The notes below the pieces were generated by a model. That model saw only the letters and a program-made list of their open reading frames with translations. It was not told the origin of the DNA and ran no database searches. The position numbers were made by a program, and so were the translations under genes. Shown here one piece after another: positions 1-64,000 of a stretch of 64,000 nucleotides of DNA. Where the stretch lies: assembly GCF_002723915.1 (NCBI RefSeq), contig NZ_BEWL01000001.1, positions 1-64,000 of the forward strand, in the 5' to 3' direction. The DNA is from Gluconobacter albidus. Its GTDB lineage: Bacteria; Pseudomonadota; Alphaproteobacteria; Acetobacterales; Acetobacteraceae. The number at the start of each line of letters is the position of its first letter. Position 1 is the stretch's first letter.

Positions 1-69
1 CGTCAGCAAACTGGCTACAGTGCTACAGAAACAGCCGTTTATTATGCTGACGCATTATCTTTGCGCTGA
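1..69 (+). CDS. 3' end of a gene cut by the window start, possibly a tyrosine recombinase
   Basis: The first frame is open from base 1 to a TGA at 67-69 and reads as 22 residues ending TGYSATETAVYYADALSLR. The G-x-S...T...YY spacing resembles the region around the catalytic tyrosine at the C-terminus of phage-type tyrosine recombinases (compare the common GHSS..TT..Y pattern). An integrase here would fit the AT-rich island that follows. The second frame is also open, to a TGA at 107-109, and cannot be excluded. Too little is visible for a firm call. Confidence 0.3.
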   Translation, partial: RQQTGYSATETAVYYADALSLR

Positions 70-140
70 TGATGTATCTGCTGAACATAAAGAAAAATGG
101 ATCATATGATCCCTTTCTTTGTTTGTTGGTTATTGCTTTG

Positions 141-167
141 GGATAGATTGTTCGTCTATCCTTTCTT
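141..167. terminator. hairpin between convergent genes
   Basis: GGATAGA (141-147) and TCTATCC (155-161) form a 7-bp stem with a 7-nt loop, followed on the + strand by CTTTCTT. It lies immediately after the helicase stop on the - strand and downstream of the truncated + gene, so it can serve both. A separate 14-bp perfect palindrome (GGATCATATGATCC, 99-112) lies just upstream. Confidence 0.45.
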
Positions 168-169
168 GG

Positions 170-1624
170 TCACTGATTCCAGTAATATGTTTTATTTCTA
201 AGTCTGTCCGTGTGTTTTGTTATTAAATCATTATGTTCGTCTGCATAGTTGGATAATTCACGAAAGAACTTTGTTGATGATATTGGCTTGGATGACTGAT
301 GAAATGTCTTAATGAATTCAGCATATAATAGATACATCGCCTTCCCGTCTTTTGGTGATATGGATTTTGGCTTATCATCCATATCCATAAACCAGTGTTG
401 TAACGGTGATATGTATTTGTTTTCGTTTATGTTATCCATCGTCAAACCTAACAAGTTAGGGTGGCGCTTGAATACACATTCTTCTTTAGGATTAACGTTA
501 CACCACAACTTGAACCAGTCGATTTCATTAAATTTTGGGTTCATCCAAGGTGATTCATATCCCCCTACGTCACCATAATTGATAATTGGAAAACGTCTTG
601 CGCCTGTGTCATCTTTAATCAAATCCGCAAGTGATTCATTCGTACAACCAATGAAGGTAACATTGTTTGGAACGTTCAATGACGCATTCGTTCCCATTGG
701 TCTATATTGAATGTCTTTTCTTGATATCGCATTTTTAATAATGTTGTTTTCAGTTTTGTTTGAACCAATCATTTCATCACAGAACAACACATAGTTGTTT
801 GTTGATAATGCAACATTTCTATCATCACCAACTTGCGTAAAGTTTGCTTCGGTGAAAAGGCCAGTAATTGGTTTCAACAGGTAGTCATTTACGAAGCGTG
901 ATTTACCGCAGTTTTGTTTTCCTGTGAAAATTGGCATCATGTGATTATCAACATTGAAGCCCGTCATCTTACGTTTGGCCTGCCATATGAAATGGTATAA
1001 AACAGCAGCCACATAATCAGGGTTGTCGTTCGATATAATACGCGCCGCGTCCAGAAACGCCGTGTAATCTTTAAATCCGCCCTTCGACATCATCAATGGC
1101 TGGATAACTTCTAAACGCTTTTCTTGGGTCGTATCGTTCATATGTGAAATTATATTTCTTTGGATATAATCATATGGACGCCATTCTTTAGGATAATCGT
1201 TTTCAATGATTTCATTCTGAATGTTGGTTGCGATATCCGATACGAACATAATTTTCGCATTATTACTTGCGCGAAGAATTAATTCCATTTCCACATCATC
1301 GTTGTCTGATATGTCATGTGGCTTATTTTTTAAGCCACCCTGAATGTCGATATCAATCCCGTTTAATGAAAAATATGTTTTTATAAATTCAGGAAGCGTT
1401 TTCGCTTCTATCGCCTTTGTTTTGTTTTTGATCAACTGCTTCTTTGCGTTTTTAATATCAATGGCAGATATTTCTTTATACTTCGAAACTGCATCTGTTA
1501 TTTCTTTTATGTTGTCAGGATATTGGCGATACAACATCAAAACCATATCACTGGCCAACATTTTAACATTTTCAACTTCTTTGTATAACTTATATATTTC
1601 ATTAAAATCTATTTTTGTATTCAT
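170..1624 (-). CDS. VapE/D5-like SF3-type helicase or primase-helicase
   Basis: A 484-residue protein that is probably the replication ATPase of the AT-rich island. The C-terminal half has a Walker A motif GKQNCGKS (about 235-242), a Walker B-like VLFCDEM (279-285), a sensor-like IGCTNE (325-330) and an arginine-finger-like TGARRFPI (340-347). This order is typical of the virulence-associated protein E / DUF5906 helicases of phages, satellites and plasmids. The N-terminal 200 residues show no primase metal motif I can identify, so it may be helicase only. The start at 1624 has an AGGA ribosome site about 7 bases upstream. The gene is strongly AT-rich, unlike the chromosome after 4.1 kb, which suggests transfer. 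The 340-bp region upstream separates it from a divergent gene and carries elaborate inverted repeats. Confidence 0.8.
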   Translation of the reverse strand: MNTKIDFNEIYKLYKEVENVKMLASDMVLMLYRQYPDNIKEITDAVSKYKEISAIDIKNAKKQLIKNKTKAIEAKTLPEFIKTYFSLNGIDIDIQGGLKNKPHDISDNDDVEMELILRASNNAKIMFVSDIATNIQNEIIENDYPKEWRPYDYIQRNIISHMNDTTQEKRLEVIQPLMMSKGGFKDYTAFLDAARIISNDNPDYVAAVLYHFIWQAKRKMTGFNVDNHMMPIFTGKQNCGKSRFVNDYLLKPITGLFTEANFTQVGDDRNVALSTNNYVLFCDEMIGSNKTENNIIKNAISRKDIQYRPMGTNASLNVPNNVTFIGCTNESLADLIKDDTGARRFPIINYGDVGGYESPWMNPKFNEIDWFKLWCNVNPKEECVFKRHPNLLGLTMDNINENKYISPLQHWFMDMDDKPKSISPKDGKAMYLLYAEFIKTFHQSSKPISSTKFFRELSNYADEHNDLITKHTDRLRNKTYYWNQ

Positions 1625-1964
1625 TCTTTAATCCTATTTCTGAAATCAGGTCATAAAAAAAACCCATTGTGAATGGACCCGATCAAAGGATTCACAATGG
1701 GTTTTCAAATTTAAAAATAGAAAAAAGATATAGATTATAAGTATAAAACGGATAATCAAATCACCATTGTTGAAACGGTAATTTGATCGGGTCCGTTTCG
1801 TACAAATGTATTTATAACATTAACGTAGTTATAAACTATATTGTTAATAAAAACAAGATATTTTTAATTCGTTTTTAATATGCATCGCTAGTTTTTTAAC
1901 ACCACAGTTAATCGGATTTCTTCCCTGATAAATAGTTTTATCAAATTTATTTTGGGAAAAGAAA
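1625..1964. promoter_or_regulatory. divergent intergenic region with two interacting hairpins; candidate origin or structured leader
   Basis: This 340-bp region separates the helicase gene (-) from the nuclease-fold gene (+), so it must hold both promoters. Hairpin A is a perfect 16-bp inverted repeat (1659-1674 with 1690-1705) around a 15-nt loop. Hairpin B spans 1746-1798, with 7-, 7- and 3-bp paired blocks separated by small bulges and an 11-nt loop. The 13 bases GGACCCGATCAAA in loop A (1675-1687) are exactly complementary to TTTGATCGGGTCC in the 3' arm of hairpin B (1782-1794). AAACGG also recurs at 1746-1751 and 1773-1778. The rest is A/T-rich. The location beside a replication helicase suggests an origin or copy-control element, but that is inference. 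Confidence 0.6.
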
Positions 1965-2543
1965 ATGAAGACACAAAATTTCAATCAAGACCACACACTA
2001 GGCAAAGATGCCGAATGGGCTGCCATTATACATATGGGCGAATATCATCTTAACGCTTTAGAATACATCACCATCCATGACACCAAGAAACAACAGAAGA
2101 CAGGTGATGTAACCTTTACCTTCAAGAATGGTGATGTTCGCACATATGATATGAAATTCGGACGCAAGAAGTACAAAAGCTTCTATGCAGAAATCTGGTC
2201 CAATTACGGATACAAACCGGGATGGCTTGTCACCGAAAACGTGGATTATATCGTTCAGACGTTTGGTGACAATGATTTCTATATAACCATTGATTTTGAC
2301 AAATTACGTTCCAGTCTAAACCTTCGATATAATGCATCCCATGCTGATATAAGATATGCAGAAGTAAATTGTAATTACCCCATGTCCAACCAGAATAACG
2401 TAAGTTATACAGGTATGACGTTAAACACCGGCCAGACCATCAATATCCCTTGGTCAGCCATGAAGCCGTTCATAACCAGTGTTCAGGAACTGGTTGATGG
2501 AAAGCTTGTCCAGAAGTCATTCACCGACTTCCTATTGGCCTAA
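1965..2543 (+). CDS. probable PD-(D/E)XK nuclease-fold protein of the mobile island
   Basis: A 192-residue protein with no confident named homologue. The pattern fits a PD-(D/E)XK core: E17 in GKDAEW, D48 in TGDVTF, then D62-M-K64 in YDMKFGRK, followed by a helix with E76 and a strand around GWLVTENVDYIV (86-97). The closing GWL...DYIV segment is common in small phage and mobile-element endonuclease-like proteins that handle their own DNA. No signal peptide or membrane segment is visible. The start has GGGAAA just upstream. It is divergent from the helicase gene across the structured region and is followed by a good terminator, so it is probably monocistronic. Substrate and role are unknown; a resolvase-like or restriction-like nuclease is possible. 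Confidence 0.55.
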   Translation: MKTQNFNQDHTLGKDAEWAAIIHMGEYHLNALEYITIHDTKKQQKTGDVTFTFKNGDVRTYDMKFGRKKYKSFYAEIWSNYGYKPGWLVTENVDYIVQTFGDNDFYITIDFDKLRSSLNLRYNASHADIRYAEVNCNYPMSNQNNVSYTGMTLNTGQTINIPWSAMKPFITSVQELVDGKLVQKSFTDFLLA

Positions 2544-2562
2544 CCGCCATAACGACCAACGC

Positions 2563-2597
2563 AGAAGGCCGGGGCTTATCACCCTGGCCTTCTTTTC
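2563..2597 (+). terminator. rho-independent terminator after the nuclease-fold gene
   Basis: AGAAGGCCGGGG (2563-2574) pairs with CCCTGGCCTTCT (2582-2593) with one mismatch, and TTTTC follows. It lies 20 bases after the stop codon. Confidence 0.75.
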
Positions 2598-2923
2598 TTC
2601 ATCTACCCCCCTGCCCTGCCCTTCAGACGCGATGACAGCCCGCAGGATCAGCAGACAGCCCAATTCCCTACATTGGATCACTTCATATGCGCCGTAAGCC
2701 GATATCTGGCCCGTACAGGCATATATTATTGGGGAAAGCACAAACCATAGTCAAAAATAATATAAGCATGATGAAGCAATTACGGGCTTTGTATTGACCT
2801 AAATAAAACATTTTTATTTCAAGAAACGATCTGATATCTTAACGTCAATGGAAACGAATGTCCGTTTCTTTCAACCGATATGGATTCAAAACATGGATAC
2901 ATAAAATTATGATTGGATAATGT
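2598..2923. other. intergenic region: GC-rich patch followed by AT-rich promoter region
   Basis: From about 2600 to 2720 the composition turns abruptly GC-richer (runs such as CCCCCCTGCCCTGCCC) inside the AT-rich island, then returns to AT-rich. No convincing gene is seen in the patch; a reverse-strand frame across it (2532-2741) has no family resemblance and overlaps the terminator. Upstream of the next gene, TTGACC (2794-2799) could be a -35 element. An A/T-only inverted repeat, AAATAAAA-cat-TTTTATTT (2801-2819), could be an operator. Confidence 0.4.
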
Positions 2924-3829
2924 ATGACCTATAAATCATTAAACAAACAAATTAACGTCATACCTGCCGTTGTATCAACGGCGGTACATATAACGCCACC
3001 ACATATAACAAAAATCATCAATGAATCATCATATGCAACTTTTGATTCATTAATTAATGGTATTGTTTACGGTGGATATCATGATGATAATATAAACGAT
3101 ATTGCATTATATTATGCGATGAAAACATATGGCGATTCCATACCAAAACCAACGCAAACACAAATTGATTCTTATAAAAACAAACGTGTGGTTGAATTTG
3201 CGACAAATACATTTAAATTCAAAAACACGCCATTCATATGCGATGATGAACAACAATATAAAACCCGTTGCATTCTTATGTTTTGGAATTATAAATTTTC
3301 GTCAATGTATCCAAACGATGTGTTTTTGAACATGGTCGATTATCAAACAAACCAATTTGTTCGATCAAAATCGAAAACCGTTTTCGGACAAAATCGAACA
3401 ATATGTGATGTATTACGGGTGTTTTTTGATAATCATGTTCCCGGAATGGATGGTGATTATCTTACCCATATGAAACATGTTCCACAAATCATGGATACAT
3501 TTTCCACCAATCCTGACCAATTCTGGCGGATACGGGCTGCAATGTATGGATCGAATAAAATCCGTGACGTGTTGGTTCATGACAAACATTGTGATGTTCG
3601 TAAAGCCGTTGCACGATATGGGAATGATTCACATCGTCAAAAATTATCCAGTGATCGTGCAAAATCGGTCCAGTGTGTGGTGTATCAAACAACCACGGAT
3701 GAACAATTACGCGATTTGATATTCCAAAATCAAAAAATAACCAGATCAAACCAAACGTTTATTCAAACCGTGATCCAATATGGAACCAACGACAAACATA
3801 TCGCCAAATGCAAATTGTTTGAAAAATGA
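2924..3829 (+). CDS. unknown island protein with C-terminal HEAT/LRV-like helical repeats
   Basis: A 301-residue protein that I do not recognise as a named family. The last third contains about four 22-24-residue units with the same spacing of hydrophobic residues: 201-223 (IRAAMYGS...VLVHD), 224-247 (VRKAVARYGN...LSSD), 248-270 (VQCVVYQT...LIFQ) and 279-300 (IQTVIQYGTN...). The VRxAVAxxG signature recalls leucine-rich-repeat-variant or HEAT-like alpha-solenoids found in some large phages. The N-terminal 200 residues have no visible catalytic motif, signal peptide or membrane segment. Composition is AT-rich like its neighbours. It converges on a small reverse-strand frame across a shared palindrome. 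A protein-interaction role is a guess. Confidence 0.6.
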   Translation: MTYKSLNKQINVIPAVVSTAVHITPPHITKIINESSYATFDSLINGIVYGGYHDDNINDIALYYAMKTYGDSIPKPTQTQIDSYKNKRVVEFATNTFKFKNTPFICDDEQQYKTRCILMFWNYKFSSMYPNDVFLNMVDYQTNQFVRSKSKTVFGQNRTICDVLRVFFDNHVPGMDGDYLTHMKHVPQIMDTFSTNPDQFWRIRAAMYGSNKIRDVLVHDKHCDVRKAVARYGNDSHRQKLSSDRAKSVQCVVYQTTTDEQLRDLIFQNQKITRSNQTFIQTVIQYGTNDKHIAKCKLFEK

Positions 3830-3831
3830 CC

Positions 3832-3861
3832 AATATGACCGGGATTAATCCCGGTCATATT
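3832..3861. terminator. 30-bp perfect palindrome, probable bidirectional terminator
   Basis: AATATGACCGGGATT (3832-3846) is followed directly by its exact reverse complement (3847-3861). It begins three bases after the stop of the + gene and contains the stop codon of the reverse-strand frame at 3845, so it suits shared termination. There is no strong T-run; TCATTCAT follows. Confidence 0.6.
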
Positions 3862-3961
3862 CATTCATATCATGTTCCTGACCAGCGTTCTTGATACGTC
3901 CCACCCTACCGACGACACAACGTGTTTGTGAACGCTTTACGTAACCGTATTTTTCAAACAT
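3845..3961 (-). CDS. small or 5'-truncated reverse-strand gene
   Basis: From an ATG at 3959-3961 this reads as 38 residues beginning MFEKYGYVKRSQTRCVVG and ending EYDRD. The same frame is open further upstream to 4054 (a TGA at 4055-4057), giving about 69 residues in total; a TTG at 4016-4018 is an alternative start. The upstream part also looks protein-like (NAFFDVFGQQKKYACFMFEK). This suggests either a small basic protein or the 3' remnant of a longer gene cut where the AT-rich island meets the chromosome. It converges on the solenoid-repeat gene, and the shared palindrome lies exactly at its stop. No family is recognised. Confidence 0.4.
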   Translation of the reverse strand: MFEKYGYVKRSQTRCVVGRVGRIKNAGQEHDMNEYDRD

Positions 3962-4148
3962 AAAACAGGCATACTTTTTTTGCTGCCCAAAAACATCAAA
4001 AAAAGCATTTATTTTCAATGGCTTGATAGGGATTCCTGTTGACGCAATTTTCCGTCACAAAAAGTGAGTTCAGATTTCCGGGGAAACGCCTATTTCTGTT
4101 CCAGACCGGCGTTAACGACAAGACTGTCACGAAAGTTTCCATAAATTG
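3962..4148. other. junction between AT-rich island and GC-rich chromosome
   Basis: Composition shifts from poly-A/T (for example around 3974-4015) to balanced and then GC-rich between about 4040 and 4150. The first chromosomal gene starts at 4149. I looked for a tRNA 3' end or an obvious direct repeat marking an attachment site and found none in this window; the matching end would lie to the left of base 1. Confidence 0.4.
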
Positions 4149-5516
4149 ATGTCAGACGACTCATCGTCTTCCCAGGCAGCGAGACCCGGCGGTATCCAGC
4201 GTGTCATGAGCAATCTGGGCGTTCTTCTGGGGGGGCGCGCCGTGAACGCTCCGTTGAGCCTTCTTCACATCTGGCTTGCGACCCATCTGCTGGGCAGCTA
4301 CGGCTTTGGGCTCGTTGCGATGATGTATGCCTTCGCGCGGACGATGGGTGATATCGTTGACTTCCAGTCCTGGCAGACCGTTCTGCATTACGGTCTGAAA
4401 CCCCTGACGCAGGGGGACCGTAGCAGTTTCCAGAAAATCGTCTCCTTCAGCCTTCTTCTGGACACTTCGGGAGGGCTTCTGGGCTTTGGTGGCGGCGTTC
4501 TCATCAGTCTTCTGGCCATGAAATTTCTGGGATGGCCACCCCAGATCCATATCATCGGCGTCGTCTACTGCGTTTCCATTCTCTTTATGGCGTCCGCGAC
4601 CGCGACCGGTCTGCTGCGGGTGTTCGACCGCTACGATCTGCTGGCCGTTCAGGGAACCGTCGCCACCATCGTCCGGGTCATCGGAACGGCCTCGATGGCT
4701 CTGGGCTGGGCTTCGGTGACAGTACTCGCCAGCGTCTGGATTGCCGCCGAAGCCGCCGCCTGGGGCACGATCTTCTTCATGGCAGCCCGGGAAATGTATC
4801 GCCGCGACCTGATCCGCGGACTTTTTCAGGAAATGCGCGGCATTATCCCCGAACTCCTGAGCGGACAGTTTTTTCGCACCTATCCCGGGATCTGGCGTTT
4901 TGCGCTGAACACGAACCTCAACTCCACGCTTGCCCTTGCCTTCGGACATATCGGCACGCTCGTGGTCGGCGCATTCGTTGGTCCGACCAGCGCGGGTTAT
5001 TACCGGATTGCAAGCCAGATCGCCGCGGGAATCGCAAAACCCGCCACGCTGATCCAGACGACCGTTTATCCGGAAATGGCCCGGCTATGGCGTGATCGGG
5101 CCATGAACCGCCTGTATCGCATGACGGGACAGATCGCCCTGATGGCCGGGGGAATCGGGACGGGCCTGCTCCTGCTGACACTGTTCGCAGGACGCCCGCT
5201 GCTTCAGCTTTACATCGGACACACCGGAGCAACGGAAGCCCTTCCCGTCACGCTGTGGCTGCTCGCCGCCGAAGTCGTGACTGTCTGGGGCCTGCCACTG
5301 GAACCGCTTCTGTTTACGACAAATCGTTCTGGCGCCGCGATCGGCGCACGCATTCTCGAATGCCTGTTCTTTCTCCCGGCACTCGTCATGATGGTCCGCC
5401 AGTACGGGCTGAGTGGGGTGGGGCCGGCGACGTTCTGCGGCGTGACATTACTGATCACGATTCAGCTGGTCCTCGTGATCCGCGCGGCCCGCAGCCCCGA
5501 TGGGCTTGCAGCATGA
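4149..5516 (+). CDS. oligosaccharide or lipid flippase of the Wzx/MOP type
   Basis: A polytopic membrane protein of 455 residues with about 12 to 14 hydrophobic helices, in the MOP superfamily of lipid-linked saccharide flippases (Wzx, MATE, MurJ-like). Typical features are the N-terminal LGVLLGGRAVNAPLSLLHIW segment and the central NTNLNSTLALAFGHIGTLVV segment, where a family-like second half begins. I start at the ATG at 4149; a TTG three bases earlier is possible. Its stop overlaps the next start (ATGA), so the two are translationally coupled. As the first gene of a lipid and glycan locus it probably flips a lipid-linked saccharide or a lipid across the inner membrane; the substrate cannot be read from the sequence. 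Confidence 0.75.
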   Translation: MSDDSSSSQAARPGGIQRVMSNLGVLLGGRAVNAPLSLLHIWLATHLLGSYGFGLVAMMYAFARTMGDIVDFQSWQTVLHYGLKPLTQGDRSSFQKIVSFSLLLDTSGGLLGFGGGVLISLLAMKFLGWPPQIHIIGVVYCVSILFMASATATGLLRVFDRYDLLAVQGTVATIVRVIGTASMALGWASVTVLASVWIAAEAAAWGTIFFMAAREMYRRDLIRGLFQEMRGIIPELLSGQFFRTYPGIWRFALNTNLNSTLALAFGHIGTLVVGAFVGPTSAGYYRIASQIAAGIAKPATLIQTTVYPEMARLWRDRAMNRLYRMTGQIALMAGGIGTGLLLLTLFAGRPLLQLYIGHTGATEALPVTLWLLAAEVVTVWGLPLEPLLFTTNRSGAAIGARILECLFFLPALVMMVRQYGLSGVGPATFCGVTLLITIQLVLVIRAARSPDGLAA

Positions 5517-6643
5517 AGGTGGCCTTCCCCCTCATCGGCCAGCGCCACCAGACCCTGCACGCCCTGCCCGTTGCTCTGGAGATTTCTGCGCGCCATCCAG
5601 ACGTGGCGGTCCATGTGTCCTGCCTGACCGTCAGCCATCTCGAACTGGCCAGCTCCCTCGCAACCCTCTATCCTGAGGCGCGCGTCCAGTTCGATCTGCT
5701 GCCCATCTCCCAGAAACTCCGCCGTCGCATCGAAAAGCATGGCCTGCGGGTGGTGGACCGGCTGATCGGACTGTTCGCATCCCGGCATTATTTCCGGGGG
5801 TTTGACGCCATCATCGTGCCGGAAGCGACGTCCCTGCAACTTCGCCGCATGGGAGTACGACGTCCGAAGATGATCTGGACGGGACATGGGGCCGGAGATC
5901 GGGCCATCGGATTTGCCAGCCATCTTGGCAGGTTCGATTTCCTTCTGGTTCCCGGACGCAAGGTGGAACAGCGCATGCTGGAAAAAGGGATCATCCGTCC
6001 CGGCGCCTATCACCGTGGCACCTATGCCAAATTTGATCTCGTGAGGCGCATGGATGCAAAGCGGCCGAAGCTTTTTAATAACAACCGGCCCACAGTCCTG
6101 TATAATCCGCATTTCGTACGCCGTCTGTCTTCCTGGCCCGGAATGGGACATCAGATTCTGAAGTTCTTTGCCGGACAGGACCGCTATAACCTTGTTTTCG
6201 CGCCTCATTTCCGTCTTTTCGACAACCGTCGCGAGGAAGGCGAGGCATTGCAGCGTCAGTATGGGCATCTCCCGCACATGCTGATCGACCCCGGAAGCCA
6301 CCGGAGCATCGACATGACCTATACGATGGGGGCAGACCTCTATCTGGGGGATGTCAGCAGTCAGGTGGCCGAATTCATGATCCGCCCACGTCCTTGTCTG
6401 TTTCTCAATGCCCACCACGTAAAATGGCACGGAGATCCGGATTATCAGTTCTGGACGCTGGGGCCGGTGACAGAAAATGTGTTGGATCTGGGCGACAGGA
6501 TCAAGAATGCCTTCGAAACGCATCCTCGTTTTCTTGAGGCGCAGCGCCAATATGTATTAGAGACATTCGAAACACTGGGTGATGAACCCACTGCTCCCGC
6601 TGCGGCGGACGCAATCGTCGATTTTCTGAAAAGGGCTGCCTGA
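5513..6643 (+). CDS. CDP-glycerol glycerophosphotransferase-like (GT-B fold) protein
   Basis: A 376-residue cytosolic protein starting at the ATG that overlaps the flippase stop. The C-terminal half has the pattern of the CDP-glycerol:polyglycerophosphate transferase / GT-B family: YNPHF (substrate loop), FAPHFRLFD, LIDPGS and DMTYTMGADLYLGDVSSQVAEF, the last being the classic acidic-serine segment that contacts the nucleotide-activated donor. The N-terminal half (KVAFPLIGQRHQTLHALPVA; MIWTGHGAGDR) fits a Rossmann acceptor domain. It would transfer a glycerophosphate-like or sugar unit to a lipid or glycan acceptor. It is fused translationally to the flippase upstream and the acyl-AMP ligase downstream, so a role in lipid head-group assembly is likely but inferred. 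Confidence 0.55.
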   Translation: MKVAFPLIGQRHQTLHALPVALEISARHPDVAVHVSCLTVSHLELASSLATLYPEARVQFDLLPISQKLRRRIEKHGLRVVDRLIGLFASRHYFRGFDAIIVPEATSLQLRRMGVRRPKMIWTGHGAGDRAIGFASHLGRFDFLLVPGRKVEQRMLEKGIIRPGAYHRGTYAKFDLVRRMDAKRPKLFNNNRPTVLYNPHFVRRLSSWPGMGHQILKFFAGQDRYNLVFAPHFRLFDNRREEGEALQRQYGHLPHMLIDPGSHRSIDMTYTMGADLYLGDVSSQVAEFMIRPRPCLFLNAHHVKWHGDPDYQFWTLGPVTENVLDLGDRIKNAFETHPRFLEAQRQYVLETFETLGDEPTAPAAADAIVDFLKRAA

Positions 6644-8454
6644 TGTCAGGTGATCCAAACGGAGCTAGTCCAGGTTTGACCGAGGCCAACCAGAACCCAA
6701 CCGCCAATCCCGTCCCGACGCCCAGCCGATCCGGTCTGGAACGACGTTACGGAGATTTCCCCAGCTTTGCAGCCGCACTCGACTACGCGGCGCAGGGTGA
6801 GAGCGGATTTAACATCTATTCCGGCCGGGGACAGCTTCTCGAAGCTCTGCCTTACCGTGTGCTTCGCGACCAGGCGCGCTCCATGGCCTGTCGTCTGCTG
6901 GGTCTTGGCCTCACGCCCGGCGACCGTGTTGCGATCGTTGCGGAAAGCGACGGCGATTTCGCCCGGATTTTCTTTGGCTGCCAGTATGCCGGCCTCGTTC
7001 CGGCGCCACTTCCCCTCCCTGTCGCCTTTGGCGGCAAGGACGGCTATGTGGCGACCCTGCGTGGCATGATCCAGAGCGCTGCGGCCCGTGCCGTCGTGGT
7101 GCCCGATGTGATCGGAAGCTGGACCGGCGACATCGTGGAGGGGCTGGATCTGGTGTTCGGCGGCTCTCCTGCCGATCTTAACCGACATGCCGAGGCCCGT
7201 GTAGAGCTGCCGGAAATCTCCCCGACGGCCCTGTCCTATCTCCAGTTCTCCTCGGGGAGCACGCGCTTTCCGATGGGTGTTTCGGTCACGCAGGCGGCCG
7301 GAATGGCCAACGCCCGCGCCATTGCCCGGGACGGCCTTCACGTTCATCCGGCCGAAGACCCGCGTGATGACCGCTGCGTCTCGTGGCTGCCGCTCTATCA
7401 CGACATGGGTCTTGTCGGCTTCTTCCTGACGCCCCTGACCTGCCAGCTTTCCGTGGACCTGCTGCCGACCCGTGAGTTCGCCCGCCGTCCACATGTCTGG
7501 CTGGACCTGATCTCGCGCAATCGCGGGACGATCGCCTACAGCCCGTCTTTTGGCTACGAACTCTGCTCCCGCCGTAGCGGTCAGGCCGATCTGGACCTGT
7601 CGTGCTGGCGCATCGCCGGCATCGGCGGCGACATGATCCGCCATCATATCCTTGAGGGCTTTGCAGAGCGTTTTGCGTCCAACGGGTTCCGGGCCAGCGC
7701 TTTTGTTGCAAGTTACGGCATGGCGGAAGCGACCCTCGCCATCAGCTTCGCACCGCTCGACACCGGCATCCAGACCGATACCATTGATCTGCGCCGTCTC
7801 GAGAAGGATGGCATTGCCGAGCCTTCCAACGACCCGTCCCACCCGCTGCGGACGTTTGTACTGTGTGGTGCAGCTCTGCCCGATCACCAGATCGAGGTCC
7901 GGAATGCAGCAGGCCATGATCTGGCGGACCGCCAGGTCGGAACCGTCTATGTCCGTGGACCAAGCCTGATGTGCGGTTATTTCCGCCGCCCTGACGAGAC
8001 CGGAGAAGTTCTCGATGCAGATGGCTGGCTGAATACCGGCGACCTTGGCTATCACCTCAATGGTCAGATCGTCGTGACAGGACGCGCCAAGGACCTGATC
8101 ATCATCAATGGCCGCAATATCTGGCCGCAGGATCTGGAATGGTCCGCCGAAAGCGAAATTCCGACCCTGCGTTCGCGTGACGTGGCCGTGTTCTCCGTGG
8201 ATGGCGAGGAAGGCGAAAAAATCGTAGCCCTCGTCCAGTGTCGCGCGAGCGAGGATGCGAGCCGCAACCAGCTTCGTGACGAGGTTACGAGTCTGTTCCG
8301 TCGTCAGCACGGGGTGGATGTCGACGTCATCCTCGTTCCGCCCCGTACGCTGCCCCAGACATCCTCCGGCAAGCTGACCCGTGCCAGGGCCAAGACCATG
8401 CTGCTCTCCGGGCAGTTTGACCAGCAGCCCGAAACCACGTCTTCGGCCGCCTGA
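6643..8454 (+). CDS. fatty-acyl-AMP ligase (acyl-ACP synthetase type)
   Basis: A 603-residue adenylate-forming enzyme that activates a free fatty acid as acyl-AMP and passes it to a carrier protein. The P-loop region reads SSGSTRFPMGV (203-213), the form characteristic of FAALs (SGSTRxPxGV) rather than acyl-CoA ligases. Also visible are WLPLYHDMGL, a SYGMAEATLA motif, the NTGDLGY motif, GRAKDLIIINGRNIWPQDLE and the catalytic lysine in SSGKLTR (about 577). The start overlaps the previous stop by one base. The dedicated acyl carrier protein and serine palmitoyltransferase directly downstream indicate that it loads the fatty acid used in sphingolipid synthesis, as in other alphaproteobacterial sphingolipid loci. 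Confidence 0.88.
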   Translation: MSGDPNGASPGLTEANQNPTANPVPTPSRSGLERRYGDFPSFAAALDYAAQGESGFNIYSGRGQLLEALPYRVLRDQARSMACRLLGLGLTPGDRVAIVAESDGDFARIFFGCQYAGLVPAPLPLPVAFGGKDGYVATLRGMIQSAAARAVVVPDVIGSWTGDIVEGLDLVFGGSPADLNRHAEARVELPEISPTALSYLQFSSGSTRFPMGVSVTQAAGMANARAIARDGLHVHPAEDPRDDRCVSWLPLYHDMGLVGFFLTPLTCQLSVDLLPTREFARRPHVWLDLISRNRGTIAYSPSFGYELCSRRSGQADLDLSCWRIAGIGGDMIRHHILEGFAERFASNGFRASAFVASYGMAEATLAISFAPLDTGIQTDTIDLRRLEKDGIAEPSNDPSHPLRTFVLCGAALPDHQIEVRNAAGHDLADRQVGTVYVRGPSLMCGYFRRPDETGEVLDADGWLNTGDLGYHLNGQIVVTGRAKDLIIINGRNIWPQDLEWSAESEIPTLRSRDVAVFSVDGEEGEKIVALVQCRASEDASRNQLRDEVTSLFRRQHGVDVDVILVPPRTLPQTSSGKLTRARAKTMLLSGQFDQQPETTSSAA

Positions 8455-8568
8455 ATCCTGTCCGTTCCCGATTGCCAGACTGCCTGAAAAGACAGAGGGC
8501 TGGCGAACGGGACGGGTTTGGAGCATAAGGCTTGCCCAAGATTGCACAGACATCGAGAGTTGAAGTCC

Positions 8569-8823
8569 ATGACTGACAGCGTCACCGACATTTCCGCAAT
8601 GATCATTGAGAAACTGCTTGCCAACCCGAAAGTTCCCCGGGACATCGATGGCAACAGCAAGATTGTCGAAGATCTTGCCTTTGACAGCCTGGCCGTCATG
8701 AATTTCGTTATGGAAATCGAAGACGAAATCGACGTCTCCGTCCCTCTCGACAAACTGGCTGATATCCGTACCATCAATGATCTGGCCGGCTGCCTGCATG
8801 CGCTGAAGGTCGCCCAGGCGTGA
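8569..8823 (+). CDS. dedicated acyl carrier protein for sphingolipid synthesis
   Basis: An 84-residue acyl carrier protein with the phosphopantetheine attachment serine at S40 in EDLAFDSLAVMNF and an acidic helix II (EIEDEIDVSVP). It is clearly distinct from the housekeeping AcpP at 23732-23971. I start at the ATG at 8569, which gives the normal ACP length. Its TGA overlaps the GTG of the serine palmitoyltransferase (GTGA), so the two are coupled. A 114-bp gap separates it from the acyl-AMP ligase. It most likely carries the acyl chain that the ligase activates and presents it to the palmitoyltransferase. Confidence 0.9.
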   Translation: MTDSVTDISAMIIEKLLANPKVPRDIDGNSKIVEDLAFDSLAVMNFVMEIEDEIDVSVPLDKLADIRTINDLAGCLHALKVAQA

Positions 8824-10013
8824 TCGATATTTTCGCCAAACATGCGGGACTGCGCGAAGCTTATGGCGCCCTGACGGCGACGTCACCGCGCAATCCGTTC
8901 GAAGTCGTGATCGAGCGGCCGGTTTCCGCCAGCGTCGGCATCATCGAAGGCCGCGAAACGCTCCTGTTCGGGACCAACAACTATCTTGGTCTCAGCCAGT
9001 CGAAAAAAGCCATCAAAGCCGCCGTGGAAACGGCGGAGACGATGGGCGTCGGCACGACGGGCTCGCGCATCGCAAACGGCACTTTTGGACTGCATCGCAA
9101 GCTGGAAGCCCGCCTGGCCGAATTCTTCCGTCGCAAGCACTGCATGGTGTTCTCCACCGGATATCAGGCCAATCTCGGCACGATTTCGGCGCTTGTGAAC
9201 AAGGATGACATCCTGCTGCTCGATGCGGACAGCCATGCCAGCATCTATGACGGCGCAAAACTGTCGGGCGCACAGGTCATCCGCTTCCGCCACAACGATC
9301 CGGTCGATCTGGAGAAGCGCCTGGCGCGCCTGAAGGATCATCCGGGCGCAAAGCTGATCGTCGCCGAGGGCATCTATTCCATGACGGGCAATGTTGCCCC
9401 GCTGGATAAATTCGTCGACATCAAGACGCGCCACGGCGCCTATCTGATGGCTGACGAAGCCCATTCGTTCGGCGTCATGGGCGCGAATGGCCGTGGCGTT
9501 GCGGAAGTTCAAGGCTGCGAGGACGGAATCGACTTCGTGGTCGGCACCTTCTCCAAGTCGCTTGGCACCGTCGGCGGCTACTGCGTCACAAACCACGATG
9601 GCGTGGACCTGATGCGTCTGTGCTCACGGCCTTACATGTTCACGGCGTCTCTTCCCCCCGAGATCATTGCCGCCACCATGGCAGCACTCGAGGACATGCA
9701 GGAGCGTCCGGAACTGCGGACGAAGCTGCAGGACAATGCGGCGCGTCTGCATGCCGGGCTTCAGAAAGCCGGCCTCAAGACCGGCGAACATGTTTCCCCA
9801 GTCGTCGCGGTGACGCTTGAGACCGTGGATCAGGCCGTGGCCTTCTGGAACGCGCTTCTGGAAAACGGCGTCTATGTGAACCTCTCGCTGCCGCCGGCAA
9901 CGCCTGACAACCGGCCCCTGCTGCGCTGTTCGGTCATGGCCGCCCATTCGCCTGAGGAAATCGACCGCGCGGTTGTTGTCTTCGGCGAAGTCGCCAGACA
10001 TTTTGGGCTGTAA
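8820..10013 (+). CDS. spt: serine palmitoyltransferase (alpha-oxoamine synthase)
   Basis: A 397-residue PLP enzyme that condenses serine with an acyl thioester to form 3-ketosphinganine, the committed step of sphingolipid synthesis. The alpha-oxoamine synthase features are FGTNNYLGLS (50-59), GTTGSRIANGTFGLHRKLE, the D135-S-H-A-S segment, DEAHSFG (212-218) and the Schiff-base lysine K246 in GTFSKSLGTVGGYC. The SKSLGTVGG form favours serine palmitoyltransferase over KBL, AONS or ALAS. The start is a GTG overlapping the ACP stop. The protein is soluble, without the membrane helix of eukaryotic SPT. Coupling to an acyl-AMP ligase and ACP implies an acyl-ACP donor. A strong terminator follows the stop. 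Confidence 0.9.
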   Translation: MIDIFAKHAGLREAYGALTATSPRNPFEVVIERPVSASVGIIEGRETLLFGTNNYLGLSQSKKAIKAAVETAETMGVGTTGSRIANGTFGLHRKLEARLAEFFRRKHCMVFSTGYQANLGTISALVNKDDILLLDADSHASIYDGAKLSGAQVIRFRHNDPVDLEKRLARLKDHPGAKLIVAEGIYSMTGNVAPLDKFVDIKTRHGAYLMADEAHSFGVMGANGRGVAEVQGCEDGIDFVVGTFSKSLGTVGGYCVTNHDGVDLMRLCSRPYMFTASLPPEIIAATMAALEDMQERPELRTKLQDNAARLHAGLQKAGLKTGEHVSPVVAVTLETVDQAVAFWNALLENGVYVNLSLPPATPDNRPLLRCSVMAAHSPEEIDRAVVVFGEVARHFGL

Positions 10014-10018
10014 TTCAT

Positions 10019-10052
10019 AAAAAAGGGGGATCCGATGGATCCCCCTTTTTTA
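10019..10052. terminator. bidirectional rho-independent terminator
   Basis: An A-run and GGGGGATCC are followed by a GAT loop and then GGATCCCCC with a T-run: a near-perfect stem flanked by A-run and T-run on both strands. It closes the serine palmitoyltransferase operon on + and the nucleotidyltransferase-like gene on -, whose TAA lies in the T-run. Confidence 0.9.
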
Positions 10053-10988
10053 TGCTTTCGGGCGGCCCAACAGCTTTCGGGCACGCCACAGAAGCCGTGG
10101 CAGCATCACGAGCGGATGCCGTCTCTCAAAGGGCGACAACTTCATGTCAAAGCCCGTATGGCGCTGTATTTTCCAAGCAAGATAGGACGCGCCGTTTTCA
10201 AAGGTGAAAGCTGCTTTCAGCAGCCTGGCGACGTTCCGCGGACGACCGGATGTCTGTACCAGCGCCCAGCGACGGGCGGCTTTTCGACGCAGGGCCGCGC
10301 TCAGAACAGGCTCTAGGATATCGCCATAAACGGAGAACTGAAGCCCTCCCTTTGCCCATCCCAGCGGCAACAGGGCCGCATAACGCACCTCCTGTCCTTC
10401 CAGAATGCTGTTGCCGCGCCCTTTCTTTTCAACCCGAAGTTCGGACGCATAGGTATGGGCGAACAGGGTTTTCCAGAACTCCAGCGCCGTCATGGAAGGC
10501 GCCCCCAGAAGAGCAGCCCAGCATGACGCCGTCGTCACACATCCCGCAATGAGAGTGAGAAGACTGTCCGCACTCTCCGGTCCGCGCACCCAGACCAGCC
10601 GGACCGGCTGGCAGAAACGGGCCCAGATCGTCGTGTCCAAGGCTCCAAGAGTGGTGCGGGCAGCGAACTGCTCACGGGAGAGCACTGCGATCTTTGCACG
10701 CAGAACGCGGTCCTGATACCGGAATTCCGAATACCGCACATTGGGCGGCAGCACGAGGTTTCCGGTCCGGGCGATCAGTCCGCCTGAAAATCCTTCTGCA
10801 TTTTCGGTGACAATATAGAAGTCAAGAATGCCATCCGGATCGGCATTGCGCAGAAGCGAGCCGTAAAACAGCACGCCAAGAGGCAGTTCGGGGCAGGCAC
10901 GGGCTAAAGCATCAGCGAAGGCGCTGACACCCGGATCGACAGGAGTGGTCAGTTCAGCGATCAGGCGCTGTTCGAGCGCATCAGGCAT
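10050..10988 (-). CDS. nucleotidyltransferase-fold-like protein paired with a lipid kinase
   Basis: A 312-residue protein with a possible polymerase-beta-type nucleotidyltransferase motif near the N-terminus: LFYGSLLR (40-47) followed by DPDGILDFYIV (50-60). A classical active site would need two carboxylates in a D-x-D/E; only D56 is well placed and the next acid position is tyrosine, so catalysis is uncertain. The rest has no recognised motif, and the C-terminus is very basic (RLLWRARKLLGRPKA), which could bind membrane. I start at the ATG at 10988, which overlaps the upstream kinase stop by 8 bases; a longer start exists at 11012. Tight coupling to the kinase suggests joint action on a phospholipid or phosphosphingolipid head group. 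Confidence 0.5.
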   Translation of the reverse strand: MPDALEQRLIAELTTPVDPGVSAFADALARACPELPLGVLFYGSLLRNADPDGILDFYIVTENAEGFSGGLIARTGNLVLPPNVRYSEFRYQDRVLRAKIAVLSREQFAARTTLGALDTTIWARFCQPVRLVWVRGPESADSLLTLIAGCVTTASCWAALLGAPSMTALEFWKTLFAHTYASELRVEKKGRGNSILEGQEVRYAALLPLGWAKGGLQFSVYGDILEPVLSAALRRKAARRWALVQTSGRPRNVARLLKAAFTFENGASYLAWKIQRHTGFDMKLSPFERRHPLVMLPRLLWRARKLLGRPKA

Positions 10989-11946
10989 GAAGGAACCGGA
11001 AGCTGGGCGCACGCTCCAGTCTCAATACGCCATCCGGCGCGGCACTGAAAACCTCTCCGTCGAGTACGAAATCGCTTTCCGTTACCAGTGTCATATCGTC
11101 CGTACGACCACTGACATAATCGGGGTGACGACGCAGCCAGCGTGGCGCACGACCGCACAAAAGCGCCCATGTGGCCCGCAAAAGACTGTCAGGCTGTGCG
11201 CCGACATCCAGATACCGAAGCCCCTCCACATTGGGTTCGGCATCCCAGAACGGCCAGATCCCGCGTGACAGGCACGACAGCCCCGTCACCAGAAACATGA
11301 AGCTCTGCCCGTCATAGACATGTCCGCCTGTTTCGATCCGCAGCGGATCTCCCCGGAGCCAGGCTTCGCGGCTTTTGCGGAACATGAGACTGACGAACGT
11401 GGTCAGAAGGGTGATCCCTACGGCCAGATCATGCGGTGCAAAACGCAGCACCGTTGGCGAATGGGCGATGCGGACGGCCCGCGCAAATCCGGCACATCCC
11501 CCGAAAAGCCCGAGGACGGGCATGCGGTCGGTTCCGGGCCAGGACAGGCGAACCGGCGTGCGGATGCTGGAGCGCAGGGCGCCTGCCTTCAGGCGGCGGA
11601 TTGCGTCCATGCCACGCAGACCAAACCCCACGTCGCTGGCAATCAGGTTCGTGTTACCAGACGCCAGAACCACGATATCTGGCAGGCGGTCTGCGGGATA
11701 AGCGCGCGCAATAGCGGTCAGGGCTGTGCTGACCGTCCCGTCTCCGCCATCAATAATGATGGTGTCGATCCCCCGCTCGCAAAGCTGGCGGACATGGTCA
11801 GTGGTCCCTTCCCGGCTGTCGGAGGGAACGAAATCCTTCCCCAGAAGGGCCTGGGCCTCGACAGCAAAACTGGAACCGTTCCGGCGGTTTCTCCGGCTAC
11901 GGGCATTATGGATCAAGGCTATGCGCACTGGGGAGGCAATCTTCAT
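10981..11946 (-). CDS. diacylglycerol/sphingoid lipid kinase family protein
   Basis: A 321-residue member of the DAGK catalytic family, which phosphorylates diacylglycerol, ceramide or sphingoid bases using ATP. The hallmark nucleotide loop is DGGDGTV (66-72), preceded by the strand IDTIII, and ASGNTNLIASD supplies the second conserved segment. I start at the ATG at 11946 (MKIASPVRIALIHN), since the family begins with this strand; an upstream in-frame ATG at 12006 would add 20 atypical residues. It is coupled to the nucleotidyltransferase-like gene and lies between the sphingolipid synthesis genes and the permease genes. A ceramide or dihydrosphingosine substrate is attractive, but the lipid cannot be told from motifs. 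Confidence 0.75.
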   Translation of the reverse strand: MKIASPVRIALIHNARSRRNRRNGSSFAVEAQALLGKDFVPSDSREGTTDHVRQLCERGIDTIIIDGGDGTVSTALTAIARAYPADRLPDIVVLASGNTNLIASDVGFGLRGMDAIRRLKAGALRSSIRTPVRLSWPGTDRMPVLGLFGGCAGFARAVRIAHSPTVLRFAPHDLAVGITLLTTFVSLMFRKSREAWLRGDPLRIETGGHVYDGQSFMFLVTGLSCLSRGIWPFWDAEPNVEGLRYLDVGAQPDSLLRATWALLCGRAPRWLRRHPDYVSGRTDDMTLVTESDFVLDGEVFSAAPDGVLRLERAPSFRFLHA

Positions 11947-12066
11947 ATGGCGTTCGGCTATGCGGGCGGGTCTAGCACGGCTATGATGGAACTGCCAGAA
12001 CGGCACATTCCGGCAGTCCCGGGCGCCGGTTCATGGCGTGGATACTGACAAGGCCTCTTTCTGATC

Positions 12067-13020
12067 ATGACCCCTGACCTGCCCGCAGATCCCCTCGCAT
12101 CGCGGCCCACGTCCCCTGTCACAACGCCTCATGTCACATTGGCCCATATTTCAGACCCGCATTTGCCCCCGCCGCCCGTTCACTGGCGCGCTGCGCTCAA
12201 CAAGCGCGCCCTGAGCCTCCTGTCCTGGAAGAAACACCGCCAGTACGTCCATCTTGCGCAGACCTGCGCGGCCCTAGTGAAGGATATCGGACACACCGGC
12301 GTGGATACGATCCTCGTGAGCGGGGATCTGACCAATTTCGGGACGCCTGACGAATTTGCCGAGGCCGCCCGCTGGCTGGAAGCGCTGCCCGCTCCGGCCC
12401 TTGTGATCCCCGGCAATCATGACTGCATGGTCCGGCAACCAGCTTCCGTGGGGCTGAGCCAGTGGGAACACTGGTCCGCGCGGCAATACCCGTATGTGCG
12501 CATCCAGAACGGCATTGCGATTGTCGGTGTCAATTCCGGCATACCCACAGCGCCCTTCATGGCGTATGGCCGCGTCGGCCGCAGGCAGCGGGAGCGCCTC
12601 GAAGCCCTGCTGGAGCACCTTGGACAGGAGGGACTGTGCCGGGTCGTGATGATCCACCATCCGCCGAAGCGCGGCCTCGTCCCCTGGCGCAAATCCCTGC
12701 TGGACCATCGTGAGGTTGCCGCCCTCCTGCGGCGGACCGGAGCGGAGATCGTCCTGCATGGTCATTCCCATGATGCGACGCTGACCCATATCGCCGGAAC
12801 GGACATTCCCCTGCTGGGCGTGGCCTCGGCCTCCCTTACGGATGAACGCCCTCACCGGCAGGCCTGCTGGAATCATCTGACAATCCACCCATATGAAGGG
12901 GGCTGGCACATTGATCTGGCCCGTCACCGGCTGGATGGTTCGGTCAGCGAACGGGCCTCTTGGAAACGGTCCAGGCAAGAACGCTCCGGGCGGAAACAGG
13001 CAGGAAGGACAGACGCGTGA
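12067..13020 (+). CDS. calcineurin-like metallophosphoesterase
   Basis: A 317-residue binuclear metallophosphoesterase. The family signature is complete: D30-x-H32 in HISDPHL, GDLTN (86-90), GNHD (116-119), HHP (197-199) and HGHSH (231-235). No signal peptide is visible, so it acts in the cytosol or on the inner leaflet; the C-terminus is rich in arginine. It shares this fold with LpxH-type lipid pyrophosphatases, but also with many nucleotide phosphodiesterases. Its stop overlaps the GTG of the LptF-type gene, placing it first in a six-gene coupled operon. A role in trimming a lipid phosphate or nucleotide-lipid intermediate is inference. Confidence 0.8.
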   Translation: MTPDLPADPLASRPTSPVTTPHVTLAHISDPHLPPPPVHWRAALNKRALSLLSWKKHRQYVHLAQTCAALVKDIGHTGVDTILVSGDLTNFGTPDEFAEAARWLEALPAPALVIPGNHDCMVRQPASVGLSQWEHWSARQYPYVRIQNGIAIVGVNSGIPTAPFMAYGRVGRRQRERLEALLEHLGQEGLCRVVMIHHPPKRGLVPWRKSLLDHREVAALLRRTGAEIVLHGHSHDATLTHIAGTDIPLLGVASASLTDERPHRQACWNHLTIHPYEGGWHIDLARHRLDGSVSERASWKRSRQERSGRKQAGRTDA

Positions 13021-14171
13021 AACAGCGGGCCCATATTCTGGACCGCTATCTGTTGACACAGATGGCGCCGCCGTTTGCGATCGCGCTTCTGGCGATGCTG
13101 GTCGCCCTGCTTCTCGAGCGCCTGCTGTCGCTTTTCGATTATCTCGCCTCCGCAGGCAGTTCACTTGCGACCTGCATTGCGCTTCTGACCGATCTGCTGC
13201 CTCATTATTTTGGCATCGCCCTGCCTGCGGCGCTGTGCATCGCAGTGTTCCTCACCGTTCGCGGCATGAGTGACAACAACGAAATCGACGCCCTGCAGGC
13301 CGGTCGCGTCTCGCTCATGCGGATCAGCCGTCCCTTCATGATCGTCGGCCTGCTTCTTGGGGCGGCAAGCGTGTTCCTGTACGGCTATATCCAGCCCGTT
13401 GCCCGGTATGACTATCGCGCGGGCTTCTATTTCGCGGAACATACCGGCTGGGCGCCCCATCTTCAGGCCGGAATGTTCGCCTCCACCTCCAGCAAAGCCG
13501 TCATGACCGCAGACAGCGTCAGCCATGCCGGCACCCGACTCAGACGGGTCTTTATCCGCGAAGTCAGTGCCAGTGGCGTCGCCCACATCATCACGGCACA
13601 GACCGGCGCGCTGACCATTTCGGAAAAGACGCGCAGCACGCGCCTCGACCTGTGGAACGGAGAAATCGTGGACGATCCGTTTCAGGCTACCCATCCCCAC
13701 AAGCCGACGGTCACGCATTTCGAGCATGTTGTCCGCGTCATCGACCGGCCAGACAAGGAAACCGCTTTCCGCTCACGCGGAGCGGACGAACGTGAACTGA
13801 CGCTGCTCGAACTGGCCCATGATCTGCGCTACGGCCTGCCGGGTATCGAATACCGTACGCTCCGGGCTGAAATGGACTTCCGCATGGCCCGCGCCATCGC
13901 CATTCCCTTCATTCCTCCACTGGCGGTCGCGCTGGCCATCAGCGCACGACGGCGCAAATCCGTCTGGGGTCTGATCGCAGTTGCCGTCATCCTGATCGGG
14001 TTTGACCAGACCCTGATGTTCGGTCACAGCCTCGCCTCAACGGGCCGTCTGCCGATCTGGCTGGCAATCTGGGTGCCTGAAGCGCTGTTCTGTCTGGGCT
14101 GTCTCGCGGCCCTGCTGCGTCGGTCCCGCGGTTCCTGGCGCCGTCGCCTGCTGAAACGGGCTGTAGCATGA
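13017..14171 (+). CDS. LptF/YjgP-type permease
   Basis: A 384-residue inner-membrane protein of the YjgP/YjgQ family, the transmembrane subunits of the Lpt-type extractor that lifts lipids from the inner membrane. It begins ILDRYLLTQMAPPFAIALLA, has three N-terminal helices, the SDNNEIDALQAGRVS cytoplasmic coupling helix, a periplasmic beta-jellyroll region and three C-terminal helices. The start is a GTG at 13017 overlapping the previous stop (GTGA); longer in-frame starts would read into the upstream gene. It is followed in ATGA overlap by the LptG-type partner. The position within the sphingolipid locus rather than beside lptD raises the possibility of a paralogous pair for another lipid. 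Confidence 0.8.
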   Translation: MKQRAHILDRYLLTQMAPPFAIALLAMLVALLLERLLSLFDYLASAGSSLATCIALLTDLLPHYFGIALPAALCIAVFLTVRGMSDNNEIDALQAGRVSLMRISRPFMIVGLLLGAASVFLYGYIQPVARYDYRAGFYFAEHTGWAPHLQAGMFASTSSKAVMTADSVSHAGTRLRRVFIREVSASGVAHIITAQTGALTISEKTRSTRLDLWNGEIVDDPFQATHPHKPTVTHFEHVVRVIDRPDKETAFRSRGADERELTLLELAHDLRYGLPGIEYRTLRAEMDFRMARAIAIPFIPPLAVALAISARRRKSVWGLIAVAVILIGFDQTLMFGHSLASTGRLPIWLAIWVPEALFCLGCLAALLRRSRGSWRRRLLKRAVA

Positions 14172-15277
14172 GCGGCTCCCAGTCTTCCATGCCGCGCTTC
14201 GTGCTCATCAAGGCGCTTAACCGGGCCCTGCTGGGCCGGTTCGTACTGTGCGGTGTCGTGCTCGTCTCCCTGCTGGAAATTCTGGCCCTCATGGAGAAGA
14301 CGACGCCGATCCTGAACCGGCATCTCGGGATCCGGGGGATCCTGACATTTGCGTTCCTGCATCTGCCGGCGCTGAGCATCGACATCCTGCCTTTGGCCTT
14401 CATGGTTGGCGCGCTTTTTCTCCTCACGCAGATGACGCTGTCGAGCGAAATTTCCGCCCTGCGTGCGGCCGGACTTTCGACACCTGCGCTGTATCGCCTG
14501 CTTCTGCCCGCCGTCCTGGTTGTCGGTCTCTGCGGAACCTGCGCCCAGTACTGGCTGGTCCCCGCCTGTGAAAATGCCCTCACCACATGGTGGAACAGGA
14601 CAGACCCTCTGGCCGGGCAGGACGGACAGCCTGAAGACGACATTTTGTGGTTTCGCGCAGGGCCAACGCTGGTGCGGATCGGACAGATCGCCCAGGGCGG
14701 ATATTTCCTGCGGGATGTGACAATCTATCACCGTGATGCCACAGGACTACTGACCGGAACCGAACATACGAATACCCTGACCTATACACAGGGCCGGTGG
14801 CACCCGGATGGGGCCCAGGATCTTTCCCTTTCCGAAGACAAGTCGTTCGTGAATGTCACAAGAGGCGACAGCACCTTCATCATCCCCGCCACCCCGTCCA
14901 CCATCATGACGCTGTCCCAGAACGGGGCTTTCGTCACCCCGGGTCAGATCAGCGCCATTCTGCACAGGGGCGCTCCTGCAAGTCTGCCACGGGCCACATA
15001 CCGTATGGCCCTCTTTGGCGGCATGATTTTACCGCTTGAAATTGCAGTAATGCTTCTATTGACGCTGCCGGTGATCTATATCCCTCCTCGGGCAGGACTT
15101 CGAAATCCGCTTCCGGTGTATGTTCTTGGCGCCGGAATGGGCTTCGTCATCCTGCAGGGAATGATTTCCGCACTTGGAAACGCAGGCACGCTGCCAGCAC
15201 CGCTGGCTGTCAGCGTCGGGCCGCTGCTTGGCGCCCTTCTGGGTTTGACCTGGATCCTGCGGATGGAGGAACGATGA
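14168..15277 (+). CDS. LptG/YjgQ-type permease
   Basis: A 369-residue YjgP/YjgQ family permease, partner of the preceding gene. It has an N-terminal helix pair, a hydrophobic ILPLAFMVGALFLLTQM segment followed by the coupling segment LSSEISALRAAGLS, a periplasmic domain, and a C-terminal helix cluster starting near LFGGMILPLEIAV. In the Lpt system LptF and LptG form a heterodimer driven by the LptB ATPase and pass lipid to LptC. No lptB or lptC is present here, so the ATPase would come from elsewhere in the genome. It overlaps the gene before and the hydroxylase gene after by four bases each. Confidence 0.8.
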   Translation: MSGSQSSMPRFVLIKALNRALLGRFVLCGVVLVSLLEILALMEKTTPILNRHLGIRGILTFAFLHLPALSIDILPLAFMVGALFLLTQMTLSSEISALRAAGLSTPALYRLLLPAVLVVGLCGTCAQYWLVPACENALTTWWNRTDPLAGQDGQPEDDILWFRAGPTLVRIGQIAQGGYFLRDVTIYHRDATGLLTGTEHTNTLTYTQGRWHPDGAQDLSLSEDKSFVNVTRGDSTFIIPATPSTIMTLSQNGAFVTPGQISAILHRGAPASLPRATYRMALFGGMILPLEIAVMLLLTLPVIYIPPRAGLRNPLPVYVLGAGMGFVILQGMISALGNAGTLPAPLAVSVGPLLGALLGLTWILRMEER

Positions 15278-16089
15278 GCACTTTCACTGCACCGTGGCGC
15301 AACATGTCCGCCATCCGGACTGGCCGCAGCTTTGATCTGGGGAAGATGAACCTCTCCCAGCTCTGGTTCGCCTATCTGACCTATCCGACGATCCTGCTCT
15401 ATTTCGCCCTGATCACGGGCGCTGCCTGGGCGGCCATACATTTCTCGACCAGTCTGTGGATGACGCTCATCCCCGTCCCCGTCGTGATCGTGGTCTACCC
15501 GCTGGCCTGGTATGCGATCCACCGTTTCATCCTTCACGGACGCTGGCTCTATCGCAACCACTGGACCGCCTCCCTGTGGAAGCGCATCCATTTCGACCAT
15601 CATCAGGACCCGCATCTTCTGGACGTTCTGTTCGGCTCCCCGCTGAACACAGTGCCGACGATGGCCATCATCACGATGCCGATCGGTGGTCTGATCGCAG
15701 GGTGGAGCGGTGCGTTTTGCGCCCTTTCGACCGCGCTGATCATGACCTGCATCTATGAATTCTTCCACTGCATCCAGCATCTGGCCTACAAGCCACGCTG
15801 GAAATGGGTAGCGGACATCAAGCAGCTGCACGTCCTGCATCATTTCCATGACGAAGACGGCAATTACGGTATCACGAACTATGTGCCTGACCGTCTGTTC
15901 AGCAGCTTCTACCGTGAAGCGCGCGACCGGCCCCGCAGCAAGCATGTGTTCAATCTCGGCTACGACATTGAAGAAGCACACCGCTATCCGTGGGTCATGG
16001 ACCTGACCGGCTCGCCGCCGAAAGATCGCCCGGACGGGGCCCGCCCGGCCGCATCCCGCACGACACCAGACCGTAACCGCGCGGCATGA
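15274..16089 (+). CDS. fatty acid hydroxylase / sterol desaturase family diiron enzyme
   Basis: A 271-residue membrane enzyme with the eight-histidine diiron signature: H83RFILH88, H106FDHH110, H165CIQH169 and H186VLHHFH192, between four or so hydrophobic helices. The family introduces hydroxyl groups or double bonds into lipids using O2; the eukaryotic relatives Scs7 and Sur2 hydroxylate ceramide fatty acids or sphingoid bases. Acetic acid bacteria are known to make 2-hydroxylated ceramides, so a ceramide hydroxylase is the simplest reading. It overlaps the LptG-type gene and the NTP-transferase gene by four bases each. Which position it oxidises cannot be told from the sequence. Confidence 0.82.
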   Translation: MSTFTAPWRNMSAIRTGRSFDLGKMNLSQLWFAYLTYPTILLYFALITGAAWAAIHFSTSLWMTLIPVPVVIVVYPLAWYAIHRFILHGRWLYRNHWTASLWKRIHFDHHQDPHLLDVLFGSPLNTVPTMAIITMPIGGLIAGWSGAFCALSTALIMTCIYEFFHCIQHLAYKPRWKWVADIKQLHVLHHFHDEDGNYGITNYVPDRLFSSFYREARDRPRSKHVFNLGYDIEEAHRYPWVMDLTGSPPKDRPDGARPAASRTTPDRNRAA

Positions 16090-16841
16090 GCTTTCCGGTT
16101 CTGGTCCTCGCCGGCTCCCGGGACGGCGAGAATGATGTTCTCGCAAAACTCGGGCGGGTTTCTCACAAGGCGCTTCTTCCCGTCGCAGGTCAGCCCATGC
16201 TGGCCCGCGTGCTCAACACCATCGTCCGCACGCCCGGCCTCGGCCCTGTTACGATCAGCATCGAAAAACCGGACTGCATCAGGGACCTCGCAGGCAATGC
16301 CACGATCCTGCGCTCCGCCTCTTCTCCAAGCGAAAGCGTTGCCGAAGCCATAGAACGGATTGGCACGCCCTGCCTGGTGACGACGGCCGATCATGCGCTC
16401 CTGCGGCCGGAATGGATCCAGGAATTTCTCGCCAAGGCACAGGGCTGCGATCTGGCGGCTGGTGTCGCACTCCGCGCGACGGTTGAGCGTGACGTTCCCG
16501 GTACGAAACGCACCTACATCCACCTGTCGGACATGAGTTTTTCAGGTTGCAACCTGTTCCTGATCGGCACCCCAAAAGGCCGGAACGTCATCGAATTGTG
16601 GAAGCGCCTTCAGCAGAACCGCAAGCGCCCGCTCCGGATGGCTCTGACGCTGGGCCTCGGCACGCTGCTGCGCGCCGTGACGCGCACGCTCAACTCCACA
16701 GCCCTGTGCCGTCGCATCCAGACACTTACCGGAGCCAATGTCCGGCTGGTGACATTGTCGGACGGCCGTGCAGCGGTCGATGTGGACAAACCCTCCGACC
16801 TGACGCTGGCTGAACAGATTCTGGCCCAGACGACCCCATGA
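16086..16841 (+). CDS. MobA-like NTP transferase
   Basis: A 251-residue nucleotidyltransferase of the GT-A/MobA-like fold. It begins with the nucleotide-binding strand and loop FPVLVLAGSRDGEN, has KALLPVAGQPML (28-39) with the conserved lysine, and a metal-binding aspartate in TTADHALL (D102). Such enzymes activate a sugar or alditol phosphate with CTP, GTP or UTP, or transfer NMP to a lipid-linked phosphate. In this locus it may make a nucleotide-activated head group for the glycerophosphotransferase-like or glycosyltransferase steps; that link is inferred. It is coupled by four-base overlaps on both sides. Confidence 0.7.
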   Translation: MSFPVLVLAGSRDGENDVLAKLGRVSHKALLPVAGQPMLARVLNTIVRTPGLGPVTISIEKPDCIRDLAGNATILRSASSPSESVAEAIERIGTPCLVTTADHALLRPEWIQEFLAKAQGCDLAAGVALRATVERDVPGTKRTYIHLSDMSFSGCNLFLIGTPKGRNVIELWKRLQQNRKRPLRMALTLGLGTLLRAVTRTLNSTALCRRIQTLTGANVRLVTLSDGRAAVDVDKPSDLTLAEQILAQTTP

Positions 16842-17908
16842 AAATCGCCTACATCATCAATTCGCTCGAATGTGGCGGCGCACAGCTTCCCATTCCGGAT
16901 ATCGTATCCGTGCTGAAAGCACGCGGCGGAGAGGTGACCGTCTTCGCGCTGGCCCGCAAGGACGGCCTCGCCATTCCGTTGCTCGAAGCCGCAGGCATTC
17001 CCGTCCGCGTCCGTGAAGGCACGACGCGCGACCATATCGTGGCATATCGCTGGCTGCGCGACGAGATGGAGGCGTTTCAGCCTGACCTGATCTGGACGTC
17101 GCTGAGCCGCGCCACGCTTCTGGGACAACTCGTCGCCCTGCGCCGCAAGACCCCGACGGTCCACTGGCAGCATTGCGGACGCCTCAAGAAGGCGAATGCG
17201 TTTCTTCTCCGGCTGTGCCGTCCCTACACCACGCTCTGGGTCGCAGACTCCCAGTCTGTCATCACCTTCGCTGCAAAAGAGCTCGGCCTCAACGATAATT
17301 TCGTGGCTTGGCCCATTTTCCGCGCTGATCCGGATGCGCCCATCGCAACACCATGGAGAGAGGGCGAAATCGTACGCGTCGGCTCACTGGGAAGACTGAA
17401 TCCGGTCAAGGCCTATGACATCCTCTGCGAGGCTGTGGCCCTGCTGAAGGATCACCCCGACCTGCCACCGTTTCGTCTTCAGATTGCAGGCGACGGCCCT
17501 CTGCACGCCGCGCTACAGGCCCGCATCACGGCTGGCAATCTGCCGATTGATCTTCCGGGCTATACGTCAAAGCCCATGGATTTCCTGAAAACCCTGCACC
17601 TCTACGTCCAGTCGTCGCACTGGGAAGGGATGTGTGTCGCAGGGCATGAAGCCATGACCTGCGGACTGCCGGTTGTCGCAACTCCTGCCGGGGAGCTGCC
17701 ATCAAGCATTCTCGACAGAGAGACGGGACGCATCGTGCCATTCGACAATGCCCCGGCCCTCGCAGCCGCTCTGGCGGACCTGATCGGCAGACCCGCCGAT
17801 CTGGCAGCAATGGGCGAACGCTCCCGCAAACGGGTTCTGGAACGCTTCGGGCCGGAAGCCTTCACCCGCAATGGGAACGCCGTACTGGATCGCATTCCGG
17901 GCTTCTGA
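16838..17908 (+). CDS. GT4 family glycosyltransferase
   Basis: A 356-residue GT-B glycosyltransferase of family 4. It starts MKIAYIINSLECGGAQ, with the glycine-rich N-terminal loop; the middle has VGSLGRLNPVKAYDILCEA, the standard donor-domain start; and the C-terminal half has SSHWEGMCVAGHEAMTCGLPVV-type segments carrying the conserved acidic pair for the nucleotide-sugar donor. No membrane helix is visible, so it works at the cytosolic face. It is last in the six-gene coupled operon, suggesting glycosylation of the locus lipid product before export. The sugar is unknown. A hairpin overlaps its stop codon. Confidence 0.82.
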   Translation: MKIAYIINSLECGGAQLPIPDIVSVLKARGGEVTVFALARKDGLAIPLLEAAGIPVRVREGTTRDHIVAYRWLRDEMEAFQPDLIWTSLSRATLLGQLVALRRKTPTVHWQHCGRLKKANAFLLRLCRPYTTLWVADSQSVITFAAKELGLNDNFVAWPIFRADPDAPIATPWREGEIVRVGSLGRLNPVKAYDILCEAVALLKDHPDLPPFRLQIAGDGPLHAALQARITAGNLPIDLPGYTSKPMDFLKTLHLYVQSSHWEGMCVAGHEAMTCGLPVVATPAGELPSSILDRETGRIVPFDNAPALAAALADLIGRPADLAAMGERSRKRVLERFGPEAFTRNGNAVLDRIPGF

Positions 17909-17921
17909 ACACCCGGAATGC
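17892..17921 (+). terminator. hairpin at the end of the lipid operon
   Basis: GCATTCCGGG (17892-17901) and CCCGGAATGC (17912-17921) form a perfect 10-bp stem spanning the stop codon of the glycosyltransferase gene. There is no clear T-run, so intrinsic termination is likely but not certain. Confidence 0.5.
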
Positions 17922-17928
17922 GTGTTCG

Positions 17929-18819
17929 TCAGGCGCCGAAAATCCGGCGCTTCATGTTCAGAAGGTCCCGTTTCGGGCCAAGTCCGATTTTCTTGACGTC
18001 GATCAGCGTCACCTGCCCGGCTGCAGAGAGCGTGTGCATGCCGTCCGGAAAGCGTCGGCGCAGGGTGGCTGGAATGGAAACCGTAAGCCCGGGCGTGACT
18101 TTCGGCAGTTCACGCTCCAGCCCCTCAATTTCCAGCAGCCGAATGCCCCGCCCATAGGTGCCCTGACAGTCCTGCGTCGGCAGGATGATCTTTCCATCCA
18201 TCACGACCGGCGTCCCCGCCGGACGTGCTCCCGCACGGTCGTTCAGGAAAAGTCCGAGGTTTTTCCATGGCCCCGTCAGCGTATCGGCCACGGAAATGTT
18301 CAGCAGACTCTGACGTTCGACCTTGCTGCCCGCAGGAGTCCAGAACATCCACCAGCGACCGGCATAATGAAGAGGGGTTGCGTCGATTGCCGCTTCGGGG
18401 AAATCGAACGCTTCGACCCGCTCCCATTCCCGCGGGAACGACTTCGCACGGTAGAGCGAGAGACGCCCTGAAGCGCTTGCTTCGGGCAACATAAAAACCT
18501 CGCCCTCATGCTCGAACACGAATGGGTAAGACAGGTGCCAGGGCTCTTCCAGAACGCTCTCGCGCGACAGCATCCGCCCCGTACCGTCATAGATCAGAAC
18601 GTCGATCGTGCCTTTCGGATGCCGATAATCGAAGGCTTCGGCAAAGACATGCAGCTTTCCATCCCGCCACAGGCCGAAAGGGTCCGCCAGAAAACGATGG
18701 TCTCCGATGTCAGGCAGTGTCGTGATGGGAAAACCGTTCAGGCTGGCCGCTTCGACAAGCTCCGCCAGAGGCGCATGAACGATGGCGCATCGCCAGTGAT
18801 CCGTCCGCAGAAACGGCAT
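17929..18819 (-). CDS. glucosamine inositolphosphorylceramide transferase 1 N-terminal-like protein
   Basis: A 296-residue cytosolic protein that resembles the N-terminal domain of plant GINT1, seen in bacteria as a stand-alone protein. The visible motifs are RFLADPFG (42-49), HVFAEAFDYRHPKGTIDV (57-74), HLSYPFVFE (95-103), a LPEA motif (111-114) and a five-bladed beta-propeller-like pattern with WWMFWTP. I start at the ATG at 18819; an earlier in-frame ATG at 18924 would overlap the divergent gene. It converges on the lipid operon. In plants the family works on glycosyl inositol phosphorylceramides, so its presence beside serine palmitoyltransferase supports a sphingolipid head-group role. 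No separate C-terminal transferase domain is present; the reaction is unknown. Confidence 0.7.
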   Translation of the reverse strand: MPFLRTDHWRCAIVHAPLAELVEAASLNGFPITTLPDIGDHRFLADPFGLWRDGKLHVFAEAFDYRHPKGTIDVLIYDGTGRMLSRESVLEEPWHLSYPFVFEHEGEVFMLPEASASGRLSLYRAKSFPREWERVEAFDFPEAAIDATPLHYAGRWWMFWTPAGSKVERQSLLNISVADTLTGPWKNLGLFLNDRAGARPAGTPVVMDGKIILPTQDCQGTYGRGIRLLEIEGLERELPKVTPGLTVSIPATLRRRFPDGMHTLSAAGQVTLIDVKKIGLGPKRDLLNMKRRIFGA

Positions 18820-18902
18820 GAGGCACTCCTTCCGCAAAAATACAGCTTCAAAAAATATCTGCCGGGGCAGACGTAGAGCGCAGATCGGGGCAGGATGGAA
18901 CC

Positions 18903-19442
18903 ATGAGTGAGGCTCTTTCCGCAATTCCCGCAGACATCACCTGCGGTCTGCCCGAAACGCAACTGGCCATCCGGCGCGCCGTTCTCGGCCTGTGCCGGAC
19001 GATGAACTGGGCGGCCATCAATGAATTTTCCCTTCCCGCCGCAGGCCGTCGCGCAGACGTGATGGCGCTTCTGCCCGACCACTCCCTGACCTGTATCGAG
19101 ATCAAGTCCGGCCTGCGCGATTTTCAGACCGATCAGAAATGGCCCGAATACCGCGACTGGTCCGACCGTCTGTTTTTCGCTGTGGATGATGCTTTTCCCG
19201 TGGCGCTTATCCCCCCGGACGTGGGTCTGATCGTCGTCAGCGTCAGCGCCGTCCCCCCTGCCCTGCGCGATGGCGTTCTGGCAGAATGCACGATCATCCG
19301 CGAACCCGCGCTCCACAGACTCGCTCCTGCCCGGAGGCGGACGCTGCTGCATCTGTTCGCGACAACAGCCGCCAGCCGTCTCATGAGCCTTGAAGACCCC
19401 GCCATCACCTCATCCCTCCGCGCCGCACGACGCGCTGAATAG
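18903..19442 (+). CDS. mmcB: MmcB family DNA repair protein
   Basis: A 179-residue protein with a PD-(D/E)XK nuclease core: GRRADVMALL carries D52 and CIEIKSG carries E66-x-K68. This is the alphaproteobacterial MmcB family, whose Caulobacter member is part of the LexA-controlled damage response. Length and the ETQLAIRRAVL N-terminus fit the family. It is divergent from the GINT1-like gene across 83 bases and is followed closely by an inositol-phosphatase-family gene. I did not find a clear LexA box in the short upstream region. Confidence 0.8.
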   Translation: MSEALSAIPADITCGLPETQLAIRRAVLGLCRTMNWAAINEFSLPAAGRRADVMALLPDHSLTCIEIKSGLRDFQTDQKWPEYRDWSDRLFFAVDDAFPVALIPPDVGLIVVSVSAVPPALRDGVLAECTIIREPALHRLAPARRRTLLHLFATTAASRLMSLEDPAITSSLRAARRAE

Positions 19443-19451
19443 GACTGTTCC

Positions 19452-20240
19452 ATGACCTTTGATCCGATTGCCGTCCGCCTAGAAGCCGCCCGCAGCGTCG
19501 TCCGCGACGCAGCCCAGCTGGCCCTCTCCCTGCGCCCGGCCCCCGGTGGCCCGAGCGGAACTCTCAAGGGACGGCAGGACTATCTGACCGAAGCGGACGG
19601 CGCCGTCGAAGCCCTCGTCAGCCGCCGCATTCAGGAGCTTTTCCCCGAAGACGGTTTTCAGGGCGAAGAAAACGGCGCCACCCGCCAGGGCCGCTTCCGC
19701 TGGGTCGTGGACCCGATCGACGGCACATCGAACTACGCCCGTGGCCGGGACCGCTGGTGTGTCTCCCTCGGCCTTCTGGAAGGCGACGAACCTGTTGCGG
19801 GTGTGATTGAAGCCCCGGCGCTGGGTGAAGTCTTCACGGCCAGCAAAGGCAAGGGCGCGTTCCTGAACGGCAAGCCCATCAAGACGTCTCCCATCACCAA
19901 CACGCAGGAGGCCATGATCGAGATGGGCTGGTCTTCCCGCGTTCCGGCCGAAACTTTCAACGAAAAGATCGCTGCCATCATGGCGCTGGGTGCCATGCCG
20001 CGCTCGGGCGGGTCCGGCGCGCTGGCTCTGGCGGATGTGGCGTGCGGTCGCTCTGACGGCTATCTGGAAATTGTCATCCAGCTCTGGGATGTGGCCGCCG
20101 CACTGGCCATTCTCGCGGAGTCCGGCGCGGCCGTCTCGCCCTTCCTCCAGACTGGCGGCCTGACGGGCGGGGCGACAATCCTTGCAGCCGCACCCGGCGT
20201 GGCACAGGCTCTTTCAGCCGCCGTTGACGTGGAAATCTGA
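19452..20240 (+). CDS. inositol monophosphatase family protein
   Basis: A 262-residue Mg2+-dependent sugar-phosphate phosphatase. Key motifs are the EE pair at 72-73 (GEENG), DPIDGTSN (87-94) and a WD motif near the C-terminus (QLWDVAAA). The family includes inositol monophosphatase, histidinol-phosphatase and 3'-phosphoadenosine phosphatases; the sequence alone does not choose. A histidinol-phosphatase role is possible, since alphaproteobacteria often use this family for HisN. Given the nearby GINT1-like gene, supply of inositol for a sphingolipid head group is an attractive but untested alternative. It starts nine bases after mmcB, probably cotranscribed. Confidence 0.75.
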   Translation: MTFDPIAVRLEAARSVVRDAAQLALSLRPAPGGPSGTLKGRQDYLTEADGAVEALVSRRIQELFPEDGFQGEENGATRQGRFRWVVDPIDGTSNYARGRDRWCVSLGLLEGDEPVAGVIEAPALGEVFTASKGKGAFLNGKPIKTSPITNTQEAMIEMGWSSRVPAETFNEKIAAIMALGAMPRSGGSGALALADVACGRSDGYLEIVIQLWDVAAALAILAESGAAVSPFLQTGGLTGGATILAAAPGVAQALSAAVDVEI

Positions 20241-20328
20241 CATCTCCCTCCCCCCGCACTCGTGATTTGGCCGTATTTGGCGCATAGTGCGGGAAACATC
20301 TTTTCGATGACTGCAGAAGGTATCTTCC

Positions 20329-21207
20329 ATGACCCTGTCCGGTCTCCTGCGTACCACCACGCTCGTCGCTTCGGGCTGCATTGCCCTGTCGGCCTGCTCC
20401 GACGCACCCCAGACCACTGCCAGCCAGCAGCAGCTTATCGTTGATCGCGCCACACTGGCTGTTCAGGATCTCTTCGCGGGGACCACCCCCCAGTCGCGCT
20501 CGCAGAAACTCCTCGCGGAAGCGAAGGCCGTCATGGTCTGCCCGTCCGTGCTGAACATGTCATTCGGGATCGGCGGCTCCGGCGGTCGCTGCCTGCTGCT
20601 CAGCCGCGATGCCCGCGGGTCCTGGTCCGATCCGGCTTTCTATCGCCTGAGCACGGCGTCGCTGGGATTACAGGTCGGCGTCCAGAGCGCTGAAACCATC
20701 CTGTTCATCATGTCCCAGCGCGGCATTCAGGCCATTCTGGACAGCCAGTTCAAGTTTGATGCCTCCGCCTCCGCCTCTTTCGCCAGCATTGGCACGGGTC
20801 TGGAAAACAGTACGGCCGGCGCGCACAACACCGACATTTACGCCGCTCAGAAAAACGAGGGTCTCTATGCCGGTGCGGCTCTGGGCGGCTCGAAACTGAC
20901 CGTCGATAGCGGTGCAAACCGCGCCTATTACAACCAGACGGTCGGTCCCGAGGACATCGTCGTGACGATGCGCGTCAACAACCCGTCTGCCGACCCGCTA
21001 CGCCGCGCCCTGATGTCGGTTGCCCAGACTCCGGCAGCTTCCACGGTCTCGTCCCGTGTGACGCAGGCGGCCACTACAGCCCGTAACACGGCCGCGCAGG
21101 ACGTTGTGGGCAACAGCCCCTATCCCACGACCTATGATGCCTCCCGCCCCTATTCGGCGCAGGCCGCAGGTGTCCAGAGCCAGAGCCTTGCCCCGCTGAA
21201 GCACTGA
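20329..21207 (+). CDS. SYLF (Ysc84) domain lipoprotein
   Basis: A 292-residue secreted lipoprotein. The N-terminus has a signal sequence ending in a lipobox LSAC (cysteine near residue 24). Residues 35 to about 220 match the SYLF/Ysc84 lipid-binding domain: AKAVMVCPSVLNMSFGIGGSGG, a strand with YRLSTASLGLQVGVQSAETILFI, and NEGLYAGAALGGSKLTVD. The C-terminal 60 residues are low-complexity and rich in T, A and S. Eukaryotic SYLF proteins bind phosphoinositides; bacterial ones are outer-membrane-associated proteins of poorly known function. It has its own upstream gap and converges on mltG. Confidence 0.8.
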   Translation: MTLSGLLRTTTLVASGCIALSACSDAPQTTASQQQLIVDRATLAVQDLFAGTTPQSRSQKLLAEAKAVMVCPSVLNMSFGIGGSGGRCLLLSRDARGSWSDPAFYRLSTASLGLQVGVQSAETILFIMSQRGIQAILDSQFKFDASASASFASIGTGLENSTAGAHNTDIYAAQKNEGLYAGAALGGSKLTVDSGANRAYYNQTVGPEDIVVTMRVNNPSADPLRRALMSVAQTPAASTVSSRVTQAATTARNTAAQDVVGNSPYPTTYDASRPYSAQAAGVQSQSLAPLKH

Positions 21208-21213
21208 TACGCC

Positions 21214-21242
21214 GTCCCGTCCTCTTGTATGGAGGGCGGGAC
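21214..21242. terminator. hairpin between convergent genes
   Basis: GTCCCGTCCTC and GAGGGCGGGAC form an 11-bp stem with one wobble, between the SYLF lipoprotein and mltG stops. No T-run is visible on either strand. Confidence 0.5.
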
Positions 21243-21243
21243 T

Positions 21244-22293
21244 TCAGTCCGGGTTCTGCGGTGTCGCAGTCAGATGTGCGCGATAGGCGCGGATATTTTT
21301 ATCCTGATCGGCAAGGGTCTCGGCGAAATTATGCCCGCCCGATCCTGTCGCCACGAAATACAGCATTTTGCCATCAGCCGGGTGCGCCGCCGCATCCAGA
21401 GAACTCTGCCCGGGTGAGCAGATGGGTCCAGGGGGCAATCCGGCCTGAAGATAGGTATTATACGGCCCCGGCGTTTGCAGGTCCTCATGCGTCAGAGGCG
21501 CATCAAGCGTTCCCACACCGTTGCTGAGCCCGTAGATCACGCTGGGGTCCGTCTGCAGCCGCATTCCCAGCTTCAGACGGTTCAGGAACACACGCGCCAC
21601 CATGGGCCGCTCGGACGGTACTGCCGTCTCACGCTCGATCAGGGATGCCAGAACCAGCAACTCCTGCGGAGACTGGATCAGTCCGTCCAGCGCCTCGACA
21701 TTGCGCCCGTCCCATGCTGCGGCCAGCCTGGTCGCCATCATTTTCTGCAATTTTTCGGCCAAGGTCTGACGCGACGTGCCCCAGACATAGGAGACAGTTT
21801 GCGGAAAAACCGTCCCTTCCGCCAATGCCGGTAGATCACCACTCAGGGCCGGGGCCTTGTCCAGAATAGCTGTAATTTTAAGCGCCGTCAGTCCCTCAGG
21901 CACTGTTACCTGGTGGGAAACAGGCTTGCCGTGACGCAGGATCTCAAGAACATGCGCGACCGAGACGCGAGAGGGAAACTGGAGTTCCGCCGCATGAATC
22001 TGGCCGTTGCGATGTGTCAGGAAAGCGGCAATCCGGAAAAAAGTACCGGAGGCCCAGGTCGGGGAAAGAATCCCATTATCCTGAAGGGCTTTTGTCACAC
22101 GGGCATTGTTGCCGTGCGGGATAACGAAAGTCTTTTGGTCCTGTAGCGGACCGGGATCGGTGTAATGACCATATCCCGCGACCAGTCCGGCCACGAGGAG
22201 CAGCGGCGCTCCGAAGAGCGCCAGCTTGCGGCCAGCCTTTGGAGGAAGAACGAGCTTCCGCGGTTCCTCGCCGTCAGACTGACCTTCAGACAT
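21244..22293 (-). CDS. mltG: endolytic transglycosylase MltG
   Basis: A 349-residue inner-membrane lytic transglycosylase that cleaves nascent peptidoglycan strands and limits glycan chain length. It has a cytosolic N-terminus, one transmembrane helix (about 24-42), a LysM-like region and the YceG catalytic domain. The catalytic glutamate is E220 in LASLIERETAVPSER; QTDPSVIYGL and YNTYLQAGLPPGPICSPG are the other family motifs. It is last in the fabD-fabG-acpP-fabF-mltG run, 17 bases after fabF. Confidence 0.92.
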   Translation of the reverse strand: MSEGQSDGEEPRKLVLPPKAGRKLALFGAPLLLVAGLVAGYGHYTDPGPLQDQKTFVIPHGNNARVTKALQDNGILSPTWASGTFFRIAAFLTHRNGQIHAAELQFPSRVSVAHVLEILRHGKPVSHQVTVPEGLTALKITAILDKAPALSGDLPALAEGTVFPQTVSYVWGTSRQTLAEKLQKMMATRLAAAWDGRNVEALDGLIQSPQELLVLASLIERETAVPSERPMVARVFLNRLKLGMRLQTDPSVIYGLSNGVGTLDAPLTHEDLQTPGPYNTYLQAGLPPGPICSPGQSSLDAAAHPADGKMLYFVATGSGGHNFAETLADQDKNIRAYRAHLTATPQNPD

Positions 22294-22310
22294 GGAAAAC
22301 GAACCCTTCC

Positions 22311-23597
22311 TCAGTCCTTGAAGCGCTTGAGGATGATGCTCGCATTCGTCCCGCCAAAGCCGAAGCTGTTGGACAGGGCGACGTCGATCCTGCGCTGCTG
22401 GGCGACATGCGCCACGCGGTCGATCACGCTTTCACGCGCGGGGTTGTCCAGGTTCAACGTGGGCGGCACGACGCCGTCACGGATGGCCTGAAGGCAGAAA
22501 ATCGCCTCAACCGCACCGGCCGCCCCCAGAAGATGGCCAATGGCCGACTTCGTGGAGGACATGACCAGACGCTTGGCGTCTTCGCCGAAGAAGCGCTCGA
22601 CTGCATCCAGCTCAAGGTCATCCGCCATGGTGGAGGTGCCGTGGGCGTTAACGTAGTCGATATCGGCCGTGGTCAGGCCTCCGCTGTTGCGCAGCGCGGC
22701 CTTCATGGCACGGAACGCACCTTCATGGCCTTCAGCCGGAGCCGTAATGTGATGGGCATCACCGGACATGCCGTAGCCGCCGATTTCACCATAGATTTTC
22801 GCGCCACGGCGTTTGGCATGCTCAAGTTCCTCAAGCACGACTACACCGGCACCCTCACCCATGATGAAGCCGTCGCGGTCCTTGTCCCAGGGCCGCGAGG
22901 CCTTGGTCGGATCATCGTTCGAAGCGGTGGACAGCGCACGTGCCGAGCAGAACCCGGCAATGCCGAGCGAGCAGATCGCAGCTTCCGCACCGCCGGCAAT
23001 CATGACATCCGCATCACCATACTGGATGAGACGCGAGGCGTCGCCGATGGCGTGAACGCCCGTCGCGCAGGCCGTCACGACCGCATGGTTCGGTCCCTTG
23101 AAGCCGTAACGGATCGAAAGATGACCGGAAATCAGATTGATCAGGGCCGAGGGAATAAAGAACGGCGACAGACGGCGGGCCTTGCCGCTCGAAACCGTCA
23201 GGGAGCCGTCATAAATCGTCTGAAGACCGCCGATCCCCGAGCCGATCATCACGCCCGTGGCGCAGCGATCGTCCTCGTCCTCAGGCTTCCAGCCTGAATC
23301 CTCGACAGCCTGAATGGCTGCGGCAAGGCCCAGATGGATGAAGCGATCCATCTTCTTCTGGTCCTTGACCGGCACCCAGTCGGACAACGTGAGACCACCT
23401 TCCGCCGTCGGGCCATCCGGAACCTGTCCGGCGACCTGGGCAGGAAGTTCGGAGGGATCGAAATGCGTGATCCGGCCAATGCCGGACTGCCCTTCGATCA
23501 GCCGCTTCCAGGTCAGTTCCGCGCCCACAGCCAGTGGGCTGACAACACCGATACCGGTTACGACGACACGCCGCCCGTTAGTTGCAGTCCCGCTCAT
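22311..23597 (-). CDS. fabF: 3-oxoacyl-ACP synthase II
   Basis: A 428-residue condensing enzyme that elongates acyl-ACP with malonyl-ACP in type II fatty acid synthesis. The catalytic Cys is C177 in VVTACATGVHAIGDA; the two histidines sit in NAHGTSTMADDLE and SAIGHLLGAAGAVE; GFGGTNAS closes the protein. I chose the ATG at 23597 because AGAGG lies just upstream; the in-frame ATG at 23615 would add six residues. It follows acpP in the usual bacterial order. Confidence 0.95.
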   Translation of the reverse strand: MSGTATNGRRVVVTGIGVVSPLAVGAELTWKRLIEGQSGIGRITHFDPSELPAQVAGQVPDGPTAEGGLTLSDWVPVKDQKKMDRFIHLGLAAAIQAVEDSGWKPEDEDDRCATGVMIGSGIGGLQTIYDGSLTVSSGKARRLSPFFIPSALINLISGHLSIRYGFKGPNHAVVTACATGVHAIGDASRLIQYGDADVMIAGGAEAAICSLGIAGFCSARALSTASNDDPTKASRPWDKDRDGFIMGEGAGVVVLEELEHAKRRGAKIYGEIGGYGMSGDAHHITAPAEGHEGAFRAMKAALRNSGGLTTADIDYVNAHGTSTMADDLELDAVERFFGEDAKRLVMSSTKSAIGHLLGAAGAVEAIFCLQAIRDGVVPPTLNLDNPARESVIDRVAHVAQQRRIDVALSNSFGFGGTNASIILKRFKD

Positions 23598-23666
23598 CGA
23601 TGCCTCTTGTCTCACGTTATGTCCGGGTCTTGCAGCCGGGCCTCATGACAGGACCCGGCTGGTCTT

Positions 23667-23713
23667 CCACCCCTGAAGGGGGTGGGAATCCGGGGCCGAA
23701 AAACCGTCCCCGG
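23667..23713 (-). terminator. pair of hairpins between acpP and fabF
   Basis: Two GC stems, CCGGGG/CCCCGG (23690-23713) and CCACCCC/GGGGTGG (23667-23685), lie between the acpP stop and the fabF start. They may attenuate or process transcription after the highly expressed acpP; no T-run marks full termination. Confidence 0.35.
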
Positions 23714-23731
23714 TCAGCTTGAGGACTGGCC

Positions 23732-23971
23732 TCAGGCTGCTTTCTGCTTTTCGATGTAGTCGATGGCATCCTTGACGGTTGCGATCTTCTCGGCTGCATC
23801 TTCCGGGATCTCGACGGAGAAGGCTTCTTCGAAAGCCATGACCAGCTCGACCGTGTCGAGGCTGTCTGCGCCCAGATCGTCGATGAACGACGCGTCCGGC
23901 GTTACCTTGCTTTCGTCCACACCGAGGTGCTCGACAACGATCTTCTTTACCTTGTCAGCAATGTCGCTCAT
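23732..23971 (-). CDS. acpP: housekeeping acyl carrier protein
   Basis: A 79-residue acyl carrier protein beginning [20 protein letters not shown], with the phosphopantetheine serine S37 in [13 protein letters not shown]. It carries growing acyl chains in fatty acid synthesis. The start at 23971 gives the canonical N-terminus. A 222-bp gap upstream, between acpP and fabG, probably holds its own promoter, as is common for acpP. It is clearly distinct from the specialised carrier protein at 8569-8823. Confidence 0.96.
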
Positions 23972-24193
23972 CTGTTCGTTCCTTATGCCCATCCGGGACC
24001 CTGTTGCCCGTCCGGTGCGTTACATCAAAACTCGTACTGCCGCCTGCCAGTCCGGAAGCCCAGTGGTTCCTCCAGAGCAGGGCCGCCCCCGTTGAAGGGG
24101 AGGCGTTGCCACCGGAAGAACCGGACATCAGCCTTCAGCAGGCCGGGCAAAGCAGCGCGCGATTAGCATGCTTTAACCAAAAAGGCCAAGCAT

Positions 24194-24934
24194 TCACACC
24201 ATCGCCATGCCACCATTGACATGCAGGGTCGTACCCGTGACCCATGCTGCCTCTTCGGAAGCCAGATATACCACTGCGGACGCCACGTCACCAGTATTCC
24301 CCATCCGACCGAGCGGAATGGAGCCAACCAGCTTTTCGCGGACCGCTTCCGGCAGCACATCCGTCATCGGCGTTTCGATGAAACCGGGTGCCACGACATT
24401 GACCGTGACACCACGCGGACCGGCTTCCTGCGCCAGAGATTTGCTCATACCCACGATACCGGCCTTGGCGGCGGCGTAGTTGGCCTGACCGGCATTGCCC
24501 GTCGTTCCCACCACGGAGGCGATCGAAATGATCCGCCCCGCACGACGGCGCAGCATGCCCTTGAGCGCAGCGCGGGCCAGACGGAACGGGCTTTCCAGAT
24601 CGACGGTCAGAACCTGCGACCAGTCGCTGTCCTTCATGCGGATGGCCAGCGTATCGCGCGTCAGACCGGCATTGTTGACCAGAATGTCCAGCGGAGCGCC
24701 CGCAGCGGCTTCGGCCTTGGCCACGAGACCGTCGGCTTCGGCGGGATCGGACAGGTTGGCGACGGCGATATGGGCGCGCTCGCCCAGGCTGTCGGCCAGT
24801 TCCTGAAGAGCCGCTTCGCGCGTGCCGCTGAGCACGACCGTCGCGCCCTGCGCGTGAAGCTGGCGGGCGATCGCGGCACCAATGCCGCCTGATGCGCCCG
24901 TTACGAGGGCCGTCTTGCCGGTAAGAGAGAACAT
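24194..24934 (-). CDS. fabG: 3-oxoacyl-ACP reductase
   Basis: A 246-residue NADPH-dependent short-chain dehydrogenase that reduces 3-oxoacyl-ACP. The cofactor loop is TGASGGIG (12-19), NNAG is at 87-90, and the catalytic residues S140, Y153 and K157 are in place (ANYAAAKAG). The context between fabD and acpP makes FabG near certain among SDRs. It starts 12 bases after the fabD stop, so the two are probably cotranscribed. Confidence 0.95.
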   Translation of the reverse strand: MFSLTGKTALVTGASGGIGAAIARQLHAQGATVVLSGTREAALQELADSLGERAHIAVANLSDPAEADGLVAKAEAAAGAPLDILVNNAGLTRDTLAIRMKDSDWSQVLTVDLESPFRLARAALKGMLRRRAGRIISIASVVGTTGNAGQANYAAAKAGIVGMSKSLAQEAGPRGVTVNVVAPGFIETPMTDVLPEAVREKLVGSIPLGRMGNTGDVASAVVYLASEEAAWVTGTTLHVNGGMAMV

Positions 24935-24946
24935 GATCGGTTGTCC

Positions 24947-25891
24947 TTAAAGGGTCTTGAGCAGGGCTTCGATTTCGGCAGGCGTTCCGGCATTGCTTGC
25001 GGCCAACTCGGGAGCGATACGACGTGCCAGACCGCACAGGACCTTGCCCGCACCAAGCTCGTGCATGTTCGTCACACCCATTGCCACCATCGCCTGCACG
25101 CTCTCGCGCCAGCGCACGGTGCCCGTCACCTGCTTCACGAGAAGTTCGCGAATGGTTGCCGGATCGGTCACTTTGGCTGCCGTGACATTGGCAATGACGG
25201 GAACGGACGGTGCGTTCAGTGTCGCGGTCGCCAGTGCATCTTCCATCTCGCGTGCGGCAGGCGCCATCAGCGACGAATGGAAAGGTGCGGAGACCGGCAG
25301 CTTCACGGCGCGCTTGATGCCATGTTCCTTGGCCACGGTAATGGCACGGTCGATTGCGCTCATCACACCGGACACAACGATCTGACCACCGCCATTGTCG
25401 TTGGCGATTTCCAGCGTCTCGCCTTGGGAGGCCTCGTCACAGATCGCACGGGCCTGAGACGCATCCACACCCAGAAGAGCCGCCATACCGCCCTCCCCGG
25501 CCGGAACGGCGCGCTGCATGGCCTGCCCACGCAGACGCAGCAGACGCGCACCCTCCGCAATCCCAAGCGTGCCAGCAGCGGCCAGCGCGGAATACTCACC
25601 CAGCGAATGCCCAGCCAGCAGAGCCGCCTTGTCCGCCAGTTTGAAGCCGCCTTCGCTTTCCAGAGCACGCACGGCAGCCAGCGAGACCGCGAAGAGAGCG
25701 GGCTGGGCGTTTTCGGTCCGTGTCAGTTCATCCGCATCACCAGCGAACATCAGGCGCGACAGATGATCACCAAGCGCCTCATCCACTTCCTGAAAAACGG
25801 CGCGCGAGGATGCAAAAGCCTCGTGAAGGGCCTGCCCCATCCCGACGGATTGGCTCCCCTGTCCCGGAAAGACGAACGCGTGAACCGACAT
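24947..25891 (-). CDS. fabD: malonyl-CoA-ACP transacylase
   Basis: A 314-residue enzyme that moves malonyl from CoA to acyl carrier protein. The N-terminal oxyanion motif is FPGQGSQSVGMG (8-19) and the nucleophile is S96 in LLAGHSLGEYSALAAAG. I start at the ATG at 25891 (MSVHAFVFPGQGSQ), which gives the family N-terminus; an upstream in-frame ATG at 25948 would add 19 atypical residues. First gene of the fab cluster. Confidence 0.95.
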   Translation of the reverse strand: MSVHAFVFPGQGSQSVGMGQALHEAFASSRAVFQEVDEALGDHLSRLMFAGDADELTRTENAQPALFAVSLAAVRALESEGGFKLADKAALLAGHSLGEYSALAAAGTLGIAEGARLLRLRGQAMQRAVPAGEGGMAALLGVDASQARAICDEASQGETLEIANDNGGGQIVVSGVMSAIDRAITVAKEHGIKRAVKLPVSAPFHSSLMAPAAREMEDALATATLNAPSVPVIANVTAAKVTDPATIRELLVKQVTGTVRWRESVQAMVAMGVTNMHELGAGKVLCGLARRIAPELAASNAGTPAEIEALLKTL

Positions 25892-25963
25892 GGATCCCCC
25901 TGCTGGCAGTGAATTTAAGGTTTTGCGTGATGCGTCCTCACGGTCCATCTGTCAAATCCCGCG

Positions 25964-26710
25964 TCAGTTTTTACGCTTGAGCGTAAAAAATTCATCAGTC
26001 GGAATCTTCACGCGGATCATGGAAAACGGCCTGTCGGAGCGGAACACGGTTCCGTCCTGATAATCCTGCGGGCGGAGAATGAATGTATAGGGCACGACAC
26101 CCTGATTATCGACCAGAAGCCTCGGCGTTCCGTTTTCCACGGCTTCAAAACGCGCTCCAGGGGCGACATCAACCTTCAACCGGTGCGCATCAGGCGCCAG
26201 AAAGGCGAGAATCACGCCAAAAAAATCGCGGATTGCGGCATTGATCTGGCCAAGCCACCCCGCAGCCTCTTCTTTCGTAAAAGACGGCGTCGGGAGAGGA
26301 TCGACCTCGATCGCCAGCTCAAGCTGGACCTTCCGGTTGGACGGCAAGGTCAGCAGAACCGGAGGATTTTCCGCCAGAAGGGCCTCTGAACGCGGGAAGT
26401 GCATCTCCCGGTCCTGACCAGTGAAAAGCGGAATATCGCCCTCTTTGGCATGCAGCACGACCCGCGCTTCGGACGGCACGGCATGGTCGGGCAAAATATC
26501 CCCCAGAAAGTGCAGAGACAGATTTTTCCCCGCCTTCTCCGGCAGGCGGTCAAACCGGTCATAGACCCGGTAAATACCCTTGTAGCTCCCGACACGCATG
26601 GCGTGCTGGCCGGTAACGGTGACAGTTTCTTCCGGTTCGGCAGAAACGCTGGAAAACGGTGCGGCCAGAAGAACTGCGAGCAATCTCATACTGATGCCAG
26701 TTTTTTTCAA
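25964..26710 (-). CDS. unknown secreted protein
   Basis: A 248-residue protein with a signal peptide (MKKTGISMRLLAVLLAAPFSSVSA, cleavage near residue 24). The body is beta-rich with no cysteines and no catalytic motif I can name; a DAHRLKVDVAPGARFEAV segment and a C-terminal YTFILRPQDYQDG stretch may be beta-sandwich strands. The start at 26710 is a TTG with a strong purine-rich site (GGAAGGGG) just upstream; an ATG at 26689 is the alternative. It is probably periplasmic. It lies upstream of fabD with a 72-bp gap. I do not recognise a family. Confidence 0.65.
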   Translation of the reverse strand: MKKTGISMRLLAVLLAAPFSSVSAEPEETVTVTGQHAMRVGSYKGIYRVYDRFDRLPEKAGKNLSLHFLGDILPDHAVPSEARVVLHAKEGDIPLFTGQDREMHFPRSEALLAENPPVLLTLPSNRKVQLELAIEVDPLPTPSFTKEEAAGWLGQINAAIRDFFGVILAFLAPDAHRLKVDVAPGARFEAVENGTPRLLVDNQGVVPYTFILRPQDYQDGTVFRSDRPFSMIRVKIPTDEFFTLKRKN

Positions 26711-26755
26711 GCCCCTTCCCCTCCCGCTCTGTCAGATCTTCATGACAAACGATGA

Positions 26756-27634
26756 CTATCCGATCTTCTGCATCACAATCAGGACCTGTGGCAACCGGAC
26801 GGGATTGTCCATGTATTCGATCAGGCGGAACAGTCCGCCCCATGCCTTGATGATGTAATTTCGCGGGATGATCGCCTCGCCATAATGCGACTGGGGCTGA
26901 GGAGGTTTCGAGGACGCCGCGTGAAGGAAGCGCCCGGCCTCGAATTCCGCATTCGCACGCGCTTCATCCGTGAAACTGTCGGCACAGGCCTCATGCCAGG
27001 GATGCTCCAGACGGATGCCGGAGACGCGTTTAAGCCTCTGTTCGGCGCAGAAGGCGATGAACCGACGGCTCTGCGTTGTCATGACAAGAATCCCGCCTGG
27101 TCTGAGCAGACGGTGAAACTCCCTGATCCAGTGCCCCGCAAGGAACTCGTCGAGATGCGAAAACACCGACCATGACGTAATCAGGTCAAAGCTTTCCGAT
27201 GTCAGAAGCATGGGCGGCACGAGATCGCAGCCCAGAAAATTCAGCGCGGGATTGCTGCGCCGCGCAGCCATGAGAAAACGGTCCGTGGTTTCCGCGCCAT
27301 ACAGGTTGGAAGGCCGGATATCCTTCATGAACAGCCGGGCAATGCGCCCCCAGCCACACCCAAAATCCAGCAGCCGCGTCTCGGGACGGACCGGACGCCC
27401 GGCATAGGCGCAGTACGCCTTGATTTCCCGGAAGAAGACGTGCGCCTCATGGACGGAAATTTCCCCATGATGTCCATGGATTTCCCGCTGAAGATCATCC
27501 GGCGGAAAGGTTGGCATCCTCACACCGTGAATTTCAGGAATACGGACGGACGACACCAGAACCTGAAGCCATTCCTCGTCGCTGATGCCGCCGAATGTCT
27601 CGAAGACGGCGCTAATGCTTTCAGAATGGCTCAT
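26756..27634 (-). CDS. class I SAM-dependent methyltransferase
   Basis: A 292-residue methyltransferase. Motif I is LLDFGCGWGRIAR (88-100), followed by YGAETTDRFL as the acidic ribose-binding strand, DLITSWSVFSHL and LHRLLRPGGILVMTTQ-like post motifs. It resembles the methyltransferases often found near sugar or lipid biosynthesis genes, but the acceptor cannot be read. It lies 45 bases upstream of the secreted-protein gene on the same strand and may be cotranscribed with it. Confidence 0.78.
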   Translation of the reverse strand: MSHSESISAVFETFGGISDEEWLQVLVSSVRIPEIHGVRMPTFPPDDLQREIHGHHGEISVHEAHVFFREIKAYCAYAGRPVRPETRLLDFGCGWGRIARLFMKDIRPSNLYGAETTDRFLMAARRSNPALNFLGCDLVPPMLLTSESFDLITSWSVFSHLDEFLAGHWIREFHRLLRPGGILVMTTQSRRFIAFCAEQRLKRVSGIRLEHPWHEACADSFTDEARANAEFEAGRFLHAASSKPPQPQSHYGEAIIPRNYIIKAWGGLFRLIEYMDNPVRLPQVLIVMQKIG

Positions 27635-27889
27635 TAATTCCCGCCGAAGCCGTGTCGTAACGTTTATTTAACGCATTCTTGCAGTCCCGGAAATACATGA
27701 CCAGAGCCGCTTCAGGAAAATCGCAACCCTGCCTTCATCTCCAGTCGGCGTCGGCCCCGTCTGACACAATTCCGTGTAACTTTTGGAAAACAGGCGGTTT
27801 TTTGTGGAATCGCAAAAATAAAGAACGGATGGTTTGCGCCGTCATGGCATTCACATGCGGATGACGGACAATCGAAGGATCTTTTTTCA

Positions 27890-28669
27890 ATGTCCCTTTC
27901 TGGAAAAGTAGCTGCCGTCACGGGTGCCGCCCAAGGTATCGGCAAGGCCATTGCACTTCGTCTGGCCAAGGATGGCGCGGACGTCATTCTGCTGGACGTC
28001 AAACAGGACATTCTCGCCCAGACCGCCAAGGAAGTTGAAGCGCTTGGACGTCGTGCAGTCGCGCTTACGGCCGATATCAGCAACCGCGACCAGTTCGCCA
28101 CAACCCTGCGCGAAGCCGCGGAGACGCTGGGCGGGCTGGACATTATGGTCAACAACGCCGGAATCTGTCAGGTCAAACCGGTTCTGGAGATCGAGCCTGC
28201 GGAGATCGAAAAGATCTTCAGCATCAACGTGCAGGGCGTGTTGTGGGGCATTCAGGCCGCTGCGAAAATTTTCAAGGAAAAAGGCACGAAGGGCAAAATC
28301 ATTAATGCCTGTTCGATTGCCGGACATGAAGGCTACCCGCTTCTGGGCGCCTATTCGGCAACAAAGTTCGCCGTCCGCGCCCTGACGCAGTCCGCTGCCA
28401 AGGAACTGGCTTCTTCGGGGATTACGGTCAATTCCTACTGCCCGGGCATTGTCGGAACCGATATGTGGGTCACGATCGACCAGCGCATGGCCGAGATTAC
28501 CGGCACGGAAGTCGGCGCGACCTACAAGAAATATGTCGAGGGAATCGCTCTCGGACGGGTGGAGACCGCCGATGATGTCGCGGGTTTCGTCGCCTATCTC
28601 TCCAGCAGCGACGCCGATTACATGACCGGTCAGTCCGTCCTGATCGATGGTGGCCTCGTCTTCCGCTGA
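27890..28669 (+). CDS. acetoin/diacetyl reductase-like or meso-2,3-butanediol dehydrogenase-like SDR
   Basis: A 259-residue short-chain dehydrogenase. It has TGAAQGIG (11-18), D36 at the end of the second strand (favouring NAD over NADP), NNAG (88-91) and the catalytic S142, Y155 and K159. The NVQGVLWGIQAAAKIFK, GKIINACSIAGHEG and ITVNSYCPGIVGTDMW segments closely parallel the BudC-type acetoin reductase/meso-butanediol dehydrogenase group. Acetic acid bacteria hold many polyol SDRs, so a sugar alcohol substrate remains possible. A 255-bp gap before it holds the promoter region. Confidence 0.75.
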   Translation: MSLSGKVAAVTGAAQGIGKAIALRLAKDGADVILLDVKQDILAQTAKEVEALGRRAVALTADISNRDQFATTLREAAETLGGLDIMVNNAGICQVKPVLEIEPAEIEKIFSINVQGVLWGIQAAAKIFKEKGTKGKIINACSIAGHEGYPLLGAYSATKFAVRALTQSAAKELASSGITVNSYCPGIVGTDMWVTIDQRMAEITGTEVGATYKKYVEGIALGRVETADDVAGFVAYLSSSDADYMTGQSVLIDGGLVFR

Positions 28670-28674
28670 GGCCA

Positions 28675-28706
28675 GAAAAAAAGGGGGCCGGTTTCCCGCG
28701 CCCCCT
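28675..28706. terminator. bidirectional terminator
   Basis: AGGGGGC (28682-28688) and GCCCCCT (28700-28706) form the stem. On the - strand it is followed by a run of seven T residues, so it is a strong terminator for the OpuAC-like gene, and it lies just after the SDR stop on +. Confidence 0.75.
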
Positions 28707-28712
28707 GATGTA

Positions 28713-29438
28713 TCAGCGCCCGATCAGACGGCCGCGCTGCCAGGCTTCAGCCGCGCCTTCAGGATCCTGCCCGTCAACGGAAATGACATAATCCAGGGCG
28801 CTCATGACCTTGTTGCCCAGCATCATTTCCGAAAGTTCATCCAGCAGATCGCTGTCTGCCTGACGTGCTACATCTTCACGCAAAATCATGCGGGCAGACA
28901 TCTCGCTCCCCAGCAGACGCGACGGGTCTTCGAGCACGGTCAGCAGATCGGTATGGAACACTGCATGCGGCTGCGTTGCGACCACCAGCGGTTTCTCCCC
29001 GGCGTCGCGGGCTTTTTCAAGCCGCTCGATCAGAGCGCCCTCACCGATGGTTTCAATGGACAGGACCGAAAGCGCCGGAAGCTGCTTGAGCGCCTCTTCC
29101 AGAGCCTGACGGCTGTCATCGGTTACGATGATCCGGTCCACATCTGTTGCAGTCAGGGTCCCGACGGCGCCCAGAGACGTCAGGGCTGCAAAGCTGACGA
29201 CAGGCTGATACAGATCACCCAGAACCCGGCGACCCGGCCCGGCAAGGTTTTCATCCCGTGGGAACCAGGCGGAGACGAGAAGATCGACTTCCCCCTGATC
29301 CAGGGCCTCTTCGACGTCATCGGGGTCCAGATCGACGTACTCGACCTCGACCTCGTAGGCCTCAAGCACGCGCGCGACCGCGCTGGCACATCCCGCATGC
29401 AACGAGGTGTACAGATGGCCGATCGTCATTTGTGTCAT
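28713..29438 (-). CDS. OpuAC-like (glycine betaine binding fold) protein without signal peptide
   Basis: A 241-residue protein with the outline of a glycine betaine/proline transporter substrate-binding domain: IGHLYTSLHAGCASAVARVLE at the start, VDLLVSAWFPRDE (the usual aromatic-bearing ISAWLP loop), and an alternating two-lobe pattern with VVATQPHAVFHTD. There is no signal peptide or lipobox and the protein is very acidic, so it may be cytosolic. No permease or ATPase genes adjoin it, so it is not part of a complete transporter here. A stand-alone ligand sensor or a laterally simplified transporter component are both possible. Confidence 0.6.
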   Translation of the reverse strand: MTQMTIGHLYTSLHAGCASAVARVLEAYEVEVEYVDLDPDDVEEALDQGEVDLLVSAWFPRDENLAGPGRRVLGDLYQPVVSFAALTSLGAVGTLTATDVDRIIVTDDSRQALEEALKQLPALSVLSIETIGEGALIERLEKARDAGEKPLVVATQPHAVFHTDLLTVLEDPSRLLGSEMSARMILREDVARQADSDLLDELSEMMLGNKVMSALDYVISVDGQDPEGAAEAWQRGRLIGR

Positions 29439-29512
29439 GAGAATGGGTCCGTCAGGCAGAAAATTGAAACGTGAGACCGTGATTAGGCCCCACGTTCCAG
29501 TTTGTCACGACC

Positions 29513-31609
29513 TTACCAGATCTTTACGCGCTGATCCGGTGCCAGATAGAGCTTCTGGCCCGGCTTCACGTCGAACGCATCGTACCAGGCATCAATGTTG
29601 TGAGCCGGGATGTTGACGCGGGTCACGGCCGGGGCGTGTTCGTTCGACAGCACCTGCTGACGCAGCGCATCCGGACGATCCTTTTCACGCCAGACCTGAG
29701 CCCAGCCGAAGAAAACACGCTGGTCACCCGTCAGACCATGCACAACCGGCGCAGGCTGACCATGCAGCGAGTCATGATAGGCCTGAAGACCAAGGTTCAA
29801 GCCGCCGGAATCCGCGATGTTTTCGCCCATGGTCATCTTGCCGTTCACAAATACGCCCGGCAGGACTTCCTGTGCATCGTACTGCGCACCCAGACGGTCA
29901 GCCAGCTTCTGGAACGCCTCCGTGGATGCCTTGCTCCACCAGTCGCTCAGACGGCCATGTTCGTCATAATGACGGCCCTGATCGTCGAAGCCGTGGCTCA
30001 TTTCATGACCGATCACGCCACCGATACCGCCGTAATTGACGGCAGGATCGCCCTTCGGGTCGAAGAATGGCGGCTGGAGAATGGCAGCCGGGAACACGAT
30101 CTCGTTCATGGTCGGATCGTTGTAGGCGTTCACCGTCTGCGGCGTCATACCCCATTCGTCGCGGTCCACCGGCTTGTCGAGCTTGTCCAGATCGTGCTGC
30201 CAGCTGAACGCCGCACCACGCACGGCATTGCCGTAGACGTCGCCCTTGCGGATGTCGAGCTTGCTGTAATCCCACCACTTCTTCGGATAACCGACCTGAA
30301 TGGCGAAATGGTCGAGCTTGTTCAGAGCGGCCCTGCGGGTCGGCTCGTCCATCCAGCTGTTGTGTTCGAGACGATCATGGAAGGACGCCTTCACTTTCTG
30401 CACCAGATCCGTGATCTGCGCCTGTGCGGAAGGCGGGAAGTAGCGCGCGACATATTCGCGGCCCAGTGCCCAGCCCAGTGCACCGTTCGTCACGCGCACG
30501 GCACGCTTCCAGCGCGGAGACTGCTGCGCCACGCCCGACAGCGTATGGCTGTTGAAGTCGAAGGACGCATCATAGAACGTGCTGGACAGATAACCGGCCG
30601 CATTGTCCCCGAGATGGAACGCCAGCCACGCGCGCAGCGTCGCAGGGTCTGCAGCCTTGAGAACTGCCGTCATCGCCTTGATACCGGCGGGCTCGCGCAC
30701 GTCGATCTTGCGGCTTTCCAGCCCCTCTGCGGGCAATCCGGCGCTGGTCAGGCACGTGACCCAGTCGAAGTCCGGCGCAAGCTTCTGAAGCTCGGACACC
30801 GGCATCGGGTTGTAGATCTTGAGCGGATCGCGGGTCTGGTCGCGCGGCACTTCAACCTTGGCCAGAGCCGTTTCGAGATCGACCACCGCCTGCGCGTTCT
30901 TCGCAGCATCCGGCCAGCCCTCAAGCGTCAGCATCTTGGCGACATAGGCCTGATAGGCCTTCTTCTTGTCCGCCAGCTTGGGATTTGTGTAGTAGCTCGT
31001 GTCCGGAAGACCGAGGCCGCCGCTCACACCGATGCTCATGCCCTGATCGAGCATCAGCATGTAGCGTTCCGGGTCCTTCTGGTCCTGCTCCACACCGATC
31101 TGGAAAGTGGAGAACATCATGGATTTCAGGGACGCACCGAACGCTGCGGCAAGAGACTTGCCATCATTCACGTTCCGAATCGTTTCAAGATCAGCTGCGA
31201 GCGGCTTGCCACCCAGACGATCCACGGCCTTCTGGTCCAGGAAGCTGGCGTAATAGGTGCCGATCTTGCCCATGTCGTCCGTGGGCTGCTGGGCAACCTT
31301 CTTCGCGGCCTCGTCCAGAATGGTCTTCTGACGCGACAGGGAGAGTTCATACAGGATACGGAACGGGCCGTAGCTGCTCATGTCTCCGGGGATCTTGAGG
31401 TTCTTGAGATAAGTGCCGTTGGCGTATTCGAAGAAATTGTTTCCCGGCTGAACGGCACGGTCCATTCCGGCTTCGTCAAAACCCCAGCCCGCGTTGTAAC
31501 CGGCAGCCTGTGCGCCGGAGACCATCAGACCCGCGGCAAGGGCGACAAGGCTGGCACCATGTTTCAGAGTATGTCGCGACGTAAGGAATCGTTTCACAAT
31601 GTACCTCAT
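29513..31609 (-). CDS. M13 family (neprilysin-like) metallopeptidase
   Basis: A 698-residue secreted zinc endopeptidase. A signal peptide ends near residue 36 (VSGAQA). The zinc motif is HEMSH (535-539) in GGVIGHEMSHGFDDQG, with the third ligand in ENIAD (596-600) and the substrate motif VNAYNDP preceding it. Length and layout fit the bacterial PepO/neprilysin group, which cut small peptides in the periplasm or outside. It stands alone, with a Dabb-protein gene 71 bases upstream on the same strand. Confidence 0.9.
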   Translation of the reverse strand: MRYIVKRFLTSRHTLKHGASLVALAAGLMVSGAQAAGYNAGWGFDEAGMDRAVQPGNNFFEYANGTYLKNLKIPGDMSSYGPFRILYELSLSRQKTILDEAAKKVAQQPTDDMGKIGTYYASFLDQKAVDRLGGKPLAADLETIRNVNDGKSLAAAFGASLKSMMFSTFQIGVEQDQKDPERYMLMLDQGMSIGVSGGLGLPDTSYYTNPKLADKKKAYQAYVAKMLTLEGWPDAAKNAQAVVDLETALAKVEVPRDQTRDPLKIYNPMPVSELQKLAPDFDWVTCLTSAGLPAEGLESRKIDVREPAGIKAMTAVLKAADPATLRAWLAFHLGDNAAGYLSSTFYDASFDFNSHTLSGVAQQSPRWKRAVRVTNGALGWALGREYVARYFPPSAQAQITDLVQKVKASFHDRLEHNSWMDEPTRRAALNKLDHFAIQVGYPKKWWDYSKLDIRKGDVYGNAVRGAAFSWQHDLDKLDKPVDRDEWGMTPQTVNAYNDPTMNEIVFPAAILQPPFFDPKGDPAVNYGGIGGVIGHEMSHGFDDQGRHYDEHGRLSDWWSKASTEAFQKLADRLGAQYDAQEVLPGVFVNGKMTMGENIADSGGLNLGLQAYHDSLHGQPAPVVHGLTGDQRVFFGWAQVWREKDRPDALRQQVLSNEHAPAVTRVNIPAHNIDAWYDAFDVKPGQKLYLAPDQRVKIW

Positions 31610-31680
31610 TCCAGAGTGGTGCCCCTAGAATGAGGTATAAAGTATCATTTCGTCAAAAGGACAAAATGCCCGCGCTGCGC

Positions 31681-32316
31681 TCAGTGGGCCTTGCGGGCTT
31701 TTTTGATCTTTGCGCCCGTGCCTTCCGGTGTCACGGCAGCTGCGACCGGGTAATCGAAGACAACAACTTTTTCGAGATACGGCCCGGCAAATTCCTTGAA
31801 GGCCTCATGGGCGGGATCAATGAACGCCACGTCTGTCACGACAGGTTTGCCGACGTAATAATTCCGGTCTCCTTCGGAGCGGAACGTCACAAGAAATGCC
31901 TGCTGAAGGCCGGCATCCGCCCCTTCTCCACTGTTCTGGAAGCCGGTTTCGATGCTGGCGACAACCGGTTTGCCGTCCGCACGACGGCTGTCCTGCGCGA
32001 GATGCAGGAAACGTCCCGACACTTCGGCACGCTGGGCCGTTGTGGAATCCTTGGTGTAGCGGAACATCACCATGTGCCGGACCGGCCCGACATGCCAGTC
32101 CGGCGCGGTGAACTGCGCGTAACCGACCTGCTTGGCCAACTGTTGCGCGGACAGGGTGGCGGGGCTCACCGTATCGGTTTTGACCGGACCGGACGATGCG
32201 ATCGGCAGGGAATAGGGATCCGCTTTCGCTGTCGGAAACTGATACAGCCCGGCGGCACAGAGGGACAGGGTTGCGCCGTAGACGGCACGACGGGAGAAAA
32301 TGGCGGAAACGGTCAT
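31681..32316 (-). CDS. secreted Dabb (stress-responsive A/B barrel) domain protein
   Basis: A 211-residue protein with an N-terminal export signal containing a twin-arginine (SRRAVYGATLSLCAAGL). The core matches the ferredoxin-like Dabb domain: HMVMFRYT at the first strand, an IETGFQNS turn, AFLVTFRSEGDRNYY, and a closing H-x-x-F...VFDYPV. These dimeric domains are found in stress proteins and some cyclases. The C-terminus is lysine-rich. Function unknown. Confidence 0.65.
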   Translation of the reverse strand: MTVSAIFSRRAVYGATLSLCAAGLYQFPTAKADPYSLPIASSGPVKTDTVSPATLSAQQLAKQVGYAQFTAPDWHVGPVRHMVMFRYTKDSTTAQRAEVSGRFLHLAQDSRRADGKPVVASIETGFQNSGEGADAGLQQAFLVTFRSEGDRNYYVGKPVVTDVAFIDPAHEAFKEFAGPYLEKVVVFDYPVAAAVTPEGTGAKIKKARKAH

Positions 32317-32417
32317 CGAAATCTCCGGACGCAGGCGAAAGAATCAGGTGCCTTTCATGGCACAGACGCCCGGTTTCGTCTTCTTTTTTCCAGTTTCCGG
32401 ATGTTGCGTGGAAGTCC

Positions 32418-33239
32418 TCAGGCCTGAACCTGCCTCCTGAAGACTTTCCGGCGCCACTGGATCAACCGGTAGACCAGCGAAGATGCCAGCTTCTGCCAGC
32501 GCGAATGCGGCGTAAAGCCGATCGTCTTGAAAATCATCGCCGTCACGCGGTCGATATGTTTGGGCTGATAGAAGCCCATTGCCTTGGACATATAGGCCGC
32601 AATGCAGCGCTGATGGTCATAAGCCATGCCTGGCGGCTCGTTGGTCGTGTGATAGGCCGAGGCCAGTTCGTCGTCCTCGCTCTCCGTCACACGACCCAGC
32701 GCAATGCGCGTCCGCGCCCAGACGCTTAGTTTCTCGCGCTTCAGATACCGGTGCATGTGATCGTAGAACAGCTTGAAATGCCGGTACTCGTCCGCTGCGA
32801 TCTGCTTGCAGATGGCCTTGAGCAATGGCTCGTCCGTCGCGTCCGCGAGTGCCGTATAAAAGGACGACGTACCGGTTTCGACCATACAGCGCGCAATCAG
32901 CTCGCCCGTGCGGGAGCCGCGGATGGAAGCGTCCACATCGGCGTCGATCTTGTACGATGCGCGATAGCGGTCGAACGCCTTTTCATAGTTCCAGGACGGA
33001 TCGGCCAGCATGGCCCAGCGGCCAAGAGCATCACCGTGCTGCACTTCCTCGACCGCCCAGTTCGCGGCAGCCGCGCTGAAATCCGGGTCTCCGACGAAGA
33101 CGCGACGCAGATATTCGGCATAGTCGAGACCGTTTTTTTCCACCACGGAAGCGGCCTTAACGAGGGGGATGATCTCGGGGTCCACGCGGGACGGATCAAA
33201 GGAGTTCCAGTCCATCTGATCAATATGCCAGTGTTTCAT
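32418..33239 (-). CDS. diiron ferritin-like protein
   Basis: A 273-residue helical protein with two diiron half-sites: EEVQH (64-68) and DEYRH (150-154), plus a bridging glutamate near E121 (VETGTSS). This is the carboxylate-bridged diiron pattern shared by ferritin-like oxidases, fatty-acyl-ACP desaturases and rubrerythrins. The C-terminus is hydrophobic and basic (SSLVYRLIQWRRKVFRRQ), suggesting membrane association. I start at the ATG at 33239, next to a divergent gap with bioB; an earlier in-frame ATG at 33353 would overlap bioB. Substrate unknown; lipid or quinone oxidation is plausible. Confidence 0.65.
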   Translation of the reverse strand: MKHWHIDQMDWNSFDPSRVDPEIIPLVKAASVVEKNGLDYAEYLRRVFVGDPDFSAAAANWAVEEVQHGDALGRWAMLADPSWNYEKAFDRYRASYKIDADVDASIRGSRTGELIARCMVETGTSSFYTALADATDEPLLKAICKQIAADEYRHFKLFYDHMHRYLKREKLSVWARTRIALGRVTESEDDELASAYHTTNEPPGMAYDHQRCIAAYMSKAMGFYQPKHIDRVTAMIFKTIGFTPHSRWQKLASSLVYRLIQWRRKVFRRQVQA

Positions 33240-33342
33240 TCTGCAACCTCGTCCGTTTTCCGGCTCACCAATAGTGACGATCAGATGACACGGTGGGACA
33301 ATTTTGGGTAGGTGTGATGCAGCAACCCTTGGAGATTGATCC

Positions 33343-34383
33343 GTGACGGCCACCCATACGCCCCACCCAGACGTCCGCCACGACTGGACCCGCGACGAAG
33401 TCGAAGCCCTTATCAGCCTGCCTTTCCCGGAGCTGATGTACCGTGCGCAGACCCTGCACCGTCGCTACTTCGACCCCACGAAAGTGCAGATTTCCACGCT
33501 TCTTTCGATCAAGACGGGCGGCTGCCCGGAAGACTGTGCCTATTGTCCGCAGAGCGCGCTTCACGAAAAAAGTGTCAAGGCCGAGCGCCTGATGGCCGTG
33601 GAATCCGTTCTGAAGGAAGCACGCGCTGCCAAGAAAGCCGGTGCGGGCCGATTCTGCATGGGAGCCGCCTGGCGCACGCCGAAGGATCATGACCTCGAAA
33701 CCGTCTGCGAGATGATCGAAGGCGTGAAGTCGCTGGGGCTGGAGACCTGCGTGACGCTCGGCATGCTCGATGCGCAGCAGACGGAGCGCCTGAAGACGGC
33801 GGGGCTGGATTATTACAACCACAATCTCGACACGTCCGAAGAGTTTTACGGCTCCATCATTTCCACCCGCACCTACCAGCAGCGTCTCGACACGCTTTCG
33901 AACGTGCGCGACGCAGGCATCAATGTCTGCTGTGGTGGAATCGTGGGCATGGGTGAAGACCTGTCCGACCGTGCCGGTCTGTTGATGACGCTCGCCAACC
34001 TGCCCAAGCACCCCGAGAGCGTGCCCATCAACCTGCTTGTCCGCGTTGAAGGCACCCCGCTGGGCGAGGCCGAAGCCGTCGATCCCATCACCTTCGTCCG
34101 CATCATTGCAACGGCGCGTATCATGATGCCGGAAAGTCATGTCCGCCTTGCCGCAGGGCGCGAAAACATGACCGACGAAGCCCATGCACTGTGCTTCCTC
34201 GCGGGTGCGAACTCGATCTTCTGTGGCGAGAAACTCCTGACCACGCCGAACCCGGCTGAACACCGTGATCGCCAACTCCTCTCCGCGCTTGGAATGTCAC
34301 CCATGGTGCAGTCCGAAGCCGAGATGGGCACGATGCGTCCGGCCGTGACGGAAGAAGCCGTCTGCGAGATGGCCGCGTCCTGA
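33343..34383 (+). CDS. bioB: biotin synthase
   Basis: A 346-residue radical-SAM enzyme that inserts sulfur into dethiobiotin to give biotin. The [4Fe-4S] cysteines are C61, C65 and C68 in [21 protein letters not shown] and GIVGMGED are further family motifs, and the conserved arginine strand [10 protein letters not shown] closes the barrel. The start is a GTG with GGAG upstream. No BioR-type operator was seen in the 103-bp divergent gap. Confidence 0.96.
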
Positions 34384-34401
34384 TCTCAGCCGAGGCACAA
34401 G

Positions 34402-34438
34402 AAGGGGAAGGACCTGAAAGGGTGCTTCCCCTTTTTTA
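34402..34438 (+). terminator. rho-independent terminator after bioB
   Basis: AAGGGGAAG (34402-34410) and CTTCCCCTT (34425-34433) form a 9-bp stem with a T-run to 34437. Confidence 0.88.
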
Positions 34439-34506
34439 TGCTTGGCCTTTGACGGCTTCTTCCCTAAACCCACGCCCTTTGCCCAAACCGGAAGAAAGCA
34501 GAACCA

Positions 34507-35808
34507 ATGACGACGCCCGGACACAACCAGACCAAAATCCGCGTCGGTATTGATTTCGGCACCACCAACAGCGTGGTCGTAATTGCGGATGAAAACGGCA
34601 ATACCCACCCTGCCCGCTTCGTCTTTACGGACCACGCCACCAGCGAAACCTGCCGCACCCTGCTTTGTCTGTGGATGGATCAGGACGGACGACGCCGCGT
34701 CATGAAAGACGCGATCGGGCTGGACGCCATCGAGGCCTATCTCGACGATCCGGCCGAGAGCCGTCTCATCATGTCCATGAAAACCTACCTTGCGCAGGGA
34801 TCCTTTCGCGAAACGCGGGTTTTCAGCAGTGTCATGACGCTCGAAGCCCTGATCGCCCGTTTCCTCACGTCGCTGATGGACAAGGCCGGGCTGAACCCAT
34901 CCGATGTGAGTGCCACGATCGGCCGCCCAGTGCGGTTTGCGGGCGAACTGGCCGATGATTCGCTCGGCGTTGCTCGTCTGCGCGAGAGCTTTCTGGAAGC
35001 AGGTTTCCCCGAACCGAATATCGTGCTCGAACCCGAGGGCGCGGGCTGGCGCTTCATGCAACGCCTCGACCGCCCGGCGACCGTTCTTGTTGGCGATTTC
35101 GGTGGCGGCACCAGCGATTTCTCGATCATGCGCTTTGACCCGCAGGCCCGTCAGCGCGTCACGACACTGGGCCATTCGGGCGTTGGTATCGCAGGCGACC
35201 AGTTCGACTACCGCATCATCAGCCATGCCGTTGCCCCGGCACTGGGCCGGGATGCGACCTATCGCGTCATGGGCGGACAGCCCCTGCCCGTCCCGGCCGA
35301 ATGGTTCGCAAGCCTTGGCCGCTGGCATCGCCTGTCCCTGATGCGCACGCCTCAGACGCTGCGCGACATCGCAGACGTCGCCAAGACATCGTCCGAGCCG
35401 GAAAAGCTGCGGAGCCTGCTACGACTGATCGAGGATCAGGAAGGCCAGAATCTTTATCGTGCGGTTGGCCAGGCCAAAAGCGACCTGTCGCGTCAGGACA
35501 GTACCGTCCTGCGCTTCGTCCATCGCGATCTGAAAATCGAAGAGACCATCACCCGTGCCGATTTCGAAAGCTGGATCGCCCCCGACCTGGAACGTCTGGA
35601 CGGCGCCATCGAAGATTCCATGCGCCAGACCGGTCTGGGACCAGACGATATCGACCGGGTCTTCCTGACCGGGGGCACCTCTTTCGTCCCCGCGGTCCGC
35701 AACCTGTTCGACCGGCGTTTCGGTGCGGAACGCGTGGACGGAGGATCGGAGTTCGTGTCCGTTGCCGAAGGGCTGGCTCTGATTGAACGTGAGCGCCACC
35801 TGAGCTGA
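34507..35808 (+). CDS. Hsp70 family protein (YegD/HscC-like)
   Basis: A 433-residue actin-fold ATPase of the short Hsp70 group. It has the phosphate-1 loop VGIDFGTTNS (13-22), the phosphate-2 loop VGDFGGGTSDFS and the adenosine motif FLTGGTSFVPAVR. Length matches YegD-type proteins that lack a full substrate-binding domain, so it is unlikely to act as a classical DnaK. No J-protein or GrpE gene adjoins it. Confidence 0.85.
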   Translation: MTTPGHNQTKIRVGIDFGTTNSVVVIADENGNTHPARFVFTDHATSETCRTLLCLWMDQDGRRRVMKDAIGLDAIEAYLDDPAESRLIMSMKTYLAQGSFRETRVFSSVMTLEALIARFLTSLMDKAGLNPSDVSATIGRPVRFAGELADDSLGVARLRESFLEAGFPEPNIVLEPEGAGWRFMQRLDRPATVLVGDFGGGTSDFSIMRFDPQARQRVTTLGHSGVGIAGDQFDYRIISHAVAPALGRDATYRVMGGQPLPVPAEWFASLGRWHRLSLMRTPQTLRDIADVAKTSSEPEKLRSLLRLIEDQEGQNLYRAVGQAKSDLSRQDSTVLRFVHRDLKIEETITRADFESWIAPDLERLDGAIEDSMRQTGLGPDDIDRVFLTGGTSFVPAVRNLFDRRFGAERVDGGSEFVSVAEGLALIERERHLS

Positions 35809-35870
35809 ACCTGCCTCTATACTGTCAAAAGATACCCCTGTCCGGGACGATACAAAATAGACCCGGAATC

Positions 35871-35899
35871 AGTACAATATATTGTACTTTTTTATTTAG
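35871..35899. promoter_or_regulatory. 18-bp perfect palindrome before the porin gene
   Basis: AGTACAATATATTGTACT (35871-35888) is a perfect palindrome followed by TTTTTTATTTAG. It lies 63 bases after the Hsp70-family stop and 179 bases before the porin start. It could be a weak terminator for the former or an operator for the latter. The surrounding stretch (35809-36066) is locally AT-rich and probably holds the porin promoter. Confidence 0.45.
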
Positions 35900-36066
35900 T
35901 GAAGAAAGTTCCGGATTATGTGATTGGGAATTTTCTTCATTACGGATTTTATCTTTCCTTGGAGAACCAGAAACGCACCATGGGATTCCCTGAGCGTTCT
36001 GCTTTCACAGACCAGATTTACAGTCATGCATCATGCAGCCCATGATCGCAGGAAAGAAAAGCAGAC

Positions 36067-37661
36067 ATGTCTCGCCCGCGTTTTTTGAAAATACTCCTGC
36101 AGATCAATATCCTTTCAGTATTCACCACACTTCCACTAACCGTTCATGCACAGGGCACGGCGCCAGTGCTTCAGCAGGCTCCGCACCAGCCAATGGTACG
36201 CCTGCTGCCGTCAACCTCAGCCGGCGTTTCGCATCCGGCCAGCACAGCACAGCACACAGCCACCGGAAAGTCTCATCCGGCCGCCCCTTCCGCCGACCAC
36301 CTGGGCGCGATCTTCGATACGGAAAGCATTTCCTCACTCCTCAACCGCAACAACGATGCCCTGCGCCGCAGTGACCTGACGGCCGGTTATTACGTTCCGG
36401 CCGAAGCCTTCGGCCATCTCGTGCCCCAGCTTTCGCCTTACCGGAACTGGCTGGCGGAGCGCGGCTTCAGCTTTGAATTCTCCTACAAGGGAGAGTCGAT
36501 GGCGAATGTCGGGGGCGGCATCAGCAAGGGGATGTCCTACGCCCATGAACTGACCTTCAACACGCGCTGGGATCTCGGGCGACTGCTGGGGCTGGATGGC
36601 TGGATCCTGCACGCCGTAATGATGGAACGTGCGGGCCGTCAGATCTCCTACGACCATGTCGGGGAGCATCGCATCCTGCTGAGCGAAGTCTACAGCCTTT
36701 CGGGCCATGCCGCCGCGCATCTGGCAGATATCTACGTTGAGAAGTCGTTCTTCAACAACCGCGTCAACATCAATATCGGTCGCATCACGCTGACGCATAC
36801 CTATGCGACGTCGGTGCTGCTCTGCACGTTCATGGTGCAGTGTTCCGCGCCGCCTGCAATCAAGGCCGATGAAGGCTGGAGCGTCTATCCGAAAGCCACA
36901 TGGGGCGGCACGCTGCGAATCAAGCCCACCCGCGACCTGACGTTGCGCACCGGCGTCTACAAGGTCGGCCCGTTGACGGAAAATCCGAGCGGCTGGGCCT
37001 GGGGCAGTGAAACCTCCACAGGCGTCATGCTTCCCATCGAGCTGACCTGGGAGCCCTTTATCGGTAAAGATAATCTGCCAGGTCATTACAAACTTGGCTT
37101 CGGACACGACACCTCCCCCTATGCCGACCGTCTGGGGACAATTCCGGCAATGTTCGCGCATGACGTATTTCACGATGCCAACAAACCCCGGGATACATTT
37201 TATATCGAGGCCGACCAGATGGTTTATCGCAAGGGTGGCCAGCATCAGATGGCGGGCGGATACGTTCTTGCGGGCTAATGGCGGGCGGATACGTTCTTGC
37301 GGGCTATGTGCACAATACGCCCAGCGTCTCGACATTCTCCGATCAGGTCTATGTTGGGGCCTCGCTTCTGGGTATTATTCCACGCAGACCGTTCGACCGT
37401 TTCGGCGTGATGTATTCCTACTACCAGATGAGCCCCGCCATTACGCTGGGGCAGCGCCTGAGACAGCTTGCAGGCATGTCCATGGGCGCGTTCGTCAACG
37501 GCCCGCAGACCCATTCCGCCATTCTGGAAGCCTATTACGGTATTCCCATCCATCCCGGCCTCGTGGTGCAGCCTGAGTTCGAATACATGATGCGCCCCGG
37601 CGAAACGTCCATCATTCCAAATGCAACACTGATCGGACTCAAGGTTCTTGGAAACCTATAA
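36067..37661 (+). pseudogene. OprB-family carbohydrate porin, frameshifted by a 29-bp tandem duplication
   Basis: The gene begins with a signal peptide (MSRPRFLKILLQINILSVFT, cleavage after VHAQ) and continues as an OprB-type outer-membrane beta-barrel: NWLAERGFSFEFSYKGESMAN, LDGWILHAVMMERAGRQIS, VNINIGRITLTHTYATS and a DRLGTIPAMF segment. At 37249-37306 a 29-bp sequence is present twice in tandem; after the first copy the frame meets TAA (37276-37278). Reading on from the second copy restores the natural continuation (AGYVHNTPSVSTF...) and the closing beta strand ending VLGNL. Removing one copy gives a continuous protein of about 521 residues, normal for the family. As assembled, only 403 residues without the last barrel strands can be made. 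OprB proteins take up glucose and other sugars. Confidence 0.85.
37249..37306 (+). repeat. 29-bp perfect tandem direct duplication inside the porin gene
   Basis: Copy 1 is 37249-37277 and copy 2 is 37278-37306; both begin ATGGCGGGCGG and end TTGCGGGCTA. The unit length is not a multiple of three, so one extra copy shifts the frame and creates the TAA. Loss of one copy by slippage or recombination would restore the gene. Confidence 0.95.
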
Positions 37662-37665
37662 TAAT

Positions 37666-37699
37666 AAATCACAGATAACCGATCTGTTATTTGTGATTT
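37666..37699 (+). terminator. terminator-like hairpin after the porin
   Basis: AAATCACAGATAAC (37666-37679) and GTTATTTGTGATTT (37686-37699) form a 14-bp stem with one mismatch and a 6-nt loop, 5 bases after the porin stop. Confidence 0.65.
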
Positions 37700-37809
37700 A
37701 ACAGGAACGTTATCTCCGGATGCCGGAATTACCCGTTCGTGATTTTGGCATAAATATTTATTTACATAACCTCACAGCAGACAAGGATCGCTGACAGAGG
37801 ATTTTCCAA

Positions 37810-38100
37810 ATGAAAACGTTGCTCGCTTCTTTTCTGGTTCTCGGGTTTCTGGGTGGAACGGCACTCGCACAGGTCCCCAAGGTCGAAAACGCTGCCATCA
37901 CCGTCCCTTCGGACGGAAAAGCTCCGGTCACACAAATTGCAGACACCAGAAACAGCGAGACCTGCACTCAGGTCTGGGTCAACACGGTGACCCATGTCTA
38001 TCATGTACAGGGCAGCTTCTGGTACGGCGCCACGGCCCACGGAACCTATATGTGCGAAGACGACGCCAAGCGGGCCGGCAATACCCGCGGCCAGTTCTGA
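37810..38100 (+). CDS. small secreted protein with conserved VWVNTxTxVYHxxGxxxYG pattern
   Basis: A 96-residue protein with a signal peptide (MKTLLASFLVLGFLGGTALA). The mature part contains QVWVNTVTHVYHVQGSFWYG and HGTYMCEDDAKRAGNTRGQ, a pattern seen in a family of small exported proteobacterial proteins of unknown function. The start has a run of A-rich sequence (TTTTCCAA) upstream rather than a strong ribosome site. It stands alone between the broken porin and the convergent lipid-transport operon. Confidence 0.7.
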   Translation: MKTLLASFLVLGFLGGTALAQVPKVENAAITVPSDGKAPVTQIADTRNSETCTQVWVNTVTHVYHVQGSFWYGATAHGTYMCEDDAKRAGNTRGQF

Positions 38101-38104
38101 GCGT

Positions 38105-38920
38105 TCAGGGGGTTTCTGCCGAACCGCTCTCTTCCGCCTTCTTGGCCTCCACCTGCTGGCTGGCGCTTTCCTGCTGCCGCAGGGCTGCGGCCTGACGCGG
38201 ATGGCCCGCGGCCTCTGCAGCATCGGCTGCCAGCGTGAGCGCACGACGCATCCCGCGATAATCCAGAGCATCCCGACGGCTTTTCACGACCGAGAGTGCT
38301 CCGTCAGAGGCGAGTTCGGGCTGGTCTTGCAACAGCTCCAGACGGGCCAGGAGTTCCTGCCGGTCAACGCTCGCGCCATTTTCATGAAAAGCCGCCAGAT
38401 CGTTTACGCGTTGCGCCAGAACAGCGTCCCGCTTCTGGTCTGCGGCAATCAGGCCGGACAGATACAGAGCTCTTTCGCGAATGCCCATATCAGGGGATTG
38501 CAACGCGCGATCCACGGCCTGTGACGCGAACATCATGTCATGCAGTCTGTACAGGGCAGCCGCACGGATCACCGCCAGATCGGACGTATCAGAGACATTG
38601 CGCAGGCTTAGCGCGGTCTCGGTTTCGCCAAGGCTCTGGAGGGCCTTCCGGGGCTTGTCCTGTACCAGGAGCACCGTCGCGAGATTGAAGCCGGCTTCAT
38701 GAATGGCGACGGCATCGTCCCGCATCAACGCACGGTCCATGGCCGTCCGGTACTGTGCCTCGGCCTGAGCCGCCTGACCGATACCGTAGACGGTCTTTCC
38801 CGTATCCATGGCGTCCTCATAAGGCTGATCGGGCTTTGCGCCTTTTGTGGCATTGGAAGAAGAGCAACCGTCCAGCGTCAGGACGATCAGAGCCGTACAG
38901 GCCAGAAGACCGCGCTTCAT
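38105..38920 (-). CDS. TPR-like lipoprotein of the MCE operon
   Basis: A 271-residue exported lipoprotein with a lipobox LDGC (cysteine near residue 19). The mature part is alpha-helical with TPR-like helix pairs: residues 50-75, then AGFNLATVLLVQDKPRKALQSL, and AVIRAAALYRLHDMMFASQAV. It is last in the operon and overlaps the MlaD-type gene by ATGA. I start at the ATG at 38920; an earlier in-frame ATG at 38989 lacks the signal layout. In other MCE operons an outer-membrane or periplasmic lipoprotein hands lipid on; this could be such an auxiliary, but it has no ABC-auxiliary (PqiC/LptC-like) fold I can identify. Confidence 0.6.
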   Translation of the reverse strand: MKRGLLACTALIVLTLDGCSSSNATKGAKPDQPYEDAMDTGKTVYGIGQAAQAEAQYRTAMDRALMRDDAVAIHEAGFNLATVLLVQDKPRKALQSLGETETALSLRNVSDTSDLAVIRAAALYRLHDMMFASQAVDRALQSPDMGIRERALYLSGLIAADQKRDAVLAQRVNDLAAFHENGASVDRQELLARLELLQDQPELASDGALSVVKSRRDALDYRGMRRALTLAADAAEAAGHPRQAAALRQQESASQQVEAKKAEESGSAETP

Positions 38921-39873
38921 GGGCGCACTGCCTGTGCCGGAAGACGATGGGAAGGCTCCTGCTTCGCCCCCCCGCCGCCCAGCAGCCACAGGCCCCGGAG
39001 CTGATCCGTCAGCTTGCGCAGACTGCTCGCGCTCGCTTCGGCCTGCGCCAGCAGGGCCGGAAGCTGGGCGGTCGCGGTGTTGGCATGTCCTATGGTCTGC
39101 TGGATCTGAGGCATGCTCTGACGCAGACCCGCAGTCGCGGCCCGCGCGTTGTCCATCGTTCCATCCACCTTGGTCATGACTCCCCCGACCTGTTTTTCAA
39201 TGGGCTTCAGATCCGCAATGACGGTATCGAGATGTGCCAGGGCCGCATTGGCTTTGTCCAGAACGTCATCTTTCACCAGCAGGCCGCCGATCGTGCCCTG
39301 CCCCTTGCGCATATCGGTCATCATGTCGTTCACCTGCGCCGTGATGAGCTGGACGTTATTCATCGCCGGCACCAGCTTGCTGCGCAGATCCATGACGGTC
39401 TGGGTAATCACATCTGCCGGGTTCGCCTCTACCGTGGCCTGAAGGACCGCATAGTCCCAGTCCAGCGGCTTGCCCTTACCCCGCCCGAGTTCGATGTAAC
39501 TCGCCCCCGCCACGATCAGGCGATGGCGGATGACGGCCGTACTGTCCTGACGGATGAAATTTGCGAATTGCGGGTCCAGGTCCCCTTCCGCATACATCCG
39601 GCCCGTTTCATTAAGCTTGAGGCGCCGGATTTCACCGGCGTGGACGCCCATGACTTCGATATCGTTGCCGATCGCAAGCCCTGCCACGCCGCTTTCGGGT
39701 AGAATGAAATGCAGCTTCTTTTCCGGTGTCAGCCACTGACGCAGGAATCCGGCCTCTACGACCGCAACCGCGAACATGACGATCGCAGCAAGGACAAGCA
39801 GCCCGACCCATTCATCCGCATAGCGGTTCTGAAAGAGCGGGCGGGCGGTCTCGGTCTGGCGCAGGCGGAACAT
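38917..39873 (-). CDS. MlaD-type MCE domain protein
   Basis: A 318-residue inner-membrane-anchored, periplasmic lipid-binding protein. One transmembrane helix lies at about 22-42, followed by an MCE domain (roughly 48-130) with VAGLAIGNDIEVMGVHAGEIRRL and YIELGRGKGKPL. A long alpha-helical, coiled-coil-like C-terminus follows (about 170-295: repeated A, L and Q positions). MCE rings form hydrophobic tunnels for phospholipids between the membranes. The order permease, ATPase, MCE is that of Mla-type operons. Confidence 0.85.
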   Translation of the reverse strand: MFRLRQTETARPLFQNRYADEWVGLLVLAAIVMFAVAVVEAGFLRQWLTPEKKLHFILPESGVAGLAIGNDIEVMGVHAGEIRRLKLNETGRMYAEGDLDPQFANFIRQDSTAVIRHRLIVAGASYIELGRGKGKPLDWDYAVLQATVEANPADVITQTVMDLRSKLVPAMNNVQLITAQVNDMMTDMRKGQGTIGGLLVKDDVLDKANAALAHLDTVIADLKPIEKQVGGVMTKVDGTMDNARAATAGLRQSMPQIQQTIGHANTATAQLPALLAQAEASASSLRKLTDQLRGLWLLGGGGAKQEPSHRLPAQAVRP

Positions 39874-40592
39874 CAGGAACCTCGCATCGAAAACAGTCCA
39901 TCATCGTACAGTCTCAGGCGGATCGTGGCATCGGACGCATAATCTCCCCACCCGCTTTCATCCGGAGCCATCCACACCACCGCGCAGCCACGGTCCCGCA
40001 GATCGGTCACAAGAGACAGAAACGCATTCATCCGGCTAGCGGAAACCCCTTCCATCGGGTGTTCCAGCAGCAGGAGCGCCGGTTCCCCCAGCATGGCCCG
40101 CACACAGGCCGCGCGCTGCCGGTCCATCGCCGACAGGCGTCCCGGTGGCACCACCGGCAGGCCCGGCAGACCCAGCGTGACCGCCAGATGCACGGCCTGT
40201 GCCTGAAGTTTTTCGATGGGCGTGCGCGTGTGATGAAGCTGCGGCCACAGGATATTCATATGCGTCCCATACAGGTCCACCCATCCTCCCGTAACCACGA
40301 TCCGTCCGATCCGTCCCCGCAATGCGTTGGCGCGCCGCTCGTCCAGATCGGCCCAGTCCATGCCCATGCAACGCACATGGCCGTCATCAAGCGGAATAAG
40401 ACCCACGCACATATCGGCGAACAGTGCCGCCTGCCCCATGTCCCGACACTCGATCAGCGCGCACTCGCCGGGGTTGAGACGCAGATTATAGCGGCTCGAC
40501 ACCAAGCCGCTCTCATCAAACCGTGGACGCGCGTCCACTAATTCGAGCCGGGCTTCCAGCGCATCGGACAGGACGTCGTCGTTTTCAGCCAT
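39873..40592 (-). CDS. ABC ATPase-like subunit with degenerate Walker A and B motifs
   Basis: A 239-residue protein in the position of the MlaF ATPase. The expected Walker A GxxGxGKST is replaced by ECRDMGQAAL (about 48-57), with Gln in the place of the phosphate-binding lysine. The signature region remains as LSAMDRQRAACVRAMLGEPALLLL, but the Walker B end reads LLLLEHP instead of LLLLDEP, so the magnesium aspartate and catalytic glutamate are also altered. I start at the ATG at 40592, which overlaps the permease stop. It probably cannot hydrolyse ATP; it may be a structural subunit or act with a second, active ATPase. Sequencing error is unlikely because the whole frame is intact. Confidence 0.7.
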   Translation of the reverse strand: MAENDDVLSDALEARLELVDARPRFDESGLVSSRYNLRLNPGECALIECRDMGQAALFADMCVGLIPLDDGHVRCMGMDWADLDERRANALRGRIGRIVVTGGWVDLYGTHMNILWPQLHHTRTPIEKLQAQAVHLAVTLGLPGLPVVPPGRLSAMDRQRAACVRAMLGEPALLLLEHPMEGVSASRMNAFLSLVTDLRDRGCAVVWMAPDESGWGDYASDATIRLRLYDDGLFSMRGS

Positions 40593-41409
40593 CGAAACAC
40601 ACGCTGAAAACGACATTGATGACCATGATCGACAGCATTCCGCGTGCAAACCCGCGCGGAAGCATGCTTGCCAGATCGTCTTCGGTGGTCACATCCATGC
40701 CCGAGAGGCATGAACAGACGCCCACCGCATAGCCGCTGAAAACGAACTTCGCCGGAATCACGAAATAGTCGATCGGTTTTACGCTCCCCGCGACCTGATC
40801 CATGAACGCCCAGATCGGCATCGTGATCGCATCTTCCACGCGGCAGACTGCATAACCCACGACAAGCGCCGTCAGGCTGAAGATGATGCCCAGCGTAAAG
40901 CCGCTGATCGTCATGGCGAGACTGCGCGGCACAAGAAACGAAATAAAGGGATCGACCCCCATTCCGGTCATGGCGCGCATCTGACCGCCAGTCGTGAGGG
41001 TTCCGAGTTCGGTCAGCATCAACATCCCCGAACGCCCCAACAGGATCACGCCCACCAGAACCGGCGCGATTTCACGCACAAGAACAGTGGACAGGATGGA
41101 CCCCGTCATCTGTGCCATACCTGCAAAGCCGAGCCAGTAGACAGTCTGCGCCACGATTCCGAAACCTGTCAGCGCCGCCGTCACCAGAGTACTCAGCAGG
41201 CCTCCGCCCACAGCCTGATGCAGGGATGCCCAGAATTCGATCCGCACCGTCCGCCGCCATGTCGTCAGGCGGGTCGCCTCCCGCATGATTCCCCAGCCGG
41301 CCCCGATCATCATCAGCGTGAAACGCATCTGCGTGCGGGAAAAATATCCCAGATGGACCAGCATGGTCCGGACCATCGTGATCCGGTCGAGATTGCGCAG
41401 TCCTTTCAT
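40585..41409 (-). CDS. MlaE-type ABC permease
   Basis: A 274-residue inner-membrane protein of the MlaE/YrbE family. Five or so hydrophobic helices are visible, with REIAPVLVGVILLGRSGMLMLTELGTL, the family's central signature, and a SGMLMLTELG coupling segment facing the ATPase. A C-terminal glycine-rich segment (IPAKFVFSGYAVGVCSCLSG) is typical. It overlaps the receptor gene upstream by four bases and the ATPase-like gene downstream by eight, so the operon is tightly coupled. Confidence 0.85.
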   Translation of the reverse strand: MKGLRNLDRITMVRTMLVHLGYFSRTQMRFTLMMIGAGWGIMREATRLTTWRRTVRIEFWASLHQAVGGGLLSTLVTAALTGFGIVAQTVYWLGFAGMAQMTGSILSTVLVREIAPVLVGVILLGRSGMLMLTELGTLTTGGQMRAMTGMGVDPFISFLVPRSLAMTISGFTLGIIFSLTALVVGYAVCRVEDAITMPIWAFMDQVAGSVKPIDYFVIPAKFVFSGYAVGVCSCLSGMDVTTEDDLASMLPRGFARGMLSIMVINVVFSVCFDG

Positions 41410-43766
41410 CGGCGGCCAGCCAGAATGAAGCTGCGGGTAATGCCGCTATTGGGAAGGTAGAACATCCCGCGGGCCCGGAAGAGAAAATGCTCCCGCAGGA
41501 TCAGATAGGCCTGTTCGGACACCTGGATCGTCCCGGCATCCGGTGCGCTCCCGGTCAGGAGTTCGGCCCCGTTGAGCGCATCGCCCCAGATGTTGAAGAC
41601 GGAGGGCGCCTCGCCCAGTTCGGAGGCCATGACAGATCCCACATCCATCCCGATCCGGAACACGGGGTCCAGATCCGCCGCCGCCAGAGACGACAGGCAG
41701 GCCTCACGGATCGACACCGCCGCATCCGCAAGACGCACGGCGGCAGACGGGTCCGGCGTCTGCGAGCAGCCGCCCACGAGAACGAGCCTGTTGCTTACCA
41801 CCTGCACGGAGAACAGCCCGCTGTCGCGGGCGATTTTCTGGATTTCAATACTGAGCGTGCGGATAACGGTCATGGCGCGCGTGATGCTGTCGCGATCCGG
41901 CGCGTAAGGGTCTACGAAGGAAATGACCATGACCGGAACCTGCGGGTAGAACCCGGCCGCAACCGGCTCTTCCGCCGTGGGCGACGGCTCCAGCAGGAAG
42001 CCTTCGCCAAAGCGCGTCTCGTATTTCTCGGCCGCGACCGCAAAGCCGGACGTGCCGTCGGCCGCCGCATCGAAAGGCTTGGCAAAGCGCAGGGCGACCA
42101 CGGAGCCGACAATGGCAATGATATGCTCCATCGTCTCCGGCTGCCCCGGATCTTCCAGAACAATGGCGCCGACCGTCCGGTGAGCATTGCGGACCGGCTG
42201 GAACAGCAGTGTGCTGGCGCCCACGGCCCGCATGATGACGCGCTGGAAGTTCTGCGTCCGCTCGTCCTGCGAGGCATCCGCGATCGACAGTGTATGTCCT
42301 TCGTCCAGAGCCTCGAACAGCTTGCCGTTTTCGCGGCGGCTGATTTCGATGCCCGTGCTGTGAACATCGCGCGATGGATCGAACGCATCCTCACACAACA
42401 GACGGTCGCCATCCGGCAGCAGCCGCCACAGGCTGGCGCGACGCGCGCTGGTCCGCGCGGTCAGGGCTTCCGTCAGGATCGGCACTTCATGAGCGGGATC
42501 GAACAGATCCGGCGTGCTGGCGATTTCCAGTAGTGAGGCATTTTCCGCCCTGATCTGCTCCCGGCCCCGCTGGATCCGCTTTCGCAGACGCTCCACATGC
42601 CGCCCCTGCGCCACCAGCGCAAACGCCAGAACGGAAGCCAGCATGACGATCAGCAGTGAAAACCCGATATTCTGTCGCCGCGCCGTCTGCGCGAAATCGG
42701 CGAAATCACTTTCGGGTGCATTCAGCAGCAGAACCCACTGCCGGTGTACGAACGGCAGTTCAGAGGCAATCGTAACGTAGTTCTTCCCCCGCGCATGCAC
42801 CACGCCCGTTCCCGGCCCTTCGATGCGATACCGGTTGAGCGCCTGCGTGAAGACCGGCTGTGTCTTGGGATCAAGGAAGACATTCCCCGGATCGAAAGTC
42901 TTGGGGTCCTGTCCGGGGGCCAGATTATGCCCGGCGATGATCCGGCCATGCATGTCCACGATCACGGCCTGCCCGCTGCGCCCGACCTGAAGCTTGTTCA
43001 GAAACGACGTGAGCTGATTCAGCGAGACATTGATTGCAAAGACCGATTTGTGCCCGTCATGCCCGTCATAGGCGAGCGACGCCGTAATGATGAACTGACG
43101 CGTGGAAACAAAGGCGTAAGGATCCGTCCAGTGAAGCTGACGGCCCGGATCGTTCTGATGCTTGACGGCCTTGGCGAACCATGGACGCACCACAACATTG
43201 TAGCCGTCAGCCGGGTCCGCCGCCTCTCCCGTAATATTGCCGTCACGATCCGTATAGACGTGGTGATAGACCTGTTTGCCATCGTCGGTCTGGAAATGGG
43301 TCTGCTCGAAACCGTCCTTTCCATGCCGCGTGATCATCCAGAACTGCCCCTGATCGTTCGCAATATAGAAGCTGTCCACCTGAGGCGCATGGGCCAGAAT
43401 GGAGCGTCCGTAGAGCATGAACGTAGAAGGGGTAGTATTCGTCAGCGGATCGCGGAACATGTCCCGCGCGATCATGGCGCCGACGGAGGCCGGAGCCAGA
43501 TAGTCGCTCACTTCCTGCGTCACATAGCGCTGCTGGCTGCGCAGAAGATCGTTGGACAGCGCAATCGCGCCCCTGCGGGTCGTCTGGTAATTGTGAAGAC
43601 TGATGCCCGTGATCGCGGCAATGACCAGCAGAACGCCCACGAACGGCCCCAGGATCTGAAAGATCCGGCGACGATCACTGGCGGGGCTCTGCGTCGGGTC
43701 CACGATTTCTGCGGCTGACAAGGTCTTTCCTCTCCGGACAGGCACGGGGTCGCGGAACAGGACCAT
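41406..43766 (-). CDS. Cache-GAF-cyclase-like membrane receptor
   Basis: A 786-residue sensor. A first transmembrane helix (about 38-58) and a second (about 365-387) enclose a large Cache-type periplasmic domain with the DSFYIANDQGQFWMITRHGKD segment. After a coiled-coil (RIQRGREQIRAENASLLE) comes a GAF-like domain (about 420-560), then a class III cyclase-like domain (about 610-786) with VFNIWGDALNGAELL. One metal aspartate is present in SFVDPY, but the usual second site (GDxxxxxxG) reads SNRLVLVGG, so cyclase activity is doubtful. I start at the ATG at 43766; an upstream in-frame ATG at 43964 overlaps the divergent ygfZ region. It is the first gene of the MCE operon, suggesting signal control of lipid transport. 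Confidence 0.75.
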   Translation of the reverse strand: MVLFRDPVPVRRGKTLSAAEIVDPTQSPASDRRRIFQILGPFVGVLLVIAAITGISLHNYQTTRRGAIALSNDLLRSQQRYVTQEVSDYLAPASVGAMIARDMFRDPLTNTTPSTFMLYGRSILAHAPQVDSFYIANDQGQFWMITRHGKDGFEQTHFQTDDGKQVYHHVYTDRDGNITGEAADPADGYNVVVRPWFAKAVKHQNDPGRQLHWTDPYAFVSTRQFIITASLAYDGHDGHKSVFAINVSLNQLTSFLNKLQVGRSGQAVIVDMHGRIIAGHNLAPGQDPKTFDPGNVFLDPKTQPVFTQALNRYRIEGPGTGVVHARGKNYVTIASELPFVHRQWVLLLNAPESDFADFAQTARRQNIGFSLLIVMLASVLAFALVAQGRHVERLRKRIQRGREQIRAENASLLEIASTPDLFDPAHEVPILTEALTARTSARRASLWRLLPDGDRLLCEDAFDPSRDVHSTGIEISRRENGKLFEALDEGHTLSIADASQDERTQNFQRVIMRAVGASTLLFQPVRNAHRTVGAIVLEDPGQPETMEHIIAIVGSVVALRFAKPFDAAADGTSGFAVAAEKYETRFGEGFLLEPSPTAEEPVAAGFYPQVPVMVISFVDPYAPDRDSITRAMTVIRTLSIEIQKIARDSGLFSVQVVSNRLVLVGGCSQTPDPSAAVRLADAAVSIREACLSSLAAADLDPVFRIGMDVGSVMASELGEAPSVFNIWGDALNGAELLTGSAPDAGTIQVSEQAYLILREHFLFRARGMFYLPNSGITRSFILAGRR

Positions 43767-43955
43767 ACTGCCGCGATGGGTCAATATCCTCCGAGTATTG
43801 CGAGACTGCAACCCGCCGTCACGGACTGAAACAGCCCCATTCCCGAAAATACCCTCACTTTCCCGAACTGGCGGTTTACAGGGTTCGTCGTTATGGTCAG
43901 ACGTTTTTCCGGCAGGATGGTTTTGCTGGAAGCTGTCGGAACTGCGGTCTGTCCC

Positions 43956-44765
43956 ATGAATCACTCTCTATCCCACCGCGCCGTCCTGTCCTTCACAGGG
44001 GCGGACCGGACCAGCTTTCTTCAGGGCCTCATCACCAATGACGCCCACGCCCTCACGCCCGCGACCTCTGTCTGGAGTGCGCTTCTGACGCCGCAGGGCC
44101 GCTGGCTGAGCGAATTTTTTCTTTATGACGCATCCGACCGCATTCTGATGGATTGTGCGGACGACCATGCCGACATGCTCGTCAAACGCCTCTCCCGCTT
44201 CCGTCTCCGCGCGGACGTGCAGATCGAAAAAACAGATCTGCACGTGGTCACTGGCGCAGAGAACCGACCCTTTCCAGTCGATGCGATCACGCATGCCCCG
44301 GACCCGCGCTATGATGGCGCGGGCTGGCGGGCCATCGTCACCGGAACCGGGCAAGGCGGTGAAACACCTGTCGAATTTCTGGAGCGCCGCCTCACGATGG
44401 GCCTGCCGGACGTGATGGATTTCGAAAGCGAGCAGACACTGGCGCTTGAAGCGGACATGGACCTTCTGAACGGCGTCTCATGGAAAAAAGGCTGCTACAT
44501 GGGGCAGGAACTGACCGCCCGCACCCATTACCGTGGCCTTGTCAAACGTCGCCTGTTGCCCGTTGTCCTGTCGGACGGAACGTTTTCCGATGAAGGCGGA
44601 ACGATCATCGCGGGAGAGCGCGAGGTTGGAGACATCCGCTCGCGCAGCGGCAACCGGGCGCTCGCTATGCTGCGGCGGGACGCATGGTCGTCCCCCGAAC
44701 TGACCTGCAACGGACAACCGCTTTCTGTCGTCTGGCCCGCCTGGTTCTCACCGGAAATGCGTTGA
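43956..44765 (+). CDS. ygfZ: folate-binding Fe-S cluster protein YgfZ
   Basis: A 269-residue protein of the YgfZ/GcvT-like fold, which helps repair or mature Fe-S enzymes using folate. The signature KGCYMGQE (178-185) is intact, including the functionally important cysteine C180. I start at the ATG at 43956 (MNHSLSHRAVLSFTG); a longer start at 43893 lacks the family layout. It is divergent from the receptor gene and runs 13 bases ahead of hisI. Confidence 0.88.
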   Translation: MNHSLSHRAVLSFTGADRTSFLQGLITNDAHALTPATSVWSALLTPQGRWLSEFFLYDASDRILMDCADDHADMLVKRLSRFRLRADVQIEKTDLHVVTGAENRPFPVDAITHAPDPRYDGAGWRAIVTGTGQGGETPVEFLERRLTMGLPDVMDFESEQTLALEADMDLLNGVSWKKGCYMGQELTARTHYRGLVKRRLLPVVLSDGTFSDEGGTIIAGEREVGDIRSRSGNRALAMLRRDAWSSPELTCNGQPLSVVWPAWFSPEMR

Positions 44766-44777
44766 GGAGATGCGTTC

Positions 44778-45188
44778 GTGACCTATATTGCCCCTGCCCC
44801 GTCCACTGTCGATGACATCATCGCTCAAGTGAAATTCGATGCGAACGGCCTGATTTCAGCCCTTGCGCAGGCGCCGGACGGCGTGGTGCTGATGCTCGCC
44901 TGGATGAACGCGGACGCCCTGCGCGAGACGCTTCTGACCGGTCGTGTCTGTTACTGGTCCCGCAGCCGCCAGAAGCTCTGGCGCAAGGGCGAGACTTCGG
45001 GCCAGCAGCAGAAACTGATCGAAGCGCGGCTCGACTGTGACATGGACGCCGTTCTCATGATCGTCGATCAGACCGGCGTGGCCTGTCACACCGGTCGCCG
45101 GAGCTGTTTCTATCACGGCGTCACGCCGGACGGGCTGCGTGACACGTCGCAGCCCGAAATCAGCGCCGAAGAGCTTTACGGCCGCTGA
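44778..45188 (+). CDS. hisI: phosphoribosyl-AMP cyclohydrolase
   Basis: A 136-residue zinc enzyme for the third step of histidine synthesis. The motifs are complete: YWSRSRQKLWRKGETSG (59-75), DCDMDA with C87, D88 and D90, and CHTGRRSCF with C103 and C110. The start is a GTG with GAGGAG upstream. There is no HisE domain, so the pyrophosphohydrolase is separate. Its 3' end overlaps the convergent RNase T2 gene by 13 bases. Confidence 0.95.
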   Translation: MTYIAPAPSTVDDIIAQVKFDANGLISALAQAPDGVVLMLAWMNADALRETLLTGRVCYWSRSRQKLWRKGETSGQQQKLIEARLDCDMDAVLMIVDQTGVACHTGRRSCFYHGVTPDGLRDTSQPEISAEELYGR

Positions 45189-45940
45189 GCAGCCTGACCG
45201 GACAGGGTCCAGCCCGGCACGAGGAACGTGGCCGGGCAGCCATTCTGGTCGTCTGGTGAAGACAGATAAGCGCCCTCATAAGGGAAGCGCGACAGCTTCT
45301 TCGGGTCCAGCGTGAACCAGAGCTGCGTCAGGACCATCTGTCCATTATGCGCGGGCTCGCAGCGGACCTGAAGAGCGCGGCTGTCCCGAACATTCATCAG
45401 ACGCGCGAAAGTGGCCAGCATGTCATCTCGGTTGACCTGAAAGCCCACCTGCTGCGACAGCCACAGTCCGAATGCCGACGCCGCAAGCCGGTCCCGCATC
45501 TGCATGGACGTGACGAAAAAATGGTCTGCATCATAGCCGAAGCAACGGGCATGTTTGGTGTATTCATGCACATAAAGCGGCTTTTTCAGATGTGGCACGA
45601 CGCCCCGCAGTGCCTCCACCGTCGTTGGCAGAAGCTGCGGCGGGGTGTCGTTATGGTCATAGAGATCGCAACCCTTCGACCACCATTCCTGCACCGGCAC
45701 ACCCTGCGCTTCCAGACTGTGCGGTTCTGAAGCCCACAGCCCGTGCAGACCGATCGAGATCCGATGCGTCTGGTCCCACTCGCACCCGCCGCCGGTAGCG
45801 CAGAACCCCGGCTGCCAGGTCAGAGCCAGAGTATCGTGCCGGAAATCGGTATGGGCCGTGGGCGTGAGCGAAGGCCCCGTCGGAACCTGCGAGACGCAGC
45901 CTCCCAGCAGGAAAAGAGCAACAAGAACGGAACGCTTCAC
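45176..45940 (-). CDS. ribonuclease T2 family lipoprotein
   Basis: A 254-residue exported RNase with a lipobox GGC (C15) after a short signal sequence. The two catalytic segments are HGLWA (66-70) and HEYTKHARC (125-133), the CAS1 and CAS2 motifs of the T2 family, which cut RNA through 2',3'-cyclic intermediates. It would act in the periplasm or at the outer membrane, probably recycling external RNA. The start overlaps the fghA stop by four bases, so it is cotranscribed with the formaldehyde genes, an unexpected pairing. Confidence 0.85.
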   Translation of the reverse strand: MKRSVLVALFLLGGCVSQVPTGPSLTPTAHTDFRHDTLALTWQPGFCATGGGCEWDQTHRISIGLHGLWASEPHSLEAQGVPVQEWWSKGCDLYDHNDTPPQLLPTTVEALRGVVPHLKKPLYVHEYTKHARCFGYDADHFFVTSMQMRDRLAASAFGLWLSQQVGFQVNRDDMLATFARLMNVRDSRALQVRCEPAHNGQMVLTQLWFTLDPKKLSRFPYEGAYLSSPDDQNGCPATFLVPGWTLSGQAAQRP

Positions 45941-46812
45941 GCGGATAGCCCCCTGGCATGATGGGTCAGATGGTCCGCAATGAAACTCTGCACGAACCAG
46001 TAGGAATGGTCATAGGCGGCATGGCGACGCAGTTCGAGAGCCTGTTTGCCCTCCTTCGCGGCCCCCTCCAGAGCGTCGGGGCACAGATCCGCCAGATACT
46101 GGTCCATCAGCCCCTGATCAACGAGGATAGTGGAAGGGTGTGTGTGCCCTGACCGCAGAAGAAGCGTGGGATCGCAGCTCTGCCATTTCGCCGGATCGCC
46201 GCCGAAATACGCATCGAACGCCTTCTGGCCCCACGGAATGGTGCTCGGATGGCAGATCGGTGCGAAGGCCGAAACCGTCTTCCAGCGACCGGGATATTTC
46301 AGCGCCTGAATCAGCGCGCCCATACCTCCCATTGAATGCCCCATGATGCCGCGTCGGGTGCCATCCAGTGCATAAAGCCGCTCGGTCAGCGCGGGCAGTT
46401 CCTCCCCGATATAGGTTTCCATACGATAGTGACGGCTCCACGGAGCGGACGTGGCGTCGATATAAAACCCTGCCCCCGACCCCAGATCGTAGACATCATC
46501 CTCACCTTCGATCCCCGTATGGCGTGGGGAGGTGTCGGGAGCGACCAGCGCGATGCCGTGTTCGGCGGCAAAACGCAGGGCATTAGCCTTGATGAGGAAC
46601 GTCTCCTGCGTGGCCGTCAGTCCGGCGAGCACATGAATGACTGGAACTTTCTGCCCCGCCAGCGCCTCTTTCGGTAGAAATACTCCAAACGTTGCAGGCA
46701 CGCCGAGCGCATCCGAATGATGCCGCACGAACCGCAGGGAGCCGTCGAAACAGGCGTGATGCGCCAGAACCTCGAGACCCGGAACGTCGCCCGACGCTTC
46801 AACATCCGACAT
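45937..46812 (-). CDS. fghA: S-formylglutathione hydrolase
   Basis: A 291-residue alpha/beta-hydrolase that releases formate and glutathione from S-formylglutathione. It has the esterase-D layout: PVIHVLAGLTATQETFLIKANA, a DDVYDLGSGAGFYIDAT loop and the nucleophile S160 in GIMGHSMGGMGAL, with YDHSYWFV near the C-terminus carrying the catalytic histidine. It starts 2 bases after frmA stops. Confidence 0.92.
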   Translation of the reverse strand: MSDVEASGDVPGLEVLAHHACFDGSLRFVRHHSDALGVPATFGVFLPKEALAGQKVPVIHVLAGLTATQETFLIKANALRFAAEHGIALVAPDTSPRHTGIEGEDDVYDLGSGAGFYIDATSAPWSRHYRMETYIGEELPALTERLYALDGTRRGIMGHSMGGMGALIQALKYPGRWKTVSAFAPICHPSTIPWGQKAFDAYFGGDPAKWQSCDPTLLLRSGHTHPSTILVDQGLMDQYLADLCPDALEGAAKEGKQALELRRHAAYDHSYWFVQSFIADHLTHHARGLSA

Positions 46813-46814
46813 GC

Positions 46815-47930
46815 TCAGTACTCCACGACGGTACGAATACTCTCGCCCCGGCTCATCATGTCGAAGCCCAGATTGATGTCCGCCAGCTTCAGCTTGTGCG
46901 TGATGAGGGAGTCGATGTTGATCCGGCCGTCCATGTACCAGTCCACGATTTTCGGCACATCGGTCCGCCCGCGTGCACCACCAAAGGCCGAGCCGATCCA
47001 GCGGCGTCCCGTCACGAGCTGGAACGGCCGCGTGCTGATTTCCTGTCCGGCACCGGCGACACCAATGACGCACGACACGCCCCAGCCGCGATGCGCGCTC
47101 TCCAGCGCCTGACGCATCAGGGTCGGATTGCCGACACACTCGAACGTGTAGTCCAGACCACCGCCCGTCATCTCAATCAGATGTCCGACGAGATCGGCGT
47201 TCGGACCCAGTTCTTTCGGGTTCACGAAGTCCGTCATGCCGAACTGGCGCGCAATCGCCTCGCGCTCGGGGTTGATGTCAATGCCGATGATCCGGTTCGC
47301 CCCGACCATTTTGGCACCCTGAATGACATTGAGCCCGATGCCACCGAGTCCGAAAACGCCAACCGTCGCTCCGGCCTCGACCTGAGCCGTAAACAGCACG
47401 GCCCCGATACCCGTCGTCACGCCGCATCCGATGTAACAGACCTTGTCGAATGGCGCGTCAGAACGGATTTTCGCCAGTGCAATCTCCGGTAGCACCGTAA
47501 AATTCGCGAAGGTCGAGCAGCCCATATAGTGATGGATCGGCTGTCCCTTGTAAGAGAAACGAGAGGTGCCATCCGGCATCAGCCCCTTACCCTGCGTACT
47601 GCGAATGGCCGTACACAGATTGGTCTTGCGCGACAGGCAGGACGGACATTCCCGGCACTCGGGCGTATAGAGCGGAATGACATGATCGCCGGGCTTGAGA
47701 TGCTTCACCCCGGCCCCGACCTCCCGAACGATGCCCGCTCCTTCATGGCCCAGAATGGCCGGGAACAGACCTTCAGGGTCCTGACCGGACAGCGTGTATT
47801 TGTCGGTATGGCATAGCCCTGTGGCCATAATCTCGACCAGAACTTCCCCGTCGCGTGGGCCTTCAAGCTGAACCGTATCGATTTCCAGCGGCCGACCGGC
47901 CTCAAACGCAATAGCTGCGGTCACGTCCAT
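46815..47930 (-). CDS. frmA: S-(hydroxymethyl)glutathione dehydrogenase (class III alcohol dehydrogenase)
   Basis: A 371-residue zinc enzyme that oxidises the spontaneous glutathione-formaldehyde adduct with NAD. The catalytic-zinc ligands are C40 and GHEGAG (61-66); the structural-zinc cysteines are C92, C95, C98 and C106. The NAD site is [15 protein letters not shown] start at the ATG at 47930 ([17 protein letters not shown]); a longer in-frame start at 48005 would overlap the divergent gene region. Together with fghA it makes the glutathione-dependent formaldehyde detoxification pathway. Confidence 0.93.
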
Positions 47931-48113
47931 AACATCACTCTCCTCTGAAGCAGTGGAGACAGGGTGTCGTATCGGAAGGCATGGCGGCAAGAGGTGCGGC
48001 TGCAAAAGAAAGTAAAAAGACAGACACCCTTTGCTGTTGGCCGGACAGACTGTTCGCCGCTACGCTCACCATGGACTTGTCTGCGTATTCCGCCCATCCG
48101 AGGAGACAGCCGT

Positions 48114-48989
48114 TTGATCGTCAACCGTCCACATGGACTGGCCATTCTTTTCCGGGAATCCCTTCCCCCGCTGTTCATCCTGACGCTGTGGGATTTCGTG
48201 GTGGTCATCCTGTTCCAGATCTATCATCAGGACTGGATGGAGCAGCCCTCCCTGCCGATTTCCCTGATGGGTACGGCGCTGGCCATCTTCCTGAGCATGC
48301 GCAACAACGCCGCCTATAACCGCTGGTGGGAAGGCCGCACCCTGTGGGGCGCGATCACCAACAACTGCCGCTCCTTCGGTCGTGAAGCCGCAACGCTACT
48401 GGGAGGACGCCCGGACCTGGCCCGCGCCATGGCCGCGTATCCGCACGTTCTGCGCGCCGCCCTCAGAGGCGACCCGCCCAATGAGGACACCAAGCGCCTC
48501 CTGTCACCCGAATTGTACGAGAAGGTCTTTTCCTGCTCGAACACCGCCAACATGCTGCTCTACCAGATCGGCCTTGGCGTGCGGGATGAAGTGGAGCTCA
48601 AGGGAATCGACGGCGCTGTTCACGGCACGGTGGACCGCATCCTGTCCGATATCGCCAACGCGCAGGGCGGCCTTGAGCGCATCAAGAACACGCCCCTGCC
48701 CGCGCAGTATTCCATGCTGCCCGAAATCGCGACGCATCTGTTCTGCATCATCCTGCCGCTCTCCGCCGTACAGACCCTCGGCTGGATCACGCCGCTGGGC
48801 TCAAGCATCATCGGCATGCTGTTCCAGATGCTCGACCGCAGCGGCCGTGACCTTCAGGAGCCATTTATAAAGAGTGTTCACGCCCTGCCCATGCTCACCA
48901 TGGCGCGCACGATCGAGCGCGACCTGCTCCAGCCAATCGGCGATACACCGCCCCCGGCCATTCAGGCCAGCAACGGCGTCCAACCCTGA
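48114..48989 (+). CDS. bestrophin family ion channel protein
   Basis: A 291-residue membrane protein of the bestrophin/UPF0187 family, pentameric anion or cation channels. N-terminal helices include ILTLWDFVVVILFQIYHQ; NNAAYNRWWEGRTLWG is the family signature; and PLSAVQTLGWITPLGSSIIGM is a later pore helix. I start at a TTG (48114), because AGGAG lies at 48100-48104 with proper spacing; the longer in-frame start at 47964 has a non-family N-terminus. Confidence 0.85.
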   Translation: MIVNRPHGLAILFRESLPPLFILTLWDFVVVILFQIYHQDWMEQPSLPISLMGTALAIFLSMRNNAAYNRWWEGRTLWGAITNNCRSFGREAATLLGGRPDLARAMAAYPHVLRAALRGDPPNEDTKRLLSPELYEKVFSCSNTANMLLYQIGLGVRDEVELKGIDGAVHGTVDRILSDIANAQGGLERIKNTPLPAQYSMLPEIATHLFCIILPLSAVQTLGWITPLGSSIIGMLFQMLDRSGRDLQEPFIKSVHALPMLTMARTIERDLLQPIGDTPPPAIQASNGVQP

Positions 48990-49076
48990 GACGGCAGTAA
49001 AAAGCACTCCGGGAACGAAAATACCTCTTGCGATCAGACAAGACAGCAAGGGGTTTTTCTGCTATGAACTGGGCCT

Positions 49077-49664
49077 ATGAACACGTTCAAAAGCCCCCAG
49101 AAGGGCGGCATGACCGATGAAATGGCTCGTGTCGCAGCCAACAACACGGCCCGCCAGACCGATCCCGAGCAGGATGCTGACCCTTTCCACGAAGGTGACT
49201 CCATTGTCTACGCCGCTCATGGCGTTGGACGCGTGGAAAAGATCGGTATGGTCGAAGTCGCCGATACCGTGATCGAGATGATCCAGATCTCTTTCCCCGG
49301 CAACCAGATGATGCTGCGGATCCCCCTCGCCAAGGCCCGCAAGGCCGGTCTGCGCAAGATCGTTACGCGCGATATCGTCGACAAGGCGATGACCGTCATC
49401 AAGGGCAAGCCGCATGTCAGTAAGGGCATGTGGGCCCGTCGCGCCGTGGCCTATCAGGAAAAGATCAACTCCGGTGACCTGATCCAGATTGCCGAAGTGC
49501 TGCGTGACCTGCGCCGCAATGTTGACAGCCTCGATGGCAGTTTCTCGGAGCGCAAACTGTTCGAAGCTGCGCAGGAGCGCTTCGTGGCCGAGGTTGCGGT
49601 TCTGGAAAACGTCGATCCGGCGCAGGTTCTGGAAAATCTGACCAAGACGATGAAGGCCGCCTGA
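49077..49664 (+). CDS. CarD family transcriptional regulator
   Basis: A 195-residue RNA-polymerase-binding regulator. The N-terminal Tudor-like domain reads FHEGDSIVYAAHGVGRVEKI, which binds the polymerase beta subunit, and the helical C-terminal domain contacts upstream DNA to stabilise open complexes. An alternative start is the ATG at 49110, with AAGGG upstream. Alphaproteobacterial members tune rRNA and growth genes. Confidence 0.9.
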   Translation: MNTFKSPQKGGMTDEMARVAANNTARQTDPEQDADPFHEGDSIVYAAHGVGRVEKIGMVEVADTVIEMIQISFPGNQMMLRIPLAKARKAGLRKIVTRDIVDKAMTVIKGKPHVSKGMWARRAVAYQEKINSGDLIQIAEVLRDLRRNVDSLDGSFSERKLFEAAQERFVAEVAVLENVDPAQVLENLTKTMKAA

Positions 49665-49745
49665 AAAGCGGCCTGGGATGCGGTTTGAAAAGCCTGCATT
49701 TCTTCAATATGGATCAGGATGTGGTTTTCTTCGCATCCCGGACGG

Positions 49746-49779
49746 GGTTTCTCGCGTTGGCGACACGAGAAACCTTTTC
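49746..49779 (+). terminator. rho-independent terminator after carD
   Basis: GGTTTCTCG (49746-49754) and CGAGAAACC (49766-49774) form a 9-bp stem with TTTT after it. A larger inverted repeat, GGGATGCG (49675-49682) with CGCATCCC (49732-49739), lies just before, and AGGCCGC/GCGGCCT spans the stop codon. Confidence 0.82.
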
Positions 49780-49837
49780 CGTGATGTGTTTTCAGTCACG
49801 GTTTCAAACCTGCATTCCAAAGGAGAGGTGAGGCCAT

Positions 49838-50638
49838 ATGCCTGCCCCTTACAAAGACCGTTTCGCCGGCAAGAAAGTCCTCGTCACCGGGGCATCCCAG
49901 GGAATTGGCGAGGCCACCGCGCTTCGTTTTGCCGAAGAAGGCGCGCAGGTCGCCCTCAACGGCCGCAAGGAAGACAAGCTGATCGCCGTCCGCGACAAGC
50001 TGCCCAAGGTTTCTGGCGGAGAACACCCGATCGCCACGGGTGACATTTCCAAGGAAGACGACGTCAAACGCCTGGTCGCCGACAGCATCAAGGCCATGGG
50101 TGGTCTGGACGTTCTGGTCTGCAACGCAGGCTATCAGATCCCGTCTCCTTCCGAAGACATCAAGCTCGAAGATTTTGAAGGTGTGATGGCGGTCAACGTC
50201 ACAGGTGTGATGCTGCCGTGCCGCGAAGTCATCCGCTACTGGCTGGAAAATGGCATCGAGGGCGCGATCATCGTGAACTCCTCCGTTCACCAGATCATCC
50301 CCAAACCGCATTATCTTGGCTATTCTGCCTCCAAAGGTGCTGTTGGCAACATCGTCCGGACGCTGGCGCTGGAATATGCCGGTCGTGGTATCCGGGTGAA
50401 TGCTGTGGCACCAGGCGCCATCGTAACGCCGATCAACATGTCGTGGATCAACGATCCGAAGCAGTACAAGGCCGTTTCAAGCCATATCCCGATGAAGCGT
50501 CCCGGTGAAAGCCGCGAAATCGCGGATGCCATCACCTTCCTTGCCGCCGAGGACAGCACCTACATCACGGGCCAGACCCTGTATGTTGACGGTGGCCTGA
50601 CCCTCTACGGCGACTTTGAAAAGAACTGGTCCTCGTAA
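49838..50638 (+). CDS. glucose 1-dehydrogenase-like short-chain dehydrogenase
   Basis: A 266-residue SDR. It has TGASQGIG (17-24), NGRKEDK after the second strand (the arginine favours NADP), CNAG (95-98) and the catalytic S149, Y162 and K166 (YLGYSASKGAVG). It resembles the cytosolic glucose dehydrogenases of acetic acid bacteria, but related SDRs act on sorbitol or gluconate. An AAAGGAGAGG ribosome site precedes the start. It runs five bases ahead of a receiver-domain gene. Confidence 0.72.
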   Translation: MPAPYKDRFAGKKVLVTGASQGIGEATALRFAEEGAQVALNGRKEDKLIAVRDKLPKVSGGEHPIATGDISKEDDVKRLVADSIKAMGGLDVLVCNAGYQIPSPSEDIKLEDFEGVMAVNVTGVMLPCREVIRYWLENGIEGAIIVNSSVHQIIPKPHYLGYSASKGAVGNIVRTLALEYAGRGIRVNAVAPGAIVTPINMSWINDPKQYKAVSSHIPMKRPGESREIADAITFLAAEDSTYITGQTLYVDGGLTLYGDFEKNWSS

Positions 50639-50643
50639 TCCAG

Positions 50644-51024
50644 ATGCCTTCTTCCCTGACCGTCCTGCTGATCGAAGACGATTTCCTCATCCGGACCTGT
50701 CTGGCGGAATTCCTGCTGGACAACGGCCTGACAATCAGGGAAGCGGATCATTGTGCCGAGGCGCGCGCCATCATCGACGCGGAGCCGAAGCTCGATGCCC
50801 TTGTGGCTGACATGACCCTTCCGGACGGGGACGGCATGACCCTTGTCCATCCGGCCCGCCAACGCTGGCCGGACCTTCCGGTCATTTATATCAGCGGCCA
50901 TGGAGATCTGCGCCGGGGCGAAACCTCCGGTGACCCGGCCCGGGACCGTTTCATCTCAAAGCCTTATACGCTAGCCAGTATTCTGGAGGCTCTTGAGGAC
51001 ATGACATCAGCGGCCTCGGACTAG
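50644..51024 (+). CDS. stand-alone response regulator receiver protein
   Basis: A 126-residue protein consisting only of a receiver domain: the acidic pair E11 and D12, phospho-acceptor D56 in VADMTLPDGDG, and lysine in FISKPYT near 107. There is no output domain, so it acts by protein interaction or phosphotransfer. No histidine kinase adjoins it. It lies between an SDR and a TPR protein in a closely spaced run. Confidence 0.88.
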   Translation: MPSSLTVLLIEDDFLIRTCLAEFLLDNGLTIREADHCAEARAIIDAEPKLDALVADMTLPDGDGMTLVHPARQRWPDLPVIYISGHGDLRRGETSGDPARDRFISKPYTLASILEALEDMTSAASD

Positions 51025-51033
51025 GAGATCCAT

Positions 51034-52677
51034 ATGTCCGACAGTCTGGACAGACCCGTTCTCGAAAAGTCATCCCCGAAGATCGAGGACATCCAGTCTG
51101 ACCCGTCGGACCGCCTGAAACGGGCACAGGACGCCATGATGCGTGGCGCCCCGGAAGAAGCACTTGCCATAGCGCGCCCTACCCCTGATGGAACGCCCGA
51201 AATTCCGGCCCTGCATTATGTTCGGGCGCGGGCATATTTTCATCTTCGCCGCTATCAGGACTGCGCAGTTGAGCTTGAGCGGGCCAGCACGAATGCAGGG
51301 CCTCATGCCATCTCCCTGCTGCTGGACGAAGCCGTCTCCATGCGACGGCGGGACGATCTTCTCCCTCTCCTGAAAATCTGTCGCAAACGCAAACCTGACG
51401 ACTTCCGCCTGATGAACGCCGGGGCGGCGGTGCTGATCCAGCTTGCGCGGTTTGATGAGGCCGAACTTCTTCTGCGCCTGAGCCTGCAACGCTGCCCCGA
51501 AGAGCCCAATACCCTTAATCTGCTCGCCTTGCTCCTGACGGAAACAGGTCGCTTCGAAGGCGCGCTTTCGGTCATGGCCGGTCTGCGAGACGCGGATCCG
51601 CAGGACTGGGAGCCGCTCTGCAACATGGCCTGTATCCTCAGCAGCATGGGCCGGATGGAAGAAGCCGCCAATCTGTACCGACAGGCCGTTCCCATGGCGC
51701 CCCAGAACGCGCGCCTGCGCCTGAACCATTCCATCACCATGCTCAAGAGCGGCCGCATGGCTCAGGGGTGGGTCGAGCATGAATGGCGTTTCGGACTGCC
51801 CGGCCATACCAGCATGCCGCTGGATCGCCTGCTGCCCAACATTTCTCCATCACTGGACCTGAGGGGCAAGCGCGTTCTCATCACGCAGGAGGAAGGTCTG
51901 GGCGATACGCTTATGTATCTGCGCTACATCCCGCCCCTCGCCCGCACGGGCGCCATCATTCATATCTGGGGCACGGAAACGCTGGCTGCGATCTGCGAAC
52001 GCGTGGCCGGGGCCTCGGAAGTGCAGTTCGGTGGTGAGACGCCCGACTATGACTATCACTGCCCGTTTATCAGCCTGCCCCGCGCCTTTTCGGGAACGCC
52101 GGACGCAATGGGGGCGCCCGTCCCCTATCTCAGCGCCGATCGCCGGAAGGCCGAAGCATGGCGCCAGCAGTTTCAGGACGATCACAAGCTGAGGGTCGGG
52201 CTGGTCTGGGCCGGTGCCGCACGCCCCGAAGATACGGCGGCTCTTATGGTGGATCGTCAGCGCTCCATGCCGCTCTCGGAGCTTGCACCTCTGGCAGGGA
52301 TCGAAGGTGCGAGCTTCTATTCCCTTCAGAAAGATACACCGGCCGAACAGATCCCGGATTTTCCGGCCCCGCTGGTGAACGTTATGCCAGATTGTCATAC
52401 GATGGACGACACGGCGGCCCTAATGGTGAACCTCGACATCATCGTCTCGGTCGATACGTCAGCCGTTCATCTGGCCGGAGGGCTGGGCAAGCCCGTCATT
52501 ATGATGGACCGCATCAACAACTGCTGGCGCTGGCTGCACGGACGGGATGACACCCCCTGGTATCCACAGATGCGGATCGTCCGCCAGACCCGGTTTCAGG
52601 ACTGGTCGGACGTCGTGGAACGGGTCCAGCGGCTTCTCGAAGACGCCGTCGCTGCCCGGAGACCCGGACCTCAGTAA
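51034..52677 (+). CDS. TPR protein with GT9-like glycosyltransferase domain
   Basis: A 547-residue protein. Residues about 25 to 235 form six or so TPR repeats (for example ALHYVRARAYFHLRRYQDCAV and EEPNTLNLLALLLTETGRFEG). From about 280 it changes to a GT-B-like domain: ITQEEGLGDTLMYLRYIPPL, VGLVWAGAA and IIVSVDTSAVHLAGGLGKPV, which resembles the donor-binding part of GT9/ADP-heptose transferases. Such fusions glycosylate surface proteins or polysaccharides. It begins nine bases after the receiver gene and converges, with a 7-base overlap, on tamB. Confidence 0.75.
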   Translation: MSDSLDRPVLEKSSPKIEDIQSDPSDRLKRAQDAMMRGAPEEALAIARPTPDGTPEIPALHYVRARAYFHLRRYQDCAVELERASTNAGPHAISLLLDEAVSMRRRDDLLPLLKICRKRKPDDFRLMNAGAAVLIQLARFDEAELLLRLSLQRCPEEPNTLNLLALLLTETGRFEGALSVMAGLRDADPQDWEPLCNMACILSSMGRMEEAANLYRQAVPMAPQNARLRLNHSITMLKSGRMAQGWVEHEWRFGLPGHTSMPLDRLLPNISPSLDLRGKRVLITQEEGLGDTLMYLRYIPPLARTGAIIHIWGTETLAAICERVAGASEVQFGGETPDYDYHCPFISLPRAFSGTPDAMGAPVPYLSADRRKAEAWRQQFQDDHKLRVGLVWAGAARPEDTAALMVDRQRSMPLSELAPLAGIEGASFYSLQKDTPAEQIPDFPAPLVNVMPDCHTMDDTAALMVNLDIIVSVDTSAVHLAGGLGKPVIMMDRINNCWRWLHGRDDTPWYPQMRIVRQTRFQDWSDVVERVQRLLEDAVAARRPGPQ

Positions 52678-55600
52678 CTGTAGCCATAGGACAGGCCGAT
52701 GCTCGACCCCGGATCGTTTTCCGGCGTCGTAAAGCCCGTGACCTGCCCCCCGGTTCCGACCGTCGTATTGAATTTCAGCCGTTTCGTCAGGTCGATCTGT
52801 ACCTGAGCCTGTGTGCCCGAGCCGGATGTCGCCTGTTTGGCACCCACATAGACGCCCTTCATGACGTATTTTCCCGCCTCGACACTGGTGCCCCCATTGT
52901 CGACACCACTGCCCCCGCCGACCGCCAGACGATCCAGCCCCAGCAGGTTCTGAACCTTGCTCAGCGGATCAAATGCCGAGCCACCCGCAAGCTGCACCAC
53001 CGCTGCGCCCAGCTCCGCAAGCTGCGTCGTAGACAGCGAATGCGTGTCTGTTCCGAACAGCAGGATAGACAGGACCTGATCGCGCGGCAGGCTGGGCGAG
53101 GAGACGAAATCCAGTTTCGGTGCGCTGGCGTAGCCCGTCACCAGAAGGCTTGCGAGCGTGCCGCTGGCATTGCGGTCCGCCCGGAAATCCAGCGTCGGAT
53201 CGAGCTTGTGGTTTACGCCCGAGCCGTTGAACGCCACCCGCCCGTTCGTGAAGTTGAGGTTGATCCCGCCCAGATTGAAATTGCCGCGCTTGAGATCGAA
53301 GCCTCCGCTGATCAGAGGCTCCGCACTCGTACCGCGCACCCGCAACCTTCCCTGCATTTCGGCGAACACACCGTGACCGCGCACGAAAAACTCGCCGGGC
53401 GAAATCACGTCCACACCCAATCCGATGACCAGGCTCGATCCCGTCCCGGAAGCCGGCTTCTGCCCCGGACGGATCACGTCGAGCTGGGGCACGGAAGCGG
53501 GCATGGAATTCGGAATATTGACTGTCGCGTTGGGAATATTGACTTTCCCGTCCACATCCAGCCGTGTCGTGGCCTGACCGTGGATATGCAGATCGGTATT
53601 GATCGTGGCGGTCAGCAGTTCGCTGGATACAGGACGGGCCTTGTCGAATGTGATGTGCAGATCAACGGGAAGGTCGGGCCGGAAGGCTCCGACAGTGCCG
53701 TCGAGCGTGATCGTGCCAGGCCCTGCATGGGCGATGATGTGGTTGACGTTGATCGTATCCCCCGAGGCAACGAGTGCCCCGTTGATCCGGCTGAGATGCA
53801 CGCCCTGCGCATAGTTGTCGAAAGAGGCGTTTTCCAGCCCGATCTGGCCTGATGCCCGCGGCTGCGCGGCTGTTCCTGCGACGTTGAGGTTGATGCCGAT
53901 TTTCCCGGCCACAGCCATGCCGTTCGCGCCCAGAACGGCATTTGCAACCGACAGATCGACATGACCCGTGGTTGCAAGGGTGATCGCACCCGTTTTGGAA
54001 AGCGGCGCGGTTCCGTGGACGGCCAGCGCGACGGACGGGCCTGCACCAAACGTTGCATCCACCTTCGCGGAATGTCCCGCAAGGCCGAGATTCGCCAGAA
54101 TCTGCGCCGCTGGAAGGGATGCCGCCGGACCGGTCTTCATCCGCAGATCACGCCCGTTCAGCGAGACCGTTCCGGTCGGAGCATCCAGCGTGCCGCCCAG
54201 TTTCGCCGCAAGCGAGATCGTGCCGGTGGCTGACAGATCTGGCGCGAAAGGTTTTGCGATGGCGGGTGTGAGGTGATCCAGACGCGCCGTGAGCGCAAGT
54301 GCGGGCTTGAACGTGCCCGCAATATCGACCGTTGCGGGCGCTACACCCTGAGGTGCGAGGGTCGCCACCAGGTGATCCACACCCATCGTATCGCCAAACG
54401 ACACCACCGCAGGGCGGCTCAGACGCAGGCTCTCTCCCTTGACCAGAGCCGCCAGTCGCCCGAGGCGCACCGTCTTTTCGGGGACGTTCAGGACAAGTGC
54501 GGTGTCGATATTGGCCGGGGCATCCATCACGTTCTGGAAGGCCGCGTTCAGCGCGACCGCCATTGCGGTCTGGGGCCCCTTGATCGTGGCATGTGCCCTG
54601 CCCGTCATGGCCTGATAGCGCAGCCCGGCGAGATCCAGCACCAGCGAGGGTTCGGGTGCATCAATCGGGTTCGCGATGGTTCCGCTGACCTTGAGAGACT
54701 GGACGGCGGCCTGCGCCATCCCCAGCATTCCGTCCAGTCCGAGCTTCACGACAGGCGGCGCGCCCTCGGTCTCCGTCGTGTGCAGTCCCAACGTCAGATG
54801 GCCGGAAATCGCCTGCCCGATCAGGCGGCGGAAATCGCCCAGATTGCGGATCGAGACGTCCAGATCGCCGAGCGGCACTTTCGCCCCTTTGGGGAGGCGC
54901 AGCTTGCCTTTGCCGCTCAGGCTGTTCCAGTCCAGCGTGTTGAGATCCAGATGATACGCACCTGCGTCATCCTGATGAAACGCGGTATCAAGCACCAGCG
55001 GCGCATGATCGAGCGTCCCCTTGGCCGTCAGAACGCCTGCCGGATGAGACGGCAGATGCTGGACATCGGCATGAAGCGCCACGGGGCCTTTCGCCACGTC
55101 TTTCGTGCCGAATTCCCCGCTCAGATCGGCCTTGACCGCCAGATCGTCCGTCGGACCATCGGCCGTGGCGGTCAGCGTCGTGTTGCCAAGGATGGCCGGG
55201 CTGGCCTTTGCAAGGTCCGGAAGCTGAACAGAAGCCTTCGTCTGCATCCGGTTGCCATGCGCCATGTCGATCACGGACGACACCAGCAGATGCAGCGCCG
55301 CCCCATCCAGCGCGAAGCTTTTCAGCGTCAGGATATTGGCCGGAGATTTCGCCAGATCGAGCGAGAATGTGCCATTTTTTCCGACCAGATTCAGGGCCTG
55401 TGGCTGCCCGCCCGTGATCGCAAGCGTTCCCGTGCTTTTCAGCGTCAGGTCATCCTGTTTTGTCACCGGCATGGCAAAATCGGCATGCAGCCCGGCTGTG
55501 CCGCTGAGATCCGTACTGCCCATCGCCGCCAGCGGGTGCAGATCCGGCAAAGCAAGATCCAGCTGGCCTTTCGCAGCAGGCTTCAGATCCGCCGTTGCGC

Positions 55601-56816
55601 TCGCGTGCAGAAGCGGATGATCCAGCTTGGCCACGACCGGGACGGAAGCCGCGAGCGGATGTGCCAGAACGTCCAGCGTCAGCGGCGCGGACGCCAGAAG
55701 CGTGGGCTGTGAACCCGGAATGCGCAAACCATCCAGCACAGCCGCCAAATGGGCGGTCGTGTCCTCCGGCCGTGCGCCTTCCACACCGTCAAACCGCGCA
55801 TGCAGATGCCCGATCCCGGCCCCTGCTGCGGTCAGGGCGTCGATATCCAGCACCCCCTGACCGTTCGGCGCCATGAGCGGACCATGCAGATCCGTGTCCA
55901 GCGCGATGCTGTTCCACGCAATGCCCGGACGCAGCGTCATGGACGGCGCATACGCCTTCACATGCAGGTCCGCAACCATGCTCAGCAGGTTCATCGTTCC
56001 GCTGGCGACGGCCTTCACCGGCCCCGCACCCAGACCGAAATCCAGCACCGCCGCCGTGCGCGGTCCGTTGAGATTCAGATGCAGATCCAGCGGATCAAGC
56101 TGCGGCATCTGGCCCAGCGTGGTGGCGAAGCCGTTTTCGCCTTCCTGATATCGCACGCCCAACGCGATACGATCCCTGGGCGTCTGGACATTGAGGGCCA
56201 GATTTGCCGGCTGATCCAGTCGCTTCAGGGCCAGTGCGATGTCCATGACCGGGAGCGTGCGCATCGTCACACCGTCCAGAAACGGCGCGATGCTGTGGAT
56301 ATGGGCGTGTCCGTCCGCCGAGAAGACGGTCGGGGTGACAGTATAATCCGGGCTGACTTCCAGCCGCCCGACATGCAGCGATGCCAGATCGACCCGCAGA
56401 TGCAGCTTTGACGGCGCAGTACTGGCGGGTGTGGGCTGCGCGGGTGTGGTGTCCGGAGACGACACCATCTTGCGCAGAACGGCCACACGTGATGCGCTCA
56501 GACTGGTAATTTTCGCATCCAGATGCACCAGCGACAGCGGCGACCAGCGCAGGTCCGCGTTGTCCAGTTCGATCCAGGGGCCTCTCTCATCCTTGATGAG
56601 GAGTTTCGTCACCGCGAGATGTTGCGGCAGAAAGCCCGAAAGCCCCGAAATCTCGACCATGCCCCCTGTCAGCGGGCCAATCTTCCGCTCGATCAGCCGC
56701 TGGCCGGCCGACAGGTTGATCCCGATCAGAACCCCCGTGACCGCCACGGCCACCAGCCCCGCAGGGACGATGACCAGACCGGCCGCGACACGGAGAAGAA
56801 CTTTGCGAACCCGCAT
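52671..56816 (-). CDS. tamB: translocation and assembly module protein TamB
   Basis: A 1381-residue AsmA-like bridge protein spanning the periplasm. It has an N-terminal signal anchor (RVAAGLVIVPAGLVAVAVTGVLIG), a very long beta-taco of repeated amphipathic strands, and the conserved DUF490 C-terminus (from about 1060), including GSGVDNGGTSVEAGKYV and LSYGYSY at the end. It works with TamA in outer-membrane protein assembly and phospholipid transfer. I start at the ATG at 56816, overlapping the tamA stop. Confidence 0.92.
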   Translation of the reverse strand: MRVRKVLLRVAAGLVIVPAGLVAVAVTGVLIGINLSAGQRLIERKIGPLTGGMVEISGLSGFLPQHLAVTKLLIKDERGPWIELDNADLRWSPLSLVHLDAKITSLSASRVAVLRKMVSSPDTTPAQPTPASTAPSKLHLRVDLASLHVGRLEVSPDYTVTPTVFSADGHAHIHSIAPFLDGVTMRTLPVMDIALALKRLDQPANLALNVQTPRDRIALGVRYQEGENGFATTLGQMPQLDPLDLHLNLNGPRTAAVLDFGLGAGPVKAVASGTMNLLSMVADLHVKAYAPSMTLRPGIAWNSIALDTDLHGPLMAPNGQGVLDIDALTAAGAGIGHLHARFDGVEGARPEDTTAHLAAVLDGLRIPGSQPTLLASAPLTLDVLAHPLAASVPVVAKLDHPLLHASATADLKPAAKGQLDLALPDLHPLAAMGSTDLSGTAGLHADFAMPVTKQDDLTLKSTGTLAITGGQPQALNLVGKNGTFSLDLAKSPANILTLKSFALDGAALHLLVSSVIDMAHGNRMQTKASVQLPDLAKASPAILGNTTLTATADGPTDDLAVKADLSGEFGTKDVAKGPVALHADVQHLPSHPAGVLTAKGTLDHAPLVLDTAFHQDDAGAYHLDLNTLDWNSLSGKGKLRLPKGAKVPLGDLDVSIRNLGDFRRLIGQAISGHLTLGLHTTETEGAPPVVKLGLDGMLGMAQAAVQSLKVSGTIANPIDAPEPSLVLDLAGLRYQAMTGRAHATIKGPQTAMAVALNAAFQNVMDAPANIDTALVLNVPEKTVRLGRLAALVKGESLRLSRPAVVSFGDTMGVDHLVATLAPQGVAPATVDIAGTFKPALALTARLDHLTPAIAKPFAPDLSATGTISLAAKLGGTLDAPTGTVSLNGRDLRMKTGPAASLPAAQILANLGLAGHSAKVDATFGAGPSVALAVHGTAPLSKTGAITLATTGHVDLSVANAVLGANGMAVAGKIGINLNVAGTAAQPRASGQIGLENASFDNYAQGVHLSRINGALVASGDTINVNHIIAHAGPGTITLDGTVGAFRPDLPVDLHITFDKARPVSSELLTATINTDLHIHGQATTRLDVDGKVNIPNATVNIPNSMPASVPQLDVIRPGQKPASGTGSSLVIGLGVDVISPGEFFVRGHGVFAEMQGRLRVRGTSAEPLISGGFDLKRGNFNLGGINLNFTNGRVAFNGSGVNHKLDPTLDFRADRNASGTLASLLVTGYASAPKLDFVSSPSLPRDQVLSILLFGTDTHSLSTTQLAELGAAVVQLAGGSAFDPLSKVQNLLGLDRLAVGGGSGVDNGGTSVEAGKYVMKGVYVGAKQATSGSGTQAQVQIDLTKRLKFNTTVGTGGQVTGFTTPENDPGSSIGLSYGYSY

Positions 56817-58975
56817 CAGAACGTCTCCCCGAGGCCGAAATACAGTTCCCATTTATCGCCCTGCGGCGGCCGGTTCATCGGAAGCGCCACGTCAACGCGG
56901 ATCGGACCGATCGGCGTGAAATATCGCACCCCACCACCATATCCGACCCGGAGCGTTCCCTGCCCCGGCCGCGATCCTGTCCCGACCTGCCCGGCATCCA
57001 CAAAGCCGGCAAAACCCAGATTCATTGGTAGACGCTGACGGAATTCGACACTGCCCGCATCCATGGACGTCCCGCCGATCGCATATTTTGTGCGGCCGTA
57101 TTGCGGCCCCACGCCCTGATAGCGGAAGCCGCGCACCGTTGCCGGGCCACCGGCATAGAGCCGCTGATCGGGCGGGATCTGATAGGTCGACGCGCCCTGC
57201 ACGGAACCGACGATACCCCTGACTGCAATCACGCTGCGGCCGGGTCTGGAAATCCCGAGATGGTGCAGATCGAAATAGGTCGAAGCCTGTGCGGAGAGAA
57301 GCGTGAAGAACGTCGATCCGCTTTCCAGCGATTCCGAGGGGGTGATGGATAGCGATGCCCGCACGCCGTGCGTGGCCGGGTCGATCGGATTGGACAGGCG
57401 CGTATTGTCGAATGTCGCGTTCAGGGGGGCTGCGACAATGAAATAGCTGCGTGTGTCGCCAAACTGTTTGATCTGTTCCTGCTCGCCCATCAGGCTGCCC
57501 GAGAGGTTCCAGTATTTCCCCACATGCCGGTTCAACCCGGCCCGCGCGATGATGGCGGTCTGGTGGTACGAATAGAGAAGCTGACGCACCCCTTCGAGGC
57601 GCACGCTCAGGTTCTGTCCCTTCGACAGGAAATCCGGCTTCATGAAATCCGCATAGACATCATAGCCCAGCCCCTGTTGTGCGGAGCCACCAAGCCCCGT
57701 GACCAGAGCCGTCAGTTTCAGCTGTTCGGCATCACCAAACAGATTGTGATGCGTCCAGCTTGCGCCCAGACGGCCGCCGAGATCGGTCGAATATCCGACT
57801 TCGGCCGACAGCGTCCGCCGCTTGGCCTCCTTGAAGCTGAATTCGATGGGCATGGCCTGAAGAATACCCGGCATCAGGGTGCGACTGGGCGGCAGGGTAA
57901 TGATGGGCGGGGCATTGCGAACCTGCACGGACGCGAACACCCCCGTACTCACCAGATCCTGACGCGCGGCCTCGATCCGTGACGGACGATACAGCTCGCC
58001 TTCCTTGAGTTCCAGCCGGTTGCGCAGGAAGCTCTGGTTGGTGTGAACCAGTCCTGTCATCCCGATCGGACCGATCACGACCCGCGGCCCGCGCTGGACG
58101 CGGAACACGATGTCGAGTTTCTGTGCCTGGGGTTCCAGATAGGCCAGGGGCGTCGAGACGCTTGCGGTCGCGTAGCCGTCTTCCTGAAGCTGGTTGAGCA
58201 GCGTGTTCTGTGCGGCCAGCACGGTTTCCGCCACCGCAGGCTGCCCAGCAGAGAGGTTGAACGCCTTGCGCTCATCCGGCGTGAGACTGACGGGCCGGGA
58301 CTGCTCGACGGCCTGTGCGAACGTTACCGGGGCACTCGCCGCAGGTGTTGGCACCTGAGTGTCTTTGGACGCGGGAGCCTTCGCGGTGGGGGTCTTTGCA
58401 GCAGGGGTCTTTACGACCGCAGCTGCTGCCTGAGGATCTGCTGCGTCAACCTTTTCGGGCGGTGCAAGCAGCGCGATGCTTCCCAGACTGAAGCGCGGCC
58501 CGAGCGTGGTGGAAATCGTGATGGCGACTTTCTGGTTTTTCTCCACCGCCTTGAGAACATCCGGCAGGGAGGGATCCTTGCCGTCCACGAGCCGCGTCCC
58601 GACCTTGACGCTGATCTGCACGGATCCTGCATAATATCCCTGCGATTCCAGCGCGATATTCACACGGTCATAATCGCTGCGGATGCGCCCGGCGAGCGCA
58701 TAGGCTCCGACGGAATGGGACGTCTGGAGCGACTGAAGCTGGGACGATGCGCTGATCGCGGCATCCAGCTCCGGATGCTTCGTCGGTGTCAGGGTCACGG
58801 TATAGGGAATGGCGGGATCGGAGGTGCCATCCGAAACCGGCTGAGCGGTCGCAGGTGCTTTGGATGCCTTCGCATGCAGGGGCACCGGCGCGCAGAACAC
58901 CGTTACGACACCCAGCATGCAGGACATCGAAGCGACTGACACAGAATAAGAAACTGAGCGGCGGCCTGACTTCAC
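56816..58975 (-). CDS. tamA: outer-membrane translocase TamA
   Basis: A 719-residue Omp85-family protein with a signal peptide ending near PLHA (residue 35). POTRA-like domains fill about 60 to 370, with an atypical Ala/Pro/Thr/Lys-rich insertion (about 180-215: repeated AKTPTAK-type units). The C-terminal 16-strand barrel has VRGFRYQGVGPQYG (lid-lock motif) and ends ...WELYFGLGETF with a terminal aromatic. It is coupled to tamB by overlap. Confidence 0.9.
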   Translation of the reverse strand: MKSGRRSVSYSVSVASMSCMLGVVTVFCAPVPLHAKASKAPATAQPVSDGTSDPAIPYTVTLTPTKHPELDAAISASSQLQSLQTSHSVGAYALAGRIRSDYDRVNIALESQGYYAGSVQISVKVGTRLVDGKDPSLPDVLKAVEKNQKVAITISTTLGPRFSLGSIALLAPPEKVDAADPQAAAAVVKTPAAKTPTAKAPASKDTQVPTPAASAPVTFAQAVEQSRPVSLTPDERKAFNLSAGQPAVAETVLAAQNTLLNQLQEDGYATASVSTPLAYLEPQAQKLDIVFRVQRGPRVVIGPIGMTGLVHTNQSFLRNRLELKEGELYRPSRIEAARQDLVSTGVFASVQVRNAPPIITLPPSRTLMPGILQAMPIEFSFKEAKRRTLSAEVGYSTDLGGRLGASWTHHNLFGDAEQLKLTALVTGLGGSAQQGLGYDVYADFMKPDFLSKGQNLSVRLEGVRQLLYSYHQTAIIARAGLNRHVGKYWNLSGSLMGEQEQIKQFGDTRSYFIVAAPLNATFDNTRLSNPIDPATHGVRASLSITPSESLESGSTFFTLLSAQASTYFDLHHLGISRPGRSVIAVRGIVGSVQGASTYQIPPDQRLYAGGPATVRGFRYQGVGPQYGRTKYAIGGTSMDAGSVEFRQRLPMNLGFAGFVDAGQVGTGSRPGQGTLRVGYGGGVRYFTPIGPIRVDVALPMNRPPQGDKWELYFGLGETF

Positions 58976-59211
58976 CGTGCGTCCTGAAAAATCTGTCTTG
59001 AGAGCATTTCCGGCCTTGTGAAAGCCGGATACGGGCGGGCAGACCGAACGACAGGGCTGCTATGTCCGAGGAACCTTGCACGGCGCTCCCTGTCAAGCCC
59101 TCTCCCGCTGGGACACGCCGGAAAAACGCTCCGTACCGACTAACACAAATGAAGGCCGCGGAGACAAACAAGATTGTGTCGTCCCTTCGAAAACCGTATC
59201 ACTCAGCACCC

Positions 59212-60168
59212 ATGTCCAATCGTGATGCCCAGACCCCGAACGGCCGACGCGGTCACAACCGTCCCGTCGTGGATGGAAATGCCGCCTTTCCGGCTTTGCA
59301 GCCAACAACGTCCACATCGCTCTACAGCCGTCTGCGCTGTGCGCTGCGCCTGTCCCTCGTCCTGATCTGGACGTTCTGGGCGTGCAGTCTGCAGGCTCTT
59401 CTGGTGCGGTTACCCGGACGACTGAAAATCATGATGCCGCGCATTTACTGGAGAGGCGTGTGCCGGATTCTGGGCATCAAGACAAAAGTCATCGGCCGCA
59501 GCGCGGGTGGCGTACGGACCGCAAGGGACGTCCGTAACGGCGAACGCCCGGTCGTGTTCGTCGCCAATCACTGTTCCTGGCTGGACATCGCCATCATTGG
59601 CAGCGAACTTCCCGTCGTGTTCGTGGCCAAGGGCGAAGTCGGCAAATGGCCACTCATCGGTACGGCGTCACGTCTGGGCCGCACCATTTTCGTCAGCCGC
59701 AACCGTCAGGATACCGGCCGCGAACTTCAGGAAATGGCCGCGCATCTGTGGGACGGCGACGATATCGTGCTCTTCCCCGAAGGCACGTCGTCGGACGGCT
59801 CACGCGTTCTACCGTTCCTGTCCTCGTTCTTCGCGGTCGCCAAGCCCGGACGCCTGGAGAAGGTGGGCCTGCCCAAGGCACCGCCTGTCCTGATCCAGCC
59901 GGTTTCCGTGGTTTATGACAGCCTTGAAGGGCTGCCGGTCGGTCGCGGACGACGGAATGTGTTCTCCTGGTACGGCGACATGGATCTTGCGCCGCATCTG
60001 TGGTCCTTCGGGCAGTGGCGCTCCATGGGGGCGTCCCTTATGTTGCACGAGCCCATCACACCGGATGGCTTCCTGTCCCGCAAAGACCTCTCGCGCGCGA
60101 CCTTCGAAGCCGTCAACAGCGGTGCGGCAGACCTCCGCCGGGGTCGACCGAAAGCTGTGAAAGCCTGA
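59212..60168 (+). CDS. 1-acyl-sn-glycerol-3-phosphate acyltransferase (PlsC-like)
   Basis: A 318-residue membrane acyltransferase. The catalytic NHxxxxD is H120-CSWL-D125 and the acyl-phosphate motif is FPEGTSSDG; a hydrophobic N-terminal helix lies at about 46-66. I start at the ATG at 59212; in-frame starts at 59149 and 59062 would add 21 or 50 polar residues. The family makes phosphatidic acid, but short relatives acylate lyso-ornithine lipids; sequence does not decide. It is divergent from tamA. Confidence 0.82.
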   Translation: MSNRDAQTPNGRRGHNRPVVDGNAAFPALQPTTSTSLYSRLRCALRLSLVLIWTFWACSLQALLVRLPGRLKIMMPRIYWRGVCRILGIKTKVIGRSAGGVRTARDVRNGERPVVFVANHCSWLDIAIIGSELPVVFVAKGEVGKWPLIGTASRLGRTIFVSRNRQDTGRELQEMAAHLWDGDDIVLFPEGTSSDGSRVLPFLSSFFAVAKPGRLEKVGLPKAPPVLIQPVSVVYDSLEGLPVGRGRRNVFSWYGDMDLAPHLWSFGQWRSMGASLMLHEPITPDGFLSRKDLSRATFEAVNSGAADLRRGRPKAVKA

Positions 60169-60413
60169 AATGCGCTCCATAGCGGGGACTGACATCAGGT
60201 TTGTCTTGACTTGAAGCCCGCTCCCACGTCACTTTCGGATCATGACACGGCGGCAACCCGGCCTTCGTGTCCGGAGGTGGTATTACCCATTCAGGACCGT
60301 CTGATCATCCGTCGGCCCCTTGCGTTCGGCATGCCGTTTCCCGGGACAGGCTTGACCCCGAGGATGCCTGCCCCGATGTGTGTGCCTGAATCTGCCATTC
60401 CCGGACCGAAACT

Positions 60414-61841
60414 TTGACCACCACCCCGAATTTCCCAGCCATGCCCGCTTCTTCCGACCCCATGCCCACCGTGCAGGCACCGCGCGGCCTTCATGTCATC
60501 ACATGGGGCTGCCAGATGAACGTGTATGACAGCGCGCGCATGGCCGATGTCCTGCGCCCGCTGGGCTATGGACCGGTCGAGCGCCCCGAAGACGCGGACA
60601 TGGTCATTCTCAACACCTGTCACATCCGCGAGCGGGCGACGGAGAAGGTTTTTTCCGAGCTCGGACGCCTTCGCAAGATCCGCGACGAGCGCATCGGAAA
60701 CGGTCAGGATCGCACCATCATCGCTGTTGCCGGGTGCGTGGCGCAGGCCGAGGGAGAGGTCATCCTCTCTCGCGCGCCTTACGTGGATCTGGTGCTCGGT
60801 CCGCAGACCTATCACAAGCTGCCCGAAATGGTGGCCCGCGCCGCCCGTGCCGGTGGCGCCGTGATCGAGACGGACTTCCCGGTCGAGCAAAAATTCGATT
60901 TCCTGCCCACGGATGCGGCGCCGCAGACGCAGGGCAATCTCACGGCATTCCTCACCATTCAGGAAGGCTGCGACAAGTTCTGCTCCTTCTGCGTGGTACC
61001 CTATACCCGTGGCGCGGAGACGAGCCGCCCGGTTGCTTCAGTTCTCGCCGAGGCTCGTCGGATGGCTGAAAGCGGCGTCCGCGAGATCACGCTGCTCGGG
61101 CAGAACGTCAACGCCTATCACGGTGATGACGGTGAAGGCGGAAGTGCCACGCTGGCGGGGCTGGTCGAACAGCTCGCGCAGATCCCGGGTCTGGGCCGCA
61201 TCCGCTACATGACGTCCCATCCCCGCGACGTGGACCAGAGCCTGATCGACGCGCACCGGGACAACCCGGCCCTCATGCCGTTCCTGCATCTCCCGGTGCA
61301 GAGCGGCTCGGACCGGATCCTCAAGGCCATGAACCGCGGCCATACGGCGGATGAATACCGCGAGAGCGTTCGAAAGCTGCGTGAGGCCCGGCCGGATCTG
61401 GCCCTGTCTTCCGATTTCATCGTCGGTCATCCCGGCGAGACGGAGGAAGATTTCGAAGCGACCATGCAGCTCGTGCGCGATATCGGTTTCGCCATGGCTT
61501 ACAGCTTCAAATATTCCCCCCGTCCAGGCACACCCGCCGCCGGTCAGCCGATGCAGGTACCTGAGGACGTGAAGGATCGCCGTCTGGCCGAGTTGCAGGC
61601 GCTTCTGCGCGAACAGCAGGACGCTTTCAATGCCGACATGGTCGGGACGGTGCAGGAAATCCTGGTGACGAACCGGGGCCGCAAGCCCGGGCAGATTGCC
61701 GGGCGTTCGCCTTATCTGCAACCCGTTCACTTCGACGGCCCCGACCATCTGATCGGCTCCACCGTCAAGGTCGCCATCACCACACGCCGCACCAATTCCC
61801 TGGGCGGTACCCTGATCCGGGAGACAGCCTCCGCTTGCTGA
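60414..61841 (+). CDS. miaB: tRNA-2-methylthio-N6-dimethylallyladenosine synthase
   Basis: A 475-residue radical-SAM methylthiotransferase that modifies A37 of certain tRNAs. It has the N-terminal methylthiotransferase domain (C33 in TWGCQMN, C69 in NTCH), the radical-SAM cluster CDKFCSFC and a C-terminal TRAM domain (about 405-470). The start at 60414 is a TTG; the ATG at 60441 is an equally reasonable start. First gene of a conserved cluster. Confidence 0.94.
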
Positions 61842-63019
61842 CAACGCACCCGACCCGTCCCGTCGCCACCAGCAGTGGCTCCGAAGGCAACCGCACCGTT
61901 GCCCTGCGTTTTAACGACAACATCCTGCTCCAGCGCCTGCTGGGAGACCATGACCGGCATCTTGTCCGGCTGGAGGAAGGGTTCAACGTCAAGCTGTCCT
62001 GTCGCGGCAACAAGATTGCCATCTCTGGCGAAACGGACTCGGTCGGGCGCGCACAGGCGGCCATCATCGCCCTGTACAACCAGCTCGAACAGGGCGGCAC
62101 GATTGATGCCTCGCAGGTCGATGGCGTCATTCGCCTGACCGCCCTCCCCAGCCGTCCGGAGCGTCCGGTCGATACACGACAGGCCCGTCCGGCTGCTGCG
62201 CAGGAGCCTCCTCCGCGCGGCAATGGCCAGCGCCGTCCGGAAAAGGGTTATGGCAAACCGCAGACGCTGCCCGCCACTCCGTTCGGGGATCTGCCCGCCA
62301 TCCGGACCAAGCGCGGCGTCATCGCGCCGCGTTCGCACGGTCAGGCTGCCTATATGGAAATGCTGGCCAATACCGACATGGTGTTTGGCATTGGCCCGGC
62401 GGGCACTGGCAAGACCTATCTCGCAGTGGCGCAGGCCGTCGGCATGCTGCTCGCCGGACAGGTGGACCGGATCGTACTGTCCCGCCCGGCCGTGGAGGCT
62501 GGAGAGCGCCTCGGCTTCCTGCCTGGCGACATGCGCGAAAAAATCGACCCTTATCTGCGCCCGCTTTACGACGCCCTGCATGACATGATGCCGGGCGATC
62601 AGGTGGTGCGCCGCATGGGGACGGGTGAGATCGAAGTGGCGCCACTCGCTTTCATGCGCGGACGCACGCTCGCTCATTCCTACGTCATTCTGGACGAAGC
62701 CCAGAATACGACCGCAGCCCAGATGAAGATGTTCCTCACCCGCATGGGCGAAGGCACACGCATGGCCATTACGGGCGATCTAAGTCAGATCGACCTGCCA
62801 AATGGTGTATCATCCGGTCTGCGCGAAGCGGTCGAGACCCTCGAAGGCATCAAGGGAATCGGCATAACGCGTTTTTCTTCCGAAGATGTGGTGCGCCATC
62901 CGCTGGTTGCCCGTATCGTCGATGCTTATGAACAGAAAGCGCCAGCCCCCCGGGACGTCTTCCGGAACAGGCTGCGCCGGGAAAACAATGGAACCTCCAA
63001 GTCGACACGCCGGCACTGA
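61835..63019 (+). CDS. phoH: PhoH family ATPase
   Basis: A 394-residue protein with a KH-like N-terminal region (about 22-100), a flexible Pro/Arg-rich linker and a PhoH ATPase domain: Walker A GPAGTGKT (187-194) and Walker [11 protein letters not shown]. The start is a TTG overlapping the miaB stop by 7 bases. PhoH proteins act with YbeY in RNA handling, and this gene overlaps ybeY by 32 bases. Confidence 0.88.
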
Positions 63020-63494
63020 CATCATCATCGAGGACGCGCGCTGGCGCGCCTCGGTGCCGGGAACGGAGCGCGCAATCCGGCGCGCTCTCGTCGCGGTCGC
63101 CCGCCAGGGTGGCCCCGATTTCACACAGTCTCCGGCCCCTTCGATCCTTCTGGCAACGGACAGGATCGTCAAGCGCCTCAATGCGCGCTTCCGGGACAAG
63201 AACAAGCCCACGAACGTCCTGACGTTCGAGCCACTTTCGCCGGAGCATGGCGGAGATATCGTGCTGGGCTATGAGACCGTCCGCCGGGAAGCAGACGCCG
63301 CACGACGCTCACTGAAGGCGCATCTGTCGCATCTTGTTGTGCATGGCGCGCTGCATCTTGCCGGTTATGATCATCACCACCCCGGTGAAGCCAGGGAAAT
63401 GGAGGGGATCGAGACCCGGACGCTGCGCTCCCTCGGCTTTGGCGATCCATGGCAGCAGGGCAACGGGCAGATGGCGGGGAGTGTCCGGATATGA
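62988..63494 (+). CDS. ybeY: endoribonuclease YbeY
   Basis: A 168-residue zinc-dependent RNase for 16S rRNA 3'-end maturation and ribosome quality control. The metal motif is complete: H119-GAL-H123-LAGYD-H129, with NVLTF (76-80) as the other signature. I start at the ATG at 62988, inside the end of phoH; its TGA overlaps the next start (ATGA). Confidence 0.93.
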   Translation: MEPPSRHAGTDIIIEDARWRASVPGTERAIRRALVAVARQGGPDFTQSPAPSILLATDRIVKRLNARFRDKNKPTNVLTFEPLSPEHGGDIVLGYETVRREADAARRSLKAHLSHLVVHGALHLAGYDHHHPGEAREMEGIETRTLRSLGFGDPWQQGNGQMAGSVRI

Positions 63495-64000
63495 GTGACG
63501 ATACAAACGACCGCTCATCGGAAGAGTCGGGCAAAAGCCGCTCGTCGCGCGGACTTTTCGGACTTTTCAACCGTCGCAACCGCGATCAGGGCCTGCGCGA
63601 ATCCATCGCGACCCTCGTTCACGAAGCCAGCCAGCCGACCGAGGATTCCAGCGACGAGCCTGAACTCGACCGGCAGGAACGCGCCCTCATCATGAACGTG
63701 CTGCGCCTGCGCGACATCACGGCTGATGACGTCATGATCCCACGCGCAGACATTATTGCCATGCCCGAGGCTCTCCCGTTCAGTGAAGCGCTGGACCTGA
63801 TGCGTCGGGAAAACCACTCCCGCCTTCCAGTCTATCGCGACCAGCTCGACGACATCGCAGGCATGATCCATGTGAAGGATCTGATCGCCTATGTCGGCGA
63901 GCCGGAAGCCTTCGACATCCGTCCGCTTCTGCGTCAGCCCCTGATGATCGCACCAACGATCCCCGTGCTGGACCTGCTGCTCCAGATGCGTCAGCGCCAG
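63491..64000 (+). CDS. CorC/TlyC-like CBS domain protein, cut by the window end
   Basis: At least 170 residues are visible. After a polar N-terminus (residues 1-60), RDITADDVMIPRADIIAMP and ENHSRLPVYRDQLDDIAGMIHVKDL mark the first CBS domain, which binds adenosyl nucleotides. The corC gene commonly follows ybeY, often ahead of lnt, and encodes a cytosolic protein linked to magnesium or cobalt efflux. The second CBS and CorC/HlyC domains lie beyond the window. Confidence 0.85.
   Translation, partial: MSDDTNDRSSEESGKSRSSRGLFGLFNRRNRDQGLRESIATLVHEASQPTEDSSDEPELDRQERALIMNVLRLRDITADDVMIPRADIIAMPEALPFSEALDLMRRENHSRLPVYRDQLDDIAGMIHVKDLIAYVGEPEAFDIRPLLRQPLMIAPTIPVLDLLLQMRQRQ

Follow-up and report, generated by a model that had tools for sequence, protein, structure and literature searches.

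What are two hairpins doing between a helicase gene and a divergent gene when the loop of one carries the exact complement of a segment of the other? The question is raised by the start of the window, the whole stretch of 64,000 nucleotides from Gluconobacter albidus that was analysed. A sequence-only reading of the region had described a perfect 16-bp stem with a 15-nt loop, and a 13-nt complementarity between that loop and a second hairpin. The stem of hairpin 1 (1659-1674 with 1690-1705) is indeed complementary at 16 of 16 positions and the 13-nt match (1675-1687 with 1782-1794) is exact, and folding puts the second hairpin, hairpin 2, at about 1745-1799 rather than 1746-1798. The relevant strand had been left unnamed; the T8 run that follows hairpin 1 marks it as the minus strand, that of the helicase mRNA. 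We propose, with a probability of about 0.7, that the element is the 5′ leader of the mRNA for the island's VapE helicase and that it is a transcription attenuator with mutually exclusive folds (Table 1).

Table 1. Features of the helicase leader and of the island that carries it, in window coordinates.
Feature	Position	Strand	Basis
Possible promoter, TTGTTT-17-TATAAC	1828-1856	-	By eye, aligned with the G215 promoter-like TTGAAC-17-TATTAT
Hairpin 2 (putative anti-antiterminator), 23 pairs	1745-1799	-	Folding; covariation
seqA, 13 nt, GGACCCGATCAAA, in the 5′ arm of hairpin 2	1782-1794	-	Complementary to seqB
Early hairpin, GAAACGG/CCGTTTC	1772-1799 (1793-1799 with 1772-1778)	-	Predicted for the first ~46-58 nt
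Conserved apical hairpin of hairpin 2, CCGTT-TCARC-AAYGG	1764-1778	-	Conservation in alignment
CCATTGT, 5′ arm of the terminator; could pair instead with ACAATGG	1694-1700	-	Folding, sequence
Hairpin 1, putative terminator, perfect 16-bp stem, 15-nt loop	1659-1705	-	Three stem pairs with two-sided changes in G215
seqB, 13-nt complement of seqA in the terminator loop	1675-1687	-	12 nt in L030, 11 nt in G215
T8 run of the putative intrinsic terminator	1655-1662	-	First four T's also stem-paired; T7 in L030, T8 in G215
Shine-Dalgarno-like TAGGA ahead of the ATG at 1624	1632-1636	-	By eye
Integrase 3′ end, probable	1-69	+	22 codons, then stop; frame open from contig end
VapE-type helicase gene, 484 aa, the gene proposed to be controlled	170-1624	-	PF05272 66.3 bits; PF19263/DUF5906 45.2 bits; PHROG DNA helicase
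192-aa island gene, divergent	1965-2543	+	84% identical copy in G407 = L030
301-aa island gene	2924-3829	+	phrog_20647, unknown function
Right attachment repeat, 19 bp, ACGCAATTTTCCGTCACAA	4042-4060		Second copy on contig C17

The element lies between the helicase gene and the gene for the 192-aa protein. Read along the minus strand, it comprises a possible promoter, hairpin 2, an AT-rich linker, hairpin 1 running into T8, the Shine-Dalgarno-like TAGGA and the ATG of the helicase gene. Because T8 follows on the minus strand, ahead of the ribosome site, hairpin 1 has the shape of an intrinsic terminator facing the helicase gene. A standard terminator scan did not report it, since that scan allows loops of 3-8 nt only; terminator loops of 14-16 nt are unusual. 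Two pairings connect the hairpins. In addition to seqA with seqB, the 3′ half of the apical hairpin of hairpin 2, ACAATGG (1764-1770), is complementary to CCATTGT in the 5′ arm of the terminator. The one pairing is nested in the other, and jointly they form an antiterminator helix; the 7-nt pairing would disrupt the terminator 5′ arm too. The early hairpin predicted for short transcripts (-7.8 kcal/mol, and -5.9 for its G215 equivalent) would display most of seqA in a 13-14-nt loop, and its stem letters are invariant and so neither support nor oppose it.

Two relatives carry the same arrangement. L030, a locus of a Gluconobacter metagenome-assembled genome (G407 is the same record, with identical 6691 bases), encodes a 96% identical helicase and keeps the arrangement with a 12-nt seqA/seqB match. 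G215 belongs to another genus of the same family, and its VapE protein is 46% identical over residues 191-471 and 37% identical overall; its helicase gene is preceded by a hairpin 2 and by a terminator stem of 14 bp that runs into T8, with a seqA/seqB match of 11 nt (ACGATCCACCA with TGGTGGATCGT), all in largely other letters. The T-run and the place ahead of the ribosome site, on the helicase strand, are found in all three copies, as is a terminator hairpin with U-run between promoter (predicted) and ribosome site. The G215 promoter-like TTGAAC-17-TATTAT was listed by a promoter scan; the scan of the window did not list the proposed TTGTTT-17-TATAAC, which counts against the attenuator.

The letters that differ between the copies differ in step. 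In an alignment made by MAFFT with no fitting to a structure, GAAACG and CCGTTTCARCAAYGG are fixed around a replaced middle. Of the 67 cells of hairpin 2, 95.5% are paired and five pairs have changed on both sides, compared with 0-1 two-sided changes and 28-55% pairing in six slid versions and a mean of 1.7 two-sided changes in shuffles. At alignment columns 9, 10 and 18 a change in seqA is matched by both its hairpin-2 partner and its seqB partner (one U-G); at column 16 seqB followed the seqA change and the G215 hairpin 2 lost the pair, and at column 19 the G215 hairpin-2 pair is lost and the seqB pair kept. By hand count, two-sided changes number three in the terminator stem and one, T-A to C-G, in the inner antiterminator helix. 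Hairpin 2 also carries G-U changes (GU to GC, UG), by which RNA pairing is kept and DNA pairing is not. With three sequences, two of them close, this covariation is effectively one comparison, between two independent copies. The sequence-only reading had named a lack of compensatory changes in homologous loci as what would tell against it; such changes were looked for and are present in G215. What the sequences and their comparison give is the set of elements and the order in which they stand, the T-run, and two alternative pairings that are conserved together.

To compare the exclusive folds we set the ensemble with the seqA/seqB pairs forced against that with hairpin 2 and the rest folded apart, in growing transcripts, a comparison that is equilibrium arithmetic and not kinetics. 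Before seqB emerges, the hairpin-2 state is ahead by 16 kcal/mol in the window and L030 and by 3.7 kcal/mol in G215. With the loop made but the 3′ arm still to come, the antiterminator minus hairpin-2 difference is -3.1 kcal/mol in the window, -0.4 in L030 (a tie, the antiterminator being level with hairpin 2) and -10.0 in G215; once the terminator is complete it is +11.0, +12.9 and +6.5 kcal/mol, respectively. As computed, the antiterminator is favoured only while the terminator 3′ arm has not yet been made. Alternative pairings that exclude the terminator, seqA/seqB and ACAATGG/CCATTGT and their counterparts, are therefore available by both sequence and computed energy. Hairpin 2 (-28 kcal/mol in the window) forms well ahead of seqB and, being both early and stable, is expected to make OFF the default unless its formation is prevented; the switch may thus rarely reach ON unaided. 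That the hairpins form a switch, as had been suggested, is borne out by the exclusive pairings, the compensatory changes in the distant copy and the energies that cross over along the transcript. Against the attenuator stand the number of copies (three, two of them close), the level antiterminator of L030 and the unpaired columns 16 and 19 of the G215 hairpin 2.

From this arrangement we infer transcription of the leader, termination within it and a trigger that chooses between the folds. In the nascent RNA hairpin 2 would form first and bury seqA, and hairpin 1 with its U-run would then end transcription ahead of the helicase ribosome site, the OFF state. Were hairpin 2 absent or opened, seqA and ACAATGG could pair with the seqB loop and the CCATTGT arm, and the resulting antiterminator helix would let the polymerase through, the ON state. 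The trigger that we prefer is autoregulation in trans: the terminated leader (~165 nt) would show seqB in its loop and bind seqA of newly made transcripts, so that the antiterminator would be blocked and the helicase of a resident island would stay off, as with P4 CI. The early hairpin, with seqA in its loop, would be a natural landing place for such a seqB.

The complementarity had been judged unlikely by chance, and the shuffles agree, as figures that are descriptive and not corrected probabilities because the feature was already in view when the region was picked: 2 of 2000 dinucleotide shuffles of 1625-1964 produced a stem of 12 bp or more in which 8 or more loop bases have a complement elsewhere (the real values are 16 and 13), and looser settings gave 12 of 2000 (10 and 8) and 99 of 2000 (9 and 7). 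The longest exact inverted repeat is 16, the maximum in 1000 shuffles being 14, and the minus-strand leader folds with z = -7.0 (none of 200 shuffles as stable); the G215 leader has z = -5.1. We also screened for stems of 10 bp or more in which 9 or more loop bases have a complement upstream. In 51 further loci, which overlap in part and add up to 374,469 bases, this detector reported a single additional case, L042, which has no T-run. Elsewhere in the window it found one match, at 17,891-17,964, also without a T-run; there, in GC-rich DNA, an 11-bp stem carries a 10-nt loop that is complementary throughout to a stretch immediately upstream. With looser values (stem 9, 7 complementary) weak matches appeared in L031, the G215 locus, away from the leader, and in L036, L077 and L079, none of them before a VapE gene with values like those of the three copies. 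A reversed-sequence control of the detector is uninformative, as such complementarity survives reversal.

How widely is the arrangement distributed? A covariance model of hairpin 2 found only the window's own genome (G000) and G215 among 347 family genomes, and a letter pattern found the same two among 397 family genomes, with one match in the backward control. The leader DNA matched, in those 397 genomes, itself and a single 26-nt stretch in G013 (E 8.6e-4), and in plasmids and phages it gave only AT-rich chance-like matches. The window VapE had a match at E ≤ 1e-3 in 25 of the 397 family genomes, its own included; profile A1 at E ≤ 1e-15 found only G000 among 385 class genomes, and the 14 genomes of the genus of G215 yielded G215 and one weak match. 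Searches of viral contigs returned no match for the window VapE and no confirmed relative for the G215 VapE, profile A1 or the 192-aa and 301-aa proteins; letter patterns gave either no match there or, for the pattern that found G000 and G215, 17 stretches (three of them repeats of others), none with the arrangement at the pattern.

At the individual loci, the arrangement is absent before the genes of a VapE relative in G381 (36% identity; L032, 841 nt upstream seen) and of one on a Pigmentibacter plasmid (L036), and it was not found at five other VapE/primase phage or plasmid loci, all of which counts against the attenuator. At three of these five (L101, L102 and L104) the annotated CDS before the helicase gene overlaps its start and so leaves no room for a leader. 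Several of the 24 weak loci (L058-L081) are short or have an unconfirmed gene start, and for these absence is only likely. The expectation that the arrangement would recur upstream of VapE-like genes in other Acetobacteraceae was thus borne out at one distant locus, G215, and not at the other, weaker VapE/primase loci examined.

The leader belongs to a small integrated element. The window start coincides with the end of contig C1 of its genome, and bases 1-4043 are AT-rich: GC content is 32-42% over the first four 1-kb steps and 53-65% after them. This part holds the minus-strand VapE-type helicase gene and two plus-strand genes to which no function is assigned. The 5′ part of an integrase gene is found on contig C17 of the same genome (L099:2-829, minus); it scores 27.3 bits against Phage_integrase (cut-off 27.1), is 25-27% identical to the integrases of L030 and G215 and is probably one gene with window 1-69, across an unsequenced gap. 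Host DNA starts at window 4041-4044 in 17 of the 24 other matching genus genomes, and an uninterrupted relative, G398, matches C17 up to one point and the window from the same point, with the 19-bp repeat shared. The order of the island is integrase, helicase, leader and two genes, over 963 + 4043 bases and an unsequenced gap, and this integrase-VapE island is at least 5 kb in size. In G215 the integrase and helicase genes likewise face each other. No capsid or packaging gene is seen in the sequenced island parts, so the word satellite denotes a likeness only.

Several observations bear on the island and its relatives. In the empty-site relative L094 the island site adjoins an alanine-racemase-like gene (named by eye). 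A tRNA-His gene (L030:1282-1357) adjoins the integrase of the L030 island and a tRNA-Lys gene (L031:2094-2168) that of the G215 island; there is no tRNA at the sequenced right end of the window island. The 192-aa protein has no match in Pfam or NCBIfam. The 301-aa protein has a remote relative named 'HEAT repeat protein' (8 places, Vibrio phage vB_VmeM-32) and a weak, probably chance match to a PADLOC SIR2 model (E 0.0012). Upstream of its gene, window 2851-2868 is the palindrome GAAACGAATGTCCGTTTC, made of the hairpin-2 half-sites GAAACG...CGTTTC; it also occurs in L030 with its middle changed and is possibly a shared protein site. Near the G215 island, a 274-aa gene (L031:6744-7568) matches a PADLOC TIR effector model (E 4.8e-6) and, weakly, nucleoside deoxyribosyltransferase, and may be defence cargo. 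Iteron-like repeats, TTATCTCCCTA/TAGGGAGATAA, lie in both orientations at L031:5604-5948, upstream of the G215 leader, and are candidates for the origin of the G215 island.

What might set the switch is best weighed against known systems. According to passages of PMC4825925 and PMC10111431, the CI RNA of P4, likewise an integrase-primase satellite, pairs with seqA and seqC and stops transcription before the replication genes. A similar action here, in which the terminated leader or a piece of it is a repressor RNA whose seqB pairs with seqA of new leaders and forces termination, is a serious possibility though well short of an even chance; it would give immunity to a second copy of the same island and is compatible with the attenuator. 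Consistent with this, the specificity segment differs between the window and G215 while the flanking GAAACG and CCGTTTCARCAAYGG are conserved, cognate seqA/loop duplexes reach -22.2 and -18.6 kcal/mol as against -6.6 to -7.1 for non-cognate ones, and the early hairpin would expose seqA in its 13-14-nt loop. Within the island part, exact copies of the 8-mers ACCCGATC/GATCGGGT are confined to seqA/seqB; their other places in the window (13994, 19711 and 50025) are outside the island. The likeness to P4 CI extends to the element type, with a satellite-type integrase and a primase/helicase and termination upstream of a replication gene, to a leader segment (seqA) that pairs with a complementary segment made in the same leader, and to the display of seqA in a hairpin with a U-run terminator close behind. 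However, seqB is in a separate processed RNA in P4 and is the terminator's own loop in the present leader, which has no seqC-like second target by eye, no Rfam match and other pairing letters, and in which trans action would be by analogy; cis compensation alone could also keep the pairing. Rfam recognised P4 as a positive control (C4, RF01695, 74.9 bits; isrK, RF01394, 60.8 bits). With the E-value limit set at 10 it matched neither C4 nor isrK in window 1600-1900 and L031 5300-5600, a further point against a repressor RNA, and with the limit at 1 it matched no family in window 1-4500. The looser limit gave the two leaders 15 and 12 matches, all below gathering scores; those with the lowest E-values, mir-218 (0.00026) and mir-5 (0.0018) on the G215 leader, were taken as generic long-hairpin matches. 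The leader may therefore work like P4 immunity, yet by the available test it is not a member of C4 or isrK. The IsrK RNA of Gifsy-1 (RF01394), in the part of PMC4825925 that describes it, is also a prophage leader with terminated and read-through isoforms, the short acting on the long, but it activates translation, whereas read-through control is proposed here. A bolder and doubtful extension is a new family of RNA-only immunity and copy control, in which the terminator loop would be the specificity element, every stopped transcript would therefore be the repressor RNA for the next, and the window and G215 island types would be mutually unrecognised. It would follow P4 CI logic, with terminator and antisense merged in one hairpin and no detectable relation to C4 or isrK. 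Among the open-access PMC literature found, judged by title, none describes the arrangement.

The same alternative pairings would serve a cis switch set by a protein, a ligand, translation or polymerase speed, in which a factor such as a helper-phage protein opens or stabilises hairpin 2 with no RNA in trans. A protein might bind the apical hairpin CCGTTTCARCAAYGG, which is strongly conserved, and the DNA at 2851-2868, ahead of the 301-aa gene, repeats GAAACG...CGTTTC, as does L030; we consider this reading tentative, as no conserved leader peptide is seen by eye and it does not explain why islands differ in the pairing segment but not around it. Replication-gene attenuators of plasmids offer another model, in which an RNA of the opposite strand binds the leader and promotes termination (pT181, in the sections of PMC3753616 drawn on here). 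With pT181 and pIP501 the element shares a replication-protein leader that chooses between terminator and antiterminator and a short RNA segment that sets specificity, but their regulator is a countertranscript, whereas in the window the complement is in the same strand. A plus-strand countertranscript is improbable here: one weak plus-strand promoter-like match lies at 1691-1718, but both promoter matches in the scan of G215 5200-6200 are on the minus strand, the linker that would hold the promoter is far shorter in G215 and hairpin 1 is followed by poor T-runs on the plus strand. By these consensus scans, which are weak evidence, the window and G215 have no opposite-strand promoter in common. 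The sequence-only reading had also considered a replication origin, and a divergent AT-rich intergenic region near a helicase gene would suit an origin or a copy-control DNA structure whose hairpins extrude as a cruciform or bind an initiator. We rejected this very unlikely reading on the polarity of the T-run, its position ahead of the ribosome site on the helicase strand in three copies and the RNA-type (G-U) changes; there is no iteron-type repeat array in 1625-1965, and the iteron-like repeats of G215, upstream of its predicted promoter, are the better origin candidate. Lastly, intrinsic terminators are common and an inverted duplication yields complementary segments, so an ordinary terminator against read-through could stand beside an unrelated hairpin. 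That the complementarity is such a relic is hardly credible, because in a relic the two segments would not have been rewritten together in G215; among the 374,469 other bases screened by the detector no comparable case has a T-run, and the length of the terminator loop is unusual.

Read as an attenuator, the leader of this very small mobile island would be a regulatory RNA absent from the catalogues, occurring in acetic acid bacteria and their family, whose logic is simple enough that one reporter could test it. As a plain cis attenuator it would show what keeps the single-gene helicase operon of such an island silent. If action in trans is true, the leader would be a compact terminator-plus-antisense part with natural orthogonal variants, and RNA-based satellite immunity would extend beyond the P4/C4 families.
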